From Candidatus Methanohalarchaeum thermophilum (GTDB taxonomy: Archaea > Halobacteriota > Methanonatronarchaeia > Methanonatronarchaeales > Methanonatronarchaeaceae), in assembly GCA_001914405.1 (NCBI GenBank), contig MSDW01000001.1, forward strand, positions 372,001 through 436,000: 64,000 bases of DNA, in the 5' to 3' direction. A program made the position numbers and the translations under genes. Below the pieces are notes generated by a model that saw nothing but the letters and a program-made list of their open reading frames with translations, was not told the DNA's origin and did not search any database. This document shows positions 1 through 64,000 of this stretch, piece after piece; the first letter of the stretch is position 1, and each line of letters begins with the position of its first letter.

Positions 1-2
1 CT

Positions 3-1265
3 TATATTGAAGAAGGACCTATAGCAATTGCGCGAGATACTAGAGAAACAGGAGATATGTTAAAAAGAGCTGCAGTTTCTGGGATCCAATCTGTTGGTTT
101 AGATGTGGTGGACCTAGGAGTGGTTCCATCTCCAAATTTACAATATTATGTTAAAGAATCAGAAGCTAAATCAGGAGTTATAATAACGGCATCACATAAT
201 CCTTCGGAGTACAACGGAGTTAAGATGGTAGACTCTGATGGAGTTGAGTACAATAAAAGTGAACTTGAGGAGATGGAAGAAATATACTTTGATGGAAAAT
301 ATGATAAAGCATCTTGGGATTGTCCGGGAAGAGTTCGGGAAACCAATCCCATCTATGATTATATTAGAGAAATTAGGGATCTGATTAACGAAGAATTGAT
401 TAGTGAAAAAAAATTTAAGGTTGTTGTTGATCCAGGAAATGGTGCAGGTTGCTATGTTACCCCGTATCTATTAAGAGAAATTGGCTGTAAGGTTATTACT
501 CTTAATTCTCAACCTGATGGAAATTTTCCGGCTAGAGAGCCGGAGCCTCTACCAGAAAATTTAGGTGATTTGGCTGAAACTGTTAGAGCAGTTGGAGCTG
601 ACTTGGGGATTGCACATGATGGTGATGCCGATAGAGCCACCTTTGTAGATAACAGAGGAAATTCACATATGGGAGATGATTCTCTCGCATTGCTGTTCAA
701 AAAAATGTTGAAAGATAGAGAGGGGGATAAGGTAGTTACTCCTGTAAGTTCGGGAAATAAAGTAGTTGATGCAATTAGAGATGAAGGTGGAGAGGTTATT
801 TGGACTAAAGTAGGTAGTACAGTAGTTGCACACAAAATGATAGAATTAGGCGAAGATTGTGCATGTGGGGGCGAGGAAAATGGCGGAGTTATTTTTCCTG
901 ACTTCCAATACTGTAGAGATGGCCTTCTAGCGGCTTCAAGGCTAATAGAATTATTAGCGGAAAAAGAAAAAAGCTTTTATGAGTTAACTGATGAGTTAAG
1001 TGATTATAAATCAGTTAAAACTAAAATTAAGGTCGAAAACAAAAAAGAAGTTATGAAAAAGGTACTTGATAAAGTAGAGAAGATGGAGGTAGACGCCAAT
1101 TACATAGATGGAGCAAAGATCTTTTACGAAGATAAATGGTTGTTAATACGTCCTTCAGGAACTGAACCAGTTATAAGGGTATTTACGGAAGCTAAAAAGG
1201 AAAAAGAAGCTAAAAAATTAGCTGAAGAAGGTTTATCTCTAATCGAAGAAACAATGGAGGATTAA
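3..1265 (+). CDS. Phosphoglucosamine/phosphomannomutase family enzyme, 5' end cut by window
   Basis: Alpha-D-phosphohexomutase that moves phosphate between C6 and C1 of a hexose or hexosamine, supplying activated sugar precursors in the cytoplasm. The reading frame is open from base 3, and the residues before the first Met (57) read IAIARDTRETGDM, the usual N-terminal substrate motif, so the true start lies upstream of the window. Counting from Met 57, the phosphoserine loop TASHNP is at 44-49 (Ser46), the Mg-binding DGDADR at 188-193, the sugar-recognition GEENGG near 272 and the phosphate-binding RPSGTEP near 367. All four landmarks of the family are intact. It is followed 2 bases later by an NDP-sugar epimerase and two glycosyltransferases, so a role in glycan synthesis is likely. 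GlmM versus ManB specificity cannot be settled from sequence. Confidence 0.93.
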   Translation, partial: YIEEGPIAIARDTRETGDMLKRAAVSGIQSVGLDVVDLGVVPSPNLQYYVKESEAKSGVIITASHNPSEYNGVKMVDSDGVEYNKSELEEMEEIYFDGKYDKASWDCPGRVRETNPIYDYIREIRDLINEELISEKKFKVVVDPGNGAGCYVTPYLLREIGCKVITLNSQPDGNFPAREPEPLPENLGDLAETVRAVGADLGIAHDGDADRATFVDNRGNSHMGDDSLALLFKKMLKDREGDKVVTPVSSGNKVVDAIRDEGGEVIWTKVGSTVVAHKMIELGEDCACGGEENGGVIFPDFQYCRDGLLAASRLIELLAEKEKSFYELTDELSDYKSVKTKIKVENKKEVMKKVLDKVEKMEVDANYIDGAKIFYEDKWLLIRPSGTEPVIRVFTEAKKEKEAKKLAEEGLSLIEETMED

Positions 1266-1267
1266 TA

Positions 1268-2191
1268 ATGGAATACGAAAAGATAGCAATAACGGGATCG
1301 AACGGTTTTATAGGCAGAAATCTAACTAAGAATCTATTGAACCAAGATAAAACAATAATAGGAATAGATAATTTTTCCAATAGTAAAAAAAAGGATCAAA
1401 TTGAACACCCTCGCTACAGTCACTATGACATAGATATTAGAAATTTGGAAGAACTAAAAAAAGCTATAAATGGAATCGATGCGGTTTTTCACTTAGCAGC
1501 TCAAAGTACAGTTCCTAAATCAACTAAATACATAGATAAAGATTTTGAAATAAATACAAAAGGAACTTTAAATGTTCTAAAAATATCCAAGGAAACGGAT
1601 GCTAAGGTAATTAATGTGTCCACATCAACCGTGTATGGTATTCCCAACAGTTTACCTACATCTGAAGAAAGCCCTATCAAACCAATTTCATTTTATGGAG
1701 CATCTAAGGCTTCAGCTGAGAGTTATTGCTTTGCTTTTAATGGAACATACGACACATCAGTAGTTTCACTTAGACTCTACAATGTCTATGGACCAGGAAA
1801 TAGAAAAGGAGTGATGTGGGATTTTTTCAATAAATTAAATGCCAATCCAAGTCACTTAGAGATACTTGGAACCGGAAAACAAGAAAAGGACTATATCTAT
1901 ATAACTGATGTAGTCGAGGCTTTAAATGTAGCTTTAGATCGGGGTGAACCTGGGGAAGCTTATAATGTAGGAAGTTCTTGTTCTTACACGGTGAATGAAC
2001 TAGCTGAAAGAATCTTTGAAATAATGGATATAGATCCAGAAGTAACCTATACTGGAGGAAAGAGCTGGAAAGGCGATGTAGAGAAAACTAAAGCAGACAT
2101 ATCTAAACTCAAAAAACTAGGATGGAAACCAGAAATAGGCCTAGATGAGGGCCTTAAAAATTACTATAAATGGTTTAAGAGGAAAATATGA
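1268..2191 (+). CDS. NAD-dependent epimerase/dehydratase (UDP-glucose 4-epimerase-like)
   Basis: Extended short-chain dehydrogenase of 307 aa that would act on a nucleotide sugar in the cytoplasm. The Rossmann dinucleotide motif GSNGFIG is at residues 10-16, the catalytic pair YGASK (Tyr143, Lys147) is present, and Ser/Thr residues at 118-121 precede it as in GalE-type enzymes. Length matches short archaeal GalE/RfbB-like proteins. It starts 2 bases after the mutase stop and overlaps the next gene by ATGA, so it is part of a sugar operon. The product (UDP-Gal, UDP-GalNAc or another sugar) cannot be told from sequence. Confidence 0.92.
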   Translation: MEYEKIAITGSNGFIGRNLTKNLLNQDKTIIGIDNFSNSKKKDQIEHPRYSHYDIDIRNLEELKKAINGIDAVFHLAAQSTVPKSTKYIDKDFEINTKGTLNVLKISKETDAKVINVSTSTVYGIPNSLPTSEESPIKPISFYGASKASAESYCFAFNGTYDTSVVSLRLYNVYGPGNRKGVMWDFFNKLNANPSHLEILGTGKQEKDYIYITDVVEALNVALDRGEPGEAYNVGSSCSYTVNELAERIFEIMDIDPEVTYTGGKSWKGDVEKTKADISKLKKLGWKPEIGLDEGLKNYYKWFKRKI

Positions 2192-2859
2192 AGATTAGCG
2201 TAGTTATACCTACCTTAAACGAGGAAAAAGGAATCAAAAAAACTTTGAACAAACTTAAGCCAATTAAAAAAGAATATGATGCCGAATTCCTTGTTATAGA
2301 TGGAGGAAGTTCTGATAGAACCAGAGAAATAGCTAGAGAAAAAGGTGCTAAAGTAATCGTAGAAGAAAGAAAAGGATATGGAAGAGCATACAAAACTGGT
2401 TTTAGTAAATCAAAGGGGGATATAATAGTAACAATGGATGGAGATGATTCTTATCCAGCTGAAAACACTTTGGATCTAATAGAGTATTTTCAAGAAAATG
2501 GCATAGACTTTTTAACTACAAATAGGTTTGGAGAAATAAAAGAAGGAGCTATGACTCCGAAACATAAGTTAGGAAATGCAATACTAACTAAAGTAATGAA
2601 ACTATTATTTAATATAAATATAAAAGATTCACAGTCAGGTATGTGGATCTTTAAGAAGAGCCTGCTTAAAGAATTAGATTTAAAGAGTAATGGAATGCCT
2701 TTTTCAGAAGAAATTAAGATAGAAGCCTTTAATAACACAGAAATAAAATCAATAGAGAAACCAATAAGATATCGAGAAAGAGAAGGGCAAGCAAAAATAA
2801 ATAGCTGGAAAGATGGACTAGAAAATTTAATTTACTTATTTAAAAAAAGATTCACTTAA
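2188..2859 (+). CDS. Family 2 glycosyltransferase (dolichyl-phosphate hexose synthase-like)
   Basis: GT-A fold glycosyltransferase of 223 aa. It opens with the typical SVVIPTLNEEKGI, carries IDGGSSDRT near residue 37-44 and the metal-binding MDGDD at 83-87. The short single-domain form without transmembrane helices resembles dolichol-phosphate mannose/glucose synthases, which charge the lipid carrier used in archaeal N-glycosylation. Its start overlaps the stop of the epimerase (ATGA), which points to translational coupling. Donor sugar and acceptor are inferred only. Confidence 0.88.
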   Translation: MKISVVIPTLNEEKGIKKTLNKLKPIKKEYDAEFLVIDGGSSDRTREIAREKGAKVIVEERKGYGRAYKTGFSKSKGDIIVTMDGDDSYPAENTLDLIEYFQENGIDFLTTNRFGEIKEGAMTPKHKLGNAILTKVMKLLFNINIKDSQSGMWIFKKSLLKELDLKSNGMPFSEEIKIEAFNNTEIKSIEKPIRYREREGQAKINSWKDGLENLIYLFKKRFT

Positions 2860-2860
2860 A

Positions 2861-3958
2861 ATGCGTATAGCCTATGTTTCAGATGTAATGTATCCTTGGG
2901 TTAAAGGAGGAGCTGAAAAGCGAATCTGGGAGATAGCTAAGAGAATAGCTAATAACCACGATGTCCATGTTTTCACCATGAAATGGTGGGAAAAGGATTC
3001 CGATATATTAAATAAGGAAAATATAACAATTCACGGTATATCCCCCAAAAAAAGGCTTTACTCAGAGGATAGGAGATCGATAAAAGAGGCAATTTACTTT
3101 ACAACCCACCTCCTAAAATTAGAAAAAGGATTCGATATATACGATTTCAATCAATTTCCGTATATACCAGCTTTCCTAGGGAAATTAAAGACGTTAAACA
3201 GCGAAACCAAACTGGTAATAACTTGGCACGAATTTTGGGGAGATTACTGGTACGATTACTTAGGTAGATTAGGTTTTTTTGGGAAAAATATTGAAAAAAT
3301 GGTCTCCCATCTACCGGATGAAATAATATCAGTTTCAGAATTAACAAAAAGAAAACTAGAAAACATAGGCCAGGATAGCGTTGTAATACCAAATGGAATT
3401 GACCTAAAAGAGATAAAGGAGACAAAGAGATCAGACAAAGAATATGATATTATATATATTGGACGTTTAATCAAAGAGAAAAATGTAGATATACTACTTA
3501 AAGCTCTAAAGTCTACAGATTACAGCCTCTGCATTGTAGGTAAAGGACCTATGGAAAGAAAACTCAAGGAAATATCAAATGATCTTCAAATAGATGTAGA
3601 TTACTACAAAGATATTCCTTATAGTGAACTAATTGGCTACCTAAAATCCTCTAAAGTTTCCGTTCAGCCTTCCTCACGAGAAGGCTTTGGTATAACAGTT
3701 CTAGAATCAATGGCCGCCAAAACACCAGTAATAACTGTAAATGAACCAGATAACGCAGCAAAAAATCTAATAAATGGAAAAAATGGTAAGGTAACTCAAT
3801 TAAATGAAAATAAAATAAGGAGAAAATTAACTGAATTACTTGAGAATAAGGATAAATTAGATGAGATGGGTAGTTATGGAAGGGAATTTGCCCAAAAATT
3901 CAGCTGGGATAGTATTGCTGAGAGAACTTCAAGTTTCTACGAATCTATGCTATCCTGA
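2861..3958 (+). CDS. Family 4 glycosyltransferase (GT-B fold)
   Basis: Retaining GT-B glycosyltransferase of 365 aa, last gene of the sugar operon. The N-terminal acceptor domain contains the glycine-rich WVKGGAEK near residue 13-20, and the C-terminal donor domain contains IYIGRLIKEKN near 198-208 and the EX7E signature in SREGFGITVLESMA (Glu274 and Glu282). It begins 1 base after the preceding stop. Expected to add a sugar to a lipid-linked or surface glycan on the cytoplasmic side of the membrane. The transferred sugar is unknown. Confidence 0.9.
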   Translation: MRIAYVSDVMYPWVKGGAEKRIWEIAKRIANNHDVHVFTMKWWEKDSDILNKENITIHGISPKKRLYSEDRRSIKEAIYFTTHLLKLEKGFDIYDFNQFPYIPAFLGKLKTLNSETKLVITWHEFWGDYWYDYLGRLGFFGKNIEKMVSHLPDEIISVSELTKRKLENIGQDSVVIPNGIDLKEIKETKRSDKEYDIIYIGRLIKEKNVDILLKALKSTDYSLCIVGKGPMERKLKEISNDLQIDVDYYKDIPYSELIGYLKSSKVSVQPSSREGFGITVLESMAAKTPVITVNEPDNAAKNLINGKNGKVTQLNENKIRRKLTELLENKDKLDEMGSYGREFAQKFSWDSIAERTSSFYESMLS

Positions 3959-3974
3959 TTTAGTTATTTTGAAC

Positions 3975-4394
3975 TCAGCTTGACTTAAGTTCTTCAAACT
4001 TGGGTTTTAGCTGGTCTTTAGGAAGAGCACCAGTAGATCTATCAACTAGCTCACCGTTCTTGAAGAATAGTAAAGTTGGAATTGACCTAATACCAAACTT
4101 GGCTGCTATTTCTTGATTATCATCAACATTTAACTTACCTACTGATATATCTGAGTATTCTTCAGCAAGTTCTTCGATTACAGGATCCATCATTTTACAA
4201 GGACCACACCATTCTGCCCAGGCGTCAACAACTACTAGATTGTTTTCATTAATTACTGTTTCAAAGTTAGAAGAGTTAAGCTTTATAGGATCACTTTGGC
4301 TACTATTGCCACCGTTTCCTCCACTGCCCAATTTTTCCTTCATCTCTTCCATCTTTTTTTCTCTTATCTCATCAAGGTCGCTATCTTCGTTCAT
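3975..4394 (-). CDS. Thioredoxin with charged N-terminal extension
   Basis: Disulfide reductase of 139 aa. The thioredoxin fold occupies about residues 37-139 with active site WCGPC (Cys63 and Cys66) and the cis-proline segment RSIPTLLFF. Residues 1-36 form an acidic/basic then Gly/Ser/Asn-rich extension not found in minimal thioredoxins. No signal peptide is visible, so it is cytoplasmic. It is convergent with the glycosyltransferase, 16 bases apart, and not in an operon. A second, shorter thioredoxin lies at 39895-40170. Confidence 0.93.
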   Translation of the reverse strand: MNEDSDLDEIREKKMEEMKEKLGSGGNGGNSSQSDPIKLNSSNFETVINENNLVVVDAWAEWCGPCKMMDPVIEELAEEYSDISVGKLNVDDNQEIAAKFGIRSIPTLLFFKNGELVDRSTGALPKDQLKPKFEELKSS

Positions 4395-4570
4395 TATTCC
4401 GGATAAATTTTAACTTTGTACCTAAAAAAAGGTTCCCAGATCACCATCTAAATTAACATAAATTAATCAAAATAGTTTAAAATAGATTTCAAAATAGTTC
4501 AAAGAGCAAATAAAAATAATTAAATAAGAACAAATAGAATAAGTAGTATTCACTTATTTTTGGAGTTGGT

Positions 4571-5563
4571 TTAGAATCCTAGCGCCTTTAATCTCTTTTT
4601 AATGTTTGGATGGCTTGAAAATAGCTCAGCTAATTTATCTGAAAAACTCATTTCTCTGTTCGCGTATTTTCTTACGATTTCGCTATCTCTCTTTGAACCA
4701 GTTGGCTCAGCATCGACATCTGGATCTGAAATCAACAAAGGCTTCAACGAAAGACCTAAGTTACCTACCCCTCCTAGGCCTCTTGCTTGATTCCTCTGGG
4801 ATCTACTTCTTCTCAGTCCTCTACTAGATTTTTTCCTTTTCTTTAGTGAACTCATTTCTTCATTTATTTTTGCAAGTCCTTCTGCTAGTTTTCTATTTCC
4901 TTCAGCTACATAATCTGCTGAGTGTCGGTCAGCGTAGTACTCGCGCATTCTACTAAAGTGCATAATACATAACTGTAGGATAAAGTAAACTATCATGGAT
5001 GCTACTGCAACAGCAATGAAAGGAAGCGTACCTTCATCGTCTTGGAACATGGAAGACCAGAAAAAGGTTCTTCCTATCATAAGGAACAAGGCGGGTAGTA
5101 TCGACAGAAGCATCATGAATGTAGAGTCGTTGTGTTTAATATGGCCTAGTTCATGACCGAGCACCGCTTCTACTTCTTCTTGCTCCAACACCTTTAGCAA
5201 CCCCTTAGTGACAGCAACTCTATCTCCACTTAGGTAATTACCGTAAGCGAATGCATTTGGTAGATCTACATCAGCTATCATTACTTTAGGTTTTTCCATA
5301 TTACTTTTTTCAGTGACTTCTTCGACGATATCGTGAAGTTCTGGATAATTTTCCTTGCTCGCTTCCTTTACATTATATCCTCTTTCAACTAACTTAGGCC
5401 CTAGATACCACTGTAGCAGAAAAAATGGGACTATGAAAATCAACGAATAGGTTACTGAAACTCCTGCTATTCCTAAAACTACAGCTACAGCTAGAGTGGT
5501 TACGGCGACGATAGTCGCCACAGAACCATACATACTTCCCTTTAGCTTTAGGTTTTCAAACAT
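4571..5563 (-). CDS. htpX: HtpX-family M48 membrane metalloprotease
   Basis: Membrane-bound zinc endopeptidase of 330 aa that degrades damaged or misfolded membrane proteins. Two hydrophobic segments lie near residues 13-54, followed by the zinc motif HELGH at 137-141, two more hydrophobic segments at about 146-165 and 182-203, and the third zinc ligand in MREYYADRHSADY (Glu208). A basic stretch KKRKKSSRGLRRSRS interrupts the C-terminal region, and the tail SSHPNIKKRLKAL is typical of the family. Monocistronic, with the amphi-Trp gene upstream on the same strand. Confidence 0.93.
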   Translation of the reverse strand: MFENLKLKGSMYGSVATIVAVTTLAVAVVLGIAGVSVTYSLIFIVPFFLLQWYLGPKLVERGYNVKEASKENYPELHDIVEEVTEKSNMEKPKVMIADVDLPNAFAYGNYLSGDRVAVTKGLLKVLEQEEVEAVLGHELGHIKHNDSTFMMLLSILPALFLMIGRTFFWSSMFQDDEGTLPFIAVAVASMIVYFILQLCIMHFSRMREYYADRHSADYVAEGNRKLAEGLAKINEEMSSLKKRKKSSRGLRRSRSQRNQARGLGGVGNLGLSLKPLLISDPDVDAEPTGSKRDSEIVRKYANREMSFSDKLAELFSSHPNIKKRLKALGF

Positions 5564-5622
5564 CAGGTATATAAAACACCTACAATTAGATTAATTTTTT
5601 GCTATTACTCAAATAAAGATTT

Positions 5623-5898
5623 TTATTCGACTGATAGATCACCGCTTTTATCTTTTTTGAACTCCATTTCGATTTCTAGTTCATCTCCTTCGTGTTCAAT
5701 TTCTAATTCAACTTTATCTCTAAATTTAAAAGGAATCTCCCAGTCACTGGCTTTTATATTAATACTATTTCCTTTTTTTATTTCTTCTACTAGATCACTT
5801 AAGAATTCAGCTAGTTCTTCTCTATCGATATAGATCTCTTGTGAGAAGTTTCCTTCTACGACTTTTCTCTCCTCATTTTTGTTTTGGTCAACTTCCAT
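5623..5898 (-). CDS. Amphi-Trp domain protein
   Basis: Small acidic protein of 91 aa. It matches the amphi-Trp pattern: a helix IDREELAEFLSDLVEEIKKG, a short strand ending in DWEIPF, then alternating charged/hydrophobic strands. These domains are common in haloarchaea and some methanogens; their function is unknown. It is divergent from the HTH gene at 5962, and the 63-base gap between them holds a TATA box for that gene. The family call rests on pattern resemblance only. Confidence 0.65.
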   Translation of the reverse strand: MEVDQNKNEERKVVEGNFSQEIYIDREELAEFLSDLVEEIKKGNSINIKASDWEIPFKFRDKVELEIEHEGDELEIEMEFKKDKSGDLSVE

Positions 5899-5923
5899 TT
5901 ATATCACATTTATTCAATAACCA

Positions 5924-5938
5924 AAAAGATTTATAAAG
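5924..5938 (+). promoter_or_regulatory. Archaeal TATA box for the HTH gene
   Basis: The A-rich BRE-like run CCAAAAAGA is followed by TTTATAAA at 5930-5937. Its distance to the ATG at 5962 (about 25 bases) suggests a nearly leaderless transcript. Confidence 0.5.
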
Positions 5939-5961
5939 TTTCTTTGTAATATTATACATTT

Positions 5962-6231
5962 ATGTTATTGGAATCTTTATCGTCAAAAAAGAGATTACAG
6001 ATACTTAAACTACTAACTACTGAGGACAAATATGTGTCACAATTTATAAAAGAATTAAAAATGGATGGAAAACGTGCAAAACACCATCTCAATAAGCTAG
6101 AAGAAGAAGAAGAATTGATCAGATCTTATCAGGAGGGAAGAAGAAAATATTATTCACTCGATAAAGAAATAAAATTAGAGATCTCTCCTCCTCCACAAGG
6201 CAAATTTATGCTTTTATCGGAGAAAAACTAA
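5962..6231 (+). CDS. Small winged-helix HTH regulator (ArsR-like)
   Basis: DNA-binding protein of 89 aa. [19 protein letters not shown] is the first helix pair of an ArsR/winged-helix domain, [14 protein letters not shown] fits the recognition helix and GRRKYYSL the wing. No metal-binding or ligand domain follows. The start is supported by a TATA box about 25 bases upstream. A family-A mobile element begins 2 bases after the stop codon, so any original terminator has been displaced. Targets are unknown. Confidence 0.8.
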
Positions 6232-6232
6232 G

Positions 6233-6669
6233 GTGAAGTGACCTCTACTTAAATCAGGGATTGAAGGGGGCTTTCCTGCGACCTTATCCTCTTTGAAGCA
6301 GGTGAGTTTGTTTTATCACCGAACCTGTCCCATGCATTCGGTCAACAAGGGAACCTATTGCTTTGAGGGAAGAATTGGATTAGGCAACTACGCCATATAC
6401 TAACTTAACTTAACTTAACTCTTAGGGTGGTTCCTCTTATTTCTCGTTGGTAGCTCCACGCCAGCCACTAGACCTCCCTACTCCGAGAACCTTTCAGGCT
6501 TACCCAAGGGTCTTGTCTTTATAGATGGGATTGCTTTTTGTTCAAGAAGCAGACAAACCAACCAACTGCCAATTTAGTTTTAATTAGTTTAAAAACTACT
6601 TAATTATTGTAGTTGATTCATCACCTACCTAAATCAAAAGATTCAGGAAGATGTCTTCTCAATCAAAAG
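6233..6669 (-). mobile_element. Non-coding IS200/IS605-type element, family A copy A1
   Basis: About 437 bp without a credible gene. Read on the minus strand, it begins after TTTAT (plus-strand ATAAA at 6670-6674) with a left-end hairpin region and ends in GTCACTTCAC at 6233. The interior is homologous to copies A2-A7. The conserved 13-base-loop hairpin is at 6319-6341 with stem CCGAA/TTCGG, a different pair from the other copies, which is compensatory. A GGC/GCC hairpin is followed by the conserved TAATCC. See the family-A finding. Confidence 0.8.
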
Positions 6670-6674
6670 ATAAA

Positions 6675-6984
6675 ACCTACCACAGCTTAATAAATAAAAT
6701 TTATTTTTTAGGTTTAAAATTCTTTTTTGTTTAAAAAAAGCGATAAAATAGCTTAGAAACTAAGTAAAAACGTTTCTAATAATTAGCCACAAAATATAAA
6801 GTAAATACATAGATATTAATTAATAAAAAGATAAAATAAAATCAAAATAAAATCGAGTTTTGATATTAATAACCTCAAAAGACATAAATAGCACACCAAA
6901 TCCATAAATTTTCGTAAAAACCAGTTTAATTGAACGAAGCAAAAAACAGGGAACTAAAAAAAAGAAAACTCAGAACTTATTAAA
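6675..6984. other. AT-rich intergenic stretch without recognised content
   Basis: About 310 bases of very AT-rich sequence between element A1 and the promoter of the next gene. I see no open frame with recognisable protein, no tRNA and no clear repeat. Confidence 0.6.
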
Positions 6985-6993
6985 TTTATATAT
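6985..6993 (+). promoter_or_regulatory. TATA box for the DUF151 gene
   Basis: TTTATATAT lies 30 bases before the ATG at 7023, which would put the transcription start near 7012-7016 and give a very short leader. Confidence 0.5.
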
Positions 6994-7022
6994 TCTTATT
7001 TGGCTAAATTGGGTTGATAAAA

Positions 7023-7469
7023 ATGACCAAAGTCGAAGCAGAAGTATATGAAGTAGGAAAAACTGAAAAAGGCTCAGTTATTTTATTACAAGGAAAAAGA
7101 ACCTTAAATAACAAAATACTTCCAATATTATGTAATCCCATGCAAGGCCGAAGTATAAAAAAAGGATTAACACAAGCTACTTCCACTAGGCCTCAAACCC
7201 ACGACTTATTCTTGGAAATACTCAACGAAGTAGGAGGAGCCTTAGATGAAGTAGTAATAGATGACATAGAAGATGGGATATATTATGCTAAAATACACAT
7301 CTCAGTTTATGACAACGAAAATCAAAAAGAAATAACCTTAGACGCTAGACCAAGCGATTCAATAGCTATAGCAACAAGGGAAAGAGCACCAATCTATGTA
7401 GAAGAGAAATTATTAAAAGAAAAAGGAGTCCCTCCCTCTAGTTTTGAAGGAGAAAGCCAAAAAAGCTAA
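7023..7469 (+). CDS. Bifunctional nuclease (DUF151/BFN) family protein
   Basis: Protein of 148 aa from ATG 7023; a TTG at 7014 would add three residues. The segments LILL-type core, ALDEVVIDDIEDGIYYAKI, and LDARPSDSIAIATR are the conserved elements of the DUF151/BFN fold, known from a plant bifunctional nuclease and from many bacterial and archaeal homologues. The RPSDSIAIA motif is intact. Cytoplasmic, single gene, converging on the zinc-ribbon gene 4 bases downstream. Nuclease activity in archaea is not established. Confidence 0.85.
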   Translation: MTKVEAEVYEVGKTEKGSVILLQGKRTLNNKILPILCNPMQGRSIKKGLTQATSTRPQTHDLFLEILNEVGGALDEVVIDDIEDGIYYAKIHISVYDNENQKEITLDARPSDSIAIATRERAPIYVEEKLLKEKGVPPSSFEGESQKS

Positions 7470-7473
7470 AAGA

Positions 7474-7770
7474 CTAAAAAAAGTCTTTGTACTCTTCTTT
7501 TATTTTCTCGACTATAACCTCATAGTGTTCTAATTCCTTAGGTATCTCCTCGATTTTTTTCTCATCATGATTAACACCCCATAAATGAAGGCACTCAGGA
7601 CATAGATATATCACGGCATTTCCACCACCAGCTTCTAAAACTGGCTTTCCATCTGACTCACATCTTCTACAAGTCTTATTATCAAAACCACACTCTTTCA
7701 ACCCTGACATCCTATAGTTTTCTTCTTCATCCGATGAACCATTTTCGGTATTCTCACTTTCCTTGCTCAT
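7474..7770 (-). CDS. Small zinc-ribbon protein, function unknown
   Basis: Acidic protein of 98 aa. Cysteines at 34, 37, 57 and 60 (CRRC and CPEC), plus Cys27, form a likely zinc ribbon in the middle of the chain. The N-terminal 20 residues are Ser/Glu/Asn-rich and probably disordered, and the C-terminal 35 residues are predicted helical. It may be an RNA- or protein-binding accessory, but I recognise no named family. Convergent with the DUF151 gene. Confidence 0.6.
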   Translation of the reverse strand: MSKESENTENGSSDEEENYRMSGLKECGFDNKTCRRCESDGKPVLEAGGGNAVIYLCPECLHLWGVNHDEKKIEEIPKELEHYEVIVEKIKEEYKDFF

Positions 7771-7861
7771 ACCTAAAACCTAAATAAGATTTAGATCCAT
7801 AAGGATAAAAAACTACCAACTAGGTCAGTAAGATAAAAATCTAGAACCAATTACAGGTCTT

Positions 7862-8070
7862 AAAGAGTTGAAGGCAGAAAATTTGTGTCATTTTGGACAG
7901 GGGATGAATGCTAAAAAACTAAAAAATTTAAGTACTAGTAAAAATTAGTTTCCAGGTGGCAGTAGGTTGACTTTTCTGCCTTTGAACAAAAAGCGTTCCC
8001 AAGCTTTGCTTACATGCAGTACTCAAATTCCCGTGGACCATGCTTTGAAACAAGTCAACTATAAAAGTAG
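7862..8070 (+). mobile_element. Truncated family-A-like element
   Basis: The left part resembles the left end of copy A3 at 11694: GAGTTGAAGGCAGAAAA compared with GAGTTGGAGGCAGAAAA, each followed by a GGGATGAAT box. It continues into the conserved hairpin GGCAG...CTGCC and TGAACAAAAAGC. The homology stops where complete copy A2 begins at 8071, so this looks like an older plus-strand copy cut short. It has no coding content. Confidence 0.55.
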
Positions 8071-8502
8071 GTGAAATGACTCTACCTAAATCAAGAATTT
8101 AGGAAAGGGGTACCTTATAGGACCTTATCCGGAGTGGAGTTTGCCTTGTTCACTGGGTTTGCCTCATAGACCCAGTCAGCAAGAGAACTTACGCTCTTGG
8201 GGAAGAACTGGATTAAGGGGCTAAAGGCAAAAAACCCATATGTTAGACTTAGTGGCTCCTCTTATTCCTCAATGGTTGCTCCACACCAACTACATAGGCC
8301 CTCCTACTCTCAAAGAGGTTTCGGGCTTACCCAGAGATTTCTTTAGCCAAATAGGGCGATTTAGGTGGCCTGCGTTTGTTTGACGAGGCAGAACGCCTAA
8401 CTGCCAAAACTTAATTGGTCCAAGAACCATTTGACATCTGTGGTTGATTCATCTCTCTACAAAAATCAGAGATTTTGGAGAGAGGTCTTCTCAACTATTA
8501 AG
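8071..8502 (-). mobile_element. Non-coding IS200/IS605-type element, family A copy A2
   Basis: About 432 bp on the minus strand, from the TTTAT flank (plus-strand ATAAA at 8503-8507) to the right end GTCATTTCAC at 8071. The left-end hairpin and the core box GGTGTGGAGCA are present. The conserved hairpin at 8153-8175 has stem CTGGGT/ACCCAG. No protein-coding frame. It separates the truncated copy from the AglB promoter region. Confidence 0.8.
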
Positions 8503-8586
8503 ATAAATCAGGTAATATTAAACTAAAGATACTACAAATTTGGATGGAATAAGAAAAGTGGATTAAATAGCATTAATATAAATAGG

Positions 8587-10761
8587 TTGGGGCTAAATGT
8601 GTCAGGGGATATGTTTACATTCGACATCTTTAAAGATGATTCGGAAGAACAAAGTTTAACGAGAAAGCTCTCTATTTTTTCAATAATATCTTCTATTTTA
8701 TTAGGGACTTGGTTAAGAATAGGCATGGGAACATTAGACAAGTTACAGAAGTTTGATCCCTTTGAGATGTACCATCTTTCCAAGTATTGGCTAGCTCACT
8801 GGACATTTCAAAAAAAGGATCTTTACCTTTTTCCTGGCTCTAATGGAGAGTTATCTGGAGTAGGTTATCCTCCTCTTACACATGCAATTCCAGCTACTTT
8901 AACAAAATTTTTTAACTTATTAGGCTTTAATCTTGACTTAAAGACGGTAGTAATAATCTTACCTGTATTTTTAGCAGCATTTCTTCCACTAATATATTGG
9001 TTTTTAGGTAAAGAGCTATACAACGAAAAAGTTGGAATAGTAGCAGCTTTTTTAACAGTTGTTTTTCCTGAGTTTATTCGCGTAGGTAGAGCAGGAGCCT
9101 ATGATACCAATATATACATCGTTATTTTCCTCCCACTCACACTTGGCCTATTTGTCAAATCATTCAATCAAGAGAATCTAGTGAAGAAAACTAAGTGGAG
9201 TATCTTAGGGGGGACAGCTCTAGGCCTATTTGGGTTGTTTTGGGCTGGTTACACCTTAATGTTTGCTTTAATAGCTTTTTCAATACTAACTTACACTTTC
9301 CTAGCTTCTTGGCTTGATAAAATAAAAGAAGAGGATACATACTCTCTTTTAGGAATACTGGTCTCATATCCTATATTGTTATATTTCCATTCGTTAAGTA
9401 GCTTAGAAGGAGTTTTACTAGTTATACCATTAATATTTTTTCCTTATATAGCAGCAAAAATACCAGAGTGGTCTGAAAAAGTATCCTGGATTAAAAATGG
9501 CTTAAAATTCAGAAAAGCCATTGTAACATTAGGTTCGCTTATAGTAGTTACTGGAGCAGTACTAACATACTATGAGCTTCTCCCAGTCGATGTTAGAGGA
9601 ATAGGATTAGTTAAAAAAACAGCAGTAATCCATCAAACAATCGGTGAACTACAGCCAACTTTTGGAAAAGGTTTCCAAAAAGGAGCCGTTCCACTACAGA
9701 ACGCCTTCGGAACCTGGGGCGCACTAATCCTACCAGTAATAATACTTCCAATCATCTATATAACCTATAAACTAATCAAACAATTCAATATGGGAAGAAC
9801 CTTTGAACTAACAATTGTGTCTTTCACATTTCTAATGAATTTCGCGGCAGCAAGATTTCTTCCTCTATACCTGTTTTTTGTTACACCAGTAGTAGCAGCT
9901 GAAATAGTAGCACTCCTCGAGATACTAGGACTCAAAAATATTAGAGAAAAAATGAAAAAAGAATATGGAAAGGTAAAAGGATTTGACCTGATAAAAGTCA
10001 CATTCACCATATTTGTAATACTAACAATTTCATTTACCTCTCTGCCACTTGCAGGAGGACTAAATGTCCAACAGTATCCTTCAGGAGTATATGCAGAATC
10101 TAATGGAGCCTGGATCTCAACATTTGACTTCTTCAACCAAGACGAAAACATAACAAGAGAAGACTATGTACTCAGCTGGTGGGACTATGGGTTCCCAATG
10201 AAAGCTCTATCAAATGTAAGCGTAGTAACTGATAATACACAAGCCAACGCCGAAGTAGCTGCTAAGTTCTATATGATGCAAAATATGACCGAAGCATACG
10301 AATATCTAACAGAAAACATGTCAGAACAGAGAGGAGAAGAAGTAGACTATGTTATAGGCAACAAAGCACTAGGAATTTACATACCAGGAACTATATACGG
10401 AGGAAAAACGGGTGCAGTAGCAACTGTAGCCCAAGTAAACCCAAGCGAGTATGTCAGTGACTGGCCAAACTCAGCCAAAAACAGGCTCTCACAACAACTA
10501 CCATTCGCAATATACTACAGAAGTGGAATGAATTACCCAAATGTACCTAAGCCCTTAACTGAAACAGTTTATTACAACTTAGCATTTCCAGCAGGCCCTA
10601 CACCCGGCCTAATGAATATTACACAGGAACCAGAAGTAGGAGATATTCTCTACGATCACTACAAGGTTGTCTATAAAACTAACAACTCTAAACAACCAGG
10701 ACCATGGGGAGGAAGCGCTATAACAGTTTACAAGCTAGTAAACGAAACTAATCCCACATAA
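8587..10761 (+). CDS. aglB: Oligosaccharyltransferase AglB (STT3 family)
   Basis: Membrane enzyme that transfers a lipid-linked glycan to Asn in N-X-S/T sequons on the outer face of the cell membrane. About 724 aa. The first 480 residues hold many transmembrane helices, including LGTWLRIG near the first loop and RAGAYDTNIY, the DxD-like metal motif of the first external loop. The soluble domain starts near 500 and has the catalytic-site signature WWDYG at residues 531-535. The start is unresolved: TTG 8587, GTG 8599 and ATG 8611 are all in frame, and an AT-rich TATA-like box at 8572-8580 favours 8599 or 8611. The first transmembrane helix follows any of these. No other gene is in the transcription unit. 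Confidence 0.93.
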   Translation: MGLNVSGDMFTFDIFKDDSEEQSLTRKLSIFSIISSILLGTWLRIGMGTLDKLQKFDPFEMYHLSKYWLAHWTFQKKDLYLFPGSNGELSGVGYPPLTHAIPATLTKFFNLLGFNLDLKTVVIILPVFLAAFLPLIYWFLGKELYNEKVGIVAAFLTVVFPEFIRVGRAGAYDTNIYIVIFLPLTLGLFVKSFNQENLVKKTKWSILGGTALGLFGLFWAGYTLMFALIAFSILTYTFLASWLDKIKEEDTYSLLGILVSYPILLYFHSLSSLEGVLLVIPLIFFPYIAAKIPEWSEKVSWIKNGLKFRKAIVTLGSLIVVTGAVLTYYELLPVDVRGIGLVKKTAVIHQTIGELQPTFGKGFQKGAVPLQNAFGTWGALILPVIILPIIYITYKLIKQFNMGRTFELTIVSFTFLMNFAAARFLPLYLFFVTPVVAAEIVALLEILGLKNIREKMKKEYGKVKGFDLIKVTFTIFVILTISFTSLPLAGGLNVQQYPSGVYAESNGAWISTFDFFNQDENITREDYVLSWWDYGFPMKALSNVSVVTDNTQANAEVAAKFYMMQNMTEAYEYLTENMSEQRGEEVDYVIGNKALGIYIPGTIYGGKTGAVATVAQVNPSEYVSDWPNSAKNRLSQQLPFAIYYRSGMNYPNVPKPLTETVYYNLAFPAGPTPGLMNITQEPEVGDILYDHYKVVYKTNNSKQPGPWGGSAITVYKLVNETNPT

Positions 10762-10833
10762 AAAAGACAAAAAGAACCAGAGATTTTATTCTCGTGAACA
10801 ATAACCTCTTCATTTCTTAAATCTTTAATCTTG

Positions 10834-11158
10834 AGAGAAGTGACCTCACAGCAGAGCTGTCGGGCTTTGTGTGGCGGGATGGATCCCGGTGTTGGTGGAA
10901 ACACCTCTTTTTCCAGCCGACACGAACTATCGCTTTGAAGCGAGACAACCTAGACCTGGGGTAGCCGCATACTGCGGATTATCACCTGCTCCTCGATAGC
11001 TTCACTCCACCCAACGCCAGCCGTCCCAACCTTAACGGTTTCTTGAAACCTGGAAAATTCTTATCCAAAAGAGCCACTTTTAGGAGTTACCAAAACATGT
11101 TCTCCCACCATGAAATTTTTTGGCACCCCCCCAGCAGAACCGTAAGGATCTCTGCCTT
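10834..11158 (-). mobile_element. Non-coding structured element, family C
   Basis: The minus-strand right end is GAGGTCACTTCTC-like, as in family A. The interior holds several perfect short hairpins: CCGCA/TGCGG, TCGCT/AGCGA and GGTGTT/AACACC. It is more GC-rich than its surroundings and has no open frame. The box CTGGCGTTGGGTGGAG recalls the family-A box TGGCGTGGAGC, so it may be a distant relative. The left end is tentative. Confidence 0.5.
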
Positions 11159-11230
11159 AAATAGTATAGAGAAAAAAATTAAAACTTAAATATTTGAGCA
11201 GATAAGTTTGAAGCTAGTTGACAAACTTTT

Positions 11231-11649
11231 AACTTTAGTGCCGAGAAATTCCCTTCCTTTCTTTGATAGGATGGGAGGGTGAATCGGCACAGGGTATTTG
11301 TATTTGGGGGGCGATGGGTTTTTCGTTGAGAGGTTTTTCAGCCTGTAGGCCAAGTTTGGGTGGGCAAGCACTTGAGTGCAGGGCTCTATCGCAATAGATG
11401 TGTGGTGGGGGTGGGAACGGGGCTCCTCTGTGATCGAGCCTAGGACCAAGGCGCATGATGGCGATGGACATGGCAGAAGTACTGGAAACCAGTATTTAAG
11501 TCCTTGTGGGTCTGCAATGTTTGGCAGTCCGTGTCTGCCTTTGTTAGACCATTCGGTAACAAGGCACCAAATCTTGGATGCTGGTCTTGTGAATGGATGG
11601 AAGCACCTTCCTAAATCTTTGATTAGGTAGGTGAGAAGGTCACGGTCAA
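11231..11649 (+). mobile_element. Non-coding element, family D
   Basis: The left end is enclosed by a perfect 7-bp stem, GTGCCGA at about 11238 and TCGGCAC at about 11285, around a hairpin region. The right end reads CCTAAATCTTTGATTAGG followed by TAGGTGAGAAGGTCACGG. TAGTTGAC at 11217 and GTCAACTA near 11645 form an outer inverted pair. The interior is GC-richer than its surroundings and unlike family A. Short open frames across it show no protein similarity that I can recognise. Confidence 0.5.
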
Positions 11650-11693
11650 CTATCTCCTAAAACCTTAAACAATTTTTTTCTTTTCTAGATTAT

Positions 11694-12100
11694 AGAGTTG
11701 GAGGCAGAAAACCTGTGTTCTTCAAGGGGTATGGGATGAATGCCTTTAATAACATTTGAGTGATTTTGGAACTGAGTTAAGCTTTGGCTGTTAGGCGTTT
11801 TGCCTTGTCAGATAAACGTGGGCCATTTCTTTGTTCATTGGCCTAGGAAATCTCTGGGTAAGCCCGAAACAGCTTGGGAGTAGGGGGTTCTAGTGGTTGG
11901 TGTGGAGCAGCCGCTGAGGAATAAGAGGAACCCTCATTGGGTTGGTATATGGGCTTTGTGCCCTAATCCAGTTTTTCCCTTAAAGCGCAAGTTCCCTTGC
12001 TGACTGGGTGTATGAGACAAGCCCAGTAGATAACGCAGGCTCCAACTTGGATAAGCCCTCGCAAGGAAATTCACCTCCCTTAGGGAGTGAGTCACTTCAC
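11694..12100 (+). mobile_element. Non-coding IS200/IS605-type element, family A copy A3
   Basis: About 407 bp, starting after TTAT and ending GTCACTTCAC at 12100. The core is shared with the other copies: GGTAAGCCCGAAAC, GGTGTGGAGCAGCC, GGAATAAG, and the GGGC-TTTGT-GCCC hairpin. The conserved hairpin is CTGGG 12004-12008 with CCCAG 12022-12026 (13-base loop). It lies inside an outer stem CCTTGC 11995-12000 with GCAAGG 12061-12066. No coding frame. Confidence 0.8.
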
Positions 12101-12111
12101 TAACTCTTTAT

Positions 12112-12442
12112 CTTAGTGGTTGAGAAGACTCTTTCCTAATTTTTGATTAGAGGGGGATGAATTAACCTGAGGGGTTAGATGATTCTGTGTTTTAGGTTTT
12201 GGGTGTGGGGCAGGGGTTGTGGCTGAAGTTTATAGCCCTTGACGCGTGAGTCTCTGTAACCATCTCTTGGGTATTTAAAGTTTCGTGGATAGGATCCAGG
12301 GAATCTCCCATAGAAAGCTTCCTAGATAAGGGCCACCTGGGACTGAGATTGGATGACGGCGGTAGGAAGTAAAACCTCCTTTGACTCTGGAAGCTTCCTC
12401 TCCAAAATTTCTTGATTTTGGTGGGGTAGGAAGTCACTTCGT
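12112..12442 (+). mobile_element. Non-coding IS200/IS605-type element, family B copy B1
   Basis: Begins directly after TTTAT (12107-12111) with CTTAGTGGTTGAGAAG and ends near GTCACTTC at 12440. The right-end hairpin is CCAAAATTTCTTGATTTTGG. The interior differs from family A but matches B2 at 21810-22122, including the blocks GCTTCCTAGATAAGGGCC, GGACTGAGAT and GGAAGTAAAACCTCC. It lies 11 bases from A3, head to tail. No coding frame. Confidence 0.7.
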
Positions 12443-12548
12443 CATCATAAGCTGGTAGGTTTTTTGGCGATATTCATTTTCTTATCTTAAGAAGTCTCTT
12501 TCCTGATCCTTGGTTGGGTATTGGGTAGTTGACTGTAATTTGTATGAT

Positions 12549-13754
12549 TTAGAAGAATAGTAGCATTATTATGATGTTATAAGCCATTATTATGGAAACT
12601 GGTTTAGCTAGTTCTTTTAGGTTCTTTTTTAGGTTTGAGCCGAAGTATTCTATTGTTACTACTAGGCATAGGTGAACTGGTGAGATTAGGTATCCGAGGT
12701 AACTTGAGATGAATAGCATACTTATATGGATGGGATCGTTTGGGATTAGGGGTAAGAGGAGGGGGAATGATATGCCTATGGTAGCCATTCCGATTCCAGT
12801 TATTACTCCGATCATGAATGGTAATATGATTGCTATTAAGAGTAGGGGTACTCCAATTGCTCTTGAGGAGTTTATTAGTTCTGTTAGCGAACCGCTTGAT
12901 TTGACAATGTATCTGAAGAACATTATTCCGATTACGGCGAAGACTAGTTTAGGGGGGAATCCTTCTTTGATTATTTCGGCGGTTTTAGTTTTTGTTAGTC
13001 GATTATGGTTTTGTAGTAGCAGGATGATTAGTCCTAATGGTATAACATACATTAGTTTTACATTAAAAAATGCGTTGATGATTATTGGTACTAAAACAGG
13101 GGTTAAGTTCCATATTATCTTGCTTGTGTCTTTTAATAGGGTTTTTTTATCTGGTTTTTTTCCTACATTTAGTGGCTTAACGTAGAAGAAGTAACCTAAT
13201 ATTAGTGCTATTACAGTAACGGGTATTTGAATTGCTATTAGGTCGTATAAGTTGATTCCTCCTTGTTTGGCTGCTAGGACGAGGTCGGGTGAGAACGGGA
13301 AGATGAAGAAGATGAAATGTCTGAACCAGAAGTTTACTAGTGTTTTTTGTTCTGCGTTTCCGCCTAGTTTTTCAGCTTCTGGTTCCATGATTGGGGCTGA
13401 CATCAAAGCTCCACCTGGCATAGGTAGAAATCCGAAGATTGTGGGGATTGCGGCTACGGTTCCTCGACTGCTAATTAGTCTTCTAAATGAATTTAGTATT
13501 CTATCGACTTGATTTGTCTCTTTCATTCCGTATGCTATAGTATAGATGAATATAACTAATACTACTAGAGTTAATGTATCTGAAGAGGTTAATGAGGTTT
13601 TTGTTGTTTGTATAAATTGGGTTGGTGTAAATCTGTTGGTTATTGCGATGAATAGTGCACCTATTATCATCGCAGCACCGTAATTTATATCTTTTCTAAT
13701 TAAAGCTACTGTGATGATGAATCCGATTATTGTGCCTATTACTCCGATAAACAT
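12549..13754 (-). CDS. DUF401 family integral membrane protein
   Basis: Polytopic membrane protein of 401 aa with about 10-11 hydrophobic segments over its whole length. It carries the family hallmark LPMPGGALMSAPI near residue 110-122, with WFRHFIFF shortly after, which resembles permeases of the ArsB/NhaD-like ion transporter group. DUF401 proteins are found mostly in archaea and anaerobic bacteria, and their substrate is unknown. It is a single gene and starts ATG. The upstream neighbour, a sugar nucleotidyltransferase, is 81 bases away on the same strand. Confidence 0.82.
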   Translation of the reverse strand: MFIGVIGTIIGFIITVALIRKDINYGAAMIIGALFIAITNRFTPTQFIQTTKTSLTSSDTLTLVVLVIFIYTIAYGMKETNQVDRILNSFRRLISSRGTVAAIPTIFGFLPMPGGALMSAPIMEPEAEKLGGNAEQKTLVNFWFRHFIFFIFPFSPDLVLAAKQGGINLYDLIAIQIPVTVIALILGYFFYVKPLNVGKKPDKKTLLKDTSKIIWNLTPVLVPIIINAFFNVKLMYVIPLGLIILLLQNHNRLTKTKTAEIIKEGFPPKLVFAVIGIMFFRYIVKSSGSLTELINSSRAIGVPLLLIAIILPFMIGVITGIGMATIGISFPLLLPLIPNDPIHISMLFISSYLGYLISPVHLCLVVTIEYFGSNLKKNLKELAKPVSIIMAYNIIIMLLFF

Positions 13755-13835
13755 ATTAAAATCCTGTAAATTGGGTTTAAGTGCTTAATGACTAGTTCTT
13801 TAGTTGGAGATAGTTTGGTTAAGAAAAAAATTGGT

Positions 13836-14798
13836 TTATTCTAAGTTAGTGAATTTTTTATTCTTAGGTTTTGTTTTGGATACAATTTGATTTTTTATTT
13901 TTTTATTTGAAAGGTTTTTGTTATCTATAATGGTATTTTTTATCTTGCAATTCTCTATCTTGGTTTCTTCAAATATCAGTGAGTTTTTGATCTCTGAATC
14001 TATTACATTCGAACTTTTAATTAGGGATTTTTCTACCTTTGAATTTTTGACTTCTGAGTCTATAATACGATTTTCTCCTACTATAGATTTATATGCTTTG
14101 AGGTACCCTCGTGGGGTTCCTATATCAAACCATTTTCCATCAAATGAGAAGGCATTAACCTTTTCGTTTTTTATTAGCCATTCAATGAAGTATCCTGGAG
14201 AGTCAGGGTTTTTACCTGATTTTATGTATTCTTTTAGTGACTTTATGCCTTTTTCTGAGAACACATAAAACGCTATGCTAACTAGATTTGATTCGGGTTC
14301 TTCGGGTTTTTCTTTAAATTCTTTAACTTCTGTATCTTTTACATTTAATACTCCATATTGGCTTGCTTCTTCTATAGGTACTTTATATGCTGCTAAACAA
14401 GAATTCTGTTTTTTCTCATAGAAGTCTAAAAAATCTGAAATATTAAACGATATATAATTGTCTCCAGCTGCCACTAGTAGAGGCCCGCTTATATCTTCTT
14501 CTTTTATTATTTGGCTTAGGGCACCTATGGCACCAGGTTTTTCTTTTTCCTTGTTTGTGTCTTCCACTGTTATCTTCGTGTTTTCATAGCTATTTTTACT
14601 CAAGTAGTCTTCAAAATCTGGTTCAAATTTCTTATTAGCAGAAATAATTGTTTCATGTATTCTTTTTTCTTTTTTTATTTCTTCTAGGATGTGTTCAATT
14701 ATTGGTTTCTTGCCTAGCGGTAGCAGAGGTTTTGCTCTGTTTTTTGTTAATGGCCACAGCCTAGTAGCGTATCCACCTGCTAGTATTACCGCTTTCAT
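13836..14798 (-). CDS. NDP-sugar pyrophosphorylase (nucleotidyltransferase)
   Basis: Enzyme of about 320 aa that makes an NDP-hexose from hexose-1-phosphate and NTP. It opens MKAVILAGGYATRLWPLT with the downstream AKPLLPLGKKPI, which is the nucleotide-binding signature; Ala replaces the usual Gly before TRL. GDNYISF near 120 is the metal-binding region and DIGTPRGYLKA near 227 is the substrate site. The last 75 residues consist of repeated I/V-xx-S/C-x-I motifs, a short left-handed beta-helix ending in a basic tail. I take the ATG at 14798; a GTG at 14807 would add three residues. Probably supplies the glycosylation pathway. Confidence 0.88.
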   Translation of the reverse strand: MKAVILAGGYATRLWPLTKNRAKPLLPLGKKPIIEHILEEIKKEKRIHETIISANKKFEPDFEDYLSKNSYENTKITVEDTNKEKEKPGAIGALSQIIKEEDISGPLLVAAGDNYISFNISDFLDFYEKKQNSCLAAYKVPIEEASQYGVLNVKDTEVKEFKEKPEEPESNLVSIAFYVFSEKGIKSLKEYIKSGKNPDSPGYFIEWLIKNEKVNAFSFDGKWFDIGTPRGYLKAYKSIVGENRIIDSEVKNSKVEKSLIKSSNVIDSEIKNSLIFEETKIENCKIKNTIIDNKNLSNKKIKNQIVSKTKPKNKKFTNLE

Positions 14799-14891
14799 CT
14801 GAACCACAGTAATCTATTTACGGTTTTTTATAAAGTTATCCCTGACTCATACACTAAACTTTAATAAAAAAATTACACAAATGAGTAAGTA

Positions 14892-15653
14892 ATGAAAACT
14901 TTAGCTGTAATGAGTGGAAAAGGTGGAGTAGGCAAAAGCACGATAGCAGCGAACCTAGCCGCATTAATATCCAAAGAACATAAAGTAGGTATCTTAGATA
15001 CTGATTTCCATGGCCCAACAATACCTAAAATTTTAGATATAGAAGAAGAAGCCTTGCTAACTACACCAGATGGAGAGATAGAACCAGTAAAATACAACGA
15101 AAACCTGCAAGCAGTATCAATCGATTTAATGCAGCAGGAAGAAGACCAACCAACGATCTGGAGAGGCCCCCTAAAGATGAAAGTAATAAAAGAATTCTCA
15201 AACGAAATACACTGGGATGAAAGCACTGAATACCTGATAATAGATCTACCTCCAGGAACAGGTGACGAACCATTGAGCGTTGCGCAAGAATTTCAGGGAA
15301 TCGATGGAGCTATAATAGTAACAACACCTCAAGATGTAGCATTGAAATCTGTAAGAAAATCCGTAAACTTCGCAAAGAGAATAGATCTAGAAGTAATAGG
15401 TGTTATTCAAAATATGAATAAACTCAAGTGCCCAAATTGCGGGGAAGAAATCAAAATATTTGGCAGTGGAGGAGGAGTAGAAATGTCCAAGGAACTAGAT
15501 ATACCATTCCTAGGAAGCTTACCTCTTGATCCTGAAATAATGCAAAGCGGCGAAAAAGGCAAACCATTCGTAGAAGAAGATACAAAACTAAAAGAATCGA
15601 TGGAGACAATATTTAATAATGTTAAAGATATTTTAGGTGAGAAAAACAAGTAA
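14892..15653 (+). CDS. Mrp/NBP35-family P-loop ATPase, Fe-S cluster carrier
   Basis: Cytoplasmic scaffold/carrier of 253 aa that delivers [4Fe-4S] clusters to target proteins. The deviant Walker A GKGGVGKST is at residues 9-17, LDTDFHGPTIPK follows as switch I, and IIDLPPGTGDE as Walker B. The cluster-ligating CPNC lies near residue 179-182. It is divergent from the nucleotidyltransferase and is followed by a DUF134 gene. DUF134 genes are often found near Mrp-type or dinitrogenase-cofactor-type genes, so a link to iron or metal-cofactor handling is reasonable. Confidence 0.93.
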   Translation: MKTLAVMSGKGGVGKSTIAANLAALISKEHKVGILDTDFHGPTIPKILDIEEEALLTTPDGEIEPVKYNENLQAVSIDLMQQEEDQPTIWRGPLKMKVIKEFSNEIHWDESTEYLIIDLPPGTGDEPLSVAQEFQGIDGAIIVTTPQDVALKSVRKSVNFAKRIDLEVIGVIQNMNKLKCPNCGEEIKIFGSGGGVEMSKELDIPFLGSLPLDPEIMQSGEKGKPFVEEDTKLKESMETIFNNVKDILGEKNK

Positions 15654-15867
15654 AAAAACAAAAAAAAGAGTATAAAAAGCCTCGAAGCTTTAGAAGATCT
15701 AAAATACCTCTATAAATAAAAAATCACTCAGATATTAATTGCATCAGGTTACTATATGTCGAAAACTCATATTTTACAGTATTTCTATGGAAACACCAAA
15801 TAAGTTCACTAAAATATTTTTGGATTTGAAAAAAATTGATCACTAAGTTCATTCAGGTGAGAATAAG

Positions 15868-16212
15868 GTGGGTAAACGAAAAAGAAAAAGAGGCCGGCCT
15901 AGATGCCCAAGAAAGGTTAAGGATTTACCTGAGGCAGATGTATTTAAGCCTAGAGGTATTCCAGCAAGGGAATTAGAGAGAACTAAATTAAATATAGAAG
16001 AACTAGAAGCAGTGAGATTAACTGATATCGAAGACATGACCCAAAATGAGGCAGCCAATGAAATGGGCATATCGAGAAAATCATTCTGGAATGACCTAAA
16101 AAAGGCAAGAAGAAAAATAGCTGAGGCATTAGTTCAAGGAAAAGCAATAGAAATTAGAGGAGGAAACTACTCTATAGAAAAAGATAAAAAAGAAGAAAAT
16201 AAAGAAAATTAA
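15868..16212 (+). CDS. DUF134 (UPF0251) family HTH protein
   Basis: DNA-binding protein of 114 aa starting at GTG 15868, with AGGTGAG 7 bases upstream as ribosome binding site. The N-terminus GKRKRKRGRPRCPRKV is the basic family signature. LEAVRLTDIEDMTQNEAA and MGISRKSFWNDLKKAR form a sigma-region-4-like helix-turn-helix at about 50-85. The C-terminus is charged. It is the gene after mrp, with a 214-base gap. Its regulatory target is not known. Confidence 0.88.
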   Translation: MGKRKRKRGRPRCPRKVKDLPEADVFKPRGIPARELERTKLNIEELEAVRLTDIEDMTQNEAANEMGISRKSFWNDLKKARRKIAEALVQGKAIEIRGGNYSIEKDKKEENKEN

Positions 16213-16229
16213 TTCTATAATAGAGTAAA

Positions 16230-16650
16230 TGAGAGGATCCCATAGCTTACAATGCGGATCAATTTACAGAATTTCGCCAGAAAGTTTACCTGCTTTAGTG
16301 GTAGGGTGAATTGCGAGATTATTGATAGGAGTAAGGATAAAAACGCATTTAGAGTTTCGGGTAAGCTCTGAGTCTTTAAAGCTGGTTGAGGGCATCAGGA
16401 CAGGGCGAAATGAATCCCTGTCTTGATAATACTAAACCCTCTATCTAAAACGAGGGCACTACTGGTGGTGCTCCAGATCCCGAGCTGTTGAATCTGTCCT
16501 CTGTATGTTATGTTGGTTATTAGGTTAGGTATTTGGGGGACTTGTAATAGGGCCTGTCTGTGGTGGGATAGGTTTCTATCGGTAGTTCGAAGACCAGATG
16601 ATAAGGGCGAATTGATGGAACCCCACAAATTTATTCATGGGAGGACATCA
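16230..16650. other. Structured non-coding region, repeat type F
   Basis: About 420 bases without a gene. It starts with a hairpin GATCC/GGATC around CATAGCTTACAATGC and contains further local pairings such as CAGGACAGGG/CCCTGTCTTG. Read on the minus strand, TACCTAACCTAATAACC and a CATACAGAGGA box near its middle recur on the plus strand at about 62271-62305. It is therefore a dispersed repeat. It lacks the usual TTTAT/TCAC ends, and I found no RNase P or SRP RNA signature. Confidence 0.4.
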
Positions 16651-16736
16651 GATATACTACCTTCACGTTTATTTTTTTCTAATTAACCTACTTTAAAAAT
16701 CTACGAAAGATTTAAGTATTGCTTAAAAATAAAATC

Positions 16737-17012
16737 CTAGTAACTTATCTTAAACTCTTTAAATTCCTCCTTGTAATCTTCTTCATTTATTTCAAGGTCA
16801 TCTACACTAGCAGCTCTAGGACCTTCTTTGCAGAATTCAATCATTTCATCGACTTTTTCATTTTCTCCTTCGAAGACGGCTTCTACTCTTCCATCAGCTA
16901 GATTTTTTACCCATCCTTTAACGCCTTTTGTTCTGGCTTCTCGTCTAGTACTAGCCCTGAAACCCACGCCTTGTACACGACCACTAATAAAAACATGGAC
17001 TCTTTTACTCAT
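16737..17012 (-). CDS. acyP: Acylphosphatase
   Basis: Small cytoplasmic hydrolase of 91 aa that splits acyl-phosphate bonds. The phosphate-binding loop [12 protein letters not shown] contains the catalytic Arg, and [17 protein letters not shown] contains the catalytic Asn. The length equals the family norm. Monocistronic, with an AT-rich gap on both sides. Confidence 0.94.
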
Positions 17013-17333
17013 ATCATAATAACATAAAATCTAATTTAAAAGAAAATTTCCCCACTACAGTAAATTGAATAAAGATAAAAGACATAATTGGTATAAGGAA
17101 AGAGGTATCTATTTTTTCCGAGATCTGAAATCCATTGTAAGAATATGATTACCTTTTAGATCAATATTAAGCTAAAATAATTATCAATAAATAAAAAAGA
17201 AATAGTAAATCGATTAAAAATAATCTTTATGTTCTTAAGTTTAATCAAGGAAAAATAAAATAAAATAAAGTTAACTTTGTTTTAAGATCTTAATATTGTC
17301 TGTTAAATTATTTGATTAAATTAATATTGATTT
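17013..17333. other. AT-rich intergenic stretch
   Basis: About 320 bases, strongly AT-rich. Nothing recognisable apart from the approach to the left end of the tnpB element at 17334. Confidence 0.6.
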
Positions 17334-18686
17334 TCTCTTAGTTGTTGAGAAGACCTTTTCCTAATCTCCGATTAGGTAGGGGATGAATAAACCACACCCA
17401 CTTTTAGACCATAAAACCATAAATGAGTATGGGATTAGTTCACAGTCGCTCTCATACAACTGTGACGCCGACCTGGCTGAAGAGAGTAGGGAGCAACTAC
17501 AAAAGCACTTTGAGATACACAAAAGCATCTACGACAAGGTGTTACAAATTTTAAATGGTTCAGATGGTTGGATAGGGAGATATGAGGTGTATAGTAGGTT
17601 GCAGGAGTGGAAAAAGACATTGAATCCCGAGCCAGAATTTGTGCTTGAAGGCTGGTTAGCAGGGAATTGGAAGAGTGTATGATGCAGTCAAGGTCTTGAG
17701 TACAAAAAAAGGGGAGGGAGAAAAGGTTGGATAGACTGCGGTGTAAGAATTAGATTAGTAGCATTGAGTATAATCAGTTAGGGTTTAAGATAGACCAAGA
17801 AATCGAAATCATACGTCTATCAAAGGTAGAGGGGAGATGTCTGTGAACTTCCATAGGCCAATCCCTAAAGACGCTAGGGCCAAAGGCTTAGTAATGAAGG
17901 GATATGGTTGTGGTGCTGGAAGGTCCTCCTCCAGCTAGAGTTGCCAAAACCCGACAAACAATCGATTATGGAGGATAGTGTTGTAGTAGGAATGGATCTA
18001 AATGTATCTAATTTCTTAGTCGACAGCGAAGGCAGAGAAATACAGAACCTAAAGACTATGTTGGCAAGGAAGTATGAGGGAGTTGAGAAAGGGCAGAAAA
18101 AGCTATCTAGGAAGGTGGGAGGGAAGTAATGATTGGAGGAGGCAAGAAGGGAGGTTGGGGAAGAGCACATAAGAAACTGAGGGATGTTCGAAGTGACTTC
18201 TTGCATAAACTATCAAGAGCATATGTTGATAGGTATGATGTGGTAGCGGTAGGAGGACTTAGAATAGTAAAAACCTATTATAGAGTGAGATCAGTACGCT
18301 AAATAGGTCTATAGCTAATTATGTTTGGAGTGAGTTTGTTTCATTGCTTGCTTACAAAGCTTCACAAGCTGGTAAGCAAGTATGTAGAGGTAGAAACAAA
18401 AAACACCACAAAGAGTTGCTTAAATCTAGGTTGTGGTAATGAGGTGAATAAGGAGCTTTCGGATAGGGTGCATGAGGGTAGGGAACGTGGTTTGGAGATT
18501 GACCGTGACTTGAATGCAGCCACAAATATTGTGAGTAGGGGTATAGGTTTGGTAGGGCAGGGACTGTCCGAAGTCAAAGCCCTTGTACACATTAACCTCT
18601 GCTGGAACTAGTTATGTTCCAGTAAGTCGAGTGGTTGAATAGGGAAGCCCTTTACTAAATCTCTGATTTTGGTAGGGGTAGTTCGC
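17334..18686 (+). mobile_element. IS200/IS605-type element with decayed tnpB only (copy T1)
   Basis: The left end reads CTCTTAGTTGTTGAGAAG followed by the hairpin CCTAATC-TCC-GATTAGG and GGGGATGAAT. The right end contains CTGGAAC/GTTCCAG at about 18600-18622, GGGAAGCC and GGTAGGGGTAGTTCGC. The 1.35 kb size fits a TnpB-only element. The hairpin near the 3' end of tnpB is where TnpB guide RNAs (reRNA/omega RNA) are expected. No tnpA is present. Confidence 0.75.
17383..18611 (+). pseudogene. Decayed TnpB (RNA-guided nuclease family) gene
   Basis: Three separated frames preserve TnpB homology. The first 100 codons include KHFEIHKSIYDKVLQIL. A middle piece with VVVGMDLNVSNFLVD retains the first RuvC aspartate context. 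The C-terminal piece carries GCGNEVNKELSDRVH and LEIDRDLNAATNI, the zinc-ribbon and third RuvC region. Two of the four zinc-ribbon cysteines are replaced (Gly and Arg where CxxC is expected), and several frameshifts separate the pieces. It cannot encode a working protein. Confidence 0.75.
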
Positions 18687-18716
18687 TGAAGTTTTCTAGG
18701 TTTTGGGATAAGGTGG

Positions 18717-20111
18717 TTGACAGATTCAAGTGAGATTGGAAGGATATTGTTTAGTGGAGGTTTTCGGATACCTGGGAAAACGCCAAAGAAACAAATTGAT
18801 TTGAATAAATCGGATAAAGGTAAAAAAGGGGATTTGAGGACTTTTTCTAGTGAGGTTATTGATAAGATAGATCCGAGCGTTCGTGACAAATGTCTGAAGT
18901 GTAGAGGAACTAAGAAGCTTTGTGGTAAGTCTAGGTGCCCTATTTTAGCTGAATATTATAGTCAATTAGATGAAGAGGGAACTCAATTTGATAAAAAGAA
19001 CTTAAGTGGTAATTCTCCTCCTTCTGTTTTTGTGGGAAGGTATGATTATCCAAAAGTAAGTGTTGGCCCTATGACTCCTCCTTCAAAGGGAGATACTTCA
19101 GTTTACTCTACCCCGGAAAAGTGGTTTGGCGAGAAGGGCTTTGAGGATATAATTGGATATCGTGGGAAAATGGCTAGAGGTAAAAAGAGACTAAGGGATG
19201 GGGTTGGGATAAAACAGAATTTAGATCGGGATGTAGAGAATACAAGGTATTTGGCTTTGTCTAAGTCGCCAACTGAAACTGAAATGATGTTTGATAAAAA
19301 ATTAAGTGATGAAATTAAACTTGATTATAGGACTCAGCCCTATGGTCCTTCTGGGGATATACAGGAATTAGAAATAGGTTCTACTTCTTCTAAAAAAGAG
19401 GTAGAGAGAGTTTTCTATGATGATGAATTGAAATCTGAAAAAGGTGTTTACAAATTATATCGGGAGGGCGTTCTTGTATCTAAAATACAGGATCTTTTTA
19501 TGGTTGGGGGAGTAGGTTTAAGAGAAAATAGGAGATTTGTTCCGACTAGATGGAGTATTACAGCAGTTGATGACATAATTGGTAAAAAGCTAAGAGAAAA
19601 AGTAAAAAGATATAGATTAAAGGATTCATATGAAGTATATACAGCAAAGTATCTTGATAATCAGTGGGCAATTATATTAACTCCTACTCCTTGGAAATAT
19701 GAGCTTATAGAGGCATTTTATCCAGAAACTACTTGGAATCCAAATAGGAATGGTATAACTATCTACTCGGATTATGAACATCTAAATGGAAGAGACGAAT
19801 ACGCTTCTTTAGGAGGATGCTATTATTCAGCGAGACTTGCAGTAGCGGAAAAACTGAACAAGGAAAAAAGGCAAGCTGGAGCTATAGTACTAAGAGAGGC
19901 ACATCCAGGTTATATTTTACCAGTAGGGGTTTGGAATGTAAGAGAATCCGTAAGAAATGCCTTAAAGACCGAACCAAGGAAATGTGACACTGAGGAAGAA
20001 ATGATAAAATACATAGATGGGATAATGGACTTAGATCCGAGCGAATGGGAGTCAGTATCAGGTCTATTACGCAATAAAAATAAGCAAAAACAAATAGAGG
20101 ACTTCATTTGA
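18717..20111 (+). CDS. Nre-family DNA repair protein
   Basis: Archaeal DNA repair protein of 464 aa. An N-terminal zinc finger has Cys59, Cys62, Cys69 and Cys74 (CLKC and LCGKSRC), followed by the conserved PPSVFVGRYDYPKV and VGPMTPP block. The chain ends in QKQIEDFI, matching the PCNA-interacting PIP pattern QxxIxxF. Nre proteins are known to interact with PCNA and to act in repair of interstrand-type damage in haloarchaea. The start TTG 18717 is preceded by AAGGTGG, and 55 residues precede the zinc finger, which is longer than I expect, so a later start is possible. Its 3' end overlaps the radical SAM gene by 4 bases. Confidence 0.87.
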   Translation: MTDSSEIGRILFSGGFRIPGKTPKKQIDLNKSDKGKKGDLRTFSSEVIDKIDPSVRDKCLKCRGTKKLCGKSRCPILAEYYSQLDEEGTQFDKKNLSGNSPPSVFVGRYDYPKVSVGPMTPPSKGDTSVYSTPEKWFGEKGFEDIIGYRGKMARGKKRLRDGVGIKQNLDRDVENTRYLALSKSPTETEMMFDKKLSDEIKLDYRTQPYGPSGDIQELEIGSTSSKKEVERVFYDDELKSEKGVYKLYREGVLVSKIQDLFMVGGVGLRENRRFVPTRWSITAVDDIIGKKLREKVKRYRLKDSYEVYTAKYLDNQWAIILTPTPWKYELIEAFYPETTWNPNRNGITIYSDYEHLNGRDEYASLGGCYYSARLAVAEKLNKEKRQAGAIVLREAHPGYILPVGVWNVRESVRNALKTEPRKCDTEEEMIKYIDGIMDLDPSEWESVSGLLRNKNKQKQIEDFI

Positions 20112-20896
20112 AGATAAGAGAAAAAAAATGCAAATCAATAATATCTGAATCAAACATTTATGGAGTTGATTATTCTATTAATCCCTACAAGGGATGCAGC
20201 CATAAATGTAAGTACTGTTATGCCAGCTACATGGAAGATTACACTGATTTAAATTTACCATGGGGAGAATTTGTAGAAGTTAAAATAAATGCAGTAGATG
20301 TCTTATTTAAAGACCTTAGAAAGGTTAAAGGAGGTACGATACTTTTATCTTCAATAACCGATCCATACCAGCCCATTGAAGAAAAATACGAAATAACTAG
20401 ATCCCTATTAATGAATTTAAAAAACACCTCTTTTAGTATAAACATATTAACTAAGAATGATTTAATAAAAAGGGATCTAAAACTCATAAATAAACTAAAA
20501 AACCCCTCTGTAGGGATAACATTAAACTTTATAAATGAAAAAAATAGAAAAATATGGGAACCTGGAGCAGCTTCTGTTAAAGATAGATTAGATACAATTA
20601 AGAAAATAGGGAAAGAAAACATATATACCTATATACATATTGGCCCCTATTTACCTGAAATAACCAATTTAAAACAAATCATACGAAGAGTAAACGAGTA
20701 TGTAGACGAGATACAAGTAGAGAAAATCAACTTCAACGATGACATAATGGAAATAATTAGAAATAAATACCCTCAAAAATACAAAAAATACAAAAAACTA
20801 CGGAAAAACCAAAACTACCTTGATAAACTAACAAAAAGAAAAATAGATACAATAGAGCATAATCTGAATGAAGATATCACTCTATTCTTAGACTGA
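20108..20896 (+). CDS. SPL-like radical SAM protein
   Basis: Radical S-adenosylmethionine enzyme of 262 aa with the cluster motif Cys30-x3-Cys34-x2-Cys37 in YKGCSHKCKYCYA. SSITDPYQPIEEKYEITR is characteristic of the group related to spore photoproduct lyase and annotated as DNA repair photolyase-like. The TTG start overlaps the stop of nre (TTGA), so the two are translationally coupled. This context supports a role in DNA repair, but the substrate is not known. Confidence 0.85.
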   Translation: MKIREKKCKSIISESNIYGVDYSINPYKGCSHKCKYCYASYMEDYTDLNLPWGEFVEVKINAVDVLFKDLRKVKGGTILLSSITDPYQPIEEKYEITRSLLMNLKNTSFSINILTKNDLIKRDLKLINKLKNPSVGITLNFINEKNRKIWEPGAASVKDRLDTIKKIGKENIYTYIHIGPYLPEITNLKQIIRRVNEYVDEIQVEKINFNDDIMEIIRNKYPQKYKKYKKLRKNQNYLDKLTKRKIDTIEHNLNEDITLFLD

Positions 20897-21412
20897 TTAA
20901 CTCAAAAAAACCTTTGCAGTCCTGTAATCATTTTCAGGATCCAGAATCTCAACAGAAAACCTATCCCGATAAATATTGTCTACAACATGTTTAGGTCCTT
21001 TAAAATCGTAATTATGAAAAAAAACAACTGAAGATTCATTAATTAGTTTTTTAGTATATTTCCAATCACTTTTAGTTGTTTCAATATTGTGTCCACCATC
21101 AATAAAAACTAGATCAATATTTGGTAACTCATTAACCACGCTTGGCAAAGTTACCTTGCTATCACCCTTAAATAGACGAACATTAACACCACTTTCACTC
21201 AACTTAGATTCTACTTGCTCTCTATCCCAATCAACAAATTTGTCAAACCCAAAGTAATATATGCTTTTATTAATTTGATTGTCAAGAGCTGCTTCAATCA
21301 TGTTAAGAGCATTTTCTCCATTAGCTACACCGATCTCAAGTATTTTAGTTACATTATTATTTCGTATATAATTAATTAAAAAAGAATGAAAGCCATATCC
21401 TTTTCGATTCAT
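20897..21412 (-). CDS. Class I SAM-dependent methyltransferase
   Basis: Methyltransferase of 171 aa similar to the Methyltransf_24/CmcI type. The SAM-binding motif ILEIGVANGENALNM is at about 30-44, acidic strand end FGFDKF at about 69, motif LVFIDGGHNIETTKSDW at about 110-126, and VVFFHNYDF at about 140. The converging radical SAM gene ends at the adjacent base. The methyl acceptor is unknown. Confidence 0.8.
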   Translation of the reverse strand: MNRKGYGFHSFLINYIRNNNVTKILEIGVANGENALNMIEAALDNQINKSIYYFGFDKFVDWDREQVESKLSESGVNVRLFKGDSKVTLPSVVNELPNIDLVFIDGGHNIETTKSDWKYTKKLINESSVVFFHNYDFKGPKHVVDNIYRDRFSVEILDPENDYRTAKVFLS

Positions 21413-21448
21413 TTTCCCTCAACATCAATTTAGAAATTTTTATTATAA

Positions 21449-21815
21449 AATATTTGCCTTAAAAATAATGTAGATTATTTAGTCGTATTTAGGAGTCAAG
21501 ATTTTCAAGATGCTAATTTAAGTGCCATATATCGAGGTAGTAGTTTTATTGATAAGTTTAAACATGTTTGTGAGAGTTTACCAGATCGAAGGTACAGGAT
21601 TAGTGGCATTGATTTGAGGAGATATTCAGAACTACTTAGTAACGATTGAAGTAGAGTTATTGAAGAAAATAATTTGTGGAAATGAAACTGAAGAAGATTT
21701 TCAAAATCAAAAAATAAGAGAAGGGCTTAAACTTCAGAAAAGAGGTAAGATCTCTATGAAACCCTATAAAAACAAAAAGATTTGGGAATGGTTTTTTGGT
21801 AGGAGTAAAGTGTGA
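21449..21815 (+). pseudogene. Remnant of an unrecognised gene, stop codon supplied by element B2
   Basis: Two reading frames in tandem carry protein-like sequence. The first (to the stop at 21647) contains DYLVVFRSQDFQDAN and CESLPDRRYRISGID. The second (21651-21815, shifted by one) contains KIICGNETEEDFQNQK and KKIWEWFFGRSKV. They may be one gene broken by a frameshift. The final GTG-TGA belongs to the right end of mobile element B2, so the original 3' end is gone. I do not recognise the family. Confidence 0.35.
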
Positions 21816-22122
21816 CTTTCTCCCCTACCTAAATCAAGGGATTTTGGAAGGGTGCTTCCAGAGTCAAAGGAGGTTTTACTTCCTGACGCCGCCAAATCAT
21901 CTCAGTCCTGGGCGGCCCTTATCTAGGAAGCTTTTTGGGGAGGTTTCCGGGTCATCCAGCGAGCTTGGTGTACAGAGGCTCAATTTGTCCACGGGCTTTT
22001 TGTTCGGCCGCGCCCCTGCTTACACCAAAACCTAAGACATGGAGATATTTAACTCTTATTGGGATTGATCATCCCTATACCAAAATCAAAGATTTTGGAG
22101 AGGGGTCTTCTCAATCATTAAG
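21810..22122 (-). mobile_element. Non-coding IS200/IS605-type element, family B copy B2
   Basis: About 313 bp on the minus strand. The left end follows TTTAT (plus-strand ATAAA at 22123-22127) with CTTAATGATTGAGAAG and hairpin CCAAAATC/GATTTTGG. The right end is GTCACAC at 21810. The interior matches B1, sharing the long block near 21866-21935, including GGAAGTAAAACCTCC and GCTTCCTAGATAAGGGC on the minus strand. No coding frame. Confidence 0.7.
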
Positions 22123-22247
22123 ATAAATATAATTTAGATGTAATCAAAAAAATGAGTAAAAATGATCTAGTCCTCTATCCAAGAGATGGAATAAATTAGG
22201 TAATATGATGGGTGCTTAATTTAATTTAGTTTATGTGTGGATTTTAA

Positions 22248-23711
22248 ATGAATAAGGAAGTTATTTCTTTGGTTTTAGTGGTTATTTTTGTTTTTTCTGT
22301 TTCTATCACAGGTTGTATGACAGATACAAGCGAAATAGGTGGGGATCAGGTTGGGGCTGAGTTTGAATACAGTGATCTAAAAGTAGAACCTAGAGATTTG
22401 GGGGTTGGAGAGGAAGTAAGGATTAGTTTGGTGGTGACAAATACTGGAGATGAAAAGGGAGAGACTTCTGTTGAACTTGAGATAAATGGTATGACGCAGG
22501 ATTGTAAAACTCTAGATCTTAGGAAAGGTCAAACGAAAATTGTAATATTTAACCTGTCCAGAAATAATACGGGAACATTTAATGTAGAGGTAGAGGGTTT
22601 AACTGAGACTTTCAGTGTTTACCAACCTAAAATGGCTAGATTCAATGTAAGTGACCTAAAAGTAAGTTCTTCTGCTGTAGAACCGGGAGAGGAGGTTGAG
22701 GTCGAGGTAGGGGTGGAGAACATTGGTGGCAAAAAGGGGAATTATACCGTTGAGCTATTAGTTGATGGCAACATAAGAAAAGAAAAAACAGTTGAAGTTG
22801 GATTTAACGAGTTAAAGGTGGTGAGTTTTCAATTAAATATGGAGGAGGTTGGTAATCATTCGATATGTGTTGGTGATAGGAGTACTAGTTTAGTTGTGAG
22901 GTCTGATGAAGTTAATGGAAATGTTTCTGTGTCTGTTTTTAGTGTGGTTGATGGTGATACTGTTGAGATAAGATATCGTAATGGTACAGTGGATACTGTT
23001 AGGCTTTTGGGGATTGATACTCCTGAGGTTTATTCTGAGAACACTCCAAATGAATTTGAGGGAATCGATAGTAGTGATTATTTGAGAAAATGGGGTTATA
23101 AGGCGAGTAATTTTACGGAGGCAAGGCTTGAAGGTAAAACTGTTTTTTTGAGATTTGATGAATTATCTGATAGGAGAGGATATTACGGGAGGTTGCTTGC
23201 CTACTTATGCTTTAGTAATGGAACTTCAATAAATGAAATGTTAATTGAGAGAGGATTTGCTAGAGTCTATGAAGAAGGAGAGTTCAAATATGAAGAGACT
23301 TATCTAAGTTTAGAGACAGAAGCAAGGAATAATTATAGAGGTCTTTGGAGTGTCTTAAATGAATCAAAAAAACAGGATGAGGGCTATTTGGCTATAAGTT
23401 ATGTTCATTATGATGCCCCGGGGAATGATCATGAGAATACTAATGGAGAATGGGTGGAGATAACCAACCAGGGAGGCCAAAATATTTCACTAGATAGATT
23501 TGTTTTGATGGATGAGGCAGACCATAGATACGAGTTTCCAAGTATCTCACTGGAACCAAAAGATGAAATTAGGGTTTATAGTGGTAAGGGTATGGATGAT
23601 TCAACTTCTTTTTATTGGGGTTCTGGTTCAGCTATCTGGAATAATGAAGGAGACACAGCTTACCTATATAATGAAAAAGCAGAACTAGTTGACTCATACC
23701 AATGGAACTAA
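22248..23711 (+). CDS. Secreted lipoprotein: CARDB-like repeats, staphylococcal-nuclease domain, lamin-tail domain
   Basis: Extracellular, probably lipid-anchored nuclease of 487 aa. A signal peptide ends in the lipobox SITGC (Cys23). Two CARDB-like beta-sandwich repeats follow at about 40-125 and 130-220, recognisable from VEPRDLGVGEEV and VSSSAVEPGEEV. A thermonuclease (SNase) domain spans about 228-372 with VVDGDTVEI, VRLLGIDTPEV and GYYGRLLAYL, so the catalytic Arg and Asp/Glu residues are all retained. A C-terminal lamin-tail (LTD) fold at about 378-487 contains EWVEITNQGGQNISL. Likely degrades nucleic acid outside the cell for nutrients or defence. Single gene. Confidence 0.88.
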   Translation: MNKEVISLVLVVIFVFSVSITGCMTDTSEIGGDQVGAEFEYSDLKVEPRDLGVGEEVRISLVVTNTGDEKGETSVELEINGMTQDCKTLDLRKGQTKIVIFNLSRNNTGTFNVEVEGLTETFSVYQPKMARFNVSDLKVSSSAVEPGEEVEVEVGVENIGGKKGNYTVELLVDGNIRKEKTVEVGFNELKVVSFQLNMEEVGNHSICVGDRSTSLVVRSDEVNGNVSVSVFSVVDGDTVEIRYRNGTVDTVRLLGIDTPEVYSENTPNEFEGIDSSDYLRKWGYKASNFTEARLEGKTVFLRFDELSDRRGYYGRLLAYLCFSNGTSINEMLIERGFARVYEEGEFKYEETYLSLETEARNNYRGLWSVLNESKKQDEGYLAISYVHYDAPGNDHENTNGEWVEITNQGGQNISLDRFVLMDEADHRYEFPSISLEPKDEIRVYSGKGMDDSTSFYWGSGSAIWNNEGDTAYLYNEKAELVDSYQWN

Positions 23712-23840
23712 TATCCCTAAAAAGCCAATTACCTAATAAAAAATTAGAGCACACACAGGGAAAAAACTAGATCAAATACTCTAAAGTACGTATATATTAA
23801 AATAGAAAACTAGTAAAGACATTAATCATCTTTAACTTTT

Positions 23841-24295
23841 GTGAAGTGACCCCTACCTAAATCAGAGATCTTGGAAGAGGCTTCCATGCGGACCTTATCC
23901 AAATGGAGTTTGCCGAGTATCAGGCTTCTCTCATACACCTAGTCAACATGGAACTTAACTTTAAGGAAGAACTGGATTAGGGCACAAAGCCCATATATTA
24001 GCTACACAATGGCTCCCTTATTCACTCTGGTTGCTCCACACCTACCACTACACCCTACTCCCGAAGTTTCGGGCTTACCCATCTACCTTACTACTTACCT
24101 AATACACCTATTCGATGTAGAGTCCAAGGCTTTAGCCATTACCTCAAGGCATGGGATTGCTTTTTGTTCAAAAGGCAGACAAACCAACCAACTGCTAACT
24201 CCATTGTTTGTCTTAGAAACACTTAAAATATCTGTAGTTGATTCATCACCCACCTAAATCAAAAGATTTAGGAAGGTGCCTTCTCAGTCAAAAGA
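23841..24295 (-). mobile_element. Non-coding IS200/IS605-type element, family A copy A4
   Basis: About 455 bp on the minus strand, between GTCACTTCAC (plus start 23841) and the TTTAT flank (plus-strand ATAAA at 24296-24300). It is nearly identical to A5 over its first 200 bases, so the two spread recently. The left-end hairpin is CCTAAATC/GATTTAGG. All family-A core boxes are present and there is no gene. Confidence 0.85.
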
Positions 24296-24353
24296 TAAAC
24301 TATAATTTATATTATCTAATGAAATTACTAATGATGGGGTTTAGTTTAAGAAC

Positions 24354-24956
24354 ATGAACTTGGATAGGGCTGAGGCAGGTTTAAAATTAACTAGAAAAAT
24401 AGTTGATTTAGAGAAATCGGATTTAATTGTTTTATCTATACCTAAAGGCGGCGTTGAATTTGGTCTTTCATTATCAGATAGTTTGAATGCCGAGTTTTCT
24501 TTGTTGATAGCTAAAAGAATAGACTCGATTTTTATTGATATACCAAGCTTAGGGGCGGTTGCTGAAGATGGTAGTAAGTTGGTTTTTGGTCATGACGGCT
24601 TAACTAGGTCTCGGTTTGAAGAAATAATCAAGGATCATGTGGTTGAGGTTAATAGGAGAAGGAAGAAATTAAGGCCTAAATTACTTCCAAAATTAGAGGG
24701 TCGAACTGTTGTTTTAGTTGATGATGTGGCAGTTACAGGATCAACTCTTTTGGTTTCAGTAAAGATGTTGAGGAAACTTAATGTGGGGGAAATAATAGTG
24801 GCTTCTATGTATGTTTCTAAGGATATTTTTAAAATAGTTAATGAAAGAGTAGAAAATTTTATAGCTCTGAATATACTTAAAGATATAGAAGAAACAAAAA
24901 AGATCCATAGAGAGATGGATGAGGTATCTGAAGAAGAGATTTTAGCTATGATTTAG
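24354..24956 (+). CDS. Phosphoribosyltransferase-domain protein
   Basis: Type I phosphoribosyltransferase fold of 200 aa. The PRPP-binding loop VVLVDDVAVTGST is at 119-131, and the early loop SIPKGGVEFG at 28-37 fits the pyrophosphate-binding region of this group. It resembles stand-alone predicted phosphoribosyltransferases rather than a specific purine or pyrimidine enzyme. It ends in an 11-base overlap with the convergent LarA-like gene. The substrate is unknown. Confidence 0.82.
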   Translation: MNLDRAEAGLKLTRKIVDLEKSDLIVLSIPKGGVEFGLSLSDSLNAEFSLLIAKRIDSIFIDIPSLGAVAEDGSKLVFGHDGLTRSRFEEIIKDHVVEVNRRRKKLRPKLLPKLEGRTVVLVDDVAVTGSTLLVSVKMLRKLNVGEIIVASMYVSKDIFKIVNERVENFIALNILKDIEETKKIHREMDEVSEEEILAMI

Positions 24957-26181
24957 CTGTATTTTGTTTGAGTGATGGAACTTGGTTTATAGAGTCTTTT
25001 AATTCAATTACACTAGGTTTTGTCTTAAATTCATTTTTAGCAATGTTTAAAGCTTCTTTAACTGAATTAAATGAATTAATAAAACATTTTTCAACTAATT
25101 CATCTTCTAAATCGCTAACTAAGAATAGTTCGTGGTTTTCTAGGAATTTTAATATATTAAAGGCTTTATGAGAGCCTAGTACATAATTTTCCGATATTTC
25201 ATTTATTATTTTCTCAGGGTCTTTAGAATTACTCAACCTATCAAAGAACTCGGAGGGGCCAATACCCTCGTAACATTCACTTACCAATATAACTATTCCC
25301 CCATCTCTACAGATTAATTTACCGTTTTCAAATCCCTTTAAGGACTGATATAAGTTCCTGTTAAACGGTTCACCCACTCTAGCTATTACTATATCTCTTT
25401 TATCTTTTAACGAAACTGTAAAGACCTCTCTTGATTTCTCAACTAACTTATTAAAAGATTCAAAGATATCACCTAATTTAATATCATAAATTTTATCCCC
25501 ATCAGTAACCATGTTGATTCCAATAAAATCCGAATCAACCTCCGCTATAATCTTTTTAGTTGCTTCCACCATATCCAAATGAACTGGATTATCACTTAAA
25601 CTAAGCGCCCTTGCCTCCTCCTTTAAAGCATTTTCATGATTATCCTCAATAGTCTTCCAACTAATTACACCCGGTACCAAAGACTTTCTACCACCCGTAA
25701 AACCAGCAAAGTAATGAGGCTCTATAGAATTGATACAAATAATCTTATCATACCCTAATATCTGCTTATCAACTTCAATCCTAGTTCCAAATGAAGTGGA
25801 TCCAACAAAAAAATGGTCACTTTCCCCTGATTGATGAACCATTAAAACAGGCCTAAGATCATCATACACTGAACCTAGTATCTCATGTATTTCTTCTTCA
25901 GTTGGAGGATCATGACTACCAGTAGCAACAATTAAGCCAACTTTCCTCTCGGTTAAACTAATATTATTCCTATCAAAATAATCAAGAATTAATTTTAATA
26001 TAATAGAAGTAGGAGTATTCCTATTACGATCATTAACAACAAATAAAACACTTTCCTCTCCAACAAAACCCTTTAAATCACTAAACCCAGCTTCAACTAG
26101 ATTTTCAAATGAATTTAGTATATCACTATTTTCCAAACCTTCTAAAGATTTCTCAATATCCTCAAAAACTTCGTCTACCAT
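24946..26181 (-). CDS. LarA-like (DUF2088) protein, lactate racemase family
   Basis: Protein of 411 aa. RNRNTPTSIIL near 52-62, ATGSHDPPTEEEI near 86-98 and EPHYFAGFTGGRKSLVPG at 154-171 match the N-terminal active-site domain of nickel-pincer lactate racemase. SHKAFNILKF near 341-350 matches its C-terminal domain. Family members use a nickel-pincer nucleotide and racemise or epimerise 2-hydroxy acids. No larB, larC or larE cofactor genes are in the window, so cofactor supply is unproven. The last 11 bases overlap the convergent phosphoribosyltransferase gene. Confidence 0.82.
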   Translation of the reverse strand: MVDEVFEDIEKSLEGLENSDILNSFENLVEAGFSDLKGFVGEESVLFVVNDRNRNTPTSIILKLILDYFDRNNISLTERKVGLIVATGSHDPPTEEEIHEILGSVYDDLRPVLMVHQSGESDHFFVGSTSFGTRIEVDKQILGYDKIICINSIEPHYFAGFTGGRKSLVPGVISWKTIEDNHENALKEEARALSLSDNPVHLDMVEATKKIIAEVDSDFIGINMVTDGDKIYDIKLGDIFESFNKLVEKSREVFTVSLKDKRDIVIARVGEPFNRNLYQSLKGFENGKLICRDGGIVILVSECYEGIGPSEFFDRLSNSKDPEKIINEISENYVLGSHKAFNILKFLENHELFLVSDLEDELVEKCFINSFNSVKEALNIAKNEFKTKPSVIELKDSINQVPSLKQNTAKS

Positions 26182-26648
26182 TAAGCACCCCCCAAGGTTC
26201 TACTACCTTTAAATTTCTACCAAAACTCTATTAAACTGATGCCCAAAAACTAAAGTAAAAATAAATCGACCGTAAAATTAAAATATATTATCACCTTCAG
26301 AGTACTGAAAATAAAAAAAATCCAAAAAAAATACGATATTCGAGTATAATTCTACCAACTAAATATATTTCCCTCTTAACTGATTAGAAAATCGAATTTT
26401 CACAAAATAGCTAAAGAAAAAAAACTACTCAAATAACCAAGTTCTTAAAAAAGCCGATTTTAGGCTCAAGTAAAATAGGAGTTTTTATGGCGATAGAGGT
26501 TACGTTAGTAAAAAGGATATTACATAATCTGAGAAGGAATCAATTACTATAAAAATAGGGGTACTCAATATTTTTTTTTAAATGGAATATGATCTAATTA
26601 TTTGTTGGAGTTATCAATTTTGAATTATATCTTATATATGGATAAAAA
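26182..26648. other. AT-rich intergenic region
   Basis: About 470 bases between two divergent genes. It is AT-rich throughout, and I see no gene, RNA or mobile-element end. TATA-like runs near 26622-26640 (AATTATATC, TTATATATG) probably belong to the radical SAM gene promoter. Confidence 0.5.
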
Positions 26649-28283
26649 ATGACAATTAAATGGAAAGATAAAAAAAATAGAAGAGATCTGGATGTTTTAA
26701 TACTTGATGGCTATGTTGACGAGCCTTCTGTTTTGGGTGTGCCACCGTATATTTCTCCTGCTCCTCGGCTATTGGTAGGTGCAGCTATTGATTTAGGATT
26801 AAACTGGGAGTATATGACGGTAGACGAATATAGAGAACATGGTTTAATTGATGCGGAAACTCTATTGGTTCATGGTGGAGTAACTGTTCCAGGTAAATAC
26901 CTAATGGGTTCCCCATTAAATGAAAAAGAAGCAGAAAGAATAGCTTCAGAAACTAATGAATGCTACATTGGAGGTCCATTAGCCAGATATAGTGAAATAA
27001 AGGGGTATGATGATTATATCAAAAAAGATCTCTCTTATTATCTTTATACATTATTTGAAAGGGAAGAGGCTGTTGATGGCTGGATTCCGGAAGAAAAATT
27101 GGAAAAATGGTTAATTAAAGGAAGCCAGGTAATAAAGAGACACCCTAACTATCCTGATCCCTTAATAGCAGAAATTAGTCTGTACAGAGGATGTCCAAGG
27201 TATTTCGTAGGAGGATGCTCTTTTTGTTCCGAACCAAGATACGGTAAACCAAAGTTTAGAGAACAGAAGAAGGTATCAAATGAGATTAAAAGGCTTTATG
27301 AAAATGGACTCCGGTATTTTAGAATAGGAGGCCAATCGTGTACTATTAGCTATAAAGCTAGGAACATAGGAATAGAAGAAAAACCTAAGCCACAGCCCAA
27401 AGAGATTAAAAAACTTTTTGAATTAATATGGAAAAAAGCTCCAGATATAGAGGTTTTACACTTAGATAACGCAAATCCAGCAGTGATCTCAGAGTATCCA
27501 GATCTAAGTATGGAGATATTAGACGACTTAGTTTTTTACACAACTCCAGGAAACATATTGGCTCTAGGCCTAGAGTCAGCAGATCCAGAGGTTATAGAAA
27601 AAAATAACTTAAATAGTTCAACTGAAGATGTAATGAGATCCATCGAGTTAATAAACAAAGCAGGCAGAGAAAAAGGAGTAAACGGATTACCAAAATTATT
27701 GCCCGGATTAAATTTTCTATGTGGCCTAAAAGGAGAAACCAAAAAAACATATCAAAAGAATTTTGACTTTTTAAAAGAAATGATAAAGAGGGATCTCTTA
27801 GTTAGAAGAATAAACATTAGAAAGGTTTTAAGCCATCAAAGAAACTTTGAAATGAAGTACGAAAAAAAATTCCAGGAATTCAAGGAAAAGGTTAGAGACA
27901 AAATAGATCAACCGATGCTAAAAGAGATCTTACCAAAGTTTACTGTCTTAAAAAAAGTTTACATGGAGAAAAAAGAAGGAAAAAAAACCTTTGGCCGCCA
28001 GATAGGAAGCTACCCATTGCTTGTAGGAGTACCATACAACCTAAAAAAAGGAAGTTACTACGATATAGCTATAACAAGCTGGGGTTACAGAAGCGTAACG
28101 GGAGTAGAATACCCATTTCCAATAAATAAATCAAATTATGCTAAGATCAAAAAATTACCCTATATTGGAGATAAAAAAGCAGCAAAAATATTCAGAAAAA
28201 AACCCATAGATAAAAAAGAACTTTTCTCTATATTAGGAAAAAATAAAAAAACAGAAAAACTTAGCACTATCATAAATTTCTAA
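26649..28283 (+). CDS. Archaeal radical SAM protein with C-terminal helix-hairpin-helix
   Basis: Protein of 544 aa. Residues 1-150 form an alpha/beta domain reminiscent of B12-binding-like N-terminal domains. The radical SAM cluster motif is unusual: Cys182-x7-Cys190-x2-Cys193 in YRGCPRYFVGGCSFC. RYFRIGGQSC and ILALGLESADPEVI are SAM-binding strands. Near 510-530, KIKKLPYIGDKKAAKIF is a helix-hairpin-helix, a nucleic-acid-binding element. Similar proteins occur widely in archaea without a known reaction; RNA or DNA modification is a guess from the hairpin motif. A mobile element begins 16 bases after the stop. Confidence 0.85.
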   Translation: MTIKWKDKKNRRDLDVLILDGYVDEPSVLGVPPYISPAPRLLVGAAIDLGLNWEYMTVDEYREHGLIDAETLLVHGGVTVPGKYLMGSPLNEKEAERIASETNECYIGGPLARYSEIKGYDDYIKKDLSYYLYTLFEREEAVDGWIPEEKLEKWLIKGSQVIKRHPNYPDPLIAEISLYRGCPRYFVGGCSFCSEPRYGKPKFREQKKVSNEIKRLYENGLRYFRIGGQSCTISYKARNIGIEEKPKPQPKEIKKLFELIWKKAPDIEVLHLDNANPAVISEYPDLSMEILDDLVFYTTPGNILALGLESADPEVIEKNNLNSSTEDVMRSIELINKAGREKGVNGLPKLLPGLNFLCGLKGETKKTYQKNFDFLKEMIKRDLLVRRINIRKVLSHQRNFEMKYEKKFQEFKEKVRDKIDQPMLKEILPKFTVLKKVYMEKKEGKKTFGRQIGSYPLLVGVPYNLKKGSYYDIAITSWGYRSVTGVEYPFPINKSNYAKIKKLPYIGDKKAAKIFRKKPIDKKELFSILGKNKKTEKLSTIINF

Positions 28284-28298
28284 AAACAATAAATTACA

Positions 28299-28761
28299 GT
28301 GAAGTGACCCCTACCTAAATCAGAGATCTTGGAGAGGGCTTCCATGTGGACCTTATCCAAATGGAGTTTGCCGAGCATCAGGCTTCTCTCATACACCTAG
28401 TCAACATGGAACTTAACTTTAAGGAAGAATTGGATTAGGGCACAAAGCCCATATATTAGCTACACAATGGCCCCCTTATTCCTCAAAGGCTGCTCCACAC
28501 CTACCACTAGACTCCCTACTCCAAGAACTGTTTCAGGGTTACCTATCTATCTATCTACTACTTACCTATACATCTCTCGATGTAGAGTCTGAGGCTTTAA
28601 CCAGATGCCTCAAGGGCATGGGATTGCTTTTTGTTCAAAAGGCAGACAAACCAACCAACTGCCAAGTCCATTATTTGTCTTAGAAACACTTAAAATATCT
28701 GTAGTTGATTCATCACCTACCTAAATCAAAAGATTTAGGAAGGTGCCTTCTCAGTCAAAAG
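28299..28761 (-). mobile_element. Non-coding IS200/IS605-type element, family A copy A5
   Basis: About 463 bp on the minus strand, right end GTCACTTCAC at 28299 and left end abutting TTTAT (plus-strand ATAAA at 28762-28766). The outer stem is CCATGT 28342-28347 with ACATGG 28404-28409. The GGGC/GCCC hairpin and the GGTGTGGAGCA box are present. It is closest to A4. It stands head to head with A7, 30 bases away. Confidence 0.85.
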
Positions 28762-28791
28762 ATAAAACCCCAAACCACCATTTAGCTTTAT

Positions 28792-29268
28792 AATCTTGGT
28801 GGGGTGAGAAGACCCCTTCTTACTCTTTGATTATATAGAGGATGATTCAAATCTAGCACTTAAATGGTTTTAAAAGTAGTTAAGGGTATCTGGTAGTTTT
28901 TTGGATTTGTCTGGTCTATTAAAAAGCTATTTCATGCCTTTGGGGCATTCTGGCTAAGTTAAGGGCTCTGAGACTCTATATCGAATAGGTGTATTTGTTA
29001 AGCTTGAAACCTTTGTGTGTGAAGTTCTAGTGATTTGGTGTAGGAGCTACTGGAGGAGGATAAGCAGGGCTATTCTAAGAGTTAAGTTAATATATGGGTT
29101 TTTGTATTTGTCCTGATCCAATTCTTCTTTTAGAGCAGATAGTTCTCTGTGTTGATTTAGTGCAGTGAGAGAAGGCCCGAATGAAAAAAAAAAACAGACT
29201 CCGCTCCGGATGAGGATTACATGGAAGCTTGCTTCCTAACTCTCTGAGTTAGGTAGGGGTCATTTCAC
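28792..29268 (+). mobile_element. Non-coding IS200/IS605-type element, family A copy A7 (divergent)
   Basis: About 477 bp after TTTAT (28787-28791), ending GTCATTTCAC at 29268. The right-end hairpin is a perfect CCTAACTC-TCT-GAGTTAGG. The interior aligns with family A (ATATGGG..., GATCCAATTCTTC, AGTGATTTGGTGTAGGAGC) but is more decayed than A4/A5, with an A-run near 29189. Its right end runs into the 3' end of the flavodoxin gene and supplies that gene's last codons and stop. Confidence 0.75.
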
Positions 29269-29734
29269 TTGTTACCTTAACGACTCTTTTTGCTAATTTA
29301 TTGCATTCTTTTTTTGTTTGTTCATCTGGTTCTCCAACTGAAACGGCTCCGTAATGTCCTCCAGTTTCTATGGGATCTCCTAAAACCAGCATTCCGTGAA
29401 TTAACATCTTTTTTAAGATTGATAGTAGTGTTGTTTCGTTTCCTCCTGCTCTGTGGTGAGATGAAGCAAATGCTGCTCCGACCATTTTATCTAATTCTCC
29501 TCTTATTGAGTTAGATTTCTCGAATAATTCTACTACTTCTTTTGATGGACCACCGTAGTAAGTGGGGCTTCCGATGATTAATCCATCAGCTTCTTTAAGA
29601 TCTCCAATGTCAATATTTTTTACTTTTTTTAGTGTACAATCAGCTTCAGTTTCTCGTACACCGTTAGCAACTTGTTTAGCCATTTTTTCAGTATTACCTG
29701 TTTTTGAATGATAGCCAACTAAAATCTTAGTCAT
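29249..29734 (-). CDS. Flavodoxin-like / WrbA-type FMN protein
   Basis: Cytoplasmic FMN-binding protein of 161 aa, probably an NAD(P)H:quinone oxidoreductase-like electron carrier. The FMN phosphate loop is YHSKTGNTEKMA at about 8-19. GSPTYYGGPSKEV at about 55-67 and FASSHHRAGGNETT at about 89-102 are the other flavin contacts of the WrbA group. The last seven codons (SEMTPT and stop) fall in the right end of mobile element A7, so the native C-terminus has been replaced. Upstream is a solo element end. Confidence 0.87.
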   Translation of the reverse strand: MTKILVGYHSKTGNTEKMAKQVANGVRETEADCTLKKVKNIDIGDLKEADGLIIGSPTYYGGPSKEVVELFEKSNSIRGELDKMVGAAFASSHHRAGGNETTLLSILKKMLIHGMLVLGDPIETGGHYGAVSVGEPDEQTKKECNKLAKRVVKVTSEMTPT

Positions 29735-29756
29735 TTAATCATAACCTCTTCTAAAA

Positions 29757-29815
29757 TTAACTCTTCGTCCAAGAAGTAATCTTCCTGGATCTCTGATTTA
29801 GGTGGATGAAGAGTT
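29757..29815. repeat. Solo left-end relic of the IS200/IS605-type elements
   Basis: AACTCTTC and GAAGAGTT pair around AAGAAGTAATCTTCC and ATCTCTGATTTAGGTGGATGAA, the left-end pattern of the elements in this window, with no element body after it. The following 200 bases to 30026 hold nothing I can identify. Confidence 0.4.
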
Positions 29816-30026
29816 ATTGATCTCTATGGATGAAGAGGATGGAAAGAATCTTTCTTAGTCAACGGTTGGGTAGTTGAGGAGTTTGACAATGCTGTACTGT
29901 TTTATAGTAAGTTTTTTGGGTAGTTTTAGGATATTTTGATTGGATTCAGTGTTATTGTATTGATTAGAGAAGAGTGGATGAATGGTGTTTTCTTTCTTTG
30001 GTTTGGAGAGGATTTTAGATTGTTTT

Positions 30027-30833
30027 TTAGCTGATTACTCTTTTTTTGAATGCTATTATCCCTAGGGGAACGAAAACTATGAAACTGATTAGTAGGCCTG
30101 ATAATATTAGGTTTATTGATAGGTAACTGGTTTCTGGGATTAAAAGCATTCTAATTGATTCGCTGATGTAGGTGAGGGGTATGCCAAGGGTGAAGTAATA
30201 AAATATCTTTCCTAGTTCTACAATCTCTGATATAGGATAAAATGTTGCTCCAAAAAACATCATGGGCATCATTATAACGAACATAACTTCGAACATGATC
30301 TCAGGCGGAGTAAATGTAGAGCCTATTGCTAGTCCTAATCCGCCGAATGTTAGTCCGCCAATGACGAAAACACCTATTAAACCAAGTAGGGATAATGGTG
30401 TTATTGAAATTGTGTCGCTGAATAATATTAAAGATATACCTAAAACAGCTAAACCTGAGAAAACTCCTTGAAATGTTCCATATATTATTTTTTCGATTGA
30501 TAAGGCTTTCATACTTAATGGAAGCAGTATGTGTGATCTAATTTCTTCGTTGTGATCAAGGCTTAAAGCTATTTCTCCTCCAACACTTCTCATACTTCCA
30601 GTTATAGCTGTTATAGCCATTATGCCGGGTACGAGAATTTCAACGTAATTTGATCTGAAAATTCTCATTTCAGGAAGTAGTAGACCAAAAACTATTAGAA
30701 AAAATAGTGGTTGTCCTAGTATTCTAATAAGATTGCCTCTTATTTCTTTCCAAAAAACCTTCATGTCTCTTTTAAATACAGCTGATGCTGATCTAAAGCT
30801 AATTTTAGCTGAATCCCAGTCTAGTTCAACCAT
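30027..30833 (-). CDS. ABC-2 type exporter permease
   Basis: Integral membrane protein of 268 aa with six hydrophobic segments, of the DrrB/ABC-2 type. The core motif GGLGLAIGSTF precedes MPMMFFGATFYPISEI, the typical sequence before the last helices. It overlaps the ATPase gene by 8 bases, giving a complete two-gene exporter. The substrate could be a drug, lipid or polysaccharide; nothing in the sequence decides. Confidence 0.88.
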   Translation of the reverse strand: MVELDWDSAKISFRSASAVFKRDMKVFWKEIRGNLIRILGQPLFFLIVFGLLLPEMRIFRSNYVEILVPGIMAITAITGSMRSVGGEIALSLDHNEEIRSHILLPLSMKALSIEKIIYGTFQGVFSGLAVLGISLILFSDTISITPLSLLGLIGVFVIGGLTFGGLGLAIGSTFTPPEIMFEVMFVIMMPMMFFGATFYPISEIVELGKIFYYFTLGIPLTYISESIRMLLIPETSYLSINLILSGLLISFIVFVPLGIIAFKKRVIS

Positions 30834-31764
30834 TTTTTAATCTCTCCCCTGTTAAATTTACAAAAACATCTTCTAATGTAGGTTCTCTAATATCTAATGA
30901 ATTGATTTTCAAATCTGAGGAATTTACAGAACTTAATATTCTAGGAGAAACCTCGTCCCCATTTTCTGAGTATACAAGTAACTTAATTAGATCTTTCTCA
31001 TCTTTTACTTCAGTTTTAGTGACACCGGTAATTTCACTTATTTCTTTGAGTACTTTATCGTTGACTCCGTCTAGTTCAAGTTTAATTACATTTTCAGCTG
31101 CATCTGATTTCTTTAGTTCCTTAGGACTTCCTCTTTCAACTATTTCTCCTTCATTCATAATTGCAACCCTGTCACACAGTGCATCTGCTTCTTCCATGTA
31201 ATGGGTAGTTAAAGAGATTGTTTTATCATGTTCATTTAAATCAGTGACCTTATCCCATATAGCTCTTCTAGCTTGTGGATCCAGACCCATAGTAGGTTCA
31301 TCCAGAAAAATTATAGTTGGATCGTGTACGAGTGCCCGAGCAATAAGAAGTCTTTGGAGCATACCTCCTGAATAATGCCTTATATTGTCGTCTGCGCGAT
31401 CTTCAAGCCCTACTAATTCTAGTACATTATTTATTCTTTTATGTTTATTATTTACTCCATAAGCGTTTGCCATTACTCTTATATTTTCTCTTCCTGATAG
31501 TTTTCTGTCTAAGCTTCTGTGTTGGGGTATTACGCCAATCTCTTTTTTTACTTTAATTGGGTTTTCTTTAACATTGATATCGTTAACGGTTGCTTTTCCT
31601 GAAGATGGTTTTACTTCGCTTGTCAGCATCCCGACAGTGGTTGTCTTTCCCGCTCCATTTGGACCTAGAAGCCCAAAAATTTCTCCTTTTTTCACGTTAA
31701 AAGAAATTTCATCTACTGCTCTTAAAGAACCAAATTTTTTCAGCAAATTCTGTACTTCAATCAT
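30826..31764 (-). CDS. ABC exporter ATPase (DrrA-like)
   Basis: ATP-hydrolysing subunit of 312 aa. Walker A GPNGAGKTT is at 34-42, the signature YSGGMLQR near 136, Walker B IIFLDEPTMGLDP near 155-167, and the H-loop SLTTHYMEEAD follows. A C-terminal regulatory extension of about 90 residues is as in DrrA-type proteins. Coupled to the permease downstream by an 8-base overlap. Confidence 0.93.
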   Translation of the reverse strand: MIEVQNLLKKFGSLRAVDEISFNVKKGEIFGLLGPNGAGKTTTVGMLTSEVKPSSGKATVNDINVKENPIKVKKEIGVIPQHRSLDRKLSGRENIRVMANAYGVNNKHKRINNVLELVGLEDRADDNIRHYSGGMLQRLLIARALVHDPTIIFLDEPTMGLDPQARRAIWDKVTDLNEHDKTISLTTHYMEEADALCDRVAIMNEGEIVERGSPKELKKSDAAENVIKLELDGVNDKVLKEISEITGVTKTEVKDEKDLIKLLVYSENGDEVSPRILSSVNSSDLKINSLDIREPTLEDVFVNLTGERLKNG

Positions 31765-31829
31765 GGTTTAGATCCATTATAAAAAATAAAGTATAAAGTA
31801 AAAATAGAGTTAGTTAGTACGTAGATCTT

Positions 31830-32579
31830 TTACATATAACCTAAACTTCTTAAGCGTTCCATTACTTTTTCTTTGTCTTGAGCTCTTCCAGCTCTTTCGT
31901 GATCTGCGTCTTCACTGACTTTGTTTGTGCATGGTTTACATCCAATTGACCTGTATCCTTTGTCGTAGAGAGGATTGTATTTTAGGCCCTCTGTTTTTAT
32001 GTAGCTCCATACATCGTCTTCACTCCAGTGTAATATTGGATGTACTCTGGTGTGGTCTTCCCTTGAGGAGAAGTATTCTTCATCTCTCCTTGATTCTTGT
32101 TCATCCCATCTAATTCCGTTTATGTGCCCATCTATTCCTATCTCGCTCAGGGTTTCCTGAAATGCAACAGTCTTTAATAGATGACAGCAGGGTTCTCTAT
32201 CCTCTGCAACCTCAAATTCATCCCATTCTATTTTTTCTAGCTCTTCCTGGTTCTTTTGTCCTAGATTTTGCTTTTTTACCGTTGTACCATTTGCTTTTTC
32301 GAGTACTTCTGTGTTCTTAGCGTGAATTATTGGGGCGTCGTACCTTTCTTCGGTTTTCTCCACAAAGTCGTATACTTCATCGAAGTGTTGTCCTGTGTCC
32401 ACGAAAATTATCTTGAAGTCATCTATTACTTCTGAAACTAAATCTAAAGTAGTTAATGAATCTTTTCCTCCAGTAAATCCTACACCAATGTTATTAAACT
32501 TTTCTTTAGCTTCTTCAAGAACCTTAAGAGATTTATCGATCTTGCCATCGAGGTCCATCTCATATAACTCTTTATCCAT
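31830..32579 (-). CDS. PAPS/APS reductase family protein (CysH-like, Fe-S type)
   Basis: Protein of 249 aa that would reduce adenylylsulfate or phosphoadenylylsulfate to sulfite. The PP-loop FTGGKDS is at 35-41. A Cys131-Cys132 pair and a Cys214-x2-Cys217 pair (REPCC and GCKPC) are the four ligands of the [4Fe-4S] cluster seen in APS-reductase-type enzymes. RRDEEYFS and RVHPILHWSEDDVW are the usual substrate and C-terminal motifs. The catalytic Cys of the canonical C-terminal tail (ECGLH) is absent, so the reductant may differ or the protein may act in another thiolation or sulfur step. Single gene. Confidence 0.83.
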   Translation of the reverse strand: MDKELYEMDLDGKIDKSLKVLEEAKEKFNNIGVGFTGGKDSLTTLDLVSEVIDDFKIIFVDTGQHFDEVYDFVEKTEERYDAPIIHAKNTEVLEKANGTTVKKQNLGQKNQEELEKIEWDEFEVAEDREPCCHLLKTVAFQETLSEIGIDGHINGIRWDEQESRRDEEYFSSREDHTRVHPILHWSEDDVWSYIKTEGLKYNPLYDKGYRSIGCKPCTNKVSEDADHERAGRAQDKEKVMERLRSLGYM

Positions 32580-32711
32580 TATTTACCTCCATAGGTTCCG
32601 GAAAATTTTTCCTTAAATGATTATCCCTATTTAAACTTAAATAGTTTCATACAAAAATAAAGTTTTAGTGGTTATTAATATACAAAAAATTTTTTTAAGT
32701 AGATTTAGGGC

Positions 32712-33347
32712 TTAAACTATTTCATTTAATTGATTAAGGTTCTTTATTTTGTAATCAGGGCTACAGTCAGGTTTTTTTTCTCCGTTTCTATCTACCAAGA
32801 TTGTTTTTAGGCCAGCCTTTTTAGCTCCATATATGTCATACCTAGGGGAATTACCAACAAAAAACCCATTACAGCATTCAGCAATCTTTTTAGCGTGCTC
32901 AAAGATCTTTGAATCAGGTTTAGAGTAACCAAATTCACCTGATATTATTATTCCACTGAAACATTCTTCTATATTGAGTTTATTTATCTTATCCCATTGA
33001 GATCTTGATGGACCATTAGTAACTAAAACCTTAGATATGTCTAAATTTCTTAAAACATTTTCTGCATCCGGGTAGAGATATATTTTAGATAATATCTCCT
33101 TTTTATACTCCTTTAGGGCCTTCTGTACTTTATTTTTATAGAAGCAGCCTTTATCCTCAAAGATGCTTTTAAAAATAGGGTATCTAGTTTCTAATTTTTT
33201 ATTTAATGTGACTTCTTGTAGCGCTTTCCTGTATTCGTCTCTAGTGATCTTAGGTAATCCATATTTATCAAGGCAGCGAAACATTATTTTCTTTCTAGAT
33301 TCTTTAACATCACATAAAGTCCCATCTAAGTCAAAGAATATGGTCAT
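32712..33347 (-). CDS. HAD-superfamily hydrolase
   Basis: Phosphatase-type enzyme of 211 aa with the nucleophile motif FFDLDGTLCD at residues 4-13, motif II VLVTNGPSRS near 107-116, and motif III-IV GYSKPDSKIF and VGNSPRYDIYGAKKAGL. The helical cap lies between motifs I and II. The last Asp motif is NSPRYD in place of GDSxxND. It is 6 bases downstream of the GGPP synthase gene and probably cotranscribed; a link to prenyl-phosphate metabolism is possible but unproven. Confidence 0.87.
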   Translation of the reverse strand: MTIFFDLDGTLCDVKESRKKIMFRCLDKYGLPKITRDEYRKALQEVTLNKKLETRYPIFKSIFEDKGCFYKNKVQKALKEYKKEILSKIYLYPDAENVLRNLDISKVLVTNGPSRSQWDKINKLNIEECFSGIIISGEFGYSKPDSKIFEHAKKIAECCNGFFVGNSPRYDIYGAKKAGLKTILVDRNGEKKPDCSPDYKIKNLNQLNEIV

Positions 33348-33353
33348 ATCTCT

Positions 33354-34355
33354 CTAAAAATTTCTTTCAACCAAAAATTTTGCCATTCCCTCAATATATC
33401 TAGATTCTTCATTATCTGGAAGGACATTTAGCTTAGAGATCGCTTCTCTAGCAAGTTTATTCTTTTTTTCCTTAGCGTAATGAATCGAATTATTTTTCTT
33501 TAGCAGTCTTAAAGCTTTATCTACATCCCTTTCGGTGGTTTCTTCTCTAGGTTTATCTAATATATCTATTAAGTCAGTTGGATCATCAGAGGTTTGTAGA
33601 TAATTAACAACCATCAAACTTCTTTTTCCTTCTCTAATATCATTTCCAATTGAGCCTCCTCTGCCCTTTTTTTCACTGAAATCTAATATATCATCTGTAA
33701 TCTGAAATGCAGGACCTATTTTTTCCCCAAATTCTCTTAAGTTTCTTTTAGCTTTATCTGAAGCATCAGCGACTATAGCTCCTCCCATTAGACTTCCACC
33801 GACAAGTGAACCAGTTTTATTAGATATCATAGTCATATATTCTTCTTCAGTGATATCTAATCTGTCTCTAGAGTTAATATCCATAGCTTGCCCCTCCATG
33901 AGACTGGTAACTACCTTTGACAGCAGTTCCATTAATTTGAAGCTTTTTTGATAAGAAAGACCAACCTCTTTGCTTCTACTAGCAGAAACAAAAGACTTTG
34001 CAAACATGCCGTCACCTACATTAATTGCCCTAGGAATCCCTACTTTCTTCCATAGAGCTGGTTTGTCTCTTCTGATCTCGTCTTGGTCTTCAATGTCATC
34101 ATGTATTAATGAGAAATTATGTATTATCTCTATTGCAGCAGCAAAGGGTAGTACCTTTTTCTTATCCCCTCCAAGTGCTTCACAAACCAGTACACATAGT
34201 GCTGGTCTCCATCTTTTTCCTCCTGTCTTAAGATGGTAGTGAACTTGGTCATACAAGTAATTTATATGATGATTTTCTGGGATAACCTCTTTTATCTCAT
34301 CTTCGATCTCTGGCTTTAGTTCCCGGATTTTTTCCCAGACCTCTTCAGTTTCCAT
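33354..34355 (-). CDS. Polyprenyl (geranylgeranyl/farnesyl) diphosphate synthase
   Basis: Head-to-tail prenyltransferase of 333 aa, source of the C20 chains of archaeal lipids. The first aspartate-rich motif is DDIED at 86-90 and the second DDILD at 221-225, with KRWRPAL near 47-53. The residue pattern before the first motif, FSLIHD, is compatible with a medium-chain product. First gene of a short unit with the HAD hydrolase. The chain length is inferred, not read directly. Confidence 0.92.
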   Translation of the reverse strand: METEEVWEKIRELKPEIEDEIKEVIPENHHINYLYDQVHYHLKTGGKRWRPALCVLVCEALGGDKKKVLPFAAAIEIIHNFSLIHDDIEDQDEIRRDKPALWKKVGIPRAINVGDGMFAKSFVSASRSKEVGLSYQKSFKLMELLSKVVTSLMEGQAMDINSRDRLDITEEEYMTMISNKTGSLVGGSLMGGAIVADASDKAKRNLREFGEKIGPAFQITDDILDFSEKKGRGGSIGNDIREGKRSLMVVNYLQTSDDPTDLIDILDKPREETTERDVDKALRLLKKNNSIHYAKEKKNKLAREAISKLNVLPDNEESRYIEGMAKFLVERNF

Positions 34356-34380
34356 ATAATCTACAACCCTACAGTTTTTA

Positions 34381-34896
34381 TTATTTCTTATCGAATTTTA
34401 AGCTCAGTACACCGTTATTGTAATTAGATTCCATTGAATCAGGGTCAATGTCTGATGGTAGATTAACATTTTTAGAATAAGCCTTTGACTCCCCTCTAGC
34501 TTCAATAAGGACTTCACTTTTTTTTGCACTTACATCAATATTCTCTTCACTGACACCGGGTATTTCAGCAGTCACTGAAATTTCATTTTCACTTTCAAAG
34601 ACATCAACTAAAGGTTCCTTTTCCTTTTCTTCTGTTTTGTCTCCAAAGGTGTTTATAGAAGTTTCACCACTTGGGTCTTTTCTGATAGAAAAACCAAAGG
34701 TAAACGGTTGATTGTTTGAGAATCTCCTCTTTTCTTCAACTGATTTCCAGAAGTCTTCTTCGTTCATCTTATTCATCATCTCTTCCATTTCATCAAAGAC
34801 ACTATGGAAACCACTCTTTTTATAGTCTTCACCAAAAAAATCTCTAAGTAACTTTTTGAATAATTTATCAAATGGATCCTTATCTCTATTTGTCAT
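34381..34896 (-). CDS. Small heat-shock protein (Hsp20/alpha-crystallin)
   Basis: ATP-independent holdase of 171 aa. The C-terminal alpha-crystallin domain starts near residue 85 with PLVDVFESENEISVTAEIPG, and ends in YNNGVLSLKF. The 80-residue N-terminal arm is charged and Met/Phe-rich. It is adjacent to a second Hsp20 gene 65 bases upstream on the same strand; the two are diverged paralogues and form a heat-shock pair. It lacks a C-terminal I-x-I motif. Confidence 0.88.
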   Translation of the reverse strand: MTNRDKDPFDKLFKKLLRDFFGEDYKKSGFHSVFDEMEEMMNKMNEEDFWKSVEEKRRFSNNQPFTFGFSIRKDPSGETSINTFGDKTEEKEKEPLVDVFESENEISVTAEIPGVSEENIDVSAKKSEVLIEARGESKAYSKNVNLPSDIDPDSMESNYNNGVLSLKFDKK

Positions 34897-34960
34897 AGTG
34901 AATCAATTCAATAGTTATCCTAGTTTCTATAAAACTTTTTTAGTGTTGATTGTTGGGATA

Positions 34961-35395
34961 TTATTTAACTTCAATTTGGGATTCATGCGAAGACTTTTTA
35001 TTTAATTTAATCTCCAAAATACCTTCTTCTAGTTCAGCAGTTCCTTTTCCATCTATTTTAGCTGGAAGATGGATAGTTCTTTCAAATTCAGTGGCTCTTC
35101 CATCTTCAATCAAATCAAATGTTTCCTTTTGTCGGTTTCCACTGATTATAATCTTTTTTTCGTCTTCTTTGGCAATTATATCTATGTCTTCAGCTTTAAA
35201 TCCAGGTAAATCAGCAACTACATGTATATATCCATTTTTTTCAAATATATCCACAAAAGGCATCATTAAATTTTGAAGCATCCGACTTAACCACCCTAAT
35301 ACTTCAAAATTTCCCTTCTCTGATAGTTCACTTATTAATTTTTCTAGAGCTTCAGTCTTTATAAGTTCTTTAATTAATTTCTTCTTCATATCCAT
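34961..35395 (-). CDS. Small heat-shock protein (Hsp20-like), second copy
   Basis: Hsp20-family protein of 144 aa. IHVVADLPGFKAEDIDI is the alpha-crystallin core, and the segment LPAKIDGKGTAELEEGILEIKL is the A-x-x-x-n-G-v-L box. The N-terminus is shorter than in its neighbour. It is divergently oriented to the clamp-loader operon with a 59-base shared promoter region. No visible CIRCE or other operator. Confidence 0.82.
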   Translation of the reverse strand: MDMKKKLIKELIKTEALEKLISELSEKGNFEVLGWLSRMLQNLMMPFVDIFEKNGYIHVVADLPGFKAEDIDIIAKEDEKKIIISGNRQKETFDLIEDGRATEFERTIHLPAKIDGKGTAELEEGILEIKLNKKSSHESQIEVK

Positions 35396-35454
35396 AACCT
35401 CAGGTTCTACCCCAATAAAGATTTACATCTGTTTGAATTTATTTTTTAGTTGTA

Positions 35455-36852
35455 ATGGTTGGAAAAAAAGAAGAATGGGTTGAAAAACATAGACCACAGA
35501 AATTCGAAGAAGTGGCTGGAAACGATAAAGCAATAGATCAGCTACAGGAGTGGGGTGAAAAATGGAAAAATGAGATACCCAAGTACCGTGCAGTATCACT
35601 AGTAGGTCCACCAGGCATAGGTAAAACTACATCAGCTTATATCTTGGCCAAAGAGCATAAATGGAATATAATTGAGATGAATGCAAGCGATAAGAGAACA
35701 AAGGACATAATTAACAAAATTGCGGGATCTGCTTCTAAATCAGGTACGATATCACAGGGATCAAAGGGAAGAAGACTCGTAATAATAGATGAAGCCGATA
35801 ACTTACACGGATCTTCTGATAGAGGCGGAAAAAAAGCAATAACGAAAGTAATAAAAGAATCTTCTCAACCAATAGTTTTAATCGCCAACGATGAATACGG
35901 CATGTCAAAGGGAATGAGATCAAATTCTAAGAAAATAGAGTTTAAAAGACCCAACCAAAAAGAGGTTATTAGGCTTTTAAATAAAATAGCTAAAAAAGAA
36001 AAAATAAAAGCTTATAAAAATGCTCTTCGAGAGATAGCAAGAAACGCTAATGGAGATGTTAGAGGAGCTATAAATGACCTACAGAGCATTGCAGAAGAAA
36101 TTAGAGCTGAAGGAAAGGAAAAGATAAGGAAATCTGATATATCTTTAGGGTCTCGAGATCAGGAGGAGAACATATGGAAGATTTTGAATTATATATTTAG
36201 GAAAAACGACTTTGAAACACTAAAACAAGTTAAAAGAGACCTTGATTCAGATATAACTCCTGAAGACCTATTACATTGGGTTGATGATAATGTACCTAAA
36301 AAATATTCGGGAAATGAATTGGAAAAAGTATATGAACCTCTGTCTAAGGCAGCAATGTATCTAGGACAAGTAAGCCTCAGCGGGAACTATTCTCTATGGA
36401 GTTACGCTTCGGAACTAATGGTGTATGGAGTAGCTGTAAATAAGCCCTATAAATCAGCTCCAAGATACACAGGCCCAAAAATATTTGGTAAGCTCTCCAA
36501 AGCAAGGTCTAAACTAAAGAAAGAAAATCCAATTTCGACGAAGCTCTCTGAGCGATACTTTATCTCAAATAAATCTTCAAGTGAACTCATTCCATATCTA
36601 AAATTAATTTTTGAAAATGACCCTGAGAGAGCTTCTGCCATAGCCAGTGAAATAGATCTGAAAAAAGATGAGGTACAATATTTAGGAGGAAACGAAGAAA
36701 TCTACGAATCAGCAAAAGAGAAAAGAAAACCTAAAAAAGAAAAAAATGGAGAAGATGCTAACGAAAAAGATGAAAAGATGGATAAAGGTAGTGGAAGTGA
36801 GAAAGAAAAAGAAGATAATAGTGAATCACAGTCTTCGCTAGGTGATTTTTAA
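35455..36852 (+). CDS. rfcL: Replication factor C large subunit
   Basis: AAA+ clamp loader subunit of 465 aa that opens PCNA and loads it on primed DNA. Walker [10 protein letters not shown] is at 51-59, Walker B VIIDEADN at 109-116. Sensor and arginine-finger regions follow, and the lysine/glutamate-rich tail after residue 410 ends in the PIP-box-like QSSLGDF. The stop overlaps the start of the next gene (TAATG), giving an rfcL-rfcS pair. Confidence 0.95.
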
Positions 36853-37937
36853 TGTCTATCTTATACGAAAAATATAGACCTGATAACTTAAACGAATTAT
36901 TTACTCATAAAGAGCAGGCTATGGATTTATACAACCAAATTAGAAATGTAGGATCTCCTCATCTTTTGATTTCTACATCAAGAAGATCACTAGACGATTA
37001 TTTTGTTTATGCTACTGCTAAAACATTATTTGGGGAAAATTTTTCCTCCAATACTGAATTTACTAGTGTAGAAGAGTTTTTTTCTAAAACTAAAACAGAA
37101 TTGAAAGATGATATAAAGTACAGTAGGTACTATAAAGAGGCAAAAAGAAGCCTCAGGAGAATGTATAAGAAACATGATATAGATAAATCACCTTCTGTGA
37201 GTAAGGAACTGATATTTAGGCAGTATCTGGGATCTATTTCAGGAAATAAGCCGGTTGGAAAAATAAATTATCGTTTAGTAGTTTTATTTGACTCTTCTAC
37301 TCTCTCAGGGACTGTGCAGAATTCACTCAGAAGAACCATGGAAAAGTTTAGCGACAATGTTAGGTATGTTTTTGTGGTTGATAGTCCTGCTAAATTGATT
37401 CCTGCCATCAGATCAAGGTGTTATAACATTAATTTGAAAGACCCATCAGAAAAAGAGGTTAAAAGTAAATTAAAACAGATAATAAATAAAGAAAATATTA
37501 AGATAACTGAACAAGCCTTAGAGGGATTATTATACAAATTGGATTATGATTACAGATCTTCATTGTATTTTATAGATGCAATAAAGAGTAAAAGCAAAAA
37601 AATAGGCTTGAGTGACATAAAATCTTTTTCTACTGAAACAGTAGAAGGAAAAGTAGAAAAATCACTAAAAAAAGCGTTAAGCGGTAATGTTAAGAAGTCA
37701 ATAGAACTAATGGATGATTTATTATATGAAGAAAATATTAGATTAGATTTACTAATAGAAAAATATAGAAAAACAACATATAATCTATCAAATTCCTCAG
37801 AAATAAGAGATATATTAATTAACTTATCCAAACTAGATAGAGAAGTAAGAAACCTACCATCCGACCCAAATCAACTCAAAAAATATTCAAGACCTTTACT
37901 AGAAAACTTCTTGGCCTCTATAGCTAATGGTGGCTGA
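36852..37937 (+). CDS. RFC small-subunit-like protein lacking Walker motifs
   Basis: Clamp loader subunit of 361 aa related to archaeal RFC small subunits. It starts LYEKYRPDNLNEL, as they do, and keeps the block TVQNSLRRTMEKFSDNVRY and the IPAIRSRCYN (SRC) motif at 188-190. In place of the P-loop GxxGxGKT it has LLISTSRRSLDDY at residues 38-50, and in place of the DEAD Walker B it has LFDSST at 145-150. It should therefore not bind or hydrolyse ATP, but could donate an arginine finger, as do specialised second small subunits known in methanogens and haloarchaea. The active small subunit must lie elsewhere in the genome. It overlaps genes on both sides. Confidence 0.87.
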   Translation: MSILYEKYRPDNLNELFTHKEQAMDLYNQIRNVGSPHLLISTSRRSLDDYFVYATAKTLFGENFSSNTEFTSVEEFFSKTKTELKDDIKYSRYYKEAKRSLRRMYKKHDIDKSPSVSKELIFRQYLGSISGNKPVGKINYRLVVLFDSSTLSGTVQNSLRRTMEKFSDNVRYVFVVDSPAKLIPAIRSRCYNINLKDPSEKEVKSKLKQIINKENIKITEQALEGLLYKLDYDYRSSLYFIDAIKSKSKKIGLSDIKSFSTETVEGKVEKSLKKALSGNVKKSIELMDDLLYEENIRLDLLIEKYRKTTYNLSNSSEIRDILINLSKLDREVRNLPSDPNQLKKYSRPLLENFLASIANGG

Positions 37938-38544
37938 TTTGCAAGAAACAGATATTAGAGAAACAACACCTAATGAAATAGAAAAAGACAACCTAAAGAA
38001 GATCATAAAACAGACTTTTCCACTATTATTTATTTCCTTAATTGGAAGTCTTTTTGCAGGCCTAATCCTAGGGGGAATGGAAGAAACATTAAAAACTATT
38101 CCAGGGCTTATAGTAGTAGTTCCAGCAGTTTTAGATATGAGAGGAAATATATACGGTGCACTAGGATCTAGGTTATCAACAGGCCTTCACCAAGGGCTAA
38201 TAGAACCCAAGCTCATATACGAAAGAAATCTTATAGTAGCTATTTCTGCAGCTTTATTTAACGGTGGTGTAGTTTCTATAGTTCTAGGGGCTTCAGCGTA
38301 CCTTACTCTTAATATACTGAAAATAAAGGTTATCTCTCTTTTTGAATTAATAGCAATAACATTCCTCTCAGGCATAACTTCAGGACTAATTTTGACAGTA
38401 ATAGTTCTCATATCACTCTTTATAGGATTCAAAAAGGGAATAGATCCAGATAATCTAGTAGGTCCAGTAGTCACAGTTTCTGGCGATATATTTAGTATCT
38501 TAATCCTATTTTTAGTGGCTAAATTGATAATAGGAGGGATCTAA
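37927..38544 (+). CDS. MgtE-like membrane domain protein, half-transporter 1
   Basis: Integral membrane protein of 205 aa corresponding to the pore domain of MgtE divalent-cation channels without the cytosolic N and CBS domains. About five hydrophobic segments; the family markers are VVPAVLDMRGNIYGALGSRL near 60-79 and GIDPDNLVGPVVTVSGDI near 175-192. Start overlaps the clamp-loader stop by 11 bases. A homologous gene follows after one base, so a heterodimer is likely. Mg2+ transport is inferred from the family. Confidence 0.85.
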   Translation: MVADLQETDIRETTPNEIEKDNLKKIIKQTFPLLFISLIGSLFAGLILGGMEETLKTIPGLIVVVPAVLDMRGNIYGALGSRLSTGLHQGLIEPKLIYERNLIVAISAALFNGGVVSIVLGASAYLTLNILKIKVISLFELIAITFLSGITSGLILTVIVLISLFIGFKKGIDPDNLVGPVVTVSGDIFSILILFLVAKLIIGGI

Positions 38545-38545
38545 A

Positions 38546-39109
38546 ATAGAACTATATCACTGGGAATTCAATAAGATAGTAAGAGAATCACTTCCTCTAC
38601 TGATTGGATTAACCATACTGGGCATAGCCTCAGGCCTAATATTACAATACTTCAAGAAAATCCTATTGGATTTACCAGAACTATTGGTCTTGGTCCCAGT
38701 TATAATCGGATTAGGAGGAAATTTAGGATCCATACTTGGCTCAAGGATCACATCTGGACTACATCTAGGTTATATCAATTTTTCATTACAAAATAAAACT
38801 CTATTATTAAACATAACAGCTATTTACATACTTTCAGTTCTAATATTTTCACTTCTAGGTATAACTGGAAGCATATTTAGTGAAATATTTAATATAGGTG
38901 GGAACATATCGCTAGATATATTCATATTGATCTCTCTAATTTCTGGTTTTCTAATAACAACCGTAATGATCTTAATAACCATAATATCATCATATATTAC
39001 CTACAAGACAACTATAGACCCAGATAGTACTGTCCTACCAATAGTAACATCTTTATGCGACTTAATAGGTATATCAATATTTTACTATGTAGTAGAAATA
39101 TTTTTTTAA
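38546..39109 (+). CDS. MgtE-like membrane domain protein, half-transporter 2 (possible AUA start)
   Basis: Homologue of the preceding gene. The markers are PVIIGLGGNLGSILGSRI and TIDPDSTVLPIVTSLCDL. The coding frame is open upstream to just after the stop of half-transporter 1. The N-terminal segment FNKIVRESLPLLIGL aligns with LKKIIKQTFPLLFIS of the first protein, yet the first in-frame ATG, GTG or TTG is at 38666, 40 codons later. The strong ribosome site GGAGGG (38533-38538) lies 7 bases before ATA 38546, so an AUA start is likely. The protein would be about 187 aa. A TTG start at 38666 would cut off the first helix. Confidence 0.72.
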   Translation: MELYHWEFNKIVRESLPLLIGLTILGIASGLILQYFKKILLDLPELLVLVPVIIGLGGNLGSILGSRITSGLHLGYINFSLQNKTLLLNITAIYILSVLIFSLLGITGSIFSEIFNIGGNISLDIFILISLISGFLITTVMILITIISSYITYKTTIDPDSTVLPIVTSLCDLIGISIFYYVVEIFF

Positions 39110-39256
39110 CTTCCTTGGTAAAAAACCCTCTTTCTCATAACCGAAGACCGAGGAAAATAGTATTAACTTATAGAATAAGCTTTAAAAAACGTTTAATAAA
39201 AATTTAATGCTAAATTTAATTCAAGATACGACATTACGCAATTCAATCACCTTTAT

Positions 39257-39784
39257 AGTATCCATATGATATGGATGCTATTGAGCTGCAAATCTTTCTT
39301 CTTTAGGGGGGTTGGGTATGGTGTTATATTTTTTTTGGGCTTGGTGTTTCTTTTTTTATTTAGAGGATGTGTTGTTTGGGGGATATTTTTTTTCTGTTCT
39401 CTTGTTTTCTTTTTTTCTGGGGTCTAGGTGGGTGGTTGAGAAGTTTTTTTGGGGTTTTTTTTGGGTATTTTGGTTTGTGGCTGTGAGGTGTCCTGGGATC
39501 AATCTCTTTGGATAGTGAAGGTCGGTGGGGAGGGAGGGAGAGGTCAGCTATTACATGTGGCTGGCAGGGGGTGGTTTCCTGGATTGTACAGGGTTGGAGT
39601 GACTCCGCCTAGAGGGGGGGTGCCTGTGAGGGTGTGTAAAACCCCTAATCTTGCAAGCTTTCCTACCTCGGCAGTTTCTGAGAAGGAGAAGGGAGCTGAG
39701 AGGGCGGCCCTGCAGTAACATGGGTCGTGGAGCAGTAAATGAAGGGGAACCTCTCTCTCTTTAGGGAGGGGGAGGAGGTCACAC
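39257..39784 (+). mobile_element. Non-coding G/T-rich element, family E
   Basis: Follows TTTAT (39252-39256) and ends GGTCACAC at 39784, like the other elements. Its left end contains the palindrome ATCCATATGATATGGAT. The body is very T/G-rich at first (39300-39480), then GC-richer (39490-39760). Short open frames in it are low-complexity and not credible. It may carry another RNA type, as its interior matches none of families A-D by eye. It is placed between the MgtE pair and a thioredoxin. Confidence 0.5.
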
Positions 39785-39894
39785 GTAGAAAACACAAAGT
39801 CCAATGTGAGCCTAATGTAGATCAAACCTAAGAAATAAACTACAAAACCACTAAGCAAAGAAAATTTAAGGGTAGCAAGAAATATTCAAAGTGT

Positions 39895-40170
39895 ATGACT
39901 GAAATAAAGTTTATGGATTTTTATTCAGATTGGTGCCCTCCATGTAAAAAACAGATGCCAGTAATCAAAGAACTAGAACAAGAATATGAAGAAATCGATT
40001 TCAAAAAAATAGACGTTGACGAAGAATCAGACATAGCAAAAGACTACGGTGTGAGTGTAATACCAACACTCGTCTTAGAATGTGAAGAAGAAGAAAAAGA
40101 CAGATTTATAGGGTACACAGACAAAGAAACACTTCAAAATAGCCTAAATGAAGCATTAAACAATTGTTAA
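39895..40170 (+). CDS. Minimal thioredoxin-like protein (CPPC)
   Basis: Cytoplasmic thioredoxin fold of 91 aa with active site WCPPC at about 14-18 and the cis-Pro loop SVIPTLVL. It is shorter than standard thioredoxin. The CPPC sequence, rather than CGPC, suggests an altered redox potential or a glutaredoxin/NrdH-like role. The gene precedes tRNA-Lys by 92 bases. Confidence 0.9.
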   Translation: MTEIKFMDFYSDWCPPCKKQMPVIKELEQEYEEIDFKKIDVDEESDIAKDYGVSVIPTLVLECEEEEKDRFIGYTDKETLQNSLNEALNNC

Positions 40171-40262
40171 AACCATAAAACATAAAATAGGAAAAAAGAA
40201 AAAATATAACAAAAAGATACCATAAAAACTAAAAAACCATAAGAAATAATTTTAATTTCTTA

Positions 40263-40336
<74 letters not shown>

Positions 40337-40488
40337 CTTCAAATAACTAAAAACAAACATAGCACTCATACTATTTTACAAGAAAACAATGTCCATGGAT
40401 CAAGAAACACCTTAGAGGATAAATAAATGTTATCAAAAAACTTCATTCCACGCAAATAGAATAAAAATAAAAAATCCAAGCCAACATT

Positions 40489-41100
40489 AAACTATTTTAG
40501 TGGTTGTGTACGACTTTTTTCTTTAGGGAGATATATCTAACCTTTAGGTAGTTCTAATTCTACTAAAAGGCAACAGGTTCACGACAAATATGTGATAAGA
40601 CTTTTCCCCAAGTCTTAATAGCCAAGTATTAAGGTATTGTGGGGTTTAGGGGAATGAATCCCTCGTTAGCTGTGAACAGTAGTATTTATGGCAGTGTACT
40701 CAAATCACGTAGCTAAGACCCAATTTCTCCCTCTTTGCATGGTGTAAGTTGGTGAGATAGAGATAGAATTGGGTTAAGATGAATATGAAGAGTCAGTGGC
40801 ACTTCAATCTCTGTTATTTCCATGGTATCACCTCGTTCCTTGAATTGGAATGATTTGAATGGTGGAAGCATCTATCATTCAGGAAGAGAGGATTTTAAGT
40901 GGTTTTAATACTGGTTTGAACGGTGCTAAGAATATTTTGTATTGGGTTTCTTTGCCTGATGTGGTAGGAGGATAGAGTCTCTGTGAACAGGGCCATAACC
41001 AAGACATTCATAGAGAAAAACAATATATAGGTTTTAAAATAAGTCCTTAGAAGGCCTCTACTCTCATGAACGAAGAGCGAGTAAGGTAAGGTAGGTCGAT
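40489..41100 (+). mobile_element. Internally deleted TnpB-type element remnant (T3)
   Basis: The left side reads CTATTTTAGTGGTTG, like other left ends. Near 40910-41000 a fragment such as LNGAKNIL followed by the codons for a tail resembling the 3' end of the tnpB at 42867-43961 survives (GGTTTGAACGGTGCTAAGAA). The right side is GTAAGGTAGG-like. The middle (40560-40850) is not coding. No part can be translated as a whole gene. Confidence 0.5.
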
Positions 41101-41262
41101 CAATATAATGAGAAGGTAATCAAGTGAAAGATAGGTTTTTCTTTCTTCTATGATAATTAGTAGTCTTTAGATCAATTAAAACTGTTAGATAATCTAGTAT
41201 CCTACGGATGTCGATTTTTTTTAGATTATGGAATAAAAGAAAAAAAGATTTATTTTTTGTTT

Positions 41263-41649
41263 TTATCCTGCTTCGCCTGGAGGCATATTGCCTCCTCCAG
41301 CTCCGCCTACTTGTTGCTGTATCTCCTGTTGTAATTCCTGCAGTTTATTTTTGATTTTATCTTCTTGTTTCTCAAGAGTCTTAACTCTTAATTCTAAGTC
41401 TTCTTTCTCTTCTTCAAGCTCTCCTTTGAGCTTATCAGGGCTTTCTTTTTCAATGATCACATCGCCAAGGCTCTTGAAAACCTTTGTATCCTCACTTGTT
41501 TCTTCAAGTTCTTCAATAGCCTCTTCAATTTGATCCAATCTACTTTCGCTTCTCTGTTTCTGAACTGAAACATTTTGAGCCTTTTGCTGTAATTGCTGAG
41601 CTTTTTGAACCTTCTGTTGAACTTCTGGAGGTAGTTGACCACTACTCAT
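41263..41649 (-). CDS. pfdB: Prefoldin beta subunit
   Basis: Cochaperone subunit of 128 aa that helps capture unfolded proteins and hand them to the thermosome. Two long coiled-coil helices (about 5-45 and 75-118) flank the beta-hairpin [20 protein letters not shown], which is diagnostic. The Gly/Pro/Met-rich tail [14 protein letters not shown] is a lineage-specific extension. Single gene. Confidence 0.93.
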
Positions 41650-42006
41650 AAAAAAACACCTTAAAACACTCTAACAAAATACAAGCCTAAAAAAACAAAT
41701 AACTTTCGGGTTATATCTATAATAAATTAATTTAAAATTATACGAAAATAAAGCGATAGTAATACAATTATATTTAATTTTTGTAGATAAATGACTATTA
41801 ATCATGTTTAAGTTAATTAAAACATTTATTTATCTAGATTAAACCCTAAAAATAATAGTATAGTTAAATTTAGATTTCTGAAATTAAGAAAAAATTTAAT
41901 TTTAGTGTCAAGAAGTTTCCTTTCTGATCTTTGATTTGAGTGGGTGGTGAATTGGTACAACCTATTTATGTGGTGGGGAAGAAAAGAGGTTATGGTGTAA
42001 TACGAG

Positions 42007-42867
42007 TTGGATAAGGGGAGGCATTCGGTGTATTCTTTCAGTTAGCACTTAGTTATTTGTATAGAGTATAGGTGAAAGGTGTTTGATAATCGAGGGATTA
42101 TTGATGAATTGAAGGAAAGAGTAAGGAAAATTGCTTTAGGTTATGATGTCAAAATAAAAAATCAAGAAGTGGATGAAGACTATACTCACATACTTTTTTC
42201 ATCTTCTCTGAAAACTAATATGGTGGGGTTTATCTATTCATTGGAGAAGGCCCTCTTCTTTTCTTTGATAGGTAGGGGATGAATTCGATGTTTTTTAAAA
42301 TAAAAAAACTAACATTGTGTTAATGGCAGTTGGTTGGTTTGTCTGCCTTTTGAACAAAAAGCAATCCCATCGTCTTTGAGGCATCTGGCTAAAGCCTCAG
42401 ACTCTACATCGAGAGGTGTATAGGTAAGTATTGGGGTAGATAGGTAAGCCTGAAACGGTTTTGGAGTAGGGGGGTCTAGTGGTAGGTGTGGAGCAACCGG
42501 AGGGAATAAGGGAGCCATTGTGTAGCTAATATATGGCGTAGTTGCCTAATCCAAACTTTACTCAGAGCAATAGATTCCCTGCTGACGGTGTATATGAGAC
42601 AAGCACCGTGGAAAACAAACTCCCTTCGAGGATAAGGTCACAGGGAAGCCTCTCTTCCTCACCGAACAGATGTGAGGTTAGGTAGGGGTCACTTCACAAA
42701 TGCTCTTAAAGGTGCAACTTCAAGGGCGATCTAAAATAGGTTCCTAGAGGTAAAAGAGAAACTCTTGGAAGATAAGTTTTGGTCTCCCTCTTAGTTTTCT
42801 TGCTACTGCTGGCGAGGTTACACTTGATGTTCTGAGAGAGTATGTAGATAATCGAGGTGAAAACTGA
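42007..42867 (+). pseudogene. tnpA: IS200-type tnpA, split by element A6 and with in-frame stops
   Basis: Y1 transposase. It begins LDKGRHSVYSFS, has stops before HLVICIEYR and KVFDN, then continues ELKERVRKIALGYDVKI and NQEVDEDYTHILFSS, where the HUH motif is YTH instead of HxH. The gene breaks after GF-I at 42233, where A6 starts. After A6 (42698) it resumes with NALKGATSRAI, a stop, NRFLEVKEKLLEDKFWSPS, a frameshift, and ATAGEVTLDVLREYVDNRGEN. Joining the codons across A6 gives GFINALKG, matching FINTLK in the other tnpA remnant. Confidence 0.75.
42234..42697 (+). mobile_element. Non-coding IS200/IS605-type element, family A copy A6, nested in tnpA
   Basis: Exactly 464 bp, starting after TTTAT (42229-42233) and ending TCACTTCAC at 42697. 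The precise limits follow from the rebuilt tnpA reading frame. The conserved hairpin is CGGTG 42586-42590 with CACCG 42604-42608 (13-base loop). The outer stem is CCCTG 42577-42581 with CAGGG 42641-42645. The GGC/GCC hairpin and the GGTGTGGAGCA core are present. No gene. Confidence 0.9.
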
Positions 42868-43961
42868 TGAGGGCAGAAAAGACAATAGTGTGTAGGATTT
42901 GGAAACCAACGGATAGAAAGAAGGGGTTACTAATCAAGGAGTGTTCTAATGTTCAAGGATATATTTGAGGGGAGACAAAAGACTTGTATTCAGCTACTAA
43001 ACAGGCGATGGATAGATATGTAGAAGAAGTTCAAAATGAAGATTATCCTTTGTTTCTAAGAAATGATACATTCAAGGTAGAAAAAGCTGAGAATAGTGAA
43101 GATTTTGATTACTGGGCTAAGATTCCGATTGCAGGGGTGTGGGGAGGGTATTTTAGTTCCTATCAAGCCGCATCAGGAAATAACAGAAGATATGAACATC
43201 CATGACTCTTAGATTGTTTGGGAAGAGTATGGTTTTGAACTTCACTTATCGGTTTCCTTCGAGGTATTATCTCAAACTCCTGAATCGATTCTCTCCGTGG
43301 ATTTGGGTGAAAGAGTGGTGGCTTTGGAAACCGTGTTTCCAGCCGATGACGGGAATCCGAGATTTCACGGTAGAGAGGTTTGGGGGATAAGAAGACACTA
43401 TGCTTGGCTCCGAAAAAGACTGCAAGAAAGAGGGACTCAACAAGGAAGTCAAGGAAATTTCTGATAAGGAAAAGAGAAAGGTCGAAGATGTTTTGCATAA
43501 GGTTTCGAGAGATATTGTTGATGAAGCCGAAAATAACAATTCTTTGATAGTTATCGGTGAATTGAAAGGAATTGGAAATAGAGATACTGGAAATGGTAAG
43601 ACGATGAATCGTATAGTCAATTCTATGCCTTATTGGAAGTTGACCAATATGATTGAATACAAAGCTAAAGAAAAAAGGCATCCAAGTAGTGAAAGTAAAC
43701 GAAAGAGACACTTCTAAGACCTGTCATAAGTGCGGAAGTGAAAACACTTCAAGACCGACACAAGCTAGATTTGACTGCGACACTTGTGGTCTGGAGAGCT
43801 ATAACGCTGACTTAAATGGAGCTAAAAATATTTTGCAGAGGTTCCTCGCCTATATGGTGGGGGATGGGGCTTTTGTGAACAAGCCCATAACCGAGGCATA
43901 TATGAAGAAAAAAGGAGTAAACTCAGAACAAGTCCTTGGAAGCTCCCTCCTAACAAGTTAA
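42867..43961 (+). pseudogene. tnpB: TnpB gene with one stop and several frameshifts
   Basis: RNA-guided nuclease family (IS605 OrfB). From ATG 42867: MRAEKTIVCRIW, a TGA after NVQGYI, then DLYSATKQAMDRYVEEV. In shifted frames come ESILSVDLGERVVALETVF (first RuvC Asp), NNSLIVIGELKGIG (RuvC Glu), and a zinc ribbon CHKCGSENTSRPTQ with CDTCG, followed by NADLNGAKNIL (last RuvC Asp). Catalytic residues survive in pieces but the gene is dead. Confidence 0.75.
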
Positions 43962-44213
43962 ACAAGTTAGGTGGGTGTAGTTCACAAGTCTAACAGTAAT
44001 TTCTTATCAACTAAAAAGTGAAAGAAAGAAAAAGTAAGAAAACTAAGGTAAAAGAACCTCATAAATAGAATATTGAATACAGCCAATCAGGTTTCAAAAT
44101 CAATTAGGGAGATGGGTATATACAATTAGCTAAAATAGAAGAGTTACCAGTAAACTTCCATAAATCAATTCTAGGAAATGCCAAGTTTAAGTGCTAAAAA
44201 ATGGTTTGGATTT

Positions 44214-44498
44214 TTAAGAGTTTTTTCTAATGACGCTGTATATTATTAAAGCAAAACCGATTGTTTTAAGTAAATAGTCAACTGTAAAGGTTAGTTCTGG
44301 GACTTGGAAATTGGTTAAAAATGCTCCTATTGTTGTTCCTATAGAAGAAGAGACTATGAATACGAATCCTAGTGATAGAAAGATCATGTCTTTCCTACTG
44401 GTTCTATAGTAGGCTCTCGTAGAAAAGCCAACCATTGCTAGACCTGCTAAGGTTAAAGCTACTCCCGAAGCAATGTATATTAAATCTAGAAAAGCCAA
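44214..44498 (-). CDS. Small membrane protein, three hydrophobic segments
   Basis: Protein of 94 aa with hydrophobic stretches at about 5-26, 38-60 and 71-90. It resembles the small uncharacterised membrane proteins seen in archaea, but I do not recognise a named family. ATG start, single gene. Confidence 0.5.
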   Translation of the reverse strand: MAFLDLIYIASGVALTLAGLAMVGFSTRAYYRTSRKDMIFLSLGFVFIVSSSIGTTIGAFLTNFQVPELTFTVDYLLKTIGFALIIYSVIRKNS

Positions 44499-44710
44499 TT
44501 TGCTTGCTCCTTTGATTTATTATTAACTCTTTTATTTCCTTAATTTACCATGTTTTCTATCTAATTTATAATTTTTTGATTTTTTGGATCGATTTAAGGG
44601 AAAATAGGTATTGATCTTATTTAGATGGATTGATAGATTTGTGTTTAAGAGATTAGACTTAAAAAATGAGGATTAGCTTGTTGGCTAGGGGATAAGGGGA
44701 GTGTGTATTT

Positions 44711-44770
44711 ATCTTAATGGTTGAGAAAACCTCTTCCAAAATCTTTGATTTTGGTAGGGGAGGAAGTCAC
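44711..44770 (+). repeat. Minimal fused left-right end of an IS200/IS605-type element
   Basis: Follows TTTAT at 44706-44710 with CTTAATGGTTGAGAAAA and hairpin CCAAAATC/GATTTTGG, then runs at once into the right-end-like GGAGGAAGTCACC. About 60 bp: a deletion derivative with left and right ends joined. Confidence 0.5.
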
Positions 44771-44819
44771 CAATTTATATTGGTGGTAATGAAAAAGTTA
44801 GGGGATTTAATAGAAAAAT

Positions 44820-44996
44820 ATGATATTAGATTGGAGTGTTCTTTTGGATGAGGATCATGAGGTTTTTAGGAAATATGGGGTTAAGAGAGTGCCTACAGTG
44901 TATTTAATATCTTTGGATAATAAAATATTGTATGAAAATGTAGGTTTTCTTTTTTATAAGGAGATAAGCTCTCGATTAGAGCAGAAAATGAACTAA
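44820..44996 (+). pseudogene. Thioredoxin-like C-terminal fragment
   Basis: A frame of 58 codons (MILDWSVLLDEDHEVFRKYG, then VKRVPTVYLISLDNKILYEN) resembles the second half of a thioredoxin, including the cis-Pro segment RVPTVYL. The CxxC half is missing; the preceding frame from ATG 44789 ends quickly. Probably the rest was lost beside the element relic at 44711-44770. Confidence 0.5.
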
Positions 44997-45017
44997 GATA
45001 TCTTTTGTGTGGTTGTA

Positions 45018-45458
45018 ATGTCAGAAGAAAGGCAGTCCCTTGATGAAAATTGGATGGAAGTAGCTAAGGTTGTTTCACAGAGATCAACTTGTATTAGAAA
45101 GAAGCACGGTGCTGTTATTGTTAAGAATAAGGAAATAGTTTCTACTGGGTATAATGGAGCTCCTAGGGGATGGGCACATTGTATGGAAACTGGTTGTCAG
45201 AGAGAGGAACTTGAGGTTCCCTCTGGCGAGCGATATGAGTTGTGTAGAGGTGTTCATGCTGAAATGAATGCTATTATACAGGGGAATAAGCATAAAATGG
45301 AGGGTGCAACGATTTATATTACGGGGTATCCGTGTACTATCTGTGAGAAGCTAATAGTGAATGCTCAAATAGATAAAATAAAGTACTTAGATGAGGAGGA
45401 GATCAAGGAAATTGATGTCAGTAAATTAGAAGAATCTGAAAATAAATATGGTGAATAA
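45018..45458 (+). CDS. dCMP deaminase family protein
   Basis: Zinc deaminase of 146 aa that converts dCMP to dUMP for dTTP synthesis. The zinc site is HAEMNAI near 74-80 and PCTIC near 99-103, and [20 protein letters not shown] is the substrate-binding beta hairpin. ATG 45018 is chosen; GTG 45009 is also in frame. The RAM gene follows after 11 bases. Confidence 0.9.
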
Positions 45459-45469
45459 GGAGATGGAAG

Positions 45470-45706
45470 ATGATGGTAGTTGGGGTTACTTTACTTAATG
45501 TTTCTCCGGGTGCTGAAAGAGAAATATACGATGATTTGAGGGGTAGAAGTGATGTAAGAGAGGTTTTACATGTATTTGGGGAGTATGATTTTATTACTAT
45601 TGTTGAAGTAGAAGGACTGAGTAGATTAAATGATATTGTGGATGATATTAGAGAGCTAGAGGGAGTAGTTTCTACTCAGACTATAATTGGGGCTGAAATG
45701 CCCTAA
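45470..45706 (+). CDS. Lrp/AsnC effector-binding (RAM) domain protein
   Basis: Stand-alone ligand-binding domain of 78 aa. The pattern [21 protein letters not shown]-like, [13 protein letters not shown] and TQTIIGAE is that of Lrp/AsnC C-terminal domains, without a DNA-binding domain. These proteins form dimers or octamers that bind amino acids. AAGGAGATGG is 8 bases before the start. Likely cotranscribed with the deaminase; the ligand is unknown. Confidence 0.85.
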
Positions 45707-45830
45707 GAGTATTTTTAATATTGGTTATCGATAGATTAAAGTGTTTTTAGGAACAATATAGCTTAATGATATTTACTATTTGTTTTTTTAATCTATTTTA
45801 TTCCTCTATTTCCTATGAAGAGGGGGTACA

Positions 45831-48800
45831 GTGGGTTTAGAATATAGTTCAAGAGATATAAAAGTGCTTGAGGGATTGAAAGCTGTAAGAAAACGCCCGG
45901 GGATGTATATAGGTAATACCAGTGAGAGAGGCCTTCATCACTTGATCTACGAGGTTGTGGATAACAGCATTGATGAAGCGATGGCTGGTTACTGTGACGA
46001 GATCAAGGTCAAGATAAAGGAAAATAATGATGTTGTGGTCGAGGATAACGGCAGAGGTATACCAATAGATACTCATCCTGAAATAGACAAATCTGGCGTT
46101 GAAATAGTAATGACTAAATTACATGCTGGAGGTAAATTTGATAACAAGAGTTATAAGGTTTCTGGAGGACTGCATGGTGTAGGTGTTTCAGTGGTTAACG
46201 CCCTTTCCGCGCATCTAGAGGTCAATGTAAGAAGAGATGGAGGCGTATACCATCAGGAGTATGAGAAAGGGTTACCTAAGACTGAATTAAAAAAAGTAGG
46301 TGAAACGGAAGAAACCGGAACTAAAATAAGATTCAGGCCTGATCCGGAAATATTTGATGAAATAAAATTTAATTACGATAAAATTGTTACTAGGATGAGA
46401 GAATTGGCTTTTCTTAATAAAGGACTTAAAATAGTGGTTTATAACGAGAAAAATGATGAAAAAACTAATTTCTTTTATGAAGGGGGAATTAAGTCCTTTG
46501 TTAAGGATATAAACGAAACTAAAGATGTTATTAACGATGAACCAATTTATTTAACTGAAAAAATGGACGAAGTAGAGGTAGAAGTAGCTATACAATATAC
46601 AAATGGATTTAATGAAAATATTATGGCCTTCGCTAATAATATCCATACTAAGGAAGGAGGAACTCACTTAAGTGGATTTAAATCAGCTTTAACAAGAGTA
46701 ATTAACAAATACGCTCATGATCAGGGTCTGTTGGACGAGGAAACCAAGTTTTCAGGTGGTGATGTTAGAGAAGGGCTAACTGCTGTAGTTAGCGTGAAGC
46801 TAAAGGATCCTCAATTTGAGGGTCAAACAAAAACTAAATTAGGTAACACCGAGGTTAGGGGAATAGTTAGATCTATAGTTAATTCGTATCTGAGAAATTA
46901 TTTGCTTGAAAATCCAGCAGTATCTAAGTCAATAGTACAGAAGTCTAAACAGGCTATGAGAGCTAGAAAGGCAGCAAAAGAAGCTAAAGAACTAACAAGG
47001 AGAAAGTCGGCTCTAGAAACAACTACCCTTCCTGGAAAGCTTTCAGACTGCACAACAAAGGATCCAGAAAAAGGAGAATTATTTATAGTTGAAGGTGATT
47101 CGGCAGGAGGATCGGCTAAACAGGCGAGAGATCGTGAATTCCAAGCTATTCTACCCCTGAAAGGGAAAATACTGAATGTAGAAAAAGCAAGATTAGATAG
47201 AATACTGGATAATAAAGAGATAAAAAGCTTGATTAAAGCTATAGGCACTGGAATAGATGATGAATTTTCATTAGAAAAAAGAAGATACGGTAAGATTATT
47301 ATAATGAGCGTTGATGGGGCAGAAAAAACTCTTGTAAAAGAGCCAAGAGGAAGAATACGATTCGTTAAAATAGGTAACTTTATAGACAAAGCTCTCAAAG
47401 AACCAAAAAAATACAGAGGATATGAGGTATTGTGCTTCAGTAAAAAAACCAAGGAAACAACCTTTAAACCAATCAAGAGCATCATAAGACACGAGCTAAG
47501 CGAAAACCTATATGAGATACAGACACAAAAAGGAAGAAAGATAAAAGTTACCTCTTCTCATAGCGTCTTCAGTTACGAAGACGAAGAAATAAAACTAAAA
47601 AAAGGAGAAGATGTAGAACCTGGTGATAAAATAGTAGCTCCTAAAAAAATCCCACTAATAGATACAGGAATACAAAAAATAGATGTCAAAGAAATTTTAA
47701 AAGAAGATAAAAAAACAAATGGCAATAAATCAAGTATCAAAGAACAAATAAACCAAAAATCAGTTGATAAGAATTCAACAAGCCAATTTATACAAGAAAA
47801 AGAACATAACCTGGTGGAAACTCAAAAGAATAGCCTTAACGTTAGTACTACCTGTAAAATTAAAATCAGTGATTTAACTGAAAATTCGGGATTGAATTTA
47901 AAAGATAAAGATTTTTATCAAGGGGATTACTGTGCATGTGGAAAAACCACTGAAAAACAAAAAATAGAGAGCAAAAAACCATTTGTTAAAGAGACAATAA
48001 GAACTAGAAAATCTTCTGACTCTGAAATGGACTCAGATAGGGAAGATAGAGACAATATTGATCTAAGAAATGTTAAAGATAAAAAAATAAAACAAATTGA
48101 TTCAAATATTTTAAAAGGAGAAATAAACCGATATTTGAAGCTTGATAGAGAATTAATGAAATTAATGGGTTTTTTGACGTCAAATGCTTTTCTCTTATCA
48201 AAAAACACTCTGGACATATTCTATGAAAACGAAGAATTACTAGAGCAACAAAAAAATAGAATATTAGATAAATTCTGTCTTAAACCAAGAGAATATGAAA
48301 TTATAAATAATAAACAACTAAAAATAAAAAACAAATATTTATCGAATCTCATAGAGAAAATACTAGGCTTAAAACAATCTAAAACGTCAAGGAATGTTCC
48401 AGACCTAATCTTCAATGTATCAAAGAAAAGAAGGCTTTCATTCCTCAGAGGTTATTTAAAAGCAAACTCGGAAATAAAGGAAAACAAATTAAAAATTAAA
48501 TTCTTCACCAAAAGTCTGGCAAACGGATTTATGTACTTTTTGTCTACATTAGGAGTTACATCTAATCTTTCAAAGATTTCAGAACCGTCTAAAAAAGGTT
48601 TAGAATTAAATAATACAACATTTGAGCCTCAAAATAAATATAAAATCGAAATAAAAAATCCGAAAGACATAAATAAATTAAAATCTTCATGGCAAGAATT
48701 AAAGGGACATAGAAAATTAGAGGACAAATTAGAAACCTTTAAGGCTAAGAATTTATCCAATTCTGGAAAGGATAAAGAAATACAAGGCGATCTGATTACC

Positions 48801-49325
48801 TTAGAAGTAGAATCGATCAAGCAAGTTGAACCTACGAATGGCTATGTATACGATTTTTCAGTTAGAGAAGACGAGAACTTTGTTGCAGGGGCAGGAGGAA
48901 TCTGCGCTCATAACACTGACGCTGATGTAGATGGAGCCCATATATCAACGCTTCTTCTAACCTTCTTTTATAGATACATGAAACCTCTAATAGAAAATGA
49001 AATGATCTACTTGGCTAGACCCCCTCTTTTCAAAGTAACCAAGGGAAGAAAATCCAAGTATGTTTATTCGGAAGAAGAAAAGAGAAAATTACTTGACAAG
49101 TGGGATGGAGGAAGTGTCCAGAGGTACAAGGGCTTGGGGGAGATGTCAACAAAGGAGTTATGGGAGACCACTATGAATCCTGAAAACAGGATCTTGCTAA
49201 AGGTAAAAAATATGGACGAAATAGGAGCTAACGAACTATTTTCTACATTAATGGGTGAGAAGGTAGAGCCTAGGAGAGAGTTTATTATGGAAAATGCAAC
49301 GAATGTTAGCAATTTAGATATCTAG
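45831..49325 (+). CDS. gyrB: DNA gyrase subunit B with intein
   Basis: ATPase subunit of gyrase, which with GyrA introduces negative supercoils. The precursor is 1164 aa from GTG 45831, with GAGGGGG just upstream. The GHKL ATPase domain covers residues 1-220 ([34 protein letters not shown]), then the transducer and TOPRIM domain beginning with [12 protein letters not shown]. Ser493 to Asn1028 is an intein inside TOPRIM, directly before [10 protein letters not shown]. After splicing 628 aa remain, normal for GyrB. First gene of the four-gene topoisomerase operon. Confidence 0.95.
47307..48914 (+). other. GyrB intein (536 aa)
   Basis: Self-splicing protein insert. It starts with Ser ([10 protein letters not shown]) after KIIIM and ends ICAHN before Thr of TDADVDGAH. 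Splicing block B is VTSSHSVF near residue 573. Blocks F and G are [19 protein letters not shown] and CAHN. The DOD endonuclease region holds [11 protein letters not shown] and [13 protein letters not shown], in which the acidic residues expected in LAGLIDADG are replaced, so homing activity is probably lost. A hydrophilic stretch of about 140 residues precedes the endonuclease region. Confidence 0.9.
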
Positions 49326-49333
49326 GTGAAATA

Positions 49334-51736
49334 ATGCAGAAAGCAAGGGAAGTAAAGGATGTTCAATTAAAGGAGAAGCTCAAGGACAGCTATTTGAACT
49401 ATTCAATGAGTGTAATAGTAGGAAGAGCTCTTCCAGATGTCCGAGATGGATTAAAGCCAGTTCAGAGAAGGATCCTTTATGCAATGGACAAGATGGGTCT
49501 AAGATCTTCAGGTCCATACAAAAAAAGCGCTAGAGTAGTAGGAGATGTATTAGGTAAATATCACCCTCACGGTGATACAGCTATATACGATGCATTAGTT
49601 AGAATGGCTCAGGGCTTTTCACTTAGATATCCCTTAGTTGATGGCCAAGGAAACTTTGGATCAATAGATGGGGATTCTCCAGCGGCTATGAGGTATACGG
49701 AGGCTAAATTAACTCCTATAGCCGAAGAAATGTTGGAAGATTTAGATAAAGAAACTGTTGAATTTAGAGACAACTTTGATGGTAGTCTAAAGGAGCCTAA
49801 GGTACTACCAGCAAAGGTACCTAATCTATTAATTAACGGGTCTTCAGGAATTGCAGTTGGAATGGCAACAAATATACCTCCTCATAACCTGGAAGAGGTT
49901 ATAAAAGCTACTATAAGGCTAATAGAAAATCCTAATGCAACTGTATACGACCTCATGGAGGATATAAAGGGACCTGACTTTCCAACAGGTGGAGAAATTC
50001 TCGGTAGACAAGGAATAAAGGAAGCATACGAAACTGGAAGAGGCAAGTTAAAAGTTAGAGGCAAGGCTAAAATAGCCGAAAAAGATAAGAAAGAGAAAAT
50101 AATAATAAAGGAAATCCCATTTCAAGTTAAGAAGTCAAAGATAGTAGAACAAATAGCAGACTTAGTGAAAGACGATGTAATCACTGGGATTTCGGATCTA
50201 AGAGATGAATCTGATAGAGAAGGTATGAGAATAGTAGTAGAACTAAAAACTCAAGCAAACTCAGAGATCGTTCTAAACAAGATCTTCTCTAAGACTAATC
50301 TAGAAACAACGTTTGGCGTGAGTAATCTTTCTATCGTTGACGGAGAACCTCGTGTTTTATCCTTAAAAGAAACTATAAAGAACTTTATTAGCCATAGAGT
50401 TGATGTAGTTAAGAATAGGACACAATACCTTCTTGAAAAAGCAAAAAACAGATTACATGTGTTAGAAGGGCTTTTAGTTGCCTTAAAAGATATAGATAAA
50501 GTTATCGAATTAATTGAAGAATCCGAGGACAAAAATAAGGCCCAAGATAAGCTAGAGGATACTTTTGATCTATCAGAAAAACAAGCGGATTCAATTCTAA
50601 AAATGAGGTTACAGAGATTAACAAACTTAGAAAGGAAAAAAATAAAGGACGAACATCAAGAAGTCAAACAGGAAATTAAAGAATATGAAGAAATACTTTC
50701 TAGTAGAGAAAATATTTTATCTGAAATCAAAAAAGAGTTACTTGACTTAAAAGAAGAATATAAAGATAAAAGGAAAACCACTATAGCTGAAGGTAAAGGA
50801 GAAATCGATGAAATCGATTTGATACCAGATGAAGAGATGAATATATTTTTAACTGAAGGTGGCTATATTAAAAGAACTCCAGCAGATGAATTCAGGAAAC
50901 AAAATAGAGGCGGAACTGGATTAATAGGAATAGACCTGAAGGAAAATGACAGAGTAATTGAAGCTATTAATGCAACTAATCACGATAATCTTCTTTGTTT
51001 TTCAAACAAGGGAAATGTTTACTGGCTTAAAACTTATCAACTTCCAAAATATGGTCGTAGAAGCCGTGGGAGACCAATAGTTAATTTAATAGATGGAATG
51101 GAAGAAGATGAAAAAATAATTTCTATAATACAAGTTGAAGATCTTGATGAAGAAAAAGATCTATTGTTCTTAACTAAGAGAGGTTTAATTAAAAGAACGG
51201 AACTAAATGAATATAGTAATCCAATTTCAACTGGAGTAATCGCTATAAATCTACGTGATAACGATGAATTAATTGATGTTAAAGAATTAGAAGATAAAAA
51301 GATAATAGTAGCCTCGAAGGAAGGTAAATTGGTTAAATTTAATAAATCTGAAGTAAGACCAACAGGAAGAAACACTAAGGGCGTTAAATGCATGGTTTTA
51401 GGGGATAAAGATGAAGCAAGATCCCTTGAAACACCTAAAGACGAAGAATTTATTTTAATAGCTACTGAAAACGGATATGGCAAGTTAACGAAATTAAATG
51501 AGTATAGAACCTCTCATAGAAAAGTTAAGGGCGTAATAACAATAAAAACAGATAAAAAGAATGGAGATTTAATTGATGTAGTAACAAAAGACAGGGAGGG
51601 ACTTACCACGGTAACTACCGAAGAAGGGAAAATCATAAAAATCTCTAATAAGGATATATCTATTCAATCTAGAAACACTAGAGGAGTTAAATTAATATCA
51701 CTAAAAGAAGGAGACAAAATAACTTCAATAATCTAG
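49334..51736 (+). CDS. gyrA: DNA gyrase subunit A
   Basis: DNA cleavage subunit of gyrase, 800 aa. The catalytic Tyr is Tyr121 in [27 protein letters not shown] and [20 protein letters not shown] are the winged-helix and active-site helices. The C-terminal beta-pinwheel starts near residue 500 with a GyrA-box-like [10 protein letters not shown], supporting negative supercoiling. It begins 9 bases after gyrB with AGGTGA. Confidence 0.96.
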
Positions 51737-51746
51737 GAGGATGAGG

Positions 51747-54700
51747 ATGGGAGAAAAACCTGTTGCGGAAGAACTAGCAAAAAACCAAAGAAAGATAAGT
51801 ATAGCTGAATTTTTTGAAAAAAACAGACAAATACTAGGCTTTGATTCCACAACTAGAAGCCTAATTACGGCCGTAAAAGAAGGAGTAGACAATGCACTTG
51901 ACGCTACTGAGGAAGCAGGTTATCTACCAGATATCTATGTAGAATTAGAGGAACTCAAAGACGACGAGTACCAAATAACAATCGAAGACAATGGACCAGG
52001 CATAGTAAAAGAAGAAATTCCAAGAATATTTGGTAAACTTCTGTATGGTAGTAGGTTCCACAAATTCGTTCAATCTCTTACTCCTCAACAAGAAATTCTC
52101 ATAAAAAAAGATGAAGAAGTAAAATTCGTAGAAATAGGAAAACTATGCGATAAATATGTAGGAAAAGAACCAGGAACAGAAGATATAGATGAAGAAATAA
52201 AAGCACCCTGCTTTAATAGAAAAACTGGAGAGATAAAATGGAGGAATATTACACACGCAATAAAACACCGAAGAAAAAATGAAGTCTACAAAGTAAAGAC
52301 AAAAAATGGAAGGGAGATAAAAGTTACTGGAAACCATAGTCTTTTTACTTTTAAAAATGGGGAAATAAAAGAAGTAAAGGCAGAAGACCTGGATAGAAAC
52401 GACAAAATTTTAGCTCCTTCTAAAATCCCTTCATCCAGTGGAAGAGATAAATTAAACATATTAAAATACTTTAATCCAGATGAATTAAATCAACATAATC
52501 TATTTGTTTCAGGAGTAAGTAAAAGACTTGTAGAAAAGATAAAGGAAAAAGGAACAAAGGTAGTAAAATATGAAGGGGATAGCGATAGACAGAGGATATT
52601 ATATAAAATAAAAGATATGGAGATAAGAAAAGATACAATTGACTTTGTTTATCTCCCTGAAAAAATTTTGCCAGCTAATCTGATATCCAAATTAGGCTGG
52701 GAAGACGAGGTAAAAGATAAAAACTTACTCTCGGTAAGTAGAAAGAAGGAAGAATTTTTCCCAGTTTCCTTGAAAATAGATGAAGATTTAGTAAAAATAT
52801 TAGGATATTACACAACTGGCAAGTTCAGTAGCCTAATAAAAACTTTAGATCAAGTTAAATCTAACAAAAAATTAAGTAAGAGAGAGATCGGGATCAAAAA
52901 AGGAAAAAATGCAGTTATCAATGAGTATCAAGGTAAATTAAACTTAAACGAAGACCTATTACTCAGCTTCTGTAAAAAAATAACTAAAACACGAACCGGG
53001 AATAAAAAGGTACCCAACTTTATTTTCTCGCTAAAAGATTTTCTCCAAGAGGAATATCTGAGGTCCCTGAGCTTGAATGTAGAAAAATTTAGGTTATCAA
53101 CTGAATCAAGAAGATTTGCTAGAGATATATCCCTGCTATTGAATATGCGAAATAAAACATGTAACCTAATAGAAAAGCAGACAGAAAATAACTCTAAAAC
53201 CTATCAAATTACATTAAAACAGGATTCTATTGATCAAATTGGAGATCTTACTTTATTAGAGGTCTCAAAAACTCAAAAAATAATTGAAAATAAACCTAAT
53301 TATGTATACGATATCTCTGTTCCAGGATCAGGAAAAGACGAAAACTTCATGGCAGGAAATAAAGGATTATTGTGTGCTAAGAATAGTAGAGGCCAACAAG
53401 GAGTAGGTATATCTGCTGCTGTATTATATGGCCAGTTAACTACAGGAAAACCAGCTAAAGTCGTTTCAAGTATATCACCTGAAGAACCGGCACATGAATA
53501 CGAGATAACAATAGATACAGAAAAAAACGAACCTGAAATAGTATCGGAACGAGAAGTTGATTGGACGAGACCACATGGCACTAAAATCGAGTTAAACCTA
53601 ACTGGAATGTACATACGAGGAAGAAAGCAATCTATATACAATTACCTAAAAGATACGGCAATAGTCAACTCACATGCTCGGATTACTTTCGTTGATCCGT
53701 ATGGAGAAAAAACAGTTTTTGAGAGAGCAGTCAGCGAATTACCTGAAAAACCCAATGAAATAAAACCACATCCAGAGGGCATTGAGCTAGGGACTTTAAT
53801 GAAAATGTTAGATGAAACAGAGAGACAAAAGATATCTTCTTTCTTGAAAAAGGATTTTTCGAAGGTTGGTAGAAAAACTGTTCAAAAGATCGGAGAAGCT
53901 TCAGAACTGGATCTGGATAGGGATCCAAGTGATATAGGTAGAAAAGAGGCTAAAAAACTATTAAATGCTTTTGAAGAGGTAAAATTGATTTCTCCTCCAA
54001 CTGATTGTCTTTCCCCTATACAAGAAGAGAATATAGAAAAAGGTTTAAAGAAAGAATATCCAGATGCAGACTTGATAGAAGCTACCACGAGATCTTCTGA
54101 TGTATATAGTGGAAACCCATTTTTAGTTGAAGCAGGTATCGCATATGGTGTTGACGAACCGGAAGATGAAAAGATAGATATATTGAGGTTCGCAAATAGA
54201 GTTCCCTTACTCTACCAGAAGGGTGGTTGTTTAATAACTAAGGTCCTGAAATCTGTAGATTGGAGGAGATACGAGTTAAATCAACCAGGTGGAAGTGGTA
54301 TACCTAAAGATAATGCAGTTCTGCTTGTGCATGTAGCAAGTACTAATATACCTTTTACTAGTGAAAGTAAGGATGCAATAGCTAAAGTGGACAAAATAGA
54401 GAAAGAAATCGAGAGAGCTGTAAGGGAAGTCGGAAGAAGTATAGGTAAACATTTAAAGAGACAAAAAAAGATGTCCAAGAGAAAGAACAAAAGGGATACT
54501 CTAGCTAAAATATTACCAGATCTTTCTGAGAAGGTTGAGGAAATAACTGGTAGATCCATTGAAAGAGATGACCTTGATCCGGTTTTAGCTAGAATAACTA
54601 ATAACCTACTAATAAATACTTCAATCTCGGAAAACGAGGATCATTATTCCGCTGAAATAGAAATTAAAAATTATGATAAAAGAAAAAAGGAGATCGATAT

Positions 54701-54935
54701 TCATACATCTCTGGATTTCGAGCTTTTAGATGCAGAGCCAGAACCAGAAAAGATCCTTGATGAGGATGAACTTAAAGTTACTTGGAGTGTTTCTCTTTCC
54801 TCAGGACAATATAAAAGGATAAGGTTGAAAATAAATTCCTCAGGTAAACCAGATTTAGATTTAGCTGTAAGTGGTGTACCTGAGGAAATATTAACTGGAG
54901 CACAGGTAATAGAAGGAGGGTCGATCAATGAATGA
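51747..54935 (+). CDS. top6B: Type IIB topoisomerase VI subunit B with intein
   Basis: ATPase subunit of topoisomerase VI, 1062 aa from ATG 51747; GGAGG at 51736-51740 lies 6 bases before this ATG, whereas the in-frame ATG at 51741 directly touches it. The GHKL domain is split: [12 protein letters not shown] and IEDNGPGIV lie before an intein (Ser110-Asn546), then [17 protein letters not shown], the ATP-lid, follows. The transducer domain (NRVPLLYQ...) and the C-terminal Ig-like domain are complete. After splicing 625 aa remain. Overlaps top6A by 8 bases. Confidence 0.94.
52074..53384 (+). other. Top6B intein (437 aa)
   Basis: Begins with Ser ([10 protein letters not shown]) and ends CAKN, before Ser of SRGQQG. 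Block B is [10 protein letters not shown]. The penultimate residue is Lys in place of the usual His of HN, which is a known but less common variant. The endonuclease region keeps only weak LAGLIDADG-like sequence ([19 protein letters not shown]), so homing is probably lost. The insertion point is the ATP-lid, the most conserved region of the GHKL domain. Confidence 0.88.
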
Positions 54936-56001
54936 GGATGAAATTGAGGAAATGACTGAGATAGCATTAGAGTTTTATGATCAGATAAAGGAGGGAGAAG
55001 TCCCTAAGTTAGATATTCCTACTAGAACCAAAAATAACATCGAATTTGATGAAGGATCTAAGGTATGGAAGTATGGAAGTAAAAAAAGCACGAGATCAGC
55101 TAAAAGCATTAGAGGAGCTTATCGACTACTTAAATTGCTTTATACTATTCATTTCTTTAAAAGCCAACTTGAGGAGGATAGGTCTTCAACTTTAAGAGAG
55201 CTGTACTATATCAGTGAAAACTGGGAAAACGCTAAATTCAGAGAACAGCAAGAGTCCGATAAACTAATAGAGGACTTGGAGATAATAACAGATTTAAAAA
55301 GGGAAGACTTTCATATTCGACCTGAAGAAGACGGTGCTACAATCGTAGGCCCATTGAAATTAAAAGAAAAGACAAGAAGAGGTAAAAGAGAAATTCATTG
55401 CCAGAAAGATGTAGGTGAGGGAGGATATCAGATACCTAACAACCCTGATAGAATCGAATTTCTGGATCATGATGCAGATTTTGTTATTGCAATTGAAACT
55501 GGAGGTATGAGAGATAGGCTTGTAGAAAACGGCTTTGACGAGAATTTTAACGCCATCATTGTTCATCTGAAGGGCCAACCTGCAAGATCAACCAGAAGAA
55601 TTACAAAAAGACTTCATAATGAACTTAATCTACCTGTTGCAGTTTTTACGGATGGAGATCCATGGTCATATAGGATCTTTTCTAGCGTCTCTTATGGATC
55701 CATAAAAAGTGCACATCTTTCTGAATACATGGCAATTCCTGAGGCAGAGTTTATTGGAGTCTGTCCTAGTGATATAGTTGAATACGATCTTCCGACCGAT
55801 GAATTAAGTGAACAAGATATTAAGGCCCTGGAGAGCGAGTTAAGTGACCCGAGATTTGATACAGATTTTTGGAGGGACGAAATTAATCTACAACTGGATC
55901 TAGGAAAGAAAAGCGAACAACAGTCGTTGGCTAAATACGGTCTTGATTATGTTACAGAAACCTATCTACCTGAGAAACTTTCAGAGAAAAACATAATCTA
56001 A
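54928..56001 (+). CDS. top6A: Topoisomerase VI subunit A (Spo11-like)
   Basis: DNA-cleaving subunit of 357 aa. The catalytic Tyr is in [13 protein letters not shown] (Tyr93 or Tyr94). The TOPRIM-type metal site is IAIETGG with [13 protein letters not shown], in which DGD binds Mg2+. Start ATG 54928 with GGAGGG 8 bases before. It forms an A2B2 complex with Top6B that relaxes and decatenates DNA. Last gene of the operon. Confidence 0.96.
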
Positions 56002-56506
56002 ATAATAAAAAAAGTTTATACTTTAACTTTTCTTTGATCCTTCAAATAGAGTAAAGCAATATTCTGGCCTTTTGTAGGTCAAAATATGGGTAATAAAGTT
56101 TTTTAGAGCAAACAACCGATATTGAAGTAAATCAATGACTAAGATGTCTTTATAGTTATTGTTATATAAATATTTGGTGGGTGGATCTAACTTTAGCTTA
56201 TTCCTACATAGGTCTTAATTTCTTGTTTAAAATTATTTAAAGGCATTAATTATAAATAAAATAGGATAAATAATCAGTAAACTAAATTAAGTGGTTTTAG
56301 ATCCATAAATTCTTATTATAGATACCAATAATAGCCTTGTATGTATTTTAGTTAATCCCATTAACTAAACTTGTTTTACTGGCTTTTATTAGAGGTCTAT
56401 CGCTTGTTAAGTTATTTAAAAGGGTTCATGTTTTCTTGCAGAATTCTTTAAATAAAGAACCCAACATCCTAAAGATCTTTAATAAATGTTAGTTAACTCA
56501 AAAGTT
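56002..56506. other. AT-rich intergenic region before tfb
   Basis: About 500 bases, AT-rich, with a few T-runs after the topoisomerase stop that could end transcription. I see no gene or element end. Confidence 0.5.
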
Positions 56507-56514
56507 TTTATAAT
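56507..56514 (+). promoter_or_regulatory. TATA box for tfb
   Basis: TTTATAAT at 56507-56514, preceded by AAAG; it would place transcription start near 56535, about 70 bases before the favoured TTG start. Confidence 0.4.
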
Positions 56515-56605
56515 TTCCATGTTTTAGTTAAGTATGTTAAAGCTTAACAAAATAAGTTTCCAGAAAAACTTTGTTAGATATTTTTTCCTAAATGGGGGAT
56601 TAATT

Positions 56606-57568
56606 TTGGTTCCGGATTCAGGAGGAGAGGATAAGGGTAGGACTTCTATTGGAGAATACGAAGAAACTGCTAAATGTCCAGAGTGTAAATGTAATAAGCT
56701 TTCTCATGACTACGAAAGAGCTGAATTAGTTTGCGAAAAATGTGGATTAGTTATAGATGAAGAGTTTATAGATACGGGCCCCGAATGGAGGGCCTTTGAT
56801 AACGAACAAAAAGAGGAAAGAAGCAGAGTTGGCGCCCCAATGACAACTATGACACACGATAAGGGGCTGTCAACACAAATAAGTACGAAAGATAAAGACG
56901 AATATGGTAATTCTATATCCTCGAATAAAAAAACACAATTTTATAGATTAAGAAAATGGCATAGACAAGCTAGAATATCTGATGCAAAAGAAAGGAATCT
57001 AGCTTTAGCCTTAGGTGAATTAAATCGAATAGCTTCACAATTAAATATACCAAAAAACATACAAGAAGATTCCTCTATGATATATAGAAAAGCTGCGGAA
57101 GCAGATCTAATAAAGGGCCGAAGTATAGAAGGAGTAGTAGCTTCCGCTATATACATAGCATGTAGAGAAAATAGCGTCCCTAGAACATTAGACGAAATAT
57201 CTGAGGTTGCAAGAATCTCAAGAAAGGAGATAGGAAGGACATATAGGTTTATAGCATCTGAACTAGAATTAAGGCTTTCACCCTCCTCCCCCAAGGAATA
57301 CGTACCAAGATTCTGTAGTAAATTAAATCTATCAAAAGAGGTACAATTCAAATCTGAAGAGATATTAGAAAAAGCAGCTAGAAAAGGATTAACAAGTGGA
57401 AGAAGTCCAACTGGAATAGCTGCAGCAGCTATTTATATCTCAAGCGTAATTTGTGGAGAAAAAAGAGCTCAAAAAGACGTAGCTGAAGCTACTAACACCA
57501 CAGAGGTAACAGTAAGAAATAGATACCAAGAACTAACCGAAGAACTAGACCTAGAGATCGAGGTTTAA
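56606..57568 (+). CDS. tfb: Transcription initiation factor TFB
   Basis: General transcription factor of about 320 aa that recruits RNA polymerase to TBP-bound promoters. Zinc ribbon CPEC...CEKCG lies near residues 24-46, followed by the B-reader/B-linker segment TGPEWRAF and [17 protein letters not shown]. Two cyclin repeats begin at about 120 and 220 ([15 protein letters not shown] and [14 protein letters not shown]). ATG 56534 is in frame but gives an unusual hydrophobic N-terminus; TTG 56606, 6 bases after GGGGGAT, gives a normal one. Confidence 0.93.
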
Positions 57569-57740
57569 AAGCAAGTTAAGTATCCAAAAAAACTATAATA
57601 GGAAAATAGAGATAACCCATAGCTTGCCATGTGGGTCACTTCAACTCTAAAACTTCAAGTGATAGACATTTAAACTCGTTTGGTGGGAAAAACCCTCCTC
57701 AAATCTCTGATTTCGGGTAGGAAGTTAAATCACATGTAGC
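57569..57740. repeat. Relic ends of mobile elements
   Basis: Contains ACCCATAGCTTGCCATGTGGGTCAC, a hairpin pairing ACCCA with TGGGT and resembling the start of repeat F at 16233, and the end-like sequence CCTCAAATCTCTGATTTCGGG. No intact element. Confidence 0.35.
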
Positions 57741-57746
57741 ATTTAT

Positions 57747-59095
57747 CTAGCTGGTTGAGAAGACATTTTTCTAGATCTGTGGTTTGGGTGGGTGATGAAT
57801 CGGTTATAGTTATTTGAGGTATAAGTATATGAATGGGTTTGTGGTGTCTTTGCAATCATTCTTATATGAATAAGCTGCTAATTTAACAGAAGGGAACAGA
57901 GAAGGGTTAAAGAAGCACTTTAAGGTATATAAAGGCATTTACAATAAGGTACTGGAAATACTAAATAATTTAGGTGAATTGATGAAGAAATATGAGATGT
58001 ATGATGGGTTACCGGAGTGGAGGAAGATATCGAATTCTGAGTTTTAAAATGTGTATTCAAGGGCTGCTCAGCAGATTGTTGGGAGGATATATGGCGCGAT
58101 TAAAGCTTTAAATACAAAAAAGGGGGAGGGAGAGGAGGTTGGAAAGTTGAGGTACATGAATTTGATTAATAGCATTGAAGATCAATCAGTTGGGCTGTAA
58201 AATAGGTTAAGAAAGAGGAATTATGTGTCTATTGGGGGTAGGGGGGATTACCTGTGATTTTTCGTAGGCTAATTTCAGAGGATTTTGAGGTTAAAGGTGT
58301 GGTAAATAAGGGAATGTAGTTGTGGTGGGTGGGGGGTTATGCTCTGACTGGAAGTTGGGAAACTTGATAAAGAATCAGTTACGGAAGATAGTGACATAAT
58401 TAGGGATAGATCTAAATGTATCTAATTTCTTGGCTGATGGTGAGGGTAGAGGGGTATAGGATTTTGAAATTGTGTTGGAAGGGAAATTTGGGGGGTTGGG
58501 AAAGAGTAGAGGAAATTATTTGGAAAGGAGGGGGGTGCAGTAATTGGAAGAAGCAAAAGAGGGGGTTGGCGAGAGCTTATAAGAAACTGGGGGATGCATG
58601 AAGTGATTTTTTGCATGAACTGTTAAGAGTATATGTTGATAGGTATGGTGTGGTAGCGGTGGGAGGATTTGGATGGTAAGAACTTATTGGAGGGGGGAGT
58701 AGTGTCTTAGGTAGGTGTATAGTTGATTATGTTTGGGGTGAGTTTGTTTCTATGGTTGTTTATAAAGCTTTGTGAGCTGGTGGGCAAGTATGTAGAGGTA
58801 GAGGCAAGAGACACTGCAAAGAGTTGCTCGAATTTAAATTGTGGTAATAAGGTGGATAAAGAACTATCAGATAGAACTCGCAAACGTAAGGAATGTGGTT
58901 TAGAAATTGACCGAGGTTTGAATGCATCTATAAATATCGTAAACAAGGCTATTAACTTGGTTGGGCAGGGACTGTTCGAAGTTAAAGCCCTCGGACACAT
59001 CGACGTCTGCTGGAACTTCGGTTCCAGTAAGTCATGTGGTTGAACAGGGAAGCTCCTTCCTAACAAGAGAAACAAGTTAGGTAGGGGTAGTTCAC
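57747..59095 (+). mobile_element. IS200/IS605-type element with decayed tnpB only (copy T2)
   Basis: Follows TTTAT at 57742-57746 with CTAGCTGGTTGAGAAG, ends GTAGTTCAC at 59095. It is the same subfamily as T1 (17334-18686): the 3' hairpin CTGGAAC/GTTCCAG at about 59010 with a shorter loop, and a right end with GGTTGAACAGGGAAGC. About 1.35 kb. Confidence 0.75.
57800..59045 (+). pseudogene. Decayed TnpB gene of copy T2
   Basis: Homologous to the T1 pseudogene through fragments such as KHFKVYKGIYNKVLEIL at about 57920-57970 and LNCGNKVDKELSDRTRKRKECGL with EIDRGLNASINIV near 58840-58945. Many stops and frameshifts; it is more decayed than T1 in the middle. Short open pieces, for example at 58416-58601, are fragments and not genes. 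Confidence 0.65.
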
Positions 59096-59139
59096 AAGTT
59101 TGGTTGTCTTATCTTTGATGGACCCAAAATATAGGAGAG

Positions 59140-60040
59140 TGATCTCAATAAGTCATCTCATCCGGTTTACAGCCTAAATTATCAATTGATCCTTACAGTC
59201 GAATATAGAAGAAGTATATTAACGTAAGAAGGTATAATATATGAGCTAAAGTATAGAACAAGAAGAAGAGCGGAGTATTACGGTATATAGAGATAAAGAA
59301 CTAGGAATAGATAAAGATCACACTCACAAAATATTCTCTGCTAAACCTACGACAAATCTAACCAAATTCATAAATACATTAAAAAGAGGACGAGCAGAAG
59401 CAAATAAGACACAGCACAGTTTCAATATAGAGGATGAAGTATGGGATTACTTGTTCTAGTCGGAGAGTTATCTTAATAGGTCGATATGACCCTTGCCCTT
59501 TAGGACGAGGATGCAGCGACCCTTGTGTCCAACAGGCTTAAATATGAGTTCAATAAATTTAATCTAAGTTGGATCGTGGTGACAAGCCTTGGGGTAAGAC
59601 GGTTCTCTGAGTCCTCTCTGCCAAGGAGAGAAAGGGCGCACTACGGGGTTCTTGGAGTTGAATCCTCTAAGTAAGTTGCACAAACAAGGGATCCTGTGAT
59701 AGAGCCCTCCAGCTCCTTAGCTGGGCTTTCCCTAGCGAAAACATTAAGCTGGAAATATGGAGCTCCCTAGCTAGGATCTAGGTCTCTCTCTATCGGCTTT
59801 TTGGTTTCTGGTAGGTATGAAGTCGGCGATGTGGAGTGGGAGCCGTCAAAAATGCTTATGCACAGGTCGGTGGCCTGTCATGGTATTTCCCTTGGTACTG
59901 TCTTTAACCGTGGGCTGAAAGAACGGGAATGGAGGGAAGCTCTGTCCCTTTAAATCGAAGAGGATTTCACTGTCTAGTAACAACAGGAGAATGTAACACT
60001 CAGCCAACTAAAACAATACGTAGAGAACCAAGAACAGTAA
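59140..60040 (+). pseudogene. tnpA: IS200-type tnpA, broken and interrupted by element G
   Basis: Y1 transposase remnant. HPVYSLNYQLILTVEYRRS, a stop, EGIIYELKYRTRRR, frameshifts, then LGIDKDHTHKIFSAKPTTN with an intact HTH-type HUH pair, NLTKFINTLKRG and DEVWDYLF, a TAG in place of Trp, SESY. Element G (59472-59970) follows, and the gene resumes with LVTTGENVTLSQLKQYVENQEQ (one base missing after TTG). Joined across G the codons read SYCLVTTG, the SYFLATTG motif of TnpA. Confidence 0.7.
59472..59970 (+). mobile_element. Non-coding structured element G, nested in tnpA
   Basis: 499 bp, limits fixed by rebuilding the tnpA frame: it starts after GTTAT (59467-59471) with CTTAATAGGT and ends in TTTCAC at 59970. 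The interior is GC-rich with strong pairings, for example CTCTCTGCC near AGGAGAGA and AGCTCCTTAGCTGGG. No gene. Its interior differs from families A and B. Confidence 0.7.
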
Positions 60041-60049
60041 GTGAATAAA

Positions 60050-60321
60050 GTGAAGAGTGAGAAGACGATAATTTGTAAGATACAGGATTAGGCCAAAAGA
60101 AAGAGGGGTACTGATCAAGGAGTTTAGCAACGCACGAGGATATATACAAGGAATTACAAATGACTTGTACTCAGCGACAAAGCAAGCGATGGATAGATAT
60201 AAGCAAAAAGCTAAAGAAGATAAAGTATACCCATTACACCTAAAAGAAACGACATTTTCAATATAGGAGAAAGCGGAGGACATCGATTTAGACTCTATTA
60301 GCTTTACCATCGGGCAAACGC
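60050..60321 (+). pseudogene. TnpB N-terminal fragment
   Basis: Following the tnpA fragment by 9 bases from GTG 60050: VKSEKTIICKI, a stop, then in a shifted frame SNARGYIQGITNDLYSATKQ and AMDRYKQKAKEDKVYPLHL, closely matching the 42867 tnpB (NVQGYI, DLYSATKQAMDRY). It stops after about 85 codons near 60320 where another element end begins. Confidence 0.65.
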
Positions 60322-60463
60322 CTCGATGAGTTGGGCTACAGTCAGCTTGCCCTTAGGTTGGGGATGGTTAACGTGAATGACGTGTCCAACATCTACTCCG
60401 GTTTGGAGTTTGAACTGGAGTCCACCGACAAGCCCACTCCGCTAGGAATGGGTAGCTGACATG
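60322..60463 (+). mobile_element. Miniature element or end pair of a different IS type (H)
   Basis: The left part GCTTGCCCTTAGGTTGGGGATGG and right part GGAGTCCACCGACAAGCCC, ACTCCGCTAGGAATGGGTAGCTGAC, a hairpin CCCACTCC/GGAATGGG, resemble ends of IS1341/TnpB elements from other archaea. About 140 bp, without a gene, immediately upstream of the metallo-hydrolase gene. Confidence 0.35.
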
Positions 60464-60499
60464 TAATAATAGAAATAGACATCTAAGAGAGGTATTAAT

Positions 60500-61126
60500 A
60501 TGAAAATAAAATGGTGGGGTCATGCGTGCTTTGAGATTAAAGGTGAAGAAAACATCGTAATAGATCCACACGATGGTAACTCTGTAGGACTTGAGAAACC
60601 CAATGTTGAGGCGTCAATTGTTCTAGTCACACACGACCACTATGACCATAATGCAACTGACATAGTTTCAGGAAATCCAATAAAGATATCTGAACTGGGA
60701 TATACATCGATGAGAGGCGTCAAGATTAACGGAGTAAAGACATATCACGACAAATCAAAAGGCGAAAGAAGAGGAGAGAACATAGTTTACAATATAGATA
60801 TTAATGGAATTAATTTCTGCCATCTAGGGGATTTAGGACATGAATTAGACCAGAAAAAGATAAGAGAGATAGGAAAAGTTGATATATTATTTGTACCGGT
60901 AGGAGGAAACTTTACCATAAATGCTGAAGAAGCTAAAAAGGTAGTAGAAGAGATTAATCCAAGTATAGCTATACCAATGCACTACAAGGTCCCAGGGTTA
61001 AACATACCAATAGACAGGGTGGAAAAATTCACTGAACTAGTTTCCAATGTATCCAGAGTAAGCAACCCGTACAATGTACCCAAAAAATTACCACAGGAAA
61101 CAAAAATTAAAGTCTTCAATCCCTAA
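60500..61126 (+). CDS. Metal-dependent hydrolase, metallo-beta-lactamase fold (UlaG-like)
   Basis: Cytoplasmic hydrolase of 208 aa. KIKWWGHACFEI opens the fold; the metal motif is THDHYDHN (His45, His47, Asp49, His50), with HLGDLGH near 110 and IPMHYKVPG near 161 as further metal ligands. Members of this group act on diverse esters or lactones, and the substrate is unknown. ATG follows AGAGAGGTATTAAT, which has a weak ribosome site. Isolated gene between transposon remnants. Confidence 0.9.
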   Translation: MKIKWWGHACFEIKGEENIVIDPHDGNSVGLEKPNVEASIVLVTHDHYDHNATDIVSGNPIKISELGYTSMRGVKINGVKTYHDKSKGERRGENIVYNIDINGINFCHLGDLGHELDQKKIREIGKVDILFVPVGGNFTINAEEAKKVVEEINPSIAIPMHYKVPGLNIPIDRVEKFTELVSNVSRVSNPYNVPKKLPQETKIKVFNP

Positions 61127-61169
61127 CGAATTAATTATCTTTTTATCTTAGAACTTATTTCAAAACTTT

Positions 61170-61990
61170 TCATAGTATGAGGATGTATGTTATGTTGATG
61201 AATGCTTTGGATGACTTTGATTAGTCTTTCTGTGTCTGATTGTGGTTGTTTTGAAGGTTCTTTAGCTAGGTGAAGAATCTCTCAACTGATTTCTTATCCT
61301 TGTATGAGTCTTTATTGAATCTTGTTGGTCTTTTCTTTCTTTTTTGTCTTTATGTTTCTCCCGGTTCTTGGGAATATTACTCTTTGATGTTTCTGTTTCT
61401 CAGATAGTCTCTTATTTTCTTTTGTGTCATAGGGCTGAAGTTGCTAGCAACTTTTTTGGTCTGGTTTTTGGTCTCGGCCCCTGTTTTGTTTCTTTATCTC
61501 CTCAACTGTGTCCTTGACTTGAATAGATTTGAGTTATGGCTGTTTCCTCTAAAGACCTTTATGGATAGAGGTAAACTGCCCTTTGTGGTTACGAGCATGA
61601 GTTTTAGTCCTCTTTCTTGCTCTTGTAGCCGCTGGTATCCTATTCTTTTCCCTCTTTTTTAGCTTCCACTGTAGTTGAGTCTATATTCTGCTTTATTTGA
61701 GTTTCATTTCTCTGTTCTCTGTATGCTTTTACTTGTAGCTTTTTGACTATTTCTTTCTAGACTCCCTTCTCTTGCCATTTTTTTAAGCGTCTCCTATGCT
61801 GTGACATAAGGATCCGTATTTCTTAGGCACATTCGCTCCACTTACAGCCAGTTATTAGCACATAAAGCAGTTCAGTTAATTGTTCTTCTATCGTCTGCTC
61901 CTTGGCCTACTGATTTCTGAGGTGACTAGAATAGAACAGGGTCTATAAACCTCCAATGCTCGTCCTCTAGCTCTCCTGAACTCTAAATCC
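61170..61990 (-). pseudogene. IS5-type transposase remnant
   Basis: On the minus strand, broken frames keep the DDE-transposase landmarks: EHWRFIDPVLF, LYVLITGCKWSE, RRRLKKWQEKG, NIDSTTVEAKKEGKRIGYQ (first Asp region, DSTTVEA), and a C-terminal DKKSVERFF (Glu motif). Several stops and frameshifts interrupt it. The inverted ends could not be found. It is a second transposon type in the window. Confidence 0.65.
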
Positions 61991-62054
61991 ATCCCCTTCT
62001 ATGAACCTAAAAGTAGAAGCCACTTAACACTTTTGAAATGACTTCTTAATTTAT

Positions 62055-62450
62055 CTTAGTGATTAAAAAGGGTTCTTTCTTGAATCTCTGATTTCAGGTT
62101 AGAATATGAATCAACTGTAACATTTTAATTAGTTTGACTGATATCCTCCAACGATTTGAGGTTGTTGGCTTCCCACCTTTTTTCCGTTTTTTCAATCTTA
62201 AGTTAAACTTAGGTGGTACTGGTGGAATATTGCGGAGCTACAGACGTGTCTTCTTGCAGGTTCCCTAATACCTAACCTAAACTAACCTAATAACCGTACA
62301 GAGGAATGGTAGTTCCTGGGTGATTGAGTGATAGGGTATAGACTCAAAATAGGAAAGACAAAGTCCATATAAGCTTAGGGTCATTGGGGAACCTTTTTTA
62401 TTCATATGCGGAAAAAGAGTAAGCCAAATGGTAGTTCCCTTGATAGAAAA
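62055..62450 (+). mobile_element. Non-coding element, repeat type F copy (F2)
   Basis: Follows TTTAT at 62050-62054 with CTTAGTGATTAAAAAGGG and a left-end TTGAATCTCTGATTTCAGG hairpin. Its middle (about 62240-62310) shares AATACCTAACC, CCTAATAACC and TACAGAGGA with repeat F1 at 16230-16650 (minus strand). No right end is identified, and no gene is seen. Confidence 0.4.
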
Positions 62451-62455
62451 GGTTT

Positions 62456-62641
62456 TTATTCTTGAGGCTGATAGAGATATTCTATGATATTATCTATGAA
62501 TATAAAAACGAGTACTAGTGCAATTAAAAGAAAAACTCCGATTATATCTCTAAATCCTCCGATTGCGATCACTAAGTCGTAGGATATTGCTAATGTAACT
62601 GCCAAAAATATGGTGTATATAGCTTTTTTCTTTTCTTTCAA
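62456..62641 (-). CDS. Small two-helix membrane protein
   Basis: 61 aa with hydrophobic stretches at about 9-27 and 31-49. It lies 17 bases downstream of the isomerase gene in the same direction, so it may be cotranscribed. No recognisable family. Confidence 0.45.
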   Translation of the reverse strand: MKEKKKAIYTIFLAVTLAISYDLVIAIGGFRDIIGVFLLIALVLVFIFIDNIIEYLYQPQE

Positions 62642-62658
62642 ATTATTACCTCCATTAC

Positions 62659-63684
62659 TTACTCTTGTGTTTTTCTTTTTATTTTTTGTATGTTTTTGAC
62701 TGGTGAGGGATTTGTTTTTTTCAATATAGCTAGGTATAGTGAAGTAAGGTCGCCGATTAATATTGTCGATAGTGTTTTGGTTAATCTTTTTTTACCTTTT
62801 GTTTCTATTGTTAAGATCTTTTTTGCGTTTTTTAATACGGTTTTGCTTGCATTGATACTTTTTTTAGTCTGTTTTTTGGGTTTATTATCTTTTATTATAC
62901 ATACGGCTAGGTCTTTGATCTGAGGGTTATTTTTATACATTGCTTCGACTTCGTTGTGGTTTAGTTCTGGATAGTAATTGCTTGTTGCATAGGTTTTGGA
63001 GTTTTCGTTTAGTTGGCATTTCCATCTATAAGCTACAGGTTTAAGGTATGTGTGACTATAAATTATTGGTATAGTATTTTTTAGTTCTATAGCCAGTTTT
63101 TTGGCTTGGTTTTTTTGTTTTTTGGTCTTTGGTTTGTTTTTTTCTAGAATTTCCTGTAAAATTTTTTTAGTTTCGTGTATGTTTGTTTGCTTGAGACCGA
63201 AGTTTTTCTGTAATGTAGCTAGCATAGGTAGATATAGGTGTGGTAATGCTGCTCTTGGCTGAATATTTTTTGGTGGTTGATGGATTATGTTCTGTGGATT
63301 TCTTATTTTTTCTTTTAGTTTTCCGTTGGAAGTGATAGCTTTTATCTTGCAGTCTTTTTTCGTTGCCTGTTCGTATGCTTTTATAGTTTCTTTTGTATTT
63401 CCTGAATAACTTATTACAAAGAATAGGGTATTTTGATCTGCAAAATTTGGTATGTTACTGTTTTTGTTGACAATAATAGGTATATCTAGTTTATCCCTTA
63501 GATGCGCCTTTAATAGATCTCCTCCTATTCCTGATCCTCCCATACCAGTTATTACTATGTTTCTGATGTTCTTTGTATCAATTTCTGTAGGTTGATAAGC
63601 TTTTTCACACATATCTGGAAATTTCTTTATGTCGTCAAGCATTCCGTCTCTATCAACTTTATCGAGTTCTCTTTTGTCTAACAT
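62659..63684 (-). CDS. Bifunctional phosphoglucose/phosphomannose isomerase
   Basis: Isomerase of 341 aa interconverting fructose-6-P with glucose-6-P and mannose-6-P. Two SIS domains: GMGGSGIGGD at 47-56 and ISYSGNTKET at 91-100 in the first, and ELNHNEVEAM near 244-253 in the second. It is of the archaeal PGI/PMI type and could feed the mutase and nucleotidyltransferase genes of the window with hexose phosphates. Confidence 0.92.
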   Translation of the reverse strand: MLDKRELDKVDRDGMLDDIKKFPDMCEKAYQPTEIDTKNIRNIVITGMGGSGIGGDLLKAHLRDKLDIPIIVNKNSNIPNFADQNTLFFVISYSGNTKETIKAYEQATKKDCKIKAITSNGKLKEKIRNPQNIIHQPPKNIQPRAALPHLYLPMLATLQKNFGLKQTNIHETKKILQEILEKNKPKTKKQKNQAKKLAIELKNTIPIIYSHTYLKPVAYRWKCQLNENSKTYATSNYYPELNHNEVEAMYKNNPQIKDLAVCIIKDNKPKKQTKKSINASKTVLKNAKKILTIETKGKKRLTKTLSTILIGDLTSLYLAILKKTNPSPVKNIQKIKRKTQE

Positions 63685-63744
63685 GTCTAAGTAAAGGATG
63701 TTGGTTAAATGATTTAAAGTTTTTCTGGGATAGATACTAAGAAT

Positions 63745-64000
63745 ATGGAAGTCAAAATTCGGAAAGCGAACTCAAAGGATCTAATCCCTGCTTGGAGGGT
63801 TAAGGAGAAATGCCGAAGAAAGAAAGGAATGCTGAGGCAGGATTTCCTAACATTTTCGGCTGACTTTAGTGCAAATAAGTCATTTATTGCAGAAAACACC
63901 GAAAAAGTAGTAGGATTTATAATTTGCCGTAATAATGGATATATATCAATTTTTGGCGTCCATCCAGATTATACTAGAGAGGGAATAGGCACAGCGTTGG
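63745..64000 (+). CDS. GNAT-family N-acetyltransferase, cut by window end
   Basis: From ATG 63745 the frame reads [19 protein letters not shown] and continues [14 protein letters not shown], then [15 protein letters not shown], which is the acetyl-CoA-binding motif A (V-x-P-x-x-x-x-x-G-I-G). Divergent from the isomerase gene. The C-terminal part is outside the window. The substrate is unknown. Confidence 0.85.

Follow-up and report, generated by a model that had tools for sequence, protein, structure and literature searches.

A protein-less IS605-type element with an ωRNA-like body lies within a tnpA remnant of Candidatus Methanohalarchaeum thermophilum

This study analyzed a 64,000-nucleotide stretch of the Candidatus Methanohalarchaeum thermophilum genome (contig MSDW01000001.1, positions 372,001 to 436,000; hereafter the window). 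The results revealed that a 464-bp element devoid of protein-coding genes, termed A6, lies within the tnpA remnant of another IS605-type element and that its body is homologous to the sequence at the 3' ends of tnpB genes in the same genome. We consider it likely that A6 is a non-autonomous palindrome-associated transposase-free element (PATE) that was moved in trans and that is retained through an ωRNA-like RNA and a TnpB provided in trans. The genome comprises 2.14 Mb in 4 contigs, and the G+C content of the window is 35%. The presence of the methyl-coenzyme M reductase gene mcrA suggests that the host is probably a methanogen.

Insertion site and limits of A6

A6 spans positions 42234-42697 of the window (+ strand) and is flanked by TTTAT on the left (42229-42233, +) and by AAATGCT on the right (from 42698). 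The initial annotation had claimed that deleting A6 restores tnpA codons, and excision in silico bore this out: TTTAT was joined to AAATGCT and the TnpA frame returned (KTNMVGFINALKGATSRAI). The codons at the junction, marked with a slash, read GTG GGG TTT AT/A AAT GCT CTT AAA GGT, and the joined flanks translate in a single frame as VFDNRG...DEDYTHILFSSSLKTNMVGFINALKGATSRAI, a stop and NRF. The joined DNA aligned in one piece with L040, a further tnpA of this genome (276 nt, 67%); no one-piece alignment with this gene was obtained for the filled DNA, in which A6 was left in place. The Y1_Tnp (PF01797) match is likewise split at A6, with profile positions 1-73 in the 5' part of the remnant (42025-42233, +) and positions 68-104 in the 3' part (42698-42803, +). 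Because neither end can be slid by a single base (C at 42234 versus A at 42698; T at 42233 versus C at 42697), the limits are unique, and the earlier placement of the ends to the base, with TTTAT kept on the left, stands.

The initial annotation had proposed a comparison with uninterrupted tnpA of related genomes; in the same genome, the tnpA homologues L034, L040, and L041 are continuous across the insertion point. The intact TnpA L034 reads ADLTKFINALKTGTSKAI / FINALKTGTSKAI / DHTHIIFSTKPTADLTKFINALKTGTSKAIRHRF across the homologous point, and L041 reads FINGLKTGTSKSI (DNA AAATTTAT/TAATGGA), with TTTAT at the homologous position. A second tnpA remnant in the window reads FINTLKRG (TTNLTKFINTLKRG) in the same region, and its translation confirmed the reading given previously. 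TTTAT lies within the F-I codons of the interrupted gene and is coding in homologous tnpA. The interrupted gene is itself decayed; its HUH motif, in the 5' part, is DYTH, in which the first His is replaced by Tyr, and it contains several stops. Since it is a pseudogene, removing A6 restores a stretch of reading frame and no working gene. The remainder of the IS that bears this tnpA, a degenerate tnpB and a right end (...GTAGTTCAC), occupies 42945-43993 (+), and its ORF at 43653-43961 matches PF07282.

It is scarcely credible that the 464 bp were present ancestrally or arose as an artefact of recombination and not through insertion of a transposon. This reading is already contradicted by the tnpA homologues that are continuous across the point and by the many dispersed copies that have the same ends and unrelated flanks, and no support for it was found.

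Family A and its relatives in the genome

At least 10 full-length copies of family A (464-473 bp, mutually 86-90% identical) and many related ones were identified in the genome; copy numbers from the genome searches are lower bounds. At least 44 copies in the host genome share the A6 core, and a core profile search of the fetched loci returned at least 49 distinct copies in which the core is essentially complete, 5 of them in a related genome (G001). Homologous elements were present in 1 of 59 relatives, a member of the same family but of another genus, and these copies (L127-L131) have the same architecture as family A. No match for family A was found in viral contigs, searched with a single exact pattern, or in plasmids, searched with blastn. 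No empty sites were found for the other full copies, whose flanks, once joined, gave no convincing interrupted gene.

TTTAT directly precedes all A-type left ends in the genome (15/15; background 0.0038 per position), which is more often than chance would give. It also precedes 16 of the 21 left ends of other subfamilies (for example, TTTAT/CTAAATAGTTGAGAAG, TTTAT/CTTTTGACTGAGAAGG, and TTTAT/CTTAAATGTTGAGAAG), and the remainder follow GTTAT, ATTAT, TCTAT or TATAT. Right ends are mostly GGGGTCACTTCAC, and the copies end in TTCAC, in agreement with the TCAC terminus first read for A6. The claim that no target duplication is made held at A6, and in 10 of 11 full copies any direct repeats at the ends do not exceed 2 bp; the sole exception, L007, has TTTAT on both sides, which chance can explain. 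The left end of A6 (CTATTCATTGGAGAAGGCCCTCTTCT...GATGAATTCGATG; 42234-42290, +) contains putative imperfect hairpins and is conserved in 15 copies, and its single-sequence DNA fold is weak. The right end (42643-42697, +), recognized from the hairpin among 45 copies and from termini in the window, comprises a GGAAGC foot, the right-end hairpin and the terminal TCACTTCAC. The arms of the left-end hairpin are visible in A6, and the energies of the A6 end folds alone are no better than those of shuffles.

No ORF within 42234-42697 exceeds 69 aa, and A6 contains no transposase gene; having no encoded protein, it is classed as a PATE. The retained TTTAT, the lack of duplication and of terminal inverted repeats, the putative hairpins at the ends, and the left end that A6 has in common with the tnpB-bearing element L148 together constitute an IS200/IS605 (Y1 HUH) anatomy. 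These signs support the HUH reading of the initial annotation as to the kind of element; the act of transposition is inferred. The assignment as a PATE and the putative ωRNA-homologous nature of its body both go beyond that annotation.

The genome is heavily loaded with IS605-type elements, with 61 OrfB_IS605 (tnpB) versus 24 Y1_Tnp matches, many of them decayed. A6 shares its ends with the protein-coding IS605-type element L148 (C1:937960-939436), in which TTTAT is followed by the same A-type left end, stops interrupt the tnpB, and the right end, GTAGGGGTAGTTCAC, is related. The layout in L148 and L070 is TTTAT/CTATTCATCGG ... tnpB remnant ... GTAGTTCAC. The TnpB of L053 (C2:143822-145183) is intact, with 453 aa and the Pfam domains OrfB_IS605 and Cas12f1-like_TNB. 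TTTGAC was ruled out as the L053 target, as the left-end comparison gives CTTAT/CTATTTGACTGAG. The intact TnpA of L034 is homologous to IS608 TnpA (PDB 2a6m, E 7e-16), and the left end of its element follows TTTAAC. The genome yielded neither a TnpA gene whose element has an A-type (TTTAT) left end nor an intact TnpB with a scaffold identical to that of family A. In IS608, target recognition relies on a guide sequence carried by the end of the element itself (PMC7290912). One TnpA could consequently serve ends with different targets, and by analogy L034 may do so here.

Several other elements were observed. Super-family copies lie in the window at 23841-24299 (-), 28299-28766 (-) and 6233-6669 (-), with a right end at 29255-29268 (+); those at 23841 and 28299 are 96-97% alike and follow TTTAT with the left end CTTTTGACTGAG. 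L098 (C1:868084-868147) is a 64-bp minimal element after TTTAT, in which a left end is fused to a right end ending in TTACTTCAC. L149 (C1, from approximately 1076870 downwards, - strand) has an A-type left end after TTTAT and an unrelated, gene-less and apparently structured interior of approximately 430 bp, and is perhaps a second kind of protein-less element. A repeat pair at 17987-18466 and 58401-58874 (D3, D4, D6; 71-81% identical) looks like remnants of another repeated element. The window also holds, at 45831-49325, an archaeal DNA gyrase B with an intein (Intein_splicing, residues 509-1028), which adjoins gyrA.

Homology and structure of the ωRNA-like region

The ωRNA-like region of A6 (GGCAGTTGGTTGG... 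to ...CTTCAC; 42325-42697, +), supported by the A1 alignment of 45 copies and by covariation, is read in the sense from the left to the right end. The family-A core is homologous to the sequence that overlaps and follows the tnpB 3' end in L053, L056, L061, L068, L070, L075, L079, and others. In L053 and several tnpB pseudogenes, the homology extends from GGGTAAGCCYGAAAC through GTGTGGA to GGAGAATAAG. The IS200/IS605 ωRNA (reRNA) is located at the tnpB 3' end and the right end of the element, as in ISDra2 (PMC8612924, PMC10097598); the tnpB-linked core copies have this location, and A6 itself carries no tnpB. Family A contains an additional 5' domain and an interior domain that are absent from the tnpB-linked copies. 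An Rfam search of the window and the tnpB-linked loci returned tRNA only, with no match to HEARO, a self-splicing intron or an ωRNA family.

A pseudoknot links the terminal CUUCAC to GUGGAG, a hexamer located in the core hairpin loop (GTGGAG; 42488-42493, +), with 98% of cells paired in A1. The tnpB-linked loci share the architecture, with terminal GUUCAC accompanied by GUGGAC or GUGAAC, terminal GUUGAC accompanied by GUCAAC, and the partner hexamer approximately 110-137 nt upstream of the terminal one. Because the hexamer pairs differ in step between tnpB-linked lineages, both sides of the pseudoknot change together. The TnpB elements L069, L071, and L078 have right ends in GTTGAC instead of GTTCAC and the matching GTCAAC upstream, which represents a natural compensatory change of the putative ωRNA pseudoknot. 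The L053 pseudoknot contains one mismatch (GUAGAC), and no six-pair partner was found in L051, L052, L053, L058, L072, and L079. The ISDra2 ωRNA forms a pseudoknot of the same kind, between -6..-2 and -102..-106 (PMC10097598).

The domains that tnpB-linked copies lack, together with the failure to find an intact TnpB with an identical scaffold, would fit an antagonist RNA, either a decoy sequestering TnpB or a regulator of transposase mRNA, in place of a cutting guide. We regard this explanation as quite improbable; family A has kept the pseudoknot next to the guide and has kept it exactly in place ahead of the flank, features for which a decoy has no obvious need. A guide-bearing RNA is the reading that we prefer.

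Compensatory change is strong in the interior helices of family A. The arms of an interior hairpin are GGTG/CACC (A1), with CAAG/CTTG or CGAA/TTCG in other copies, and the right-end hairpin is kept among the 45 copies with unrelated stems (CCCCTTCC/GGAAGGGG, CCCCACAGC/GCTGTGGGG, and CACTCCC/GGGAGTG). In the named structure, both sides had changed in 65 cells versus 23.4 (sd 3.5) in shuffles, a comparison in which related sequences can exceed shuffles and subfamily relatedness can account for part of the excess. Paired cells amounted to 92.5%, versus 37-54% with slid partners. Both the controls with slid partners and the concerted change seen from lineage to lineage speak against kinship as the whole explanation of the covariation.

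These data bear on a simpler explanation, namely that A6 is a PATE whose interior has no RNA function, being passively left over from the deletion of a tnpB element and conserved solely owing to the youth of the copies. PATEs arising through core deletion are described for Haloquadratum in the accessible part of PMC3119063, the full copies are 86-90% identical, and the 64-bp L098 persists with no interior, which makes an interior unnecessary for persistence. However, the interior helices stay paired through both-side changes well above the shuffled and slid controls, the right-end hairpin and the pseudoknot persist in copies of different sequence, and the copies of the other genus have the same architecture. 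We therefore consider a passive interior rather unlikely, and favor the proposal that the interior owes its retention to the ωRNA-like RNA it encodes.

Proposed retention of A6 and comparison with known elements

In the proposed mechanism, A6 would have entered the tnpA of the other IS605-type element on the 3' side of TTTAT, most likely by a Y1 HUH TnpA acting in trans that cut and rejoined single-stranded DNA after TTTAT on the left and after TTCAC on the right. The RNA, if expressed, would run from the left to the right end, and its 3' terminus CUUCAC would fold onto the hairpin loop in the pseudoknot. Since this terminus lies at the right end, the flank beyond it (AAATGCTCTTAAAGG...) would be the guide. 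A TnpB binding in trans, for which L053 (after CTTAT, with a homologous RNA core) is a candidate, would recognize TTTAT and the right flank and would cut the rebuilt empty site TTTAT-AAATGCTC (TTTAT-AAATGCTCTTAAAGGTGCAA), thereby favoring retention of the element, in line with the TnpB model of PMC8612924. TTTAT is thus predicted to be both the TnpA cleavage site and the TnpB TAM. Against this mechanism stand the missing TnpA with a TTTAT left end, the broken TnpB of L148, which is the one A-type tnpB element, the mismatched pseudoknot of L053, the end folds of A6 that alone do no better than shuffles, and the lack of an Rfam match.

More tentatively, family A as a whole may be a high-copy protein-less family that relies on TnpB in trans and has evolved its own ωRNA, enlarged by the additional domains at the 5' end and in the interior; we consider this plausible but short of probable. 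Under this proposal, a new guide targeting the corresponding empty site would arise with every insertion, so that a gene-less element would hold its locus by means of a nuclease whose gene lies elsewhere. Reconstruction of the empty site to the base fixes the target, the ends and the predicted guide of A6 at once, and each copy's RNA is predicted to guide cleavage of TTTAT together with the right flank of that copy. If this is true, guide-RNA-driven retention reaches elements without any protein, and a single TnpB could serve dozens of insertions. Family A is also a natural set of approximately 45 covarying RNA variants for structure work.

Similar to A6, IS608 and ISDra2 insert 3' of a 4-5 nt target (TTAC and TTGAT) and make no duplication, and they have hairpin ends, which in A6 are putative; in contrast to them, A6 has no tnpA or tnpB, its target is TTTAT and its terminus is TTCAC. 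The RNA region of A6 is approximately 370 nt, compared with 116 nt for the ISDra2 scaffold. The PATEs of Haloquadratum walsbyi, as presented in the accessible part of PMC3119063, resemble A6 in being transposase-free, in lacking terminal inverted repeats, in having near-terminal IS605-related palindromes, which in A6 are putative, in having a conserved terminal oligonucleotide that is part of the target, and in inserting into other mobile elements. That part of the source describes no ωRNA-like covarying interior, whereas family A keeps one in at least 44 copies. A PATE-like element of Halanaerobium hydrogeniformans consists of a left-end hairpin, the last 58 nt of tnpB and the whole right end; as with A6, it has no complete gene, but it is a single copy, and the available text of PMC7290912 does not discuss its RNA. 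The haloarchaeal sotRNA/ωRNA (RF02656 and RF02657, as cited in the accessible part of PMC12558985) is likewise an archaeal RNA overlapping the IS200/IS605 tnpB 3' end, and neither Rfam family matched family A or its tnpB-linked relatives. No PATE family that combines high copy number with a conserved ωRNA was reported in the searched literature, whose reach excluded important TnpB papers available by subscription. PATEs are already known; as far as that literature shows, the combination present in family A, high copy number and a conserved ωRNA-like RNA, is new.
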